DNA of 35,204 nt, taken from Acetobacteraceae bacterium. GTDB taxonomy: Bacteria > Pseudomonadota > Alphaproteobacteria > Acetobacterales > Acetobacteraceae. The position numbers and the translations under genes were made by a program. Shown here piece after piece: positions 1 to 35,204 of the stretch (its first letter is position 1; each line of letters opens with the position of its first letter). The stretch lies in contig JANXTL010000113.1 of assembly GCA_025352375.1 (NCBI GenBank), forward strand, positions 1 to 35,204, written 5' to 3'. A model generated the notes under the pieces. The model worked only from the letters and a program-made list of their open reading frames with translations. It was not told where the DNA came from and did not search any database.

Positions 1-307
1 TTGATCAGGACAGCAAGGTTCGGCGTCGGCAGGAGCTCCGTCAGAGCCTGACGTTTTGGGAGTGCAGAAATCTTGGGGTCAATCCGCTGATTTGTAGGCG
101 CTGGCTCTTGAACACAGCGGGCCGTCCACACATGGTATAAAATACAGATTGAACCGCCCCCTCCCCCTGTGGGAGGAGGCCGGGGGAGGGGTCGTGCTTT
201 CGCATGTACTTGCGTCCCCGCATCCTCGCAGCATAGCATCCTACCCATGGGTAGCACCCACGCCGATCAAGGAGCGTTCAAGAACTAACCAAGAAGGAAA
301 TCGAGCC
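1..307. other. Leading intergenic stretch without a supported gene
   Basis: No convincing coding region is visible here. Short open frames exist on both strands, but none has a ribosome binding site together with recognisable protein content. The stretch holds one REP-like GC palindrome at about 153-193. The leader of the amidohydrolase follows, with a purine-rich AAGGAAA just upstream of the ATG at 308. A promoter for the downstream genes is expected here, but I see no clear -35/-10 pair. Confidence 0.5.
153..193. repeat. REP-like GC-rich palindrome, copy 1
   Basis: A run of the form ACCGCCCCCTCCCC, short spacer, GGGAGG, then GGCCGGGGGAGGGG can fold on itself through its C-tracts and G-tracts. 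A very similar block in the same orientation occurs at 19777-19817, with a different loop (CTGTGG here, TTAAGG there). Two copies of one short palindrome in unrelated places indicate a dispersed REP-type family. Here it is intergenic, upstream of the amidohydrolase gene. Confidence 0.65.
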
Positions 308-1429
308 ATGAGCCGCACCTACAATGTTGTCGACGCCGACGGGCATATCCTCGAGCCAATCAGCCTGTGGCAGGACTACATGGACCCCGCCTTCCGCGAC
401 CGAGCGCCAAGGCTGATGAAGGACGAAACCGGCAAGGAGAGGCTGGTGATCGAGGAACAGGTCCTCGGCAGCAAGAAAGGTATGGGTGCGCTGGGTGCGG
501 TGGGTGCGCGCCAAGGCACCGTGGTGGACGACACCATGGAATACGCGAACGGCAAAAAGGGCGGCTTCGACCCTCATGCCCGCATCCCCGACATGGACCT
601 CGACGGCATCGACGCCGCGTTCCTGTATCCCAGCATCGGGTTGTTCTGCGGCGCCATACAGGATCCGCCGCTGGCCGCGGCGGTGGCCCGCGCCTATAAT
701 CGCTGGCTGGCGGATTATTGCAAACCCTACCCGGATCGGCTGTTCGGGGTCGCGATGCTGCCGATGCAGTCCGCCGACCTCGCGATCGAGGAAATGAAAT
801 TCGCCCGCAAGGAGTTGGGCTTCAAAGGCGCCTTCGTCCGGCCCAATCCCTACAACAACATGATGATCGACCACCCGCACTACGAGAAATTCTGGTCGGT
901 GGCGGAAGACCTGGACATGTCGATCGGCTTCCATGAGGGCGCCGGCGCCGGCATGCCGCAGGTGGGTGTCGACCGGTTCGAGGGAAGGGGCGCCCGCCAC
1001 ATCATCACCCACACCATGGAAATGATGCTGGTCGCCCTGGCCTGCATCTGGGGCGGGGTTTGCGAGCGGCACCCGAAAGCCCGCATCGGCTTCCTGGAAT
1101 GCGGCGGCGGCTGGATCGCGCCGTGGCTGGACCGCATGAACCGTCACTTCGACGACATCGGCTTCAACGACTCCGGCTTGAAGACGCGCCCGAGCGAGTT
1201 GTTCGCGCGCAATTGCTGGATCGCGTTCGAACCGGTGGAGGGGTGCCTCGGCCCGTTGGCCGATTATGTCGGGTCCGACAAGATCCTGTGGGCGACGGAC
1301 TATCCGCATCCCGACGGGTTCTTCCCCGGCGCGCCGGAGATGGTGCGTGGGCTGCTAAAGGGCGCCTCGGCCGAGACAATGCGCAACGTCATGGCAGTGG
1401 GCGCATTAAAGTTCTACGGGATGCAGTAA
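308..1429 (+). CDS. Amidohydrolase (PF04909, amidohydrolase-2/ACMSD-like family)
   Basis: A 373-residue protein of the TIM-barrel metal-dependent hydrolases that includes ACMSD-type decarboxylases. Visible signatures are the N-terminal VVDADGHILEP (Asp-x-Asp-x-His, first metal site), a central GFHEGAG with the second metal His, HTMEMM, and the late ATDYPHPDG supplying the catalytic Asp. The frame stays open further upstream to 149, but that part is low-complexity and crosses the REP-like repeat. I chose ATG 308 because AAGGAAA lies upstream and typical family sequence begins there. The Rieske oxygenase gene follows after 22 nt, so the two are probably co-transcribed. The family performs C-C or C-N bond hydrolysis, or decarboxylation of ring-derived acids. 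The substrate is not determinable here. Confidence 0.88.
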   Translation: MSRTYNVVDADGHILEPISLWQDYMDPAFRDRAPRLMKDETGKERLVIEEQVLGSKKGMGALGAVGARQGTVVDDTMEYANGKKGGFDPHARIPDMDLDGIDAAFLYPSIGLFCGAIQDPPLAAAVARAYNRWLADYCKPYPDRLFGVAMLPMQSADLAIEEMKFARKELGFKGAFVRPNPYNNMMIDHPHYEKFWSVAEDLDMSIGFHEGAGAGMPQVGVDRFEGRGARHIITHTMEMMLVALACIWGGVCERHPKARIGFLECGGGWIAPWLDRMNRHFDDIGFNDSGLKTRPSELFARNCWIAFEPVEGCLGPLADYVGSDKILWATDYPHPDGFFPGAPEMVRGLLKGASAETMRNVMAVGALKFYGMQ

Positions 1430-1451
1430 ATCCAGCCAGGGAGATACGGTT

Positions 1452-2732
1452 ATGCTGTCACGTGAAGACAACGAGATCGTCACCCGCGTCGGGCCCGCCA
1501 CCCCCATGGGCCGCACAATACGGATGTATTGGGTGCCTGCGGTGCTGTCGTCGGAAATCGCCGAACCCGACGGCGCACCCGTGCGGGTGCGCCTGCTGGG
1601 GGAAGATCTCGTTGCCTTCCGCGACACGTCGGGAAAAATCGGGCTGCTCGACGAATTCTGCCCGCATCGCCGCGTCTCCCTGTTCTTTGGCCGCAATGAG
1701 GAATGCGGGCTGCGCTGCATCTACCACGGCTGGAAGTTCGATACGAACGGCCAATGCCTGGCGATGATGAACGAACCGGAAGAAAACGACTTCAGCGACA
1801 AGATCAAGGCAACATCCTACCCAACCGTCGAGCTCGGCGGCATCGTCTGGGCCTATATGGGGCCACCCAGCCAGCAACCCGCACCACCGAATTTCGCCTG
1901 GACCCGCGCGCCGGAAACCCATCGCCACGTGACCAAAGTCATTGAAGAATGCAACTGGTTGCAGGCGTTGGAGGGCGGCATCGATACCTCCCACGCGCCG
2001 ATCCTGCATCGGCTGATCAGTGAATCTTCCACAAGGGGTGGGTTCAAACCGTCTAGCCCCTTCGTGCGCGGCAAGGCGCCGAAGCTGGTCGTGGACCTCA
2101 CCGACTACGGCTATCAATACGCTGGCGTTCGGCCGTTGGGGGATGACGAGCAGCACGTCCGCACCTACCATTTCATTCTGCCGTTTCACCAAATCCGGCC
2201 GTCCCGGACTCCCAGCGGCATTTACGTCGATGCTGGCCACATCTGGGTGCCGATGGATGACGAAACCTGCATGGTCTACAATTGGAACTATAGCCCTGGT
2301 GCTCAGGGCCTGACCGAGGAAGACCGGCTGGAAGCCCAACTCGGCAATGGGCCGCTGCATGTCGATCCAAAAACGTTCCGGTCGAAGGCGAACCGGGGCA
2401 ACAACTATCTCCTGGATCGGGATGTGCAGCGATTGGAGAGTTACTCCGGCATCGACGGCATCAATGCGCAGGATCGAGCGTTGCAGGAAAGCATGGGGCC
2501 GATCGTGGATCGGTCGAAGGAACATCTGGGCCCCGCCGACAAGGCGATCATCCAGGCCCGTAAGCTGCTGCGCGACGCGGTGCGGACGGTTGCGGCCGGG
2601 GAACGCCCGCCTGGGGCAGGCACCAGCTATTACAACTTGCGGGCCGGGGAAGCGGTGTTGCCGCGCGAGGCGGATTGGCGCAAGGAGGTCGCGCCGGATC
2701 TGACGCCAGAGGCGATCCTGGCGACGGTTTGA
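1452..2732 (+). CDS. Rieske non-heme iron oxygenase, large (alpha) subunit, phthalate-dioxygenase type
   Basis: A 426-residue ring-hydroxylating or O-demethylating oxygenase component. The Rieske [2Fe-2S] ligands are FCPHRR (Cys-x-His) and, about 17 residues later, CIYHGW (Cys-x2-His). The mononuclear iron site is seen in EECNWLQALEGGIDTSHAPI, followed by LH: the conserved Asn/Asp bridge and the two His ligands. Length and motif order match alpha-only oxygenases such as phthalate 4,5-dioxygenase and vanillate demethylase, which need a separate reductase; none is encoded nearby. AGGGAG precedes ATG 1452. Placement between an amidohydrolase and a CoA-transferase suggests a degradation pathway for an aromatic or cyclic compound. 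The substrate is unknown. Confidence 0.92.
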   Translation: MLSREDNEIVTRVGPATPMGRTIRMYWVPAVLSSEIAEPDGAPVRVRLLGEDLVAFRDTSGKIGLLDEFCPHRRVSLFFGRNEECGLRCIYHGWKFDTNGQCLAMMNEPEENDFSDKIKATSYPTVELGGIVWAYMGPPSQQPAPPNFAWTRAPETHRHVTKVIEECNWLQALEGGIDTSHAPILHRLISESSTRGGFKPSSPFVRGKAPKLVVDLTDYGYQYAGVRPLGDDEQHVRTYHFILPFHQIRPSRTPSGIYVDAGHIWVPMDDETCMVYNWNYSPGAQGLTEEDRLEAQLGNGPLHVDPKTFRSKANRGNNYLLDRDVQRLESYSGIDGINAQDRALQESMGPIVDRSKEHLGPADKAIIQARKLLRDAVRTVAAGERPPGAGTSYYNLRAGEAVLPREADWRKEVAPDLTPEAILATV

Positions 2733-2739
2733 CGAACGG

Positions 2740-2777
2740 CGTTCCCTCCGTATCATCGTGTGAAATCGGAGGGAACG
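2740..2777 (+). promoter_or_regulatory. 11-bp perfect hairpin sequestering the Shine-Dalgarno of the CoA-transferase gene
   Basis: CGTTCCCTCCG (2740-2750) is exactly complementary to CGGAGGGAACG (2767-2777), with a 16-nt loop. The right arm contains GGAGGG, the only good ribosome binding site for the ATG at 2782. In the RNA, an 11-bp GC-rich stem would hide it. No U-run follows, so it does not look like an intrinsic terminator. It could be a translational switch, an mRNA-processing stem or a DNA operator; the choice is inference. Confidence 0.6.
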
Positions 2778-2781
2778 AACC

Positions 2782-3981
2782 ATGGACTACGATGCGGCCT
2801 TCGCGGGGCTGAAGGTGATCGACTTGACAGGCGGGGTGGCCGGCCCGTCCTGCGCCATGATGCTGGCGCAACACGGCGCGGACGTGATCAAGATCGAAAC
2901 GCCGCACAATGGCGGCGACTGGTCGCGCATCCTGGGCCGCACCTACGGCGACCACTCGGCGTTCTCGTTCTACGGCACGATGGGAAAGCGCGCGTTGGCG
3001 CTGGACCTGAAGACCGACAAGGGCAAGGAAGTGCTGTGGCGCCTGATCGACGGCGCGGATGTATTCATGGAGGGCTTCAAACCCGGCACCATCCAGAAAT
3101 ACGGCTTTGGCTATGACGCGGTCAGCGCGAAGAACCCCGGCATTCTGTATTATTCGATCTCCGGCTTCGGGCAGACCGGCCCACTCGCGGCGCGCCCGGC
3201 GATGGACCCGGTGTTGCAGGCATTTACGGGTATCGTGACCGAAAATAAGGGTGAGCACGATAACCACCCGCATCGCATCGCTATCTCGCTCATCGACATG
3301 TTCAGCGGGTTGCTGGGCTTCCAGGCGATCTCCACGTCGCTTTATGTTCGGCGCGAGCAGGAAGTGAAGCAGGGCCGGTTCATCGAACTCAGCCTGATGC
3401 ACGGCGGCGCGATGCTGTCGGTTATCCGTCTGATCGCCAACTACCTGGAGCACGGCGCGGCGCAGCGCACGTCCATGCCGAACGGGGTGTTCAACACCTC
3501 GAACGGCCAGATCAACATCACCATGGTGCGGCCTGGGGACTGGAAACCGTTCTGTCAATCTATCGACCGGATGGACCTGTACGACAACCCCCGGTATTCC
3601 ACCCACAAGGCCCGCGGCGATAACCTGGATGAATTGCTGGACATCGTCCGCCCTGTTATCAAATCTCGCACCACCGAATGGCTGAGTGAGCGCCTCACCG
3701 AACGCGGCATCATGAACGGCCGCGTGAACAGCTACCAGGAATTCCTTAAGGAAGAACAGGTCGCCGCGACGGGGATCATGGCGTGGCTGGCACAGCCGGG
3801 CATCGCCGAACTGGTGCCGATGCCGAATATTCCTGGCCTGCCGCCGCTGGTAAGCGGATCGAAGCGCGCCCATGCGCCTCGGGTCGGCGAGCACTCCCGC
3901 GATGTGCTGGCGGAGCACGGGTATAGCGCGGCTGAGATCGACGCGATGGTCGCGGGCAAGATCGTGGGGGTGCCGAGCTAG
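2782..3981 (+). CDS. Class III CoA-transferase (CaiB/BaiF family)
   Basis: A 399-residue member of the CaiB/BaiF family, which moves CoA between carboxylic acids. Family features are the N-terminal LKVIDLTGGVAGPSCAMMLA, then GADVIKIE, the FMEGFKPGT segment, YYSISGFGQTGP and the late VNSYQEFLKEEQ. The length is standard. The catalytic Asp is expected near the AMDPVLQAFTG segment (about residues 140-150). The gene starts 49 nt after the Rieske gene and its ribosome binding site sits in a stable hairpin. In context it probably activates the acid produced by the upstream oxygenase and hydrolase for thiolytic cleavage by the nearby thiolase. That pathway role is inference. Confidence 0.92.
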   Translation: MDYDAAFAGLKVIDLTGGVAGPSCAMMLAQHGADVIKIETPHNGGDWSRILGRTYGDHSAFSFYGTMGKRALALDLKTDKGKEVLWRLIDGADVFMEGFKPGTIQKYGFGYDAVSAKNPGILYYSISGFGQTGPLAARPAMDPVLQAFTGIVTENKGEHDNHPHRIAISLIDMFSGLLGFQAISTSLYVRREQEVKQGRFIELSLMHGGAMLSVIRLIANYLEHGAAQRTSMPNGVFNTSNGQINITMVRPGDWKPFCQSIDRMDLYDNPRYSTHKARGDNLDELLDIVRPVIKSRTTEWLSERLTERGIMNGRVNSYQEFLKEEQVAATGIMAWLAQPGIAELVPMPNIPGLPPLVSGSKRAHAPRVGEHSRDVLAEHGYSAAEIDAMVAGKIVGVPS

Positions 3982-4136
3982 TCTCAGCCAAGGAATACCG
4001 CAGCATAAAACTCTTTGCATTCTCTCCGCCAGACTGCGCATGCTCCGGGTCGGAGAAGACGCGCGGACGGTTCCGGCCGGCGGTTTCTGGCATCCGGCCC
4101 CGGATCGCGCGCCCCCAAACCAACGGAGTGTGCGCC

Positions 4137-4571
4137 ATGACAGTCGCGGCTATTTTGAAGCACAAAGGCAGCCAGGTGACCACGATCGGCCCGTCCATGT
4201 CTGTCGGTGAGGTCATCAAAATTCTGTCCGAACACCACATCGGCTCCGTCCTCATCGTCGATGACACCACCAATCTGCTCGGCATTGTCAGCGAGCGCGA
4301 CGTTGTCCGCTGCCTCGCCGCCAACGGTGCGGGTGGGCTGGAGATGACGGCTGGGCAAGTCATGACCAAGGCTTTGCAATGCGCCCATCCCGGCACCACT
4401 GTAAGCGAGGCGATGGCGCTCATGACCGAAGGCCGGTTCCGCCATCTTCCCGTGGTCGACCACGGCGACCTGGTCGGTCTGGTCAGCATCGGCGACGTGG
4501 TGAAATCCATTATCACCCAACGTGAACACGAGGTTGAAAGCCTGGTAGCCTACGTCGCCGGCAGCGGTTAA
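4137..4571 (+). CDS. Tandem CBS-domain protein
   Basis: A 144-residue stand-alone CBS pair (Bateman module). The first CBS domain spans about residues 12-70, with VLIVDDTTNLLGIVSERDVV. The second spans about 75-135, with HLPVVDHGDLVGLVSIGDVV. Each ends in the usual G-x-V-S-x-x-D-V-V block. Such proteins bind adenine nucleotides and act as regulatory subunits or energy sensors. A GTG at 4128 is in frame, but it overlaps the AACGGAG ribosome binding site, which is well placed (8 nt) for ATG 4137. It sits between the CoA-transferase and the thiolase with no other partner, so its target is unclear. Confidence 0.9.
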   Translation: MTVAAILKHKGSQVTTIGPSMSVGEVIKILSEHHIGSVLIVDDTTNLLGIVSERDVVRCLAANGAGGLEMTAGQVMTKALQCAHPGTTVSEAMALMTEGRFRHLPVVDHGDLVGLVSIGDVVKSIITQREHEVESLVAYVAGSG

Positions 4572-4597
4572 CCTCCCTTCCCGTTGCAACGGGAGGT
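4571..4597 (+). promoter_or_regulatory. Nested palindrome after the CBS gene
   Basis: Two mutually exclusive foldings share this site. ACCTCCC (4571-4577) can pair with GGGAGGT (4591-4597). The inner CCCGTTGCAACGGG is itself a perfect 14-nt palindrome. The site overlaps the CBS stop codon and contains the only ribosome-binding-like sequence for the small open frame starting at 4600. It may be a terminator without a U-tract, a short REP-type repeat or a translational control stem. Confidence 0.4.
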
Positions 4598-4599
4598 CC

Positions 4600-4731
4600 A
4601 TGATCGAAGACCTTCGCGGCCAAGCCGAGGCGATGCTGGCGGGGATCGCCGCACCGAGGCCGACACCGTCCAGGGGATGGCCTTCGCCGGCGCAAGTCAC
4701 CCAAATCCAGATCGTGATCGATCTCCCGTAA
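4600..4731 (+). CDS. Possible 43-residue small protein
   Basis: An open frame starts at ATG 4600, preceded by GGGAGG with only 3 nt spacing, and stops at 4729-4731, 12 nt before the thiolase ATG. The N-terminus MIEDLRGQAEAMLAGI could form a helix; the rest is Pro/Arg-rich and then hydrophobic. I do not recognise it. High-GC DNA produces such frames by chance, and the spacing from the ribosome binding site is tight. It is listed because the position fits a translated link between the CBS gene and the thiolase. Confidence 0.25.
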   Translation: MIEDLRGQAEAMLAGIAAPRPTPSRGWPSPAQVTQIQIVIDLP

Positions 4732-4743
4732 AGGACCCGCGCC

Positions 4744-5892
4744 ATGCCCCAGGCCTATATCGTCGACGCCATCCGCACGCCCACCGGACGTCGCCGCGGC
4801 GGGCTGGCACAAGTGCATCCCGCCGATCTCGGGGGGCACGTGCTGCGTCACATCGTCGCCCGCAACGCTATCCCGGCCGACGAGTACGACGACGTGGTCT
4901 TCGGCGCCATCGACACCGTCGGCCCGCTGTCCTTCAACATCGCCCGTACTTGTTGGCTGGCCGCGGGCCTGCCGCTCACGGTCCCAGGGGTGACGATCGA
5001 CCGCATGTGCGGCTCGTCCCAACAGGCCATCCATTTCGCCGCGCAAGCAGTCATGAGCGGCACGCAGGACGTGGTGATCGCGGGCGGTGTCCAGACCATG
5101 AGCCAGATCCCCATCGGCTACGCCTTTACCGCCGCCGAACCGCTCGGCCTGGGCGACCCCTTCTCCACCAGCGAGGGCTGGGTGGCGCGCTTCGGCACGC
5201 AGGAGGTTTCGCAGTTCCGCGGCGCCTCCATGATCGCCGAGAAATGGGGTTTTTCCAGGCAGGCGATGGAGGTCTTCGCCCTCGAAAGCAACAATCGCGC
5301 GCTCAAGGCGCAGGCCGAGGGGCGCTTCGATCGGGAAATCGTGCCGCTGAATGGAGTAACGAAGGACGAAACCCCGCGTGCCTCCTCGCTGGAGAAAATG
5401 GCCGAACTCAAGCCGCTGCCCGGCTTCCCGCTGCTGACCGCCGCTGTGTCGAGCCAGACCTGCGACGCCGCCGCCGCCGTGCTGATCGTGTCGGAGGTTG
5501 CGTTGAAGCGCTACAACCTCAAGCCTCGCGCCCGCATCCATCACATGAGCGTAATGGGCGACGATCCCATCGTCATGCTGACCGCGCCCATCCCCGCGAC
5601 GAAGCGCGCCATGCAGCGCACCGGCATGAAGTGGGAAGACCTCGATATCGTGGAATGCAACGAAGCCTTCGCTTCGGTCCCCATGGCGCTGCTGGCCGAA
5701 ACGCCTATCCCGCATGAACGCCTGAACCCCAACGGCGGCGGCATCTCGTTGGGCCACCCGATCGGGGCCACCGGCGCCCGCATCATGACCACCATGCTGC
5801 ACGAGCTCGAACGCACCGGCGGCCGCTACGGACTGCAAACCATGTGCGAGGGCGGCGGGACGGCGAACGTCACCATCATCGAACGACTCTAA
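4744..5892 (+). CDS. Acetyl-CoA C-acyltransferase (thiolase)
   Basis: A 382-residue thiolase that cleaves 3-ketoacyl-CoA with CoA or runs the reverse condensation. All active-site blocks are present: the nucleophile Cys in DRMCGSSQQAIHFA (near residue 93), ECNEAFA, the NGGGISLGHPIGATGAR block carrying the catalytic His, and the C-terminal MCEGGGTANVTI with the second catalytic Cys. AAAGGAC lies just upstream of ATG 4744. As the last enzyme of the left-hand group it would release acetyl-CoA or another acyl-CoA from the ring-derived CoA ester. The fatty-acid or ketoadipyl preference cannot be read from the sequence. Confidence 0.94.
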   Translation: MPQAYIVDAIRTPTGRRRGGLAQVHPADLGGHVLRHIVARNAIPADEYDDVVFGAIDTVGPLSFNIARTCWLAAGLPLTVPGVTIDRMCGSSQQAIHFAAQAVMSGTQDVVIAGGVQTMSQIPIGYAFTAAEPLGLGDPFSTSEGWVARFGTQEVSQFRGASMIAEKWGFSRQAMEVFALESNNRALKAQAEGRFDREIVPLNGVTKDETPRASSLEKMAELKPLPGFPLLTAAVSSQTCDAAAAVLIVSEVALKRYNLKPRARIHHMSVMGDDPIVMLTAPIPATKRAMQRTGMKWEDLDIVECNEAFASVPMALLAETPIPHERLNPNGGGISLGHPIGATGARIMTTMLHELERTGGRYGLQTMCEGGGTANVTIIERL

Positions 5893-5933
5893 AAACGTGA
5901 TATGGTCCGGTAGTACCCTGGTTGGAGGCCCGC

Positions 5934-7961
5934 ATGAAGCGCCAATATCTGATCGCGGTTTTCCTGGCGGGACTTGCCACTCCGGCATGGGCCACCGATC
6001 TGACCCTCAAACGGGTCATGCTGTCCTCGGGTGGCATCGGCTATTTCGAATATGCCGCCGACGTCGACGGTAACGACGCGCTCGGCCTCGACGTGCCGCT
6101 GGATAAGGTCGATGACGTCCTGAAATCGTTGGTCGTGTTCGATAAATCGGGCGCCGTCGCCGGCGTGGAATTACCCGGCCGGGACAACACCGTCGCCGCG
6201 TTCGGTGACCTGCCGTTTGGGCCCGAGGCGCTGAAATCGCCCGTCGAAATCCTGAATGCACTGCGCGGAACCCAAGTGACCGTTCAGGGGCCCCGCCCCA
6301 TGACCGGGCGCATTTTGCAAATCGAATCCGCGACCGAGACAACCGACAAGACCGTCGTCCAGCGCAACCGCGTCACCTTGCTGACAGCCGATGGCCTGCG
6401 CCAGTTCGTGCTGGAGGATGCCGATGCGGTCCAGGTCGCCGATCCCATCCTGCGCAGCCGCATCGAACGAGCCCTGGAGGCCTTACGGCGCGAAGCCGGC
6501 CTCACAACCCGCCATTTGACCATTCGCGTCAAAGGCGAGGGCAAACGGACGATCAACGTCGGATACGTCGCCGGCGCGCCGCTCTGGAAGGCAACCTACC
6601 GCCTGATGCTGCCGGATGCGGCATCGCCCAAGGCCCGCCTGCAGGGGTGGGCGACACTCGAGAACCAGTCCGGAGCCGATTGGAAGGGCGTCGCGCTGAC
6701 GCTGCAATATGGTAATCCCGTCACATTCCGGCAGGCGCTATACAGATCCTATTTCGTGCAACGCCCGGAAGTGCCGGTGGAGATCCTCGGTCACGTGCTG
6801 CCGGACGTAGACACAAGGGCTCGGCCACAGGAACCGTCAGCGGACGAAGCCACGGCGGCGGGTCTGCGTCGGGACATGCCCGCGGGATTCGTTGCGAGCC
6901 CTCGCTCGGCGCCCAGCCCGGTTCCCGTTGCCAAACCCGCGCCGCCGACACCGCCCATGGCTCCGCCTGCCGAGATGGCGAATGCCGACGAAAGCGCTGA
7001 GGAGACAATTTTCACCCTCGCACAACCCGTCGATCTCACCGCCGGCCATTCGGCGAACCTGCCGATCGTCGACCGGGAGATCCCGGCGGAGCGGATCGGA
7101 TTGGCCCAGTACCTCCACTCGCATCCCCTGTCCGCCATCCGTATCCATAACGATGCCGGCCAGAGCCTGCCCGCCGGGGTCCTGACCCTGTATGAGGCCC
7201 GAACGTCGATCAGCTTCGCTGGCGATGCACGGCTCGGCGGATTGCCGGCCGGTGAGACGCGGCTGCTTTCTTTTGCACAGGATCTGCGCACGACCGTCGA
7301 TTCCAAGCTGTTGTCCCAGCCCAATCTGGTCTCGGCATTCAGCGTGGCCGACGGCATTCTCAACTACGTTCTGCGGACGCGACAGGTTGTTCGCATCTCG
7401 GCGACCGCCCCGGCGAACGAGCCGCGCGATCTGTTGCTCGAGTTACCGAAAGGCAGCGGCGATCAAACCCTGACCGTCGTGGAAGGGAAAGCAAAGCCGA
7501 CGGAGTCCACCGCGGGGGCCTGGCGTCTGGCGGTGACCTTGAAGGCGGGGGAAACCCAGATCGTTACCGTGCATATCGATCAGCCGTTGCGTTACTCGAC
7601 CGCCCTTCTGACCGGCGACGATAATACGTTACAGCTCATTATCGGCAACGATAGCCTGAACGCGGCCGGGCGCACCGCCCTGCGTCATGTGATCGATCTG
7701 CGGCGCGACGAAGCCCGCAAGCGGGCGGAGGTCGAGGTGTTGCGAAAGACATTGACCGACGTGCAGGCCGACGAAAGCCGCATCCGCAGTAATCTGGCCG
7801 CCGTTAGCGCCAGCGACGCCCTGCGCACGCGGCTGATGCGGGCACTCGATGCCGATGAAACAAAGATCGAGCAACTGGGGAATTCGATCGCCGAGGCGAC
7901 GGCGGCTGCTGACAAAGCGCACCGGACGCTCGTGGACGCCATCGCCGCACTGCATATCTGA
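5934..7961 (+). CDS. Secreted DUF4139-like protein
   Basis: A 675-residue exported protein. Residues 1-20 form a signal peptide ending in TPAWA before Thr-Asp. An N-terminal beta-rich region (about 20-200) leads into a DUF4139-like core with LWKATYRLMLPD and ATLENQSGADWKGVALTLQYG (about 215-270). A Pro/Ala-rich linker lies near 320-350, a second beta-rich part at 360-560, and a charged coiled coil at about 575-670. GGAGG at 5924-5928 selects ATG 5934; an in-frame TTG at 5922 is upstream but lies in the ribosome binding site. The DUF4139 family has no settled biochemical role. The protein probably works in the periplasm. It is convergent with the OmpA-domain gene. Confidence 0.8.
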   Translation: MKRQYLIAVFLAGLATPAWATDLTLKRVMLSSGGIGYFEYAADVDGNDALGLDVPLDKVDDVLKSLVVFDKSGAVAGVELPGRDNTVAAFGDLPFGPEALKSPVEILNALRGTQVTVQGPRPMTGRILQIESATETTDKTVVQRNRVTLLTADGLRQFVLEDADAVQVADPILRSRIERALEALRREAGLTTRHLTIRVKGEGKRTINVGYVAGAPLWKATYRLMLPDAASPKARLQGWATLENQSGADWKGVALTLQYGNPVTFRQALYRSYFVQRPEVPVEILGHVLPDVDTRARPQEPSADEATAAGLRRDMPAGFVASPRSAPSPVPVAKPAPPTPPMAPPAEMANADESAEETIFTLAQPVDLTAGHSANLPIVDREIPAERIGLAQYLHSHPLSAIRIHNDAGQSLPAGVLTLYEARTSISFAGDARLGGLPAGETRLLSFAQDLRTTVDSKLLSQPNLVSAFSVADGILNYVLRTRQVVRISATAPANEPRDLLLELPKGSGDQTLTVVEGKAKPTESTAGAWRLAVTLKAGETQIVTVHIDQPLRYSTALLTGDDNTLQLIIGNDSLNAAGRTALRHVIDLRRDEARKRAEVEVLRKTLTDVQADESRIRSNLAAVSASDALRTRLMRALDADETKIEQLGNSIAEATAAADKAHRTLVDAIAALHI

Positions 7962-8069
7962 CAGGAGCAATCAATCTCGTGCCGATGATCGGTCTGTTGA
8001 ACGGTGCCGGCGCCGACGTGATTTCGATGGATAATCGGCGTGCGCAAAAATCCTCATGGCACCGAAGCT

Positions 8070-8666
8070 CTAACTTCCCAGATTGACGACCACCACGCGG
8101 CGGTTGCGGGCTTCGGGGGTTTGTGTCGGTGTCTTTACCAACTGCCCGTCCTCACCCAAGCCGACAGCTTCGAGTTTGCCGGGATCGACATGAAACGCGG
8201 AGGCAAGGTACTTCGCGACCGCTTTAGCCCGAGCATCCGACAGTGCTTTGTTGCTGGCAGGGGATCCGACGGTGTCGGTATGACCCTCGATCCGGAACTT
8301 ACCGCCGGCCAAGCGGGGGTCGGTCAGTGCCTTTCCCAACTCGTCGAGCGTTTTCACGGCGGCTGGCGTCAGTTCGGCCGAACCGGTGGCGAACAGAACG
8401 CCCAGGCTGGCGGATGGCAGTGCCGTCGTCGGTGCCGCGGGGGGTGTTGCCGTCGGTGCCGCGCCGGGTGTTGCCGCCGGGGCCGCCGCGGGCCCCGTGG
8501 GGTTGGAAATGTGAATGCCGCGGGTCGTTCCCAACCCCGCTGTCGGCGTCAAGGAACGCACGAGCTGCTCGGCGCTTGGATTGGATTGCGCCCATGCAAG
8601 TCCGGAAACGGACCCAAGGATCACGGCGCCGATAAGGGCGGTGGCCGACAAAAGCACGAGTCGCAT
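8070..8666 (-). CDS. OmpA-family peptidoglycan-binding outer membrane or periplasmic protein
   Basis: A 198-residue protein with a signal peptide (about 1-26, ending GLAWA), an Ala/Pro/Thr-rich linker (about 55-85) and a C-terminal OmpA-like domain. Diagnostic parts are VLFATGSAELTPAA, FRIEGHTDTVGSPASNKALSDARAKAV (the conserved Gly-His-Thr-Asp and the Asp/Arg that bind diaminopimelate) and EARNRRVVVV. There is no beta-barrel, so it probably anchors to the cell wall from the periplasm or through a partner. GGGAGATA precedes the start, and an extended -10-like element lies about 30 nt upstream. Confidence 0.9.
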   Translation of the reverse strand: MRLVLLSATALIGAVILGSVSGLAWAQSNPSAEQLVRSLTPTAGLGTTRGIHISNPTGPAAAPAATPGAAPTATPPAAPTTALPSASLGVLFATGSAELTPAAVKTLDELGKALTDPRLAGGKFRIEGHTDTVGSPASNKALSDARAKAVAKYLASAFHVDPGKLEAVGLGEDGQLVKTPTQTPEARNRRVVVVNLGS

Positions 8667-8687
8667 GGAGTATCTCCCACTAGGCGT

Positions 8688-8703
8688 TCAAACTATAATA
8701 GCA
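8688..8703 (-). promoter_or_regulatory. Extended -10 promoter for the OmpA-domain gene
   Basis: On the minus strand TGCTATTAT matches the extended -10 form TG-n-TATAAT at five of six positions of the hexamer (8695-8700). It lies about 29 nt upstream of the start codon at 8666, giving a leader of about 20 nt. The -35 region is weak, as is common for extended -10 promoters. Confidence 0.4.
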
Positions 8704-8886
8704 TAGGTCGGCGTTCGTATAGCGGTGCTCGCGGTGTTGTGTACCCTAAGCCAGACGAGCCGCAACCAGCTGCTTGCTCCGATCTGCGAAATTCGCGGAC
8801 ATATCCTGCGATGTTGTTGGTCTGGCTGGTTACAAGTCCGCGTTTATTCACCAAGGGAGGCGCGAGCGCTGCCAAGCGAAGTCTGC

Positions 8887-9786
8887 TCAGCCTCGGGCAG
8901 CCAGTGCCACACCGGTCAGTGTCATGGCCAAGGCAATGAGTTGCCGCGGCCCCAATGCTTCGCCTAATAGCAGCGTGGAACCGATCACGCCCACCATCGG
9001 GGATACCAGAACGGTTGTCGCGGCGGTGGACGCCGGCACCAGCTTCAGCGCCCGAAACCAGGCGAGATAAGCGACCGACAGCGGCAAGGACGAAATATAG
9101 GCGATCGAAGCCCAGCCGCCATGAGTGACGCCGCCCCAGACCGGATGTTCCCATTGCGCCAACACCAGAACGGGGATGGTGCCGATGGAGCCTTGCCAGG
9201 CGACGCTGGCGGCAGGCGGCATGCGCAGCGGGTGCTTTTTTGCCACGACCGTGCCCAGCCCGAACAGCCATGCCGCCGCGAACCCCATTGCCGCGCCCGG
9301 CAGCTTGTCCCAACTGGCATCCACCGATCCGACACCAACCATCAGCGCCACCCCACCGCAGCCCAGCAGGATGGCGGCGATACGGGGCGGCGTCAGGCGT
9401 TCCCCCAGCATCGGCCATGCCAGGATCGAGGCCCAGATCGGCAGCGTGTAGGTGATCGTCACGGCTTCGGATGCGCTGAGGGTGACCAGCGCCGCGGTCG
9501 TCAGCACGACGAACAACCCGTAGTTCAACATCGCGAAGACCAGCAACCAGAGCCATTGATCGCGCGGCGGCAGCAATTTTTCGCCCCGCCCGGCCGCGAG
9601 CGCGAAGGCGAATAGGCTGCCCGCGACGCCGCAAACCGTCCGCATGCTAAACGGCGGCAGCATCGTCAGCAAAAATTTAGACTGCGGCCAGGTAAGGCCC
9701 CAGGTGCAGGCGGTGAACAGCACAAGGCAGAGGCCCTCGGCGCGAGACCCAATGAATCGCGCCTTGCCCAAAGGGTTAGCGGACAC
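8887..9786 (-). CDS. EamA-family (drug/metabolite transporter) permease
   Basis: A 299-residue inner-membrane protein with about ten hydrophobic segments arranged as two EamA repeats (about 18-150 and 160-295). Family features are TACTWGLTWPQSKFLL at the start, SASEAVTITYTLPIWASILAWPMLGE closing repeat 1, and TTVLVSPMVGVIGSTLLLGE closing repeat 2. The start is GTG 9786, 5 nt after the lipoprotein stop, with no strong ribosome binding site, so translation is probably coupled. These transporters usually export small metabolites. The upstream aldolase-type gene suggests a sugar- or acid-related substrate, but this is inference. Confidence 0.88.
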   Translation of the reverse strand: MSANPLGKARFIGSRAEGLCLVLFTACTWGLTWPQSKFLLTMLPPFSMRTVCGVAGSLFAFALAAGRGEKLLPPRDQWLWLLVFAMLNYGLFVVLTTAALVTLSASEAVTITYTLPIWASILAWPMLGERLTPPRIAAILLGCGGVALMVGVGSVDASWDKLPGAAMGFAAAWLFGLGTVVAKKHPLRMPPAASVAWQGSIGTIPVLVLAQWEHPVWGGVTHGGWASIAYISSLPLSVAYLAWFRALKLVPASTAATTVLVSPMVGVIGSTLLLGEALGPRQLIALAMTLTGVALAARG

Positions 9787-9791
9787 GGGGA

Positions 9792-10196
9792 TCAGCGGAC
9801 GTAGACGCGCACCTGAACCGCCGTTACCGCGGCCTCTGAGCGAACCCCGAGGTGGACACGGGCGGCCGGCACCCGCTCGGCCATGATCGTGCGCATGACC
9901 TCGATCGCTGGCGGCGGCGCGCCGGCATCGAGCGACGGCGTCACCGCCACCACGTCGAATTGCACCGCGCCGTCGCGAGCCAGCGCCGCTCGAACCGCCA
10001 GGCGAAGCAGCTCTTTGTAGTTGGGGGCGGTGGAGGTGAAGTCGATCGTCACTAGCGGCGTGCGCGGGTCGTATTTCGCCGGTGCCACCGGGATTAACGG
10101 GATCGGCTCCGCCTCAGGCGACGGGGCAAAGGTTGTTTGATCGATAAGGGTGCAGCCCGCCAAAAACAGGCCTGCTAAAAACGGCGCGAATTTCAC
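9792..10196 (-). CDS. Putative lipoprotein of unknown function
   Basis: A 134-residue protein with a short signal sequence and a lipobox LFLAGC ending at Cys15, so it is probably lipidated and membrane-anchored. The mature part has a Pro-rich linker (about 24-45) and then an alpha/beta region with two similar segments, LVTIDFTSTAPNYKELLRLAV and a C-terminal VTAVQVRVYVR. It starts at GTG 10196, overlapping the aldolase stop codon by 3 nt (GTGA). I do not recognise a named family. The tight packing between the aldolase and the EamA transporter points to one operon. Confidence 0.75.
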   Translation of the reverse strand: MKFAPFLAGLFLAGCTLIDQTTFAPSPEAEPIPLIPVAPAKYDPRTPLVTIDFTSTAPNYKELLRLAVRAALARDGAVQFDVVAVTPSLDAGAPPPAIEVMRTIMAERVPAARVHLGVRSEAAVTAVQVRVYVR

Positions 10197-10954
10197 TGTC
10201 TGTACTCCGGAGCGGTCGCGTCGAGTTGGCGCTTGATACTGGCCAGATGCAGGGCAGGGGAGTCCCGCCCGCCTGCACGCCGCATCTGTTCCGCGGCGCG
10301 TTCGGCGAGTTCTTTCGGAATCGGCCGCACCGGCCGGCCCGAGGCACCCGCCAAACGCTGCACCTCCGCCGCCCGTTCCAGGTAATAAAGGTCGTCCCAG
10401 GCCTTGGCGATCGTCGGGCCGCAGACCATCGCACCGTGGTGGCGCATGAACAGGATGTCGGCATCGCCGATCGCCGAGGCGATGCGGTCGCCCTCAGTCT
10501 CATCCAGTGCCAGCCCGCCGTACTCCTCGTCCACCGCGATGCGGCCGTAGAATTTTAGCGACGACTGGCCGGCGAACAACAGCGGCGGGCCTTCCAACAT
10601 TGTTAGCGCCGTCGCGTTCGGCATATGGGTGTGGAACGCGGCCCTCGCCCGAGGCACCCGCATGTGCAGGCGGGCGTGAATATAAAATGCTGTATCTTCC
10701 GGCACCCCGTCGCCGGCGATCACCCGCCGGTTGAAGTCGCAGATGAGTAGGCGGGAGGCGGTGATCTCCCCGAACGACCAGCCGTCGGGGTTGACGAGAA
10801 AAAGATCGTCGCGGCCGGGCACCATGAAGGACAGGTGATTGCACACCCCCTCATGCAGCCCCATCGCGGCGGCGGTGCGGAAACAGGCAGCGAGGTCGAC
10901 TCGGGCCTGCCACACCTCGGGGCGGTCCAGATCGTTGTGACGGGAGGTGTTCAT
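10193..10954 (-). CDS. Class II aldolase/adducin-family protein
   Basis: A 253-residue protein of the class II aldolase/adducin fold. The zinc-binding HTHMPNATAL gives two His, and MRHHGAMVCG gives the later His. The N-terminal LAACFRTAAAMGLHEGVCNHLSF is the typical entry to the fold. Members include fuculose-phosphate aldolase, RibB-type epimerases and decarboxylases, and several non-aldolase enzymes. The frame extends upstream to 11047, but that part overlaps the divergent promoter region and does not look like the family, so ATG 10954 is chosen. It heads a three-gene operon with the lipoprotein and the EamA permease. Confidence 0.9.
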   Translation of the reverse strand: MNTSRHNDLDRPEVWQARVDLAACFRTAAAMGLHEGVCNHLSFMVPGRDDLFLVNPDGWSFGEITASRLLICDFNRRVIAGDGVPEDTAFYIHARLHMRVPRARAAFHTHMPNATALTMLEGPPLLFAGQSSLKFYGRIAVDEEYGGLALDETEGDRIASAIGDADILFMRHHGAMVCGPTIAKAWDDLYYLERAAEVQRLAGASGRPVRPIPKELAERAAEQMRRAGGRDSPALHLASIKRQLDATAPEYRQ

Positions 10955-11023
10955 GCGACGCAGGCTTGCAGGAAGTGGGCGGACGGGCAAGATGCAGCGG
11001 CAATCTTCATCGGAGTTTCCCCC

Positions 11024-12274
11024 ATGACCGCCTCGCAAACCAACCAACGCATCGACGCGAAGCGCCTGTGGGACACCCTAATGGGCTATGCCGAGATCGG
11101 CGCCACCGCGAAAGGCGGCGTCCGGCGCCTGGCGCTATCGGACGTGGACAAGCGCGGCCGCGACCGATTTCGCGCCGATTGCGAGGCGCTTGGCCTGACC
11201 GTCCGCGTCGACGCCATCGGCAACATGTTCGCCCGCCGGCCCGGCCGCGATTCCTCGCGTTTGCCGGTGCTGTTCGGCTCGCACCTCGACAGCCAGCCCT
11301 CCGGCGGCAAATTCGACGGGGCGCTGGGCGTGCTGGCCGGGCTGGAGGTGATGCGCAGCCTGAACGACCTCGCCATCGTGACCGAAGCGCCGCTGGAGCT
11401 GATCAATTGGACCGATGAAGAAGGCGCCCGCTTCGGCCGCAGCCTCGCGGGTTCCGGCGTGTGGACCGGCGATTACCCGGAAGAGCAGATTCTGGCGTTG
11501 AAGGATGTGGACGGCCGCTCGGTGGGCGAAAGCCTGGACGCCATCGGCTACCGAGGCCCCGAACCCGCCCGCCGCTTTCCCGCCGACGCCTATTTCGAGC
11601 TCCACATCGAGCAAGGCCCGATCCTGGAGCGCGAGAACAAGACAATTGGCATCGTGACCGGCGCCCAGTCGCAGATCTGGTACGATGCCGTGACCACCGG
11701 CCAGGACAGTCACGCCGGCACCACCCCCCCCTCGACCCGCAAGGATGCCCTGGTGTGCGCCGCCCGCATCATCGATCTGGTCGACCGCATGATGCGCGCC
11801 CGCGGCGAGGATGGGCGCGGCACCGTCGGACAGGTCCTGGTATCCCCCAACAGCCGCAACGTGATCCCCGGCGAGGTGCGTTTCTCCGTCGAATTCCGCC
11901 ACCCCGACAGCGCAGAAGTGGACCGGCTGGAGGCCCAATTCCCCCGTGAGGCCGGGTTCATCGCCAGGGATTGCGGGGTCGATCTGCAACTGACCACGCT
12001 ATTCAAATACGCCGCCCAGCCCTTCGATCCCAGTTGCGTCGAGCTGGTGCGCCAGGGCGCGGCGAGGCTTGGTTACCCGACCCGCGACATCGTTTCCGGC
12101 GCCGGCCATGACGCGGTTTACGTTGCCCGCCACATCCCCACGGCGATGATCTTCACCCCCTGCAAGGACGGGCTATCGCACAACGAAGCCGAGAGCATCG
12201 AACCGTCCGAGGCCGAAGCCGGCTGCCAGGTGTTGTTCGAAGCCGTCGTCGCTCGGGCCAATCGAACGATCTGA
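11024..12274 (+). CDS. M20-family Zn-dependent amidase (N-carbamoyl-L-amino acid hydrolase/allantoate amidohydrolase type)
   Basis: A 416-residue hydantoinase/carbamoylase-family M20 peptidase fold. The metal and catalytic positions are GSHLDSQPSGGKFDG (His88, Asp99), TDEEGARF (acidic pair near 132-133), ELHIEQGPILE (His194) and the late DGLSHNEAE. The small dimerisation domain sits at about 210-330. A good GGAG lies 8 nt before ATG 11024; the open frame extends back to 10835, but that part is antisense to the aldolase start. It removes carbamoyl or ureido groups from amino-acid-like substrates and releases ammonia. It is divergent from the aldolase operon across a 69-nt gap and is followed by a convergent 2H gene. 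Confidence 0.9.
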   Translation: MTASQTNQRIDAKRLWDTLMGYAEIGATAKGGVRRLALSDVDKRGRDRFRADCEALGLTVRVDAIGNMFARRPGRDSSRLPVLFGSHLDSQPSGGKFDGALGVLAGLEVMRSLNDLAIVTEAPLELINWTDEEGARFGRSLAGSGVWTGDYPEEQILALKDVDGRSVGESLDAIGYRGPEPARRFPADAYFELHIEQGPILERENKTIGIVTGAQSQIWYDAVTTGQDSHAGTTPPSTRKDALVCAARIIDLVDRMMRARGEDGRGTVGQVLVSPNSRNVIPGEVRFSVEFRHPDSAEVDRLEAQFPREAGFIARDCGVDLQLTTLFKYAAQPFDPSCVELVRQGAARLGYPTRDIVSGAGHDAVYVARHIPTAMIFTPCKDGLSHNEAESIEPSEAEAGCQVLFEAVVARANRTI

Positions 12275-12284
12275 AACCGGGGGA

Positions 12285-12806
12285 TCACCCGAACGTGTGT
12301 GAAGCCAGAATTTCCACTGGCCGAAACCGCACCAAATCGATCCCGGCCAGCGCCCCTTCGACCGGGCGCCACAGCGGCAAAATCGCCGCCAGCGCGGCTT
12401 CGGGGTATCGGAGCGGCCCGGACAGGGTGACCTGCGGGACCCAGCGCCCTGGCCGATAATGTGGGTGCACCGACAGATCGGGAAGCGCCGCCGTCAGCGC
12501 GACCTGGCGGTCGAGCAAGGCGGCGGTGACCACTGGAATCGCGAACAGGATGGCGGGCGGGCCGGGAAACACGCCCAACCCCGAGAGTCCCACCGGTAAC
12601 GACTGCCATTCGTCGCCGAAGCGGCTCATCGTGAATCGCAGCTGATCCACTTGCGTCTCTTCGGGGTAGATCGCCAGGGTGACATGGGCGGTGTAGCCGA
12701 GCGCCTTTCGGTCGCCGTCGATGCCGGTGCTTGCCAGTGGGTCCCACAGGCGTGCGACGGCCAGGGCAGTATCGGGATCGAAGCGGAGCGTGATGGCCCG
12801 CGGTAT
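12285..12806 (-). pseudogene. 2H phosphoesterase (2'-5' RNA ligase-like) gene without a standard start codon and with one catalytic His changed
   Basis: Read on the minus strand from 12806, the frame gives PRAITLRFDPDTALAVARLW, later HVTLAIYP and near the end RWVPQVTLSG. This is the layout of a compact bacterial 2H phosphoesterase of about 173 residues. Two defects are visible. The codon where Met is expected is ATA (12806-12804), with an in-frame TAA four codons further upstream, and the first ATG/GTG/TTG inside the frame is GTG 12650, after the first catalytic motif. The second H-x-T motif reads Q-V-T, so one of the two catalytic His is missing. No frameshift or stop interrupts the body. 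It could be an early pseudogene or a gene using a rare ATA/CTG start for a non-catalytic protein. Confidence 0.6.
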
Positions 12807-12965
12807 GGCTGAATTTTAGGCTTTTCTGTGTTCGGCCGACAGATGCCACCAGAAAATATGCATTATTATCATTCATATGGATTAACAATAGCCATATATG
12901 CCTGTTTTTTTATCGTTAACGCCTGAGAACGCGGCCCAAACATCCGCCATTCGCCTCGCCCAGAG
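12807..12965 (+). other. Upstream region of the nitrate operon, possible activator sites
   Basis: AT-rich compared with its surroundings. It contains an inverted repeat, CATATGG (12874-12880) and CCATATATG (12892-12900), and a T-run at about 12905. Sigma-54 promoters need an upstream activator and often a DNA-bending protein, so this is where NtrC or IHF sites would be expected. I do not see a clear NtrC consensus pair. Confidence 0.3.
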
Positions 12966-12981
12966 TTGGCACGTCTTTTGC
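12966..12981 (+). promoter_or_regulatory. Sigma-54 (RpoN) promoter of the nitrate assimilation operon
   Basis: TTGGCACG-TCTT-TTGC matches the -24/-12 consensus YTGGCACG-N4-TTGC at every conserved position. The GG is at 12968-12969 and the GC at 12980-12981, with correct spacing. The predicted transcript starts near 12993, giving a leader of about 125 nt before the transporter ATG at 13117. Nitrogen-limitation control through NtrC is the usual meaning of such a promoter before nas genes. Confidence 0.85.
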
Positions 12982-12993
12982 TGCATATGCGAA

Positions 12994-13037
12994 CAGGGGA
13001 CGACGATCCCCTGGGCGCGGCGCAACCGTGGGCCGCG
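12994..13037 (+). promoter_or_regulatory. Two tandem hairpins at the 5' end of the nitrate operon leader
   Basis: Hairpin 1 has a perfect 7-bp stem, CAGGGGA (12994-13000) with TCCCCTG (13007-13013), around the six-base loop CGACGA. Hairpin 2 has a perfect 6-bp stem, CGCGGC (13016-13021) with GCCGCG (13032-13037), and a 10-base loop. A weaker third stem (GGGGC/GCTCC with a six-base loop) may follow. Tandem hairpins ahead of nas genes recall the NasR/NasT antitermination leaders. However, the loops do not show the A1/G4 pattern expected for ANTAR proteins, and no classic U-tract terminator follows. Confidence 0.5.
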
Positions 13038-13116
13038 ATTCTTCCTGTCGGGGCTCCTGTGCTCCCTCTCTTCAACCGGCGGGTCAACGGCGCTCCGCCT
13101 GCATCGGGATATCATC

Positions 13117-14325
13117 ATGCACAAGAGTTTCTTGAAATCGGGGCATCTGCCGACCCTGTTCTCCGCGTTCCTGTATTTCGACCTTAGCTTCATGGCGTGG
13201 GTCCTGCTTGGGCCGCTGGGCGTCTCCATCTCCAAAGAATTGCACCTCGACCCCGCCCATAAGGGCCTGATGGTCGCGACCCCCGTGCTGGCCGGCGCGG
13301 TGTTGCGGGTTCTGATCGGCATGCTGGTCGATCGCTACAAGCCCAAGCGGGTCGGCATCGGCGCCCAGATCGTGGTGATCGCCGGCCTGATCGCCGCCTG
13401 GGCGATCGGCATCGAAACCTTCACCGCCACCCTCATGGTCGGCTGCGTGCTCGGTCTCGCCGGCGCATCCTTCGCCGTCGCGCTGCCGATGGCCTCGTCC
13501 TGGTATCCGCCGGAGCATCAGGGCACCGCGCTGGGCCTCGCCGGTGCGGGTAACTCCGGGACCGTGCTGGCGGCCTTGTTCGCCCCGGGTCTGGCACTGG
13601 CGTTCGGCTGGCAGAACGTGATCGGCCTCGCCGCCATCCCGCTGTCAGTTGCTTTGCTGGTGTTTATCTTGTTCGCCAAGGACAGCCCGCAGCCGGCGCC
13701 GCGGAAATCGCTGGCGGCTTATATGAACCTGCTGAAGGTCGCCGACGCCTGGTGGTTCATGTTCTTCTACAGCGTCACCTTCGGCGGCTTCGTTGGTCTT
13801 GCGTCCTCGCTGACCATCTACTTCAACGACCAGTACGGCGTCAGCCCGGTGACCGCGGGATACTGCACCGCCGCGGTGGTGTTCGTGGGTTCGATGGTGC
13901 GGCCGTTGGGCGGCATGGTCGCCGACCGGGTTGGCGGCGTGCGGGCATTGACCGTTCTGTATGCGGTCGCCGCCTGCGCCTTCGCGATCATTGGCACGGG
14001 CATTTCCTCCATCTATCTGGTGATGCCGGTGTTCCTAATCGGCATGCTCTGCCTCGGCATGGGCAACGGTTCGGTGTTCCAGCTGGTGCCGCAGCGTTTC
14101 AGCCGGGAGATCGGTGTCATGACCGGCCTCGTCGGCATGACCGGCGGCTTGGGCGGGTTCTACCTGGCATCCAGCCTGGGTTACTCCAAACAGCTCACGG
14201 GCAGCTACGGGCCGGGCTTCCTGATCTTCGCCGGCCTGGCTGGTGTGGCTTTGGTGTGCATCACGATGGTCCGCAACCGGTGGCGCACGACCTGGACGGC
14301 CCTCTACGGCGCAGCCCGCGTTTAA
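13117..14325 (+). CDS. Nitrate/nitrite transporter, MFS NarK/NasA type
   Basis: A 402-residue major facilitator with about twelve membrane segments. The nitrate/nitrite porter signatures are the first Gly-rich GLAGAGNSGTVLAALFAPGL and the second GMGNGSVFQLVPQRF, followed by IGVMTGLVGMTGGLGGFYL. LVDRYKPKR is the MFS loop 2-3 motif. The frame stays open back to 12898, but that portion crosses the sigma-54 promoter and its leader, so ATG 13117 is the start. It is the first gene of the nitrate assimilation operon and supplies nitrate to NasA and nitrite to NirBD. Confidence 0.93.
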   Translation: MHKSFLKSGHLPTLFSAFLYFDLSFMAWVLLGPLGVSISKELHLDPAHKGLMVATPVLAGAVLRVLIGMLVDRYKPKRVGIGAQIVVIAGLIAAWAIGIETFTATLMVGCVLGLAGASFAVALPMASSWYPPEHQGTALGLAGAGNSGTVLAALFAPGLALAFGWQNVIGLAAIPLSVALLVFILFAKDSPQPAPRKSLAAYMNLLKVADAWWFMFFYSVTFGGFVGLASSLTIYFNDQYGVSPVTAGYCTAAVVFVGSMVRPLGGMVADRVGGVRALTVLYAVAACAFAIIGTGISSIYLVMPVFLIGMLCLGMGNGSVFQLVPQRFSREIGVMTGLVGMTGGLGGFYLASSLGYSKQLTGSYGPGFLIFAGLAGVALVCITMVRNRWRTTWTALYGAARV

Positions 14326-14346
14326 CCGCCAAAGGGGTTCGGACCG

Positions 14347-16794
14347 ATGAATATGATCGCACCCATCCGCCGGCGCTTGGTCCTTGTCGGCAACGGCATG
14401 GCCGGGGTCCGGACCCTGGAGGAAATTCTGCGCCGCACACCGCATGCGTTCAGCATGACGGTGTTCGGGGCGGAGCCGTTCGGAAACTACGACAGGATCA
14501 TGCTCTCTCCCGTTTTGGCGGGGGAGAAGCGGTTCGAAGACATCGTGACGCACGGCCGGGATTGGTACGAGCAAAATGGCATCGAACTGATCGCCGGGGA
14601 ACCGGTCGTGAGAATCGACAGGGGCGCTCACATCGTTACGGGATTAAACGGAACACCGCGTCCCTACGATATTTTGGTGATCGCCACGGGATCCAACCCG
14701 GTGATTATTCCGGTTCCAGGGCATAAGCTGCCGGGGGTGATCGCGTTCCGCGATATCGCGGACGTGGAGACGATGGTGGCGGCGGCGCGCGGCGGGCAAA
14801 GCAACGCCGTGGTCATCGGCGGCGGGCTGCTGGGACTCGAGGCGGCCAACGGCCTGTTGCGCAACGGTATGAACACCACCGTTCTGCATCTGATGCCGAC
14901 TTTGATGGAGCGACAGCTCGATCCGGTATCGGCAACGATGCTGAAATCCGACCTGGAACGCCGCGGCCTGACGGTCATCACCGAGGCGAATACAAAGGCA
15001 ATCCTCGGGACCGATCGTGTGGAATCGGTGGAACTGGCCGACGGTTCCATCCTGCCCGCCGATCTGGTGGTAATGGCGGTCGGTATTCGCCCCAGCACCG
15101 CGCTGGCACAAGAGGCCGGTCTTACCTGCAACCGTGGGATCGTGGTCGACGACGGCATGGCCACGTCCGACCCCGCGATCTACGCGGTCGGCGAGTGCGT
15201 CGAACATCGCGGTGCCCTTTTTGGCCTCGTGGCGCCACTATGGGATCAGGCAAAGGTCGCCGCGGATCGTATCGGCCAGGTCGCCGAAACCGACTACGTG
15301 CCGGCGATATCGGGCACCCGCCTGAAGGTGACGGGGATCGACATGTTCTCGGCCGGGGATTTCACCGGCGACGACCGCTCCGAGGACATCGTCTTCCGCG
15401 ACGCCGCCCGCGGCGTGCACAAAAAGCTGGTCCTGCGCGATGAAAAGCTGATTGGCGCAGTGCTGTATGGCGACGCGCAGGATGCCGGCTGGTATTTCGA
15501 CCTGATCCGCAACAGCACCGATATTTCGGCGTTCCGCGACCTGCTGGTCTTCGGCCCGGCCGCGGCCGGCGTGCCGCAAGGCGGTGGCGTGGAATTCCTG
15601 CCCGATACAGCAGAAATTTGCGGCTGCAACGGCGTGTCCAAGGGCCGCATCCTCACTGCGATTTACGAGCACAAGCTGACGTCCGTCGAGGAGGTGCGGG
15701 CGCGCACCAAGGCGTCCGCGTCGTGCGGCAGTTGCACCTGCCATGTGGAATTGTTGCTGACCCTGGCAGTGGGTTCCGCCTACGACGCGACACCTCGGGT
15801 CAAGCCGATGTGCGCCTGCACCACCCACGGCCACGATGCCGTGCGGGCGGAAATAACCGGAAAAAATCTGCAAACAATCCCCAACGTCATGCAAGCATTG
15901 GGTTGGAGCACCCCGGACGGCTGCGCATCCTGCCGCCCCGCGCTGAATTTTTATCTGTTGTGCGCTTGGCCCGGGGCGTATCGGGACGACGCCCGCTCGC
16001 GCTTCGTCAATGAGCGGATGCACGCCAACATTCAGAAAGACGGCACCTATTCGGTGGTCCCGCGCATGTGGGGCGGGGTAACGACATCCGCCGAATTGCG
16101 CGCGATCGCCGATGTCGTCGACAAGCACGGCATTCCCTCGGTGAAGGTCACCGGCGGTCAGCGCATCGACCTGTTGGGCGTGCGGAAAGAACAACTGCCG
16201 GATGTCTGGCGCGACCTGAACGCCGCCGGGATGGTATCCGGCCACGCCTACGGCAAGGCATTACGCACCGTGAAAACCTGCGTCGGGTCGGAATGGTGCC
16301 GCTTCGGCACGCAGGATTCCACCGCCATGGGCATCGCGCTGGAGAAAATGACCTGGGGCAGCTGGACCCCGCACAAGACCAAAATGGCGGTATCGGGCTG
16401 CCCGCGTAACTGCGCGGAAGCCACCATCAAGGATTTCGGTGCCATCGCGACCGAAAGCGGTTGGGACCTGCACGTCGGCGGCAACGGCGGCATAACGGTT
16501 CGTGTCACCGATCTGCTGACCAAGGTCGCGACGGAAGACGAAGTGCTGGAATACGCCGCCGCCTTCATGCAGCTCTATCGGGAGGAAGCCCGTTACCTGG
16601 AGCGCACGGCGCCATGGATCGAACGGGTCAGCATCGATTATGTCCGCGCCCGTATTGTCGCCGATCCCGGCGCCCGCAAGCTGTTGCACGACCGCTTCAT
16701 CGAAGGCCAGCGCCATGCCCAGCGCGATCCCTGGGCGGATCGTGCGGCTGGGGTGGAAGCACACGAGTTCGCGGCCTTGGCGACGGTGGCGTAA
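14347..16794 (+). CDS. nirB: Assimilatory NAD(P)H nitrite reductase, large subunit
   Basis: An 815-residue cytoplasmic enzyme that reduces nitrite to ammonium. Domains in order: FAD/NAD-binding pyridine nucleotide-disulfide reductase part (about 8-310, with LVVMAVGIRP and GIVVDDGMATSDPAIYAVGE); a BFD-like [2Fe-2S] module with Cys425/427/460/463; a second Cys set, 489/491/526/529; a ferredoxin-like half-domain (about 565-630); and the siroheme/[4Fe-4S] domain with Cys645, Cys651, Cys685 and Cys689 in CVGSEWC and GCPRNC. AAAGGGG lies just upstream. The gene is 21 nt after the transporter and 5 nt before nirD. The siroheme comes from the SUMT at the end of the operon. Confidence 0.96.
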   Translation: MNMIAPIRRRLVLVGNGMAGVRTLEEILRRTPHAFSMTVFGAEPFGNYDRIMLSPVLAGEKRFEDIVTHGRDWYEQNGIELIAGEPVVRIDRGAHIVTGLNGTPRPYDILVIATGSNPVIIPVPGHKLPGVIAFRDIADVETMVAAARGGQSNAVVIGGGLLGLEAANGLLRNGMNTTVLHLMPTLMERQLDPVSATMLKSDLERRGLTVITEANTKAILGTDRVESVELADGSILPADLVVMAVGIRPSTALAQEAGLTCNRGIVVDDGMATSDPAIYAVGECVEHRGALFGLVAPLWDQAKVAADRIGQVAETDYVPAISGTRLKVTGIDMFSAGDFTGDDRSEDIVFRDAARGVHKKLVLRDEKLIGAVLYGDAQDAGWYFDLIRNSTDISAFRDLLVFGPAAAGVPQGGGVEFLPDTAEICGCNGVSKGRILTAIYEHKLTSVEEVRARTKASASCGSCTCHVELLLTLAVGSAYDATPRVKPMCACTTHGHDAVRAEITGKNLQTIPNVMQALGWSTPDGCASCRPALNFYLLCAWPGAYRDDARSRFVNERMHANIQKDGTYSVVPRMWGGVTTSAELRAIADVVDKHGIPSVKVTGGQRIDLLGVRKEQLPDVWRDLNAAGMVSGHAYGKALRTVKTCVGSEWCRFGTQDSTAMGIALEKMTWGSWTPHKTKMAVSGCPRNCAEATIKDFGAIATESGWDLHVGGNGGITVRVTDLLTKVATEDEVLEYAAAFMQLYREEARYLERTAPWIERVSIDYVRARIVADPGARKLLHDRFIEGQRHAQRDPWADRAAGVEAHEFAALATVA

Positions 16795-16799
16795 CGCAT

Positions 16800-17126
16800 A
16801 TGGATACCGCGACCGCGACACTCTGGAAACACATCGGCACGATCGACGATATTCCTCGGCTGGGCAGCCGCACCGTCACCACCGACGGCGACGATATCGC
16901 GGTGTTCCGTCTGGCGGACGACCGCGTGTTCGCCCTCTACGACCGCTGCCCGCACAAGGCTGGCAAACTGTCGCAGGGCATAGTGCACGGGGAGTCCGTC
17001 ACCTGTCCGCTGCACAACTGGGTCATCGGATTGACCGACGGTCAGGCGCAAAGCCCGGACGAGGGTTGCGCCCGAACCGTTCCCGCCCGGCTCGACGGAC
17101 GCTCGATATTCCTGGAGGTGTCATGA
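16800..17126 (+). CDS. nirD: Nitrite reductase small subunit, Rieske-type
   Basis: A 108-residue Rieske-fold partner of NirB. Unlike the E. coli NirD, in which the cluster ligands are lost, this one keeps the full set: CPHKAG (Cys-x-His) and CPLHNW (Cys-x2-His), 17-18 residues apart. It could therefore carry a real [2Fe-2S] cluster and take part in electron transfer, like NasE-type small subunits. The frame extends upstream inside nirB, but ATG 16800 follows the nirB stop by 5 nt and starts the family sequence. Its stop overlaps the next gene's ATG (ATGA). Confidence 0.92.
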   Translation: MDTATATLWKHIGTIDDIPRLGSRTVTTDGDDIAVFRLADDRVFALYDRCPHKAGKLSQGIVHGESVTCPLHNWVIGLTDGQAQSPDEGCARTVPARLDGRSIFLEVS

Positions 17127-19759
17127 TCCACACGGCATGCCCTTATTGCGGTGTCGGCTGCGGGGTCGTCGCGCGTCCCGACGGTGTCATCGCGGCGGAC
17201 GTCGCGCATCCCTCGAATCGCGGGCGCCTGTGCTCCAAGGGCGCGGCGTTGGCGCTGACTTTGGACAATAGCGGCCGGCTGACACACCCGATCATCGGCG
17301 GCAAACCCGCCAGTTGGGACGATGCGATGGGCCTCGTCGCCTTGAAGTTCCGCCGCACCATCGATCTGCACGGACCCGATAGTGTGGCATTTTACGTCTC
17401 CGGCCAGTGCCTGACCGAGGACTACTACGTCGCCAACAAGTTGATGAAAGGTTTTATCGGTAGCGGCAATATCGACACAAATTCCCGCCTGTGCATGGCA
17501 TCGTCCGTCGCCGGGCATGTCCGGGCCTTCGGGGAAGACGTGGTCCCCGGCGTGTACGAGGACTGGGAAGAAGCCGACCTCGTGGTCCTGGTCGGAAGCA
17601 ACGCCGCCTGGTGCCACCCGGTGCTGCATCAGCGCCTGCTGGCGGCGAAGGCGGCACATGGGACGAAGATCGTGGTCCTGGACCCCCGCCGTACCGCCAC
17701 CGCCGAGGCCGCCGATCTGCATCTGCCGCTCGCCGCGGGCAGCGACGTGGCACTGTTCAATGGACTGCTGGCCTTCCTCAAAGGCATCGGCCGCATCGAC
17801 CAAGCGTGGGTCGCGCGCCATGCTAACGGGTTGGAGGCAGCGCTGGACGCCGCCGGCCCCGACGACACCGAAATGACCGCCGCCATCTGCGGTCTGGACC
17901 CCGAGTTGCTCGAGACATTCTACGAAATGTTCGCCCGCACCGACCGGGTGATGACGGTGTATTCGCAGGGGGTGAACCAGTCCTCGGTCGGCACCGACAA
18001 GGTCAACGCCATCGTCAACTGCCACTTGGCGACGGGACGGATCGGGCGGCCCGGTATGGGCCCGTTCTCGGTGACCGGCCAGCCCAACGCCATGGGCGGG
18101 CGGGAGGTCGGGGGGCTGGCCAACCAGCTCGCCGCGCACATGAAGTTCGACGACCCCGCCGACCGCGATGCGCTGACCCGGTTCTGGAAGGCGCCGTCGC
18201 TGACCCCAAAACCCGGCCTGAAAGCCGTGGATCTATTCGATGCTGTGGCCGACGGGAAAATAAAGGCGTTGTGGATCGTCGCCACCAACCCCGCCGATAG
18301 CCTGCCGCGCACCGACCGCGTGCGTGCGGCCTTGGCGAAGTGCCCCTTCGTTGTGGTGTCCGACTGCTGGGATACCGATACGACCGCTTTCGCCGATGTG
18401 GTGCTGCCCGCATCCGCCTGGGGGGAGAAGGATGGCACCGTCACCAACTCCGAACGCCGCATCTCCCGCCAGCGGCCGTTCCGTCCCGCCCCCGGCGATG
18501 CCCGCGCGGACTGGTGGATGTTCGCCGAGGTCGGGCGCCGGATGGGCTGGGAGGCCGCATTCGCCTGGCAGACCCCAGCCGCCGTGTTCCGTGAGCATGC
18601 CGCGTTATCCGGCTTCGAAAATCACGGACGTAGGGTCTTCGATATCGGCGGTTTGGCCGACCTGGACGATGAGGCTTACGACGCCTTGCTCCCCGTGCGC
18701 TGGCCGGCGCCCGCCGGTTTCGTGGGGGAGGGCGGGCGTCTGTTCGGCCAGGGAGGCTTCCCCACCGCCGACGGCAAAGCGCGCTTCGTTGCCACGCCGT
18801 TCCAGGGATTGCCCGAGCGCGGCGCGCATGGGTTCCTGCTGAACACCGGCCGGGTGCGCGATCAGTGGCACACCATGACCCGCACCGGGTTGGCGCCGTC
18901 GCTGATGGCCCATACCCCAGAACCGCTGCTCACCCTGCATCCGGCCGACGCCGCCGCATTGGGCATCGAACCGAACGGCCTGGTCCGCCTGTCCACTGAC
19001 GAGGGCGAGGTCATCCTGCGCGCCGATGCCAGGCATTCCCAGAGACGCGGCGAGATCTACGCGCCAATGCATTGGACCGACCTGTTCGCGTCCACCGGTC
19101 CGCTGAGCCGCGCGGTTGGGGCGCGGGTGGACCCGGTGTCGGGGCAGCCGGAGATGAAGGCGACACCGGCCAGCCTCGCGCCGGTCGCGTCCCATTTTCA
19201 CGGCCTGCTGCTCCGCCGCTTCGGCGCCGCGCTGCCGGATGTCTGCCACTGGGTGCGGATACCGGTGGATACCGGCCAACTCTACCGCCTGACCGGGCTG
19301 CGGGCACTGCCGGCCGGCGACGATCTGGTCCAGTTCGCTCAGTTACTGCTGGCAGCACCCGCCGCGGCCGAGTGGATCGAGGTCTCCGATACGCGCCGGG
19401 GCGTTCTCCGCATCGCGGCGCTCGTGGATGGGGTCCTCGACGCCTGCCTCTTCCTGGCCCGAGACCCCGCCAGCCTGCCGCAAGAAGCCGCCATCACCCC
19501 AATGCTCGGCGCCCCGGTCCCCGATGCCGCGCGTGCCCGGTTGCTCGCCGGCCGCCCACAGGACCCGATGGCGTCGGAGGGACCGAGGGTCTGCGCCTGC
19601 TTCGGTGTGTCCCGCGACGCGGTCCGCCACGCCGCGGTAACCCATCGGCTGCGCACGGTGGCCGAGATCGGCGTGGTATTACGGGCCGGCACCAACTGCG
19701 GGTCCTGCATCCCCGAAATAGAGGAGATCCTGCGCGATGTCCGCATGCCCGCCGGCTGA
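17123..19759 (+). CDS. nasA: Assimilatory nitrate reductase, catalytic subunit
   Basis: An 878-residue molybdopterin oxidoreductase that reduces nitrate to nitrite in the cytoplasm. The N-terminal [4Fe-4S] ligands are Cys6, Cys9, Cys13 (CPYCGVGC) and Cys37 (RLCSKG). Typical bis-MGD segments are NSRLCMASSVAG, YSQGVNQSSVGTDKVNAIVN, TGRIGRPGMGPFSVTGQPNAMGGREVG and WGEKDGTVTNSERRISRQR. There is a C-terminal BFD-like [2Fe-2S] domain with Cys824, Cys826, Cys859 and Cys862, as in the Klebsiella NasA and unlike short NarB. The electron donor (NasB/NasC or ferredoxin) is not encoded in the window. The last 23 nt overlap the SUMT gene, implying translational coupling. Confidence 0.95.
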   Translation: MIHTACPYCGVGCGVVARPDGVIAADVAHPSNRGRLCSKGAALALTLDNSGRLTHPIIGGKPASWDDAMGLVALKFRRTIDLHGPDSVAFYVSGQCLTEDYYVANKLMKGFIGSGNIDTNSRLCMASSVAGHVRAFGEDVVPGVYEDWEEADLVVLVGSNAAWCHPVLHQRLLAAKAAHGTKIVVLDPRRTATAEAADLHLPLAAGSDVALFNGLLAFLKGIGRIDQAWVARHANGLEAALDAAGPDDTEMTAAICGLDPELLETFYEMFARTDRVMTVYSQGVNQSSVGTDKVNAIVNCHLATGRIGRPGMGPFSVTGQPNAMGGREVGGLANQLAAHMKFDDPADRDALTRFWKAPSLTPKPGLKAVDLFDAVADGKIKALWIVATNPADSLPRTDRVRAALAKCPFVVVSDCWDTDTTAFADVVLPASAWGEKDGTVTNSERRISRQRPFRPAPGDARADWWMFAEVGRRMGWEAAFAWQTPAAVFREHAALSGFENHGRRVFDIGGLADLDDEAYDALLPVRWPAPAGFVGEGGRLFGQGGFPTADGKARFVATPFQGLPERGAHGFLLNTGRVRDQWHTMTRTGLAPSLMAHTPEPLLTLHPADAAALGIEPNGLVRLSTDEGEVILRADARHSQRRGEIYAPMHWTDLFASTGPLSRAVGARVDPVSGQPEMKATPASLAPVASHFHGLLLRRFGAALPDVCHWVRIPVDTGQLYRLTGLRALPAGDDLVQFAQLLLAAPAAAEWIEVSDTRRGVLRIAALVDGVLDACLFLARDPASLPQEAAITPMLGAPVPDAARARLLAGRPQDPMASEGPRVCACFGVSRDAVRHAAVTHRLRTVAEIGVVLRAGTNCGSCIPEIEEILRDVRMPAG

Positions 19760-20567
19760 TCGCGGCCAAAGCAAGCACCGCCCCCTCCCCTTAAGGGAGG
19801 CGGCCGGGGGGAGGGGGCCCGGCCGCGCCACATTGGTCGGCGCCGGCCCCGGCGACCCCGATTTGCTGACGCTCCGCGCCGTGAAGGCAATCCAATCCGC
19901 CGACGTGGTGCTGTTCGACGCGTTGATCGACGCCTCGATCCTGGATCTTGCCCCGCCGGGCGCCCGCCGCATCGACGTCGGTAAACGCTGCGGCCGGCAC
20001 GCGATGCAGCAAAGCGCTATCAACAAGTTGATTGTGCGGGAGGCTCTGTCCGGCGCCCATGTCGTGCGCCTCAAAGGCGGCGACCCCTTCGTTTTCGGAC
20101 GCGGCGGGGAGGAGCTGGACTCCCTGCGCCTCGCCGGTGTCCCGGTCGAGGTCGTCCCCGGCGTCACCGCCGCCTGTGCCGCCGCCGCCAGCCTACAAAT
20201 CCCCCTGACGCACCGGGATGTCGCGCGATCCGTCCATTTCGTGACCGGACACGGCAGCGACGGCACCGTTCCAGGACACGACTGGACCGCTTTGGCGCGG
20301 TCCGGCGGCACCATCGCGGCTTACATGGCAGGGCGGACGCTGCCAGTGGTGGCCGAGCGGCTGATGGCGGCGGGCATGGCGGGATCGACACCGGCGGTGG
20401 CGGTGGAGAATGCTTCCCGCGCCGGGGAACGGCGGTTGTTCGGCACGCTGGCGGAATTGCCGCGGCTGCTGGCGCAAGCCGGGTTTACCGGGCCGACGCT
20501 GGTGTTGATCGGGGCGGTTGTTGGGCTGGCCGAGGAAGCGGCGGCGTTTGAGCGGCTGGCGGCATAG
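19737..20567 (+). CDS. cobA: Uroporphyrinogen-III C-methyltransferase (SUMT) with a repeat-derived N-terminus
   Basis: A 276-residue enzyme that methylates uroporphyrinogen III to precorrin-2, the entry to siroheme (needed by NirB) and cobalamin. Family motifs are VGAGPGDPDLLTLRAV, VVRLKGGDPFVFGRGGEE, VEVVPGVTAACAAAA and PLTHRDVARSVHFVTGH. No CysG-type dehydrogenase/ferrochelatase domain is attached. The only in-frame ATG before the catalytic core is 19737, inside the nasA tail. The first 31 residues are foreign to the family, and about residues 14-27 are encoded by a REP-like GC palindrome. A non-ATG start closer to the core (for example TTG 19833) is possible. Confidence 0.92.
   Translation: MSACPPADRGQSKHRPLPLREAAGGRGPGRATLVGAGPGDPDLLTLRAVKAIQSADVVLFDALIDASILDLAPPGARRIDVGKRCGRHAMQQSAINKLIVREALSGAHVVRLKGGDPFVFGRGGEELDSLRLAGVPVEVVPGVTAACAAAASLQIPLTHRDVARSVHFVTGHGSDGTVPGHDWTALARSGGTIAAYMAGRTLPVVAERLMAAGMAGSTPAVAVENASRAGERRLFGTLAELPRLLAQAGFTGPTLVLIGAVVGLAEEAAAFERLAA
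19777..19817. repeat. REP-like GC-rich palindrome, copy 2, inside the cobA reading frame
   Basis: It has the same organisation and orientation as the copy at 153-193: ACCGCCCCCTCCCC, a short loop (TTAA), GGGAGG, then GGCCGGGGGGAGGGGG. It begins 17 nt after the nasA stop codon, so it probably arrived in the nasA-cobA junction. It stays open in the cobA frame and is translated if ATG 19737 is used. The stem could also affect translation of cobA or stabilise the upstream mRNA. Confidence 0.65.
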
Positions 20568-20631
20568 GCCGAATATAATCGCTTGAGCCAAACCGCGCCG
20601 GACGATATCAATCGTACGGAGGTTCCTAGCG

Positions 20632-22632
20632 ATGCACGCCCGCCGCACCGAGCAAACGCGACCCTTCCGTCATGCGCTTCGTGGCCGCGTCATCGCATTG
20701 CTGCTGCTGGCGGCCATTTTGCTCAATCCGGTTCTCGCGATCGCACAAGAGCGCGTTGCTCTGGTCGTGGGTGTCGGAGCCTACCAGAATGTCGGTAAGC
20801 TGGCGAACCCCCCGAACGATGCTCGGCTGATCGCCGAAGCCCTCAAGAAACTGTCATTCGATACCCAGGTCGTCGTCGATCCGACGTACGAGGATATGAA
20901 GCATGCGTTGCGCGATTTCGGGCTGAGACTGGCGCCGGCCAAGGTTGCGTTGTTTTTCTACGCTGGGCATGGGGTGCAGGTCGCGGGCCGGAACTATCTG
21001 TTGCCGGTCAATGCGAAGCTGGTGCGCGAGCAGGATCTCCGTTACGAAGCTTTCGACATGCAGGCGGTTTTGGAGGAAATGGACGGGCCCGGCCGCGTCA
21101 ATCTGATTTTCCTCGACGCCTGCCGGAACGATCCGCAATTGGCGCGTTCGTTGGCGATGCATATGGGAAGCCGATCCGCGCTGGTCGGTCGCGGCCTCGC
21201 CGGGATCGATACGAACCGGGCCAGCACTTTGATCGCCTTCGCCACCGCGCCCGGTGAAATCGCGGCCGACGGTTCGGGCGCCGATAGCCCCTTTTCGACC
21301 GCCTTGGCGCAGCACATCGGGACCGCGGGGTTGGATGTCCGGCAAATGCTCACCCGGGTCCGAGCAGATGTGAAGGCGGCGACTGCGAATGTGCAGGTGC
21401 CCTGGGTGAATGAAAGCCTGGATGCCGATTTCTATTTCGTGCCAGCCACCGCTCCGGCCGTTGCGCCGCCCGCCGTTCCGGCCGTTGTGCCGCCGACGCC
21501 TTCTGCCGCGTCGGGGGTGACGGCGGAGATGATGTTTTGGCAGTCGATCGAAACCAATGGCGGCGGGCCGGAGTTCCAGGCATATTTGCAGCAATTCCCG
21601 AATGGTACGTTCGCGCCCTTAGCGCGCGCCCGGTTGGCGGCGGTGGCGTCCGCGCGGCCGGTTCCGCTTCCGGCTGAAAAACTCGCGGTCGCGCCGCCCC
21701 AAGACTGCGATCGGCTGGCGCAGCCTTCCTACAATGCTCTCGGGCGTGGGCTAACGCTCGTCTCGGGCGTCGAGTTTGAAAAACTCGATACAAGCGCGGT
21801 GCTGAATGCCTGCGACCGCGCGATCGGGGACTTCCCGGATGAGGTTCGATTTCAGTTATGGCGTGGTCGCGCGTTGGTTAAACTCGGTCGTGACGCCGAG
21901 GCGGCAACATTGTTCCGCCGCTATTCCGATCAGGGTAACGCTGTGGCACAGGCCACCCTGGGCGTAATGTACAGCCTGGGTCGCGGTGTGCCCAACGACC
22001 CTGCGGAGGCCGTGCGTCTGTACCGATTGGCTGTTGATCGGGGGTTGCCGATGGCGCAAGCCAATTTGGCCGAGATGTACCAAATGGGACGGGGTGTATC
22101 GCAAGATTCAGACGAAGCAGCCAGGCTCTTACGCTTAGCCGCGGACCAGGGCTACGCACTTGCTCAGACCAGTCTCGGGTGGATGAATCAATACGGCAAA
22201 GGCATCCCAACAAACGCTGCCGAAGCGGTGCGTTGGTATCGGCTTGCCTCCGATCAAGGGTTTAGCAGGGGACAAGCAAGCCTGGCGACCATGTACTACC
22301 TGGGCAGTGGCGTAAGCCAAAACTACAACGAAGCCGCCCGCCTGTTTCGTATCGCCGCCGATCGAGGCGATTCCCAAGCTCAGAACGGCCTGGGTTTCAT
22401 GTACCGATATGGCAACGGTATGTCGCAAAACTACAACGAGGCCGTCCGCCTGTTCCGCCTCGCCGCCGACCAAGGTCTTGCCGATGGGCAGCTCAATCTT
22501 GGCTTCATGTATTACAATGGGTGGGGAGTCGCCGCCAACCGCGCCGAGGGCATACGCCTCGCGCGTCTCGCGGCAAGGCAGGGCAATGAGTTGGCCCAAA
22601 AGACTCTGCGCGATATCCACCAGACTTGGTAA
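20632..22632 (+). CDS. Exported caspase-fold protease with C-terminal Sel1 repeats
   Basis: A 666-residue protein. Residues 18-38 form a hydrophobic signal or anchor segment after an Arg-rich N-terminus. The peptidase C14 (p20) domain runs from about 40 to 270, with the catalytic His113 in YAGHG and Cys164 in LDACRNDP; both are present, so it should be active. A Pro/Ala/Val linker (272-295) leads to a middle region with a YLQQFPNGTFAPLARARL segment (about 318-336). Six Sel1-like TPR repeats of 36 residues follow (about 437-652). Sel1 repeats usually bind other proteins. CGGAGG lies upstream of ATG 20632. Neighbours give no clue to the substrate. Confidence 0.9.
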   Translation: MHARRTEQTRPFRHALRGRVIALLLLAAILLNPVLAIAQERVALVVGVGAYQNVGKLANPPNDARLIAEALKKLSFDTQVVVDPTYEDMKHALRDFGLRLAPAKVALFFYAGHGVQVAGRNYLLPVNAKLVREQDLRYEAFDMQAVLEEMDGPGRVNLIFLDACRNDPQLARSLAMHMGSRSALVGRGLAGIDTNRASTLIAFATAPGEIAADGSGADSPFSTALAQHIGTAGLDVRQMLTRVRADVKAATANVQVPWVNESLDADFYFVPATAPAVAPPAVPAVVPPTPSAASGVTAEMMFWQSIETNGGGPEFQAYLQQFPNGTFAPLARARLAAVASARPVPLPAEKLAVAPPQDCDRLAQPSYNALGRGLTLVSGVEFEKLDTSAVLNACDRAIGDFPDEVRFQLWRGRALVKLGRDAEAATLFRRYSDQGNAVAQATLGVMYSLGRGVPNDPAEAVRLYRLAVDRGLPMAQANLAEMYQMGRGVSQDSDEAARLLRLAADQGYALAQTSLGWMNQYGKGIPTNAAEAVRWYRLASDQGFSRGQASLATMYYLGSGVSQNYNEAARLFRIAADRGDSQAQNGLGFMYRYGNGMSQNYNEAVRLFRLAADQGLADGQLNLGFMYYNGWGVAANRAEGIRLARLAARQGNELAQKTLRDIHQTW

Positions 22633-22635
22633 GCC

Positions 22636-23964
22636 CTATTTCAGCAACCCAACCAGCGGATAAGCGTTCGCATCGATCTCGTTCACCGGTGCCGCGCCGA
22701 AGCGCAGTTCGATGGTCCGCAGGATCGATCCGAAGTCGTACGGCGTATGATCCACATACCCCGTCTTCACCGTCGGACCCACCGCGACCAGAGGCACCCG
22801 CGTGCCGGGGCCCCATTTGTCCCGCCGCGGAGGGGCCACATGATCCCAGGCACCGCCGTTCTCATCGTACGTGATAACAATCAGCATGTCCTTGTAAGCC
22901 GGGCTTTTTTGCAGCATCGCCACGACCTCGGCCAGATGCTTGTCGCCCGTCGCGATTTCGGCGTAGCCGGGGTGCTCGTTCAACGCGCCGATGGGTTTGT
23001 AGAACACGACCGGCGGCAGGGTCCCCGCCTGGGCATCGCGCACGAAATCCTTGTAATCCTTCAGATGTGCCTTCTGCGCCGGGGTGCCGGGTGCGAGGTT
23101 CTGGAAATACGCCAGGGGCTGATGGTGGAACTGGAAGGTCTCGCCCGGTTTGCCGGCCATCGCGTCGTCGTAGCCGCCCGAATACCAGGCCCAGCTCACG
23201 CCTTTCGCATCCAGCCGGTCGCCGATATGCGCCATGGTCTGCGGCGGCACCAGCGTGGTCGTGTCGGTCGCCTTGGGGTCGTGCAGATACACCGACTGCG
23301 TCGTGTTCACGGCGTGACCGTCCGGGGTTACCTGTCCATTCTCGATCATCGCGCCGTCCGGCCCAACCTGAGCGACCATGGACGCCGGCGCCTCGGGGAA
23401 GCGGAACGCGCAGGAACAAACTAGGAACGCATGGTTCAGGAACGACCCGCCGAATGCCGAGTGGAACGTCGCATCGCTCAGCGTGAACTGCTTCGCCAGC
23501 TTCCAAAGCTGCGTTTTCGACGTGTCGTAATAACCCATCGCCAGTCCGGCGCCGTTGGACACCGCGACGTAACGGTCCATGCGCCCGCCGTTGATCTGCA
23601 TCTGCTCATGGTAGAAGGCGTGGATCATGTCGCCGGTCTTGTCGGAGATCGCGACGTAACGCGCCAGGTCGAACGGTTTGTTCGGCAGATTGGCCGGGAA
23701 GCGCGGATCGACCGCCCTGATATGGCTGTCGACCGGTTGCGGCAGAGTCGTGTACGGCTTGCCGTCCGGCCCGATCTGGATGGCGCGATCGCCCGCGTTG
23801 GCCAGCCCATTGGCACCGGGGAAGCGGCCGAACATGCTGTCGAAACTGCGGTTCTCATCGAAGATTACCACGATGTGACCAATCTTGGCCAACGGGTCGG
23901 GCGCTTGCGCGAACGCGGCGGTGGAGGCCAAGAAAGCGGCGGCGAAGGCAAGCGGTTTTAGCAT
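22636..23964 (-). CDS. Secreted phosphoesterase (PF04185, acid phosphatase/phospholipase C type)
   Basis: A 442-residue exported enzyme of the phosphoesterase family, which includes AcpA acid phosphatases and bacterial phospholipases C. A signal peptide covers about 1-19 (ending AAFAQ). The metal site begins with HIVVIFDENRSFDSMFG, and the second metal cluster is in MLIVITYDENGGAWDHVAPP. ATG 23964 is chosen because the signal peptide starts there and GGGGA lies upstream; the frame stays open to 24081. Its stop is 3 nt from the convergent caspase gene. It is divergent from egtB across 106 nt. It probably scavenges phosphate or cleaves phospholipids in the periplasm or outside the cell. Confidence 0.9.
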   Translation of the reverse strand: MLKPLAFAAAFLASTAAFAQAPDPLAKIGHIVVIFDENRSFDSMFGRFPGANGLANAGDRAIQIGPDGKPYTTLPQPVDSHIRAVDPRFPANLPNKPFDLARYVAISDKTGDMIHAFYHEQMQINGGRMDRYVAVSNGAGLAMGYYDTSKTQLWKLAKQFTLSDATFHSAFGGSFLNHAFLVCSCAFRFPEAPASMVAQVGPDGAMIENGQVTPDGHAVNTTQSVYLHDPKATDTTTLVPPQTMAHIGDRLDAKGVSWAWYSGGYDDAMAGKPGETFQFHHQPLAYFQNLAPGTPAQKAHLKDYKDFVRDAQAGTLPPVVFYKPIGALNEHPGYAEIATGDKHLAEVVAMLQKSPAYKDMLIVITYDENGGAWDHVAPPRRDKWGPGTRVPLVAVGPTVKTGYVDHTPYDFGSILRTIELRFGAAPVNEIDANAYPLVGLLK

Positions 23965-24070
23965 CCCTGGTCCCCTGACAATGCGGTGCACCATAAAAGC
24001 ACGGCGCCCCCAATCAACGACAATCAGATGACACTTCCTTGCGTTGCAGGGCGATGCCATAGTCCTGGGG

Positions 24071-25234
24071 ATGCACGACACCGTACCATTGCCCGTGAGC
24101 CTCGCGTCCCGCTATGCTGCCGTCCGAGCGCATACCGAGGCTCTGGCCGCCGCCCTGACGCCCGAGGACCAGTGCGTCCAGTCGATGCCCGACGCCAGCC
24201 CCGCCAAGTGGCATCGCGCCCACACCACATGGTTCTTCGAACAGTTCATCCTGACCGAACACGTGCCGGAATACCGCGTGTTCGACGAGGATTTTCGCTT
24301 CCTGTTCAACTCATACTACGACGCCGTGGGCGCTCGTCACCCCCGTCCGATGCGCGGTCTGCTGACCCGCCCGGCGGCAGAACGGATCGCGGCCTATCGC
24401 GCGCATGTGGACGCGGCGATGGCGGCATCGCTGCACAAGGCGCCGACGGACCTGTTGGAACTGGGCCTGCATCACGAGCAGCAGCATCAGGAACTGCTGC
24501 TGACCGATATCCTGCACGCCTTCGCCCAGAACCCCCTGACGCCCGCGGCATTGCCGGGATGGCGGGAACCCGCGCCGGCACCCGGACCGGCCCAGTTCCT
24601 GCCGCGCCCCGGCGGCAGTGCCAGAATCGGCCACGCCGGGGATGGCTTCCATTTCGATAACGAGGTGCCGACACACGACGTGCTGCTGCGCGATTATGCC
24701 ATCGCCGACCGGCTGGTGCGCAACCGCGACTGGGCCGATTTTATCGCCGACGGCGGATATCGGTCCCCGTCGCTGTGGATGTCCGATGGCTGGGCGAGCG
24801 TGCAGGCACAAGGCTGGACCGCCCCGCTGCACTGGCGGGAGGACGGGATGCAGATGGGCCTGGGCGGGCTGGCGCCGATCGATCCCGACGCGCCGGTGCG
24901 TCATGTCTCCTGGTATGAGGCCGACGCCTTCGCCCGTTGGGCCGGTGCCCGTCTGCCCACCGAGTTCGAATGGGAAGCCGCCTGCCCGGACCTGCGGGAA
25001 GCAACGGGTTATGTCTGGCAATGGACCGACAGCGCCTATCGCCCGTACCCCGGCTATCGCCCTCCACCCGGCGCAGTCGGGGAATATAACGGCAAATTCA
25101 TGATCAACCAGATGGTACTCCGCGGCGGTTCCATGGCCACCCCGTCCGATCATGTTCGGTTGCCGTACCGTAACTTCTTCCATCCCGACAAGCGCTGGCA
25201 ATTCACCGGCCTGCGGCTGGCGCGGGACCTGTAA
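24071..25234 (+). CDS. egtB: Ergothioneine biosynthesis sulfoxide synthase EgtB
   Basis: A 387-residue non-heme iron enzyme that joins hercynine to cysteine or gamma-glutamylcysteine with oxygen. The N-terminal DinB-like domain carries the three-His iron site: His51 in WHRAH and His135/His139 in HHEQQHQE. The C-terminal part (from about 185) is an FGE-sulfatase fold with RHVSWYEADAFARWAGARLPTEFEWE and the closing RGGSMATPSDH...RNFFHPDKRWQFTGLRLARD. ATG 24071 follows TGGGG. Its stop shares one base with the ATG of egtD, so the pair is translationally coupled. Confidence 0.94.
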   Translation: MHDTVPLPVSLASRYAAVRAHTEALAAALTPEDQCVQSMPDASPAKWHRAHTTWFFEQFILTEHVPEYRVFDEDFRFLFNSYYDAVGARHPRPMRGLLTRPAAERIAAYRAHVDAAMAASLHKAPTDLLELGLHHEQQHQELLLTDILHAFAQNPLTPAALPGWREPAPAPGPAQFLPRPGGSARIGHAGDGFHFDNEVPTHDVLLRDYAIADRLVRNRDWADFIADGGYRSPSLWMSDGWASVQAQGWTAPLHWREDGMQMGLGGLAPIDPDAPVRHVSWYEADAFARWAGARLPTEFEWEAACPDLREATGYVWQWTDSAYRPYPGYRPPPGAVGEYNGKFMINQMVLRGGSMATPSDHVRLPYRNFFHPDKRWQFTGLRLARDL

Positions 25235-26157
25235 TGGACCCCGATGTCGCGCGCATGGCGCTGGAGGGGTTGCTCGCGCCCCGCAAAACGCTGCCGCCGT
25301 CGCTGTTTTACGATGAGGAAGGCTGCCGGCTGTTCTATCGCATCACCGATCTGCCGGAATATTACCTGACGCGTACCGAACGGGTGCTGCTGGCCGAGAT
25401 CGGTCCCGCGATCGCGGCCGCCGTCGGGCCGGGTGCGACCCTGGTCGAATATGGCGCGAGCCATGAGGAAAAGGCCTGTTTGCTCATGGCATTTCCTGGC
25501 GCCTTCGCCCGGTACATTCCGGTCGATGTCGCCGCCCCCGAACTCTCGCGGCTGCGGGAGCGTATGGCGGTCAGCCACCAAGCTGTGAACGTTGAGCCGG
25601 TCGTCGCCGATTTCATGCGTCCGATCGTGCTCGCCGGCTTGCCGCGCGACGGGCGGGTGCTTGGGTTCTTCCCAGGCTCCACCATCGGCAATCTGGAGCC
25701 CTCCGAGGCGATCTCGTTTCTGGTCAGAGCGCGGGAAACCCTGGGACCGCGTGCCCGTTTTCTGCTTGGCGCCGATCTCCGCAAATCCCCGTCGGTTTTG
25801 ATCCCCGCCTACGACGATGCCGAAGGCGTCACCGCCGCGTTCAATCGTAACCTGTTGGTGCGCCTCAACCGGGAGGCGGCGGCGAATTTCGACCTCATGG
25901 CGTTCCGCCACGAGGCGCGGTGGAACGATGCCGAAAGCCGCATCGAGATGCATTTGGTCAGCCTGCGCGACCAAAAAATCATCCTGGCCGGCGTCACCGT
26001 GCATTTTGCCGAGGGGGAGAGTATCCACACCGAAAACAGCTATAAGCATGCGCCCGATGCTCTGCTAACGCTGGCGCGGGACGCCGGATGGGCGCTGGAG
26101 CGCCAGTGGACGGACCCGGCGGGTCGGTTCGGGCACTTCCTGTTTGGGTTGCAATGA
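25234..26157 (+). CDS. egtD: L-histidine N-alpha-methyltransferase EgtD
   Basis: A 307-residue SAM-dependent enzyme that trimethylates histidine to hercynine, the EgtB substrate. Visible features are LPEYYLTRTE (residues 40-49, histidine-binding Tyr), the SAM-loop region VEYGASHEEKACLLM (71-85), YIPVDVA (94-100) and FFPGSTIGNLEPSEA (145-159). The SAM loop is a little unusual, with GASHEEK in place of the common GSGSSxK. No egtA, egtC or egtE is nearby; such genes are often missing or elsewhere in proteobacteria. Confidence 0.93.
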   Translation: MDPDVARMALEGLLAPRKTLPPSLFYDEEGCRLFYRITDLPEYYLTRTERVLLAEIGPAIAAAVGPGATLVEYGASHEEKACLLMAFPGAFARYIPVDVAAPELSRLRERMAVSHQAVNVEPVVADFMRPIVLAGLPRDGRVLGFFPGSTIGNLEPSEAISFLVRARETLGPRARFLLGADLRKSPSVLIPAYDDAEGVTAAFNRNLLVRLNREAAANFDLMAFRHEARWNDAESRIEMHLVSLRDQKIILAGVTVHFAEGESIHTENSYKHAPDALLTLARDAGWALERQWTDPAGRFGHFLFGLQ

Positions 26158-26201
26158 CTAATTTTGATATATTTTGGTCAAAATTTGTGTTTGATACATC
26201 C

Positions 26202-26978
26202 ATGCGATTGCCGATCCTCATCCTCCCGTGGTTGCTGTTGACGAGTGCCGCGCATGCGGCCGAGCCCGCGTCCCTCTCCTCGTCCCTCTCCTCATCCCTC
26301 TGCGAGCCGGCGATTGCCGCCGCCGAAAATGCCGGAAACCTGCCGCCGCGCTTGCTGAACGCCATCGCTTTGGTCGAGAGCGGGCGGTACGATGAGACCA
26401 CCAAAACCGTCCACCCCTGGCCCTGGACCATCAACGCGGAGGGGGAAGGGCATTATTACGCCTCCAAAGCCGACGCGATCGGCGCGGTGCGGGCGCTGCG
26501 AATGCGGGGTGTCCGGTCGATCGACGTGGGGTGCCTGCAAGTGAATTTGATGCATCATCCCGATGCCTTCGGCTCCCTGGACGAAGCGTTCGAGCCGAGC
26601 ATGAACGCGGCCTATGCGGCGCAGTTCCTGAACCGTTTGCACGCACCCGGGGACGATTGGGCGAAGGCCATCGGCGATTACCATTCCGCGACCCCGGCAT
26701 TCGGCGACCCATACCGGGCGATGGTGATACTGCGTTGGACCGGCGCGCACATCGCGGTTGCCAGTGCCGCTCGGCCGGCGACCTATAAATCGTTCCAGGC
26801 CCCCGCCACGGTGTACGGGGCCTTCGCACCGGTGTCGCAAATTTACGGGGCGTTCGCGGCCGCGGGGGCTACCCGCGCACCCGTTCGATCTCCGCCCCGC
26901 ACGCTGCTGGCTGCTGCGCAACAGCCTCGTATCCCCGGCTCAGGTGGTAGACCCAGTTTACCATCATCTCACCCTTAG
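26202..26978 (+). CDS. Lytic transglycosylase-like protein with a chimeric C-terminus
   Basis: A 258-residue exported protein. Residues 1-19 form a signal peptide (ending SAAHAA). The SLT-like domain (about 30-190) has the catalytic Glu in [11 protein letters not shown], then [15 protein letters not shown] (the usual G-x-x-Q-x-N block) and [10 protein letters not shown]. It would cleave glycan strands of peptidoglycan in the periplasm. ATG 26202 is chosen for its signal peptide; an earlier ATG at 26154 overlaps egtD. After the signal peptide a 12-bp direct repeat encodes [10 protein letters not shown]. The last ~36 residues are encoded by the antisense strand of a murA remnant, and the stop codon straddles the edge of a 113-bp MITE-like element, so the native C-terminus has probably been replaced. 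Confidence 0.82.
26271..26303 (+). repeat. 12-bp direct repeat encoding Ser-Leu-Ser-Ser
   Basis: TCCCTCTCCTCG (26271-26282) is followed by TCCCTCTCCTCA (26283-26294) and a partial third unit, TCCCTCTGC. The unit is four codons, so changes in copy number would keep the frame. It lies just after the predicted signal peptide cleavage site of the lytic transglycosylase. Confidence 0.75.
26869..26978 (-). pseudogene. murA: murA 3' remnant (last ~36 codons)
   Basis: Read on the minus strand this segment encodes [19 protein letters not shown]...[12 protein letters not shown] and a stop codon. By eye, 25 of 35 residues match the C-terminus of the intact MurA at 29619-30881 ([19 protein letters not shown]...[12 protein letters not shown]), including the stop position and with no gaps. 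The remnant ends abruptly at the TTAG where the 113-bp element begins. It is therefore a diverged second murA, or an old duplicate, cut by the element and now serving as the antisense 3' end of the lytic transglycosylase frame. Confidence 0.85.
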
Positions 26979-27090
26979 ACCATGATCGTTTGAGGTTGCA
27001 CGCGATATCGGCGTTGAATCATGGTCTAAGCCTTTGTTTGAGAGGGTGATTCACGCCCGAGGTTGAAGTCAACCTCAGGCGATCACGCTC
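26978..27090 (-). mobile_element. 113-bp MITE-like palindromic element, copy A (inverted)
   Basis: Inverted relative to copies B (31878-31990) and C (34379-34491); all three are exactly 113 bp and about 95% alike. The ends are imperfect inverted repeats of about 23 bp: GAGCGTGATCGCCTGAGGTT versus GACCATGATCGTTTGAGGTT. The copy is flanked by TA on the left and GA on the right, so one target TA has probably mutated. There is no coding capacity. TA flanks with terminal inverted repeats suggest mobilisation by an IS630/Tc1-type transposase; this is inference. Confidence 0.8.
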
Positions 27091-27150
27091 GAGGCGACGC
27101 CCAAAATCTACCGCTTCATATTGGTGGCCTCGGCGCCGACGGCACGGATG

Positions 27151-28845
27151 TTACGGCAACCGGCTTTTGGCCGCGGCTACGCCCGCCGCGACCGTAGCGG
27201 GGAACGTCACCAAGGGTGGTGCGACATCGTGTGTCCGCAATATTTGCCGTATCGGGTCGCGCACACCGGCCAGATAAACGGCGGCCCCCCGCCGTTGCGC
27301 ATTGGTCGCGAACCCTGCCAGCGTCGCGGCGGCTGTTGAATCGAGGACCGAAATCGCGGAACAGTCGATCACATAGGCGCGTGGATGCTGGCCGATATTG
27401 TCCAGCGCCGCCCCCACATTGGCCGCGGCACCGAAGAAAAACGCGCCGGAGATGCGATACACCACGACATCCGGATCGGTTGCTTGCGCCGCGTCATAGG
27501 GCTTGCGGCCCCCGGAGCGCACGTCGTCCGCCACGTCTTCGGTGGTCGCGTCCTCGATCTCGACAGACTGCGCCATGCGGTGCAGGAACAGCAGCACCCC
27601 AATGGCGAAGCCCACCAGAATGCCTTCGGTCAGATCGCGAAACACCACCAGCAGGAATGTGGACAGTAGTACCACGGCGTCCCCGCGGGACGCGCGAAGG
27701 AGTACCGCGAACTGGTCCTTTTCCACCATGTTCCAGGCCACCACGGCCAGAACGCCGGCCAAGGCGGGCAGCGGGATGTAGCTGGCCAGCGGTGCCGCCA
27801 CCACCATGAACAGCAGCAGAAACACCGCGTGCAGCATGCCGGCAACCGGCCCTTGCGCGCCCGCCCGCACATTGGTCGCGGTGCGCGCGATTGTGCCGGT
27901 AACGCAAAATCCGCCGAACAAAGCGGAGGCCATGTTGGCGACCCCCTGCCCAACAAGCTCGCAGTTGGACCGGTGCCGCCGCCCCGACATGCTGTCGGCG
28001 ACCACGGCGGACAGCAGGCTTTCGATCGCACCAAGCAAGGCAAAGGACAACGCGCTCGGCAGAACGTCCTCGATCTTATCGACAGACAAGTTTGGCAGCG
28101 TCGGCGCGGGCAAGGACTGCGGAATGCCGCCGAAGCGCGTGCCGATGGTATCGACGGGCAGGGCGAACAGCCAGGCCAGCAAGGCCGTTGCGCCCACGGC
28201 GATCAGCATGCCCGGCCAATGCGGCCGCCAGCGCCGTGTGGCCAGGATAATGCCGATTGACACCGCGGCCAGCGCCACCGCCGCGAGGTTGGCGGTGGGC
28301 AAGGCGTGACCCAACGCCTCCAGCTTGGGGATGATCTCGCCGGGTTCCTTGCCCGGCAGGCGCAGGCCCAACAATTCCTTGATCTGGCTCGCGAAGATGA
28401 TGACGGCGATGCCGGCTGTGAAACCCACGGTGACGGGATAGGGGATGTATTTGATATAGGTGCCAAGCCGCAGAAACCCGGCCAACAGCAGAATCAGGCC
28501 AGATATAAGCGTGGCCAGGATCAGCCCGTCGATCCCGTGCGTTTCCACCGTCGCCAGCACCAATACGATGAACGCGCCGGCGGGGCCGCCAACCTGGAAG
28601 CGGCTGCCGCCAAGGGCGGACACGAAAAAGCCGCCAACAATGGCCGTGTACAGCCCCTTGTCTGGCCCGACGCCAGAGGCAATGGCGATGGCCATCGACA
28701 GCGGCAGGGCAACGATAGCGACCGTCAGACCGGCAACGATATCGGCGCGCAACCCGGTAAAACCATAGCCCTCCCGCAGGATTGTCACCAGTTTCGGGGT
28801 GTAGAGTTCGGCAAAACTAGGCTCAGGCGTTTTCCTTGCCATCAT
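27151..28845 (-). CDS. SulP-family anion transporter with STAS domain
   Basis: A 564-residue inner-membrane transporter. The N-terminal SulP core has about 12-14 membrane segments, with LRADIVAGLTVAIVALPLSMA (about residue 30), ALGGSRFQVGGPAGAFIVLV and CELVGQGVANMASALFGGFCVTGTIARTA. The cytoplasmic STAS domain is at about 445-560 (VVYRISGAFFFGAAANV, YVIDCSAISVLDSTAAATL). Substrates in this family include sulfate, bicarbonate and dicarboxylates; none can be assigned here. ATG 28845 (or 28842) lies inside the 3' end of the XRE regulator gene, a 23-nt overlap, so both are translated from one mRNA. Confidence 0.92.
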   Translation of the reverse strand: MMARKTPEPSFAELYTPKLVTILREGYGFTGLRADIVAGLTVAIVALPLSMAIAIASGVGPDKGLYTAIVGGFFVSALGGSRFQVGGPAGAFIVLVLATVETHGIDGLILATLISGLILLLAGFLRLGTYIKYIPYPVTVGFTAGIAVIIFASQIKELLGLRLPGKEPGEIIPKLEALGHALPTANLAAVALAAVSIGIILATRRWRPHWPGMLIAVGATALLAWLFALPVDTIGTRFGGIPQSLPAPTLPNLSVDKIEDVLPSALSFALLGAIESLLSAVVADSMSGRRHRSNCELVGQGVANMASALFGGFCVTGTIARTATNVRAGAQGPVAGMLHAVFLLLFMVVAAPLASYIPLPALAGVLAVVAWNMVEKDQFAVLLRASRGDAVVLLSTFLLVVFRDLTEGILVGFAIGVLLFLHRMAQSVEIEDATTEDVADDVRSGGRKPYDAAQATDPDVVVYRISGAFFFGAAANVGAALDNIGQHPRAYVIDCSAISVLDSTAAATLAGFATNAQRRGAAVYLAGVRDPIRQILRTHDVAPPLVTFPATVAAGVAAAKSRLP

Positions 28846-29110
28846 CGGAACCAACCCTTTTCGCTGCCCGCTTCAATCGCACGCCGCGCCCGTCACCCAC
28901 GCTTCTGACGTTGTCGCCGATAAGTTCGACCCCAGCGTCGTCGAAGGCGGCGACAACCTTGGTGAGCGATTCGACTACGCCGCGCACCGTCCCCTCGCTC
29001 CCTTCCATCCGCTGGACGGTCGGCAGCGACACGCCAGCCATCCGGGCGAACTGGCGCTGGTCGATACCGAGCAACGCACGCGCGGCACGCATTTGGGCGG
29101 CGGTGATCAT
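28823..29110 (-). CDS. XRE-family helix-turn-helix regulator
   Basis: A 95-residue protein with an HTH_3 domain at about 5-60: MRAARALLGIDQRQFARMAG, then VSLPTVQRMEGSEGTVRG, the scaffold and recognition helices. The C-terminal tail is basic. It is the first gene of a two-gene unit with the SulP transporter, which it overlaps by 23 nt, so it probably controls its own operon. Palindromes just upstream (29158-29205) are candidate operators. Confidence 0.88.
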   Translation of the reverse strand: MITAAQMRAARALLGIDQRQFARMAGVSLPTVQRMEGSEGTVRGVVESLTKVVAAFDDAGVELIGDNVRSVGDGRGVRLKRAAKRVGSDDGKENA

Positions 29111-29157
29111 GGGCGCTCCATACGACAGGACAGAGCGTAGAAACCTCAGTCTTAGCG

Positions 29158-29205
29158 GTCAATACCATTATTGATGATGTTTTTTACATCACGAACCAGT
29201 CAATA
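29158..29205 (-). promoter_or_regulatory. Candidate operator region upstream of the XRE-SulP operon
   Basis: Within 48 nt there are two short perfect dyads: TCAATA-ccat-TATTGA (29159-29174) and TGATGT-N5-ACATCA (29175-29191). A second GTCAATA occurs at 29199-29205, repeating the left half of the first dyad. They begin about 48 nt upstream of the regulator start, in a locally AT-rich stretch. XRE proteins bind such dyads, so autoregulation is likely but inferred. Confidence 0.5.
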
Positions 29206-29618
29206 ATGTCGCTGGGCAGTAGGAATCGGCAGGCATGGTGGCCATTTGAAACAAGGCGCAAGATGCACGGCTGAAATGCCGATAAACGACAGGGTCGGCC
29301 GTGCCCGCGCCGGTAAAGGGGCGATCGGTTACCCCGGTTGCCGAAATCCGATTGCCAGAAGGGTCGCTAAGGCCCTGTCCAAAGATAATCGAATCGATCA
29401 TGCGGATCGGACAGGGCCTAAGCTCTTGTTTTGAACGGCAACTTTGCCGGCGTGCTGACGCACTTATTTGCCAGCGTTGCCTAACGTAAGAAATTCGGTC
29501 GAGCCGCTCCTTCGATACGCTGCGATGGAGGTGGCCAACGAGACATTCGATCCGATAATCGTAGTCCCGCGTTTCGTCTTCTCGACGGTTAGCGACGTCA
29601 TCATGCTTAGGCCGTTGC
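29206..29618. other. 413-nt gap between the XRE promoter and murA 3' end
   Basis: I see no convincing gene. Open frames of about 60-80 codons on both strands lack ribosome binding sites and recognisable content. The stretch holds a 48-bp inverted-repeat mini-element at 29371-29418. GC content looks slightly lower than in the flanking genes, and the region may contain decayed sequence. Confidence 0.5.
29371..29418. mobile_element. 48-bp inverted-repeat mini-element with TAA flanks
   Basis: GGCCCTGTCC (29371-29380) is perfectly repeated in inverse as GGACAGGGCC (29409-29418). TAA lies directly outside each end (29368-29370 and 29419-29421), as a 3-bp target duplication would. The 28-bp centre has no coding potential. 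A TNA duplication and GC-rich 10-bp ends resemble IS5-family (IS427-group) termini, so this may be a minimal MITE or the collapsed remains of an IS. It could also be a simple transcription terminator stem. Confidence 0.5.
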
Positions 29619-30881
29619 CTACCCCCCAATCCGCTCAATGTCCGCCCCGCATGCCGCCAGTTTCCGCTCCACCGCCTCATACCCCCGGTCCAGGTGGTAA
29701 ACCCGGTTCACCATAGTCTCACCCTTAGCCGCCAATCCCGCCAAAATCAGGGACAGAGAAGCCCGCAGATCGCTCGCCATCACCGGCGCACCGGACAGCG
29801 AGGGCACCCCGCGCACGATCGCCGAGGACCCGTGCACATTGATCCGCGCGCCCATCCGGTTCAACTCGGGAACATGCATGAATCGGTTCTCGAAAATGGT
29901 CTCGGTGACCATGGACGCGCCCTCGGCGACCGAGAGCATCGCCATGAACTGTGCCTGCATGTCGGTCGGAAAGCCCGGGTAAGGCTCCGTCATCACGTCC
30001 GCGCCGTGTAGCCCATTCAGCCGGCGCACCATCACGCCGCCGTCGGCCTCGGTCACTTCGACCCCGGACTCGCGCATAACGCGGATTGTAGCCCCTAAAT
30101 GCTCCAGCCGCGCATGCCGCAAGAACACCGACCCGCCGGAGATGGCGGCGGCGCAAGCATAGCTCCCGGTCTCGATGCGATCCGGAATAATGGAGTGATC
30201 GGCGCCATGCAGGGCCGGCACGCCCTCAATGGTCAGCGTATCGCTGCCGATGCCCTCAATCTGGGCGCCCATCGCGACCAGACACACAGCTAAATCGCCG
30301 ATCTCCGGCTCCCGCGCGGCATTTTCCAAAACAGTGCGGCCTTCGGCCAGGGTTGCGGCCATCAACAGGTTCTCGGTGGCGCCGACGGAGACAAACGGAA
30401 ACACAATCCTCGCCCCGCGCAGCCGCCCGTCCACCCGCCCGTCGATATACCCGCCTTGCAGGTCGAAGCGGGCGCCCATCTGTTCCAGCCCTTTGATGTG
30501 CAGGTCAACCGGCCGAGCCCCGATTTCGCAGCCGCCGGGCAGCGACACCCGAGCCTCCCCCACGCGCGCCATTAACGGTCCCAGCACCAGGAAGGACGCG
30601 CGCATCTGGCGGACGATATCGTAGGGGGCCTCGGTATTGGTGATCGACCCGCCCAGCGACAACACGCGGCCTTCGTTGTCCTGCTTGTCGACGGCGATGC
30701 CGTGCTGCGCCAACAAGGAGCCCATCGTCTTGATGTCCGCCAGCCGAGGCACATTGGAGAGAATAAGCCGTTGCTCGGTCAGCAGCCCGGCGGCCATCAG
30801 CGGCAGCGCTGCGTTCTTCGCCCCGCCGATGGGGATTTCGCCGGACAAGGGCTTGCCGCCGCGGATACGGATACGGTCCAT
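29619..30881 (-). CDS. murA: UDP-N-acetylglucosamine 1-carboxyvinyltransferase
   Basis: A 420-residue cytoplasmic enzyme catalysing the first committed step of peptidoglycan synthesis: enolpyruvyl transfer from PEP to UDP-GlcNAc. It has the substrate-binding Lys22-Asn23 in [10 protein letters not shown], the catalytic Cys118 in [16 protein letters not shown] (Cys115 in E. coli, the fosfomycin target), and the late [22 protein letters not shown] block. The frame is open far upstream, but ATG 30881 follows GAGGA and starts the standard MDRIRIRGG sequence. It begins 4 nt after the dcd stop, so dcd-murA form one unit. A diverged fragment of a second murA lies at 26869-26978. Confidence 0.96.
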
Positions 30882-30885
30882 TCGC

Positions 30886-31440
30886 TTACATCCTCGGCAG
30901 CGCGGTGCCGCGCTGGCCCATGTATTTGCCCGCCTTGTCGGCGTAGCTGGTTTCGCAGGCCTCATTCCCTTGCAGAAAGAGGAACTGGCAGATGCCCTCA
31001 TTCGCGTAGATGCGGGCGGGCAGGGGGGTGGTGTTGCTGATTTCGATGGTGACCTGCCCCTCCCATTCCGGTTCCAGGGGGGTGACGTTGACGATGATCC
31101 CGCAGCGCGCATAAGTCGATTTGCCGAGGCAGACCACCAGAATGTCGCGCGGGATGCGGAAATACTCGATGGTGTGGCCCAGCGCGAAGCTGTTCGGCGG
31201 GATGATGCAGGTATCCACCTGGCGGTCCACGAAGCTGGTCGGGGCGAACGCCTTGGGGTCGATCGTCGCGGAGTCGATGTTGGTGAAAATCTTGAACTCG
31301 TCGGCGATGCGGGCATCGTAGCCGTAGCTCGACAGGCCGTAGCTGATCACCCCGTCGCGCTTCTGCGCTTCCACAAAGGGTTCGATCATGCCGTGACCTT
31401 GCGCCATTTGGCGGATCCAGCGGTCGGACATCACGGGCAT
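30886..31440 (-). CDS. dcd: dCTP deaminase
   Basis: A 184-residue enzyme that deaminates dCTP to dUTP for thymidylate synthesis. Family segments are [80 protein letters not shown] (Ser/Arg active-site loop) and [20 protein letters not shown] (catalytic Glu region). ATG 31440 is supported by AGGAG about 12 nt upstream and by family N-termini; ATG 31431 is an alternative. It is divergent from the opgC pseudogene and upstream of murA. Confidence 0.94.
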
Positions 31441-31877
31441 GGGGTTCCGAATTCTCCTGCGTAAGCGGTCCCTGTAGCGCACCGCGCCGTGCCGCCGCAA
31501 ACGCGTTGTAACGCATGCCGGCGGCCCTGGTCAGACGTTACGCGCCATCTTGCGCGGGAACCGACATGACCCAAGCCTCGATCCCTGCCCGCCCAGCCCG
31601 AGACACCCGCGTCGACATCGTGCGCGGGTGACTGCAACTGACCATCTTTGCCTCCCACGCTGCGGGGACGTGGATTGGGTACTGGCTAATTCACCGCGCC
31701 TGGGGGCTATCCGATAGCTCCGAGCAGTTCGTATTCCTGTCGAGGTTGATGTTGGGCAGCGTGTTCGCGCTGAAAACCGCGCGGCAGGGCTGGGTCACGG
31801 CCAGCCTGGACATGCTGGTCCGGACCTGGCGGCTGTACCGCACCAATACGATCGTGTTCGCGCTGTTCGGCGCTTTA

Positions 31878-31990
31878 GAGCGTGATCGCCTGAGGTTGAC
31901 TTCAACCTCGGGCGTGAATCACCCTCTCAAACAAAGACTTAGACCATGATCCAACGCCGAGATCGCATGCAACCTCAAGCGATCATGGTC
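31878..31990 (+). mobile_element. 113-bp MITE-like palindromic element, copy B, inside opgC
   Basis: Same length as copies A and C; about 6 of 113 positions differ from copy C. It is flanked by TA on both sides (31876-31877 and 31991-31992), as expected for a TA target duplication. The right end AGACCATGATC...GATCATGGTC forms its own stem, and the left half GTGATCGCCTGAGGTTGA/TCAACCTCGGGCGTGAATCAC forms another, so the RNA would fold into two hairpins. It interrupts the opgC reading frame. Confidence 0.85.
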
Positions 31991-32568
31991 TAGCCTTCGC
32001 CGCTGGCCAATCCGGGCTGTTGCCTGGAGAAACCGAGCGGCTGGGATGGAGCTATGCGATGGACCACCCCGTGCTGGGCGAGCTGGCGGGCATGACCACC
32101 TTCTACCAGCCAAACTATATGGGCATTCTCCCGGTCTTCCTTTGGTGCATGCTAATACTGCCGGTCTTCGCGGCGCTGGAGGCTCGGATCGGCGATTGGG
32201 CCCTCGCGTTGCCGCTGGCCCTGTACGCCGCCGCGCATCTGCTGGGACTGGCGCCGCCGGTACTGGGGACCGGCACGGAAGGCGGGTTCAATCCCTTCGC
32301 GTGACAAATCCTGTTCCTGGTCGGGGCCTGGCTCGGCCGGCGCTCCCTGTTGTATGGGCAAGCTTTGCCGCGCTGGCACTGGCTGACGGTCCTGTCAGTG
32401 GCGATCGAGGCGATCGGGCTGCTGCTGCGGCTGTCCTGGTTCGGGTTCCTGCCCTTCCCGCTGCCGATCCCGGAAACGGATGCAGTTTTCGGTAAGGATT
32501 TGCTGGCGCTGCCCCGGGTGCTGCACGCCTTCGCGCTGTCCTGGCTGGTCGCCATCGCCGTGCCGCGC

Positions 32569-32620
32569 GATGCGCGCTGGATGCACACCGCAGCGATGCG
32601 CGCTGGATGCACACCGCGGC
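32569..32620 (+). repeat. 26-bp tandem duplication in the opgC pseudogene
   Basis: The unit starting GATGCGCGCTGGATGCACAC and ending CGCAGC (32569-32594) is repeated at 32595-32620 with one base different, followed by a partial third start, GATGCGCTGG. As 26 is not a multiple of 3, it shifts the reading frame; removing one unit restores the frame into the C-terminal membrane segments. Confidence 0.9.
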
Positions 32621-32894
32621 GATGCGCTGGCTCGCGGCGGCGGGGCGCCACAGCTTGCAGGTTTTCTGCCTCGGCCTGTTCCTGTCCTGGGGTATGACGG
32701 CGGCGTTCCGCTTGTGGCCGGGGGCGATGTGGTGGGTGGATCCGCTGGGGATGGCGGTGGGCTCCGCGATTTTGCTGCGCTTCGCGCTTTGGCTGGACCG
32801 TGGGCGGAAGCCGGCAGTGCGGGGTGGTGTTGCCGTGCGTGCGGCTTAACCCGGCGCCTCCCGACCGGATTTGCGGTCATCACGAAAACGAGAC

Positions 32895-32924
32895 TTGACA
32901 AAACTGACCATGGAGCATTCTGCT
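32895..32924 (+). promoter_or_regulatory. Possible promoter of the tyrosinase gene
   Basis: A perfect -35 hexamer TTGACA is at 32895-32900. The -10 region is weak (TCTGCT at 32919-32924, 18-bp spacing). It lies about 110-135 nt upstream of ATG 33035, which is preceded by GGGAGG. Only the -35 is convincing. Confidence 0.3.
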
Positions 32925-33034
32925 ACGCAATGTTCCGCTTGGGGTGTATCGGGACACGGCGCCAACGTGAGGCGTAAAGCCCAAGCATGCGCCGCAAACA
33001 TGACGGTTTTTCAATTCTCTGGGAGGAATGAGAC

Positions 33035-34327
33035 ATGCCGCTAGGCGATGGAATTCGGCGCAATGCCGCCACGATGTCACAACAGGAACGCAACCATGTT
33101 CGCGACGCGTTCGTCGCGCTCGACACGGTCAAAACCTATCCGGACGGGGTCACCTTCTGGGACAAGCAGGAGCAGATCCATAAGGCCGCTCACGCTGACG
33201 GCCAGGATGTCCATGCGGGCCCAGCCTTCATCCCCTGGCATCGTGAGCTGATCAACCGGCTGGAAGCGCTGCTGCGGCAGGTCGATCCCCTGGTTTCGCT
33301 GCCATACTGGGACTGGATGACCGATCCGCGCAGTACGGCCGGTGGTCGGGCGAACCTGATGACCGCCCAGTTCATGGGCAGCGCGTCGGGCAACGCCGGC
33401 CCGCCGCTCGCGGCGTTCGAATCGACCGAGGGCGGCGGCCATACCCTGATCTGGCGCAGCATGGCGGCCGGCGCGCCGCCGGTTTCCGCCGACGCGGCAA
33501 TCGTCGGCGGCACGGCGGCGCTGCCCCATGCGCAGCAATTCCCCGCCTTTCAGGGTTTGCTGCAACCGGCCCACAACAGCGCGCATGGTTACATCGGCGG
33601 CACCATTTCGCAGCAACATTTCTCGTTCCACGATCCGATGGTATTCTTGTTGCACAGCAACATGGACCGGCTATGGGCGATGTGGCAAAGCGACCCCGCG
33701 CAGGTCTGGAGGCTCGACCCGGCGCAGGTTTATGGCAACAACGCAAGCTCGCCGACAATTGTTGGAAATCTGGAACCGTGGGCTGGACAAACGCCGCCTT
33801 TGTTGCGGCCCTGGGCCCCGCCCGACAATCAGCAGCAGGCGAAGAATTCCAAGGACCTCACGGTCGTCGTTCCACACCTGTACGACAGCACGGTAAACGA
33901 GCAGAGAAATTGGCGCTGGTGCTCCAAATGTCAGGGCATGCATTTCGCCGGGCATCCCACGAAAGGCGTGTGCCCGGCGGGCGGGCCGCATATCGAGGCC
34001 GGCAGCGGTAACTATACGATCGTGCAAAATACCCCTGCCTACCCCGGCCAAACCAATTGGCGCTGGTGCAGTAAATGCGAGGGGATGCATTTCTCGGGCA
34101 ATGCGAGCCAGGGACCCTGTCCCGCCGGCGGCCAGCACATCCACACCGCCAGCGGCAACTACCATCTCCGGAGTAACCTCCCGGCCGGTGCCGGCCAGAG
34201 CAATTGGCGCTGGTGCCACAAATGCCAAGGGCTGTATTTCGCGGGGAATGCCACCCAAGGCGTTTGCCCGGGCGGAGGCCAACACGACCATACCGGGAGC
34301 GGCGATTACCATTTGTTTTCGGTTTAG
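33035..34327 (+). CDS. Tyrosinase (type-3 copper) fused to three Cys-rich repeats
   Basis: A 430-residue protein. The tyrosinase domain (about 1-235) has CuA ligands His49 or His53, His60 and His69 (VHAGPAFIPWHRELINRLE), and CuB ligands His180, His184 and His207 (PAHNSAHG, FHDPMVFLLHSNMDRLWAMW). It would oxidise phenols to catechols and quinones. After a Pro-rich linker (about 245-270) come three repeats, each exactly 49 residues apart (from 293, 342 and 391), of the form WRWC-x-KC-x-G-x2-F...G-x-CP-x-GG-x-H...SG-x-Y. The Cys/His pattern suggests a metal-binding or carbohydrate/surface-binding module. No signal peptide or Tat motif is seen, so export would need a partner. GGGAGG precedes ATG 33035. 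Confidence 0.9.
   Translation: MPLGDGIRRNAATMSQQERNHVRDAFVALDTVKTYPDGVTFWDKQEQIHKAAHADGQDVHAGPAFIPWHRELINRLEALLRQVDPLVSLPYWDWMTDPRSTAGGRANLMTAQFMGSASGNAGPPLAAFESTEGGGHTLIWRSMAAGAPPVSADAAIVGGTAALPHAQQFPAFQGLLQPAHNSAHGYIGGTISQQHFSFHDPMVFLLHSNMDRLWAMWQSDPAQVWRLDPAQVYGNNASSPTIVGNLEPWAGQTPPLLRPWAPPDNQQQAKNSKDLTVVVPHLYDSTVNEQRNWRWCSKCQGMHFAGHPTKGVCPAGGPHIEAGSGNYTIVQNTPAYPGQTNWRWCSKCEGMHFSGNASQGPCPAGGQHIHTASGNYHLRSNLPAGAGQSNWRWCHKCQGLYFAGNATQGVCPGGGQHDHTGSGDYHLFSV
33911..34327 (+). repeat. Three 147-bp in-frame repeats in the tyrosinase gene
   Basis: Units start at 33911, 34058 and 34205, each opening with TGGCGCTGGTGC and spaced exactly 147 bp; the third unit is slightly shorter at the C-terminus. 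DNA similarity is high at the start of each unit (AATTGGCGCTGGTGC is identical in all three) and lower in the linkers, which indicates older duplications kept by selection on the Cys/Trp/His core. Confidence 0.85.
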
Positions 34328-34378
34328 CGAGCCGGTCGAATTTGGGAGAACGATGGCCGAAGCCGCGGCGCCGCGCTA

Positions 34379-34491
34379 GGGCGTGATCGCCTGAGGTTGA
34401 CTTCAACCTCGGGCGTGAATCACCCTCTCAAACAAAGGCTTAGACCATGATCGAACGCCGAGATCGCGTGCAAACTCAAACGATCATGGTC
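34379..34491 (+). mobile_element. 113-bp MITE-like palindromic element, copy C
   Basis: Same orientation as copy B, TA on both sides (34377-34378 and 34492-34493). The element ends 12 nt before the ATG of the vWA-like gene, so it makes up most of that gene's leader and may provide or block its promoter. It follows the tyrosinase stop by 51 nt, where its stems could also act as a transcription terminator or 3' mRNA stabiliser. Confidence 0.85.
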
Positions 34492-34503
34492 TAGGGTGGC
34501 ACC

Positions 34504-35204
34504 ATGGCAGACAAGCCGAACTTCGTCCTGATTCCGGACGACGCCCCGCCCCCCGGCCGCTCGGTCACGCTGCTTGGCCGGTTGGTGGCGCTCGTCACCG
34601 GGCAGCTACAAGGCGGCTCGACCGCCTTGGCCCCATGGGATGGCCGCCCGCGCCTGGTGTTCGGCTTCGACGCCACCGCATCGCGGGAGCCCGCGTGGGC
34701 GACCGCTCGGTCCGTAACGGACTCGCTGGTCCGCGCATTGCCGGGGGAGCTGGACGTTGCGCTAGCAGTGCATGGCGGCGGGTTGTTGCATACGTTTACC
34801 GATTTCACTTCCAATCCGAATACGTTACGAGACCGAGCAGCGGGGATTGAGTGCATTTCGGGTCCGACGCGGCTGCTGCCGTTACTGTCCCGGTCCATGG
34901 CCAAGCCGGGCGTGCGGGTGGTGGTCTACACCGGCGACGTGTTCGAGGAATCCCTGGCCCGGGGCCGAGAGATCGCCGATTCTCTGGGCCGGGCCGGCAT
35001 CAAACTCTTTATATTGCACGACGCCACCGACTGGATGGCGCGAAAGGACGCCGAGGTTTTTCTCGATCTCGCGCGCCGCACCGGCGGCTGCGTCCTGCCC
35101 TTCGACGCCAACGCCCCCGCGCGCCTGCGGGAGCTGCTGGCAGCCGTCGCGGTCTACGCGGTCGGCGGCATGGCGCTGCTGGAGGCCAAACGGAACGACA
35201 TGCC
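34504..35204 (+). CDS. vWA-like protein, 3' end beyond the window
   Basis: At least 233 residues; the frame is open to the window edge. From MADKPNFVLIPDD it runs to a first beta strand LVFGFDATASREPAW (about 50-64), which resembles the vWA entry strand with Asp-x-Thr-x-Ser in place of the usual Asp-x-Ser-x-Ser metal site. Further strands are LDVALAVHGGG, GVRVVVYTGDVFEES and IKLFILHD, and a TGGCVLPFDANAPARLRELLAAV ending follows. This alternation fits a vWA/Rossmann-like fold. I recognise it as a type of alphaproteobacterial hypothetical protein often placed near a J-domain gene, but that neighbour is outside the window. There is only a weak AGGG before ATG 34504. Confidence 0.7.
   Translation, partial: MADKPNFVLIPDDAPPPGRSVTLLGRLVALVTGQLQGGSTALAPWDGRPRLVFGFDATASREPAWATARSVTDSLVRALPGELDVALAVHGGGLLHTFTDFTSNPNTLRDRAAGIECISGPTRLLPLLSRSMAKPGVRVVVYTGDVFEESLARGREIADSLGRAGIKLFILHDATDWMARKDAEVFLDLARRTGGCVLPFDANAPARLRELLAAVAVYAVGGMALLEAKRNDM

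Follow-up and report, generated by a model that had tools for sequence, protein, structure and literature searches.

A second murA 3' end at the gene's ancestral terminus underlies the antisense-derived C-terminus of a lytic transglycosylase gene in an Acetobacteraceae genome

The window analysed here, i.e. the whole stretch of 35,204 nucleotides, contains a lytic transglycosylase gene (LT) whose 3' end lies antisense to a short second copy of the murA 3' end, hereafter the remnant. The intact murA gene is located further to the right, and between the old murA end and the intact gene lies a block of about 2.64 kb, composed of the repeat element A, a SulP-family transporter gene, a small helix-turn-helix (HTH) gene, the repeat element B and 135 bases. 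The coordinates and the evidence on which each feature was recognised are collected in Table 1.

Table 1. Features of the LT-murA region, in coordinates of the window.
Feature	Position	Strand	Evidence
Lytic transglycosylase (SLT domain) with antisense-derived C-terminal extension	26202..26978	+	PF01464, E 2.5e-5; relatives in 51/59 genomes
36-codon LT extension and TAG stop, antisense to murA remnant	26868..26978	+	Translation; in relatives the LT frame ends with the murA stop or shortly before it
murA remnant (3' end, where murA ended ancestrally)	26869..26977	-	76.4% identity over 110 bp, E 1.9e-16; position via G009, G016, G003
Element A, miniature transposon-like palindromic repeat of 113 bp	26978..27090		Left flank TA (26976-26977), right flank GA in place of TA; fold z -4.96
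SulP-family transporter with STAS domain	27151..28854	-	PF00916, E 2.6e-84; PF01740
Small helix-turn-helix protein paired with SulP	28823..29110	-	PF01381 above cut-off, PF13560 just below; near SulP also in G022, G012, G016
Element B, 112-bp repeat of a second family	29370..29481		TA on both sides; 9 copies compared; fold z -3.90 for 29366-29478
Stretch directly after the intact murA stop	29484..29618		One 26-base match elsewhere
Intact murA	29619..30881	-	Complete frame without internal stop; PF00275, E 1.4e-106

When the window was compared with itself, positions 26,869-26,978 aligned with 29,619-29,728, both on the minus strand, over 110 bases without a gap at 76.4% identity (E = 1.9e-16), and the local score of 58 compares with a maximum of 21 for random stretches of the window against murA. 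The original prediction of a murA-derived, ungapped 3' end is thus borne out at the DNA level, with 25 of the 35 residues identical and a stop position common to both copies. Counting the stop, the last 36 codons of the two copies differ by 26 nucleotides and 10 codon products. The murA similarity of the remnant stops at the TA of 26,976-26,977, directly before element A, in agreement with the earlier claim that the remnant is cut where this element begins. A continuation of murA beyond the element was rejected, the sequence to its right having a score of 8 that 65% of shuffles matched. A MurA search of the genome matched only the intact gene and the remnant, and found no further full or partial murA.

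The two tails were also compared with those of 26 of the 32 other genomes of the genus; G019 yielded no frame by motif, and for five genomes a tail was either not usable or not included. Among the differences between the two copies are 11 sites at which the remnant carries a base absent from all 26 relatives; the intact tail carries no such base. These private bases are spread evenly over the three codon positions (3, 4 and 4), as would fit a stretch freed from murA selection, and the remnant is thus probably under relaxed murA constraint.

LT was matched in 51 of 59 genomes, this one included. In a survey of 29 LT loci from other genomes, with at most 1.5 kb of flank each and several of them cut by contig ends, murA was found directly convergent with LT at three loci (G009, G016 and G003). 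The stops of the two genes overlap by four bases (TTAA) in G009, and the LT stop is located 7 bases before the murA stop in G016 and 15 bases before it in G003. The window is collinear with G009 over 22,634-26,976, 29,631-31,873 and 31,997-32,800, and the pieces that flank the block overlap by 96 bases in G009, where both tail copies align to the one murA end; the same overlap, with two tail copies on one murA end, is found in G016 and G003. Since LT and murA are convergent neighbours in three relatives and both tails fall on a single murA end, the remnant lies where murA's own end belongs. The proposal that it came from a second MurA at another locus is therefore not upheld, the three relatives placing it at the ancestral murA terminus. 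Gene order in these genomes shows an ancestral arrangement in which LT and murA were convergent neighbours with nearly touching stops. In G001, the two genes share a contig, on which an interval of 2 kb with two large ORFs separates them. This insertion (about 8,990-11,000 in locus L095, contig C66) is an independent one; one of its ORFs resembles, by eye, an AAA-type ATPase, and no copy of the murA tail was seen within the 2 kb.

Relatives of the SulP transporter at 61-77% identity occur in three of the 32 other genomes of the genus (G022, G016 and G012), all other matches being at 39% or less. The HTH gene is close to SulP in these three genomes too, and in each of them the pair is on a different contig from murA. 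Neither a second copy of the SulP block nor a vehicle for it was found. For the 135 bases that follow the intact murA stop, a search of 299 genomes of the family, in which two candidates were scored per genome, gave one 26-base match outside this genome.

Element A is abundant, a 23-base seed with up to three mismatches having 318 matches in the genome and 0 in the backward control, and copies are found at or near several contig ends. Twenty-three copies were aligned, 20 taken from the genome listing and three from the window (26,978-27,090, about 31,874-31,996 and about 34,367-34,498). TA is present on the left of 23/23 copies and on the right of 22/23, the exception being the copy at the remnant, whose right flank reads GCTCGAGG. 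Flanked by TA and present in many near-identical copies, element A is a probable TA-targeting miniature transposable element. Near-identical copies (93-98%) exist in G003 and more diverged ones in other members of the genus; the copy at 31,874-31,996 is absent from G009. The RUP of pneumococcus is a TA-targeting miniature element (PMC2229807), and element A is similar to RUP, in the features given for it in that source, by its length of about 110 bp, its palindromic structure, its high copy number and the TA at both ends. Unlike RUP as described there, the element A copy at the remnant is without TA on one side. The TA on the left of this copy is that of the murA sequence itself. Since the left TA comes from murA and murA similarity is missing on the right, element A most likely jumped into a murA end that was already redundant, and what lay beyond it would later have been lost or rearranged. 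The missing right TA may be due to a single base change or to recombination with another copy; the flank is one base off TA, so that a plain point mutation would also account for it. Element B is likewise palindromic, with TA on both sides in 9/9 copies, and related copies are found in G016, G013 and G022.

Translation confirmed the prediction that the last 36 residues of LT are antisense to murA: they are read from 26,868-26,975, and the TAG at 26,976-26,978 is located at the junction with the element. The orthologues in G009, G016 and G003 stop earlier and have no extension, and the new stop lies, by chance, in the antisense frame of the neighbour. From a conserved motif to the end, LT has 149 residues here and the compared frames have 111-129, except for those of loci L040, L170 and L171 (147-163). 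When the C-terminus was compared with 31 other transglycosylase frames from 37 loci (six loci without a motif frame were left out and three loci duplicate others), none had the extension residues beyond chance, in line with what had been predicted; the lowest shuffle fraction, 0.03, is at chance level because 31 frames were compared. Many of the compared transglycosylases end in YGAFA-like repeats (region 26,790-26,870 of the window and its counterparts in relatives).

The distance from the conserved GCGTTCGC to the murA stop is 11 bases here versus 12 in G009, and the TTAA tetramer that holds both stops in G009 corresponds to CTAC here. A shift by one base, combined with the loss of the tetramer that held both stops, accounts for the read-through of LT. 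In 24 of 27 murA genes this antisense frame runs for at least 29 codons without a stop, so that selection is not needed to obtain the extension; long open antisense frames are common in such GC-rich genes and do not point to selection. It is very improbable that the 36-residue tail, a segment that arose on the opposite strand of another cell-wall gene, is translated and now useful to LT. Stop-codon mutation is described as able to create convergent overlapping genes (PMC2174442). LT is similar to the overlaps described in that source, its stop having been lost and its reading continuing in antisense into the convergent neighbour, and the four-base TTAA overlap of the G009 pair is of the type given there for convergent genes. 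In contrast to those overlaps, the neighbour's end is here a presumably decayed spare copy, so that the LT overlap no longer lies on a working gene.

The isolated murA tail was then considered at a wider scale. Among 395 genomes sampled from the order and searched with the last 39 residues of MurA, 390 gave a match and 11 gave two. In the ten other two-match genomes the second match is within a frame of 429 aa or more, and an isolated short tail was found in this genome only, in a search that strongly decayed tails may escape. With the whole MurA, 31 of 33 genomes of the genus gave a match and two did not; this genome alone has a remnant away from a contig end, the short match in G004 being at a contig end.

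Some integrative elements carry the 3' end of their target gene and duplicate it. The present locus is similar to them in that the inserted DNA lies between direct repeats of a gene 3' end, the gene itself being intact. It differs in that neither of the two recognised genes of the block (SulP and HTH) is an integrase, and in that none of the other genomes in the sample of 395 was found to have a murA tail of this kind, for which reason the murA 3' end was rejected as a general insertion target. Furthermore, the two murA-end repeats differ by 24%, an age unlike that of a recent insertion. A literature search found no published account of this locus.

Taken together, these data lead us to propose, with a probability of roughly 0.6, that the block came between the convergent LT and murA and left a spare murA end, followed by decay, entry of element A and loss of the LT stop. 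The interposed arrangement is seen directly, and the event that brought the SulP/HTH block would also have copied the murA end over at least its last 36 codons, one end being left beside LT and the gene keeping a complete end. The stranded end, free of murA constraint, would have decayed. Element A would then have jumped into a TA within it, the sequence beyond the element being lost or rearranged, and LT, its old stop lost, would be read through the usually open frame as far as the TAG at the element junction, a statement about the reading frame that implies no function.

The phylogenetic position of the two tails bears on the origin of the duplicated end. For the body of murA, this genome is sister to G009, whereas the intact tail, when the remnant is omitted, prefers G007/G028 over G009 by 7.1 lnL (s.e. 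5.5), and the remnant prefers G016 when the intact tail is omitted. Import of a tail would fit these preferences better than duplication in place. DNA of a related lineage that carried the SulP and HTH genes together with a murA 3' end of its own would in that case have recombined near the murA 3' end, so that the remnant would be the displaced native tail and the tail of the intact gene would be foreign. A site test over 27 genomes, with the split at the last 110 bases and a G009/G028 mosaic, points the same way (p = 2.8e-5). However, the standard error is large relative to the 7.1 lnL, and the same test gives an equal signal for G009's own tail (2.5e-5, with G032) and 2.7e-4 for that of G001; since these signals are similar, the split point is not peculiar to this genome. 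The joint trees pair the remnant with the intact tail (FastTree support 0.88), which is also its best placement, the one beside G016 being just 1.0 lnL worse. In addition, the block and the murA surroundings of G028, G007 and G014 have in common no similarity longer than chance-length matches, and we consider such an import possible but rather unlikely.

The rearrangement initially put forward, in which recombination between copies of element A joined the tail of a second murA to the SulP block, is more doubtful still. The 318 seed matches would offer ample substrate, and the copy at the remnant, alone of 23 without TA on one side, looks as a rearranged copy could. A repeat-mediated step is to that extent possible, but the element sits at an ordinary TA on the murA side and has neither TA nor murA sequence on the other, and a recombinant of two normal copies would retain the right TA. 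The other half of a second murA, expected elsewhere, was not found in the genome, and with the remnant at the ancestral terminus a separate locus is not needed. A misjoin of the draft contig at element A could be suspected in an assembly of 355 contigs (completeness 98.34) where several contig ends are at or near copies of the element. Nevertheless, 26 of 108 bases distinguish the remnant from the intact tail, so that both murA tails exist, the LT-remnant join is free of repeat and collinearity with G009 holds on either side, which makes an assembly error very improbable.

Under the preferred reading, in which the block stranded a spare murA end, the locus is an instructive but ordinary case of genome reshuffling. 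It shows how the antisense strand of a neighbour can supply a protein tail, and each step of the route is ordinary: two convergent genes, a block that leaves a spare gene end behind, decay of that end, entry of a miniature transposon and loss of a stop. Most of these steps can be seen when relatives are compared. Elsewhere in the window, internal direct repeats of 70-82% identity are present at 33,902-34,312, and a 50-bp direct repeat of 86% identity is found at 22,318-22,475.
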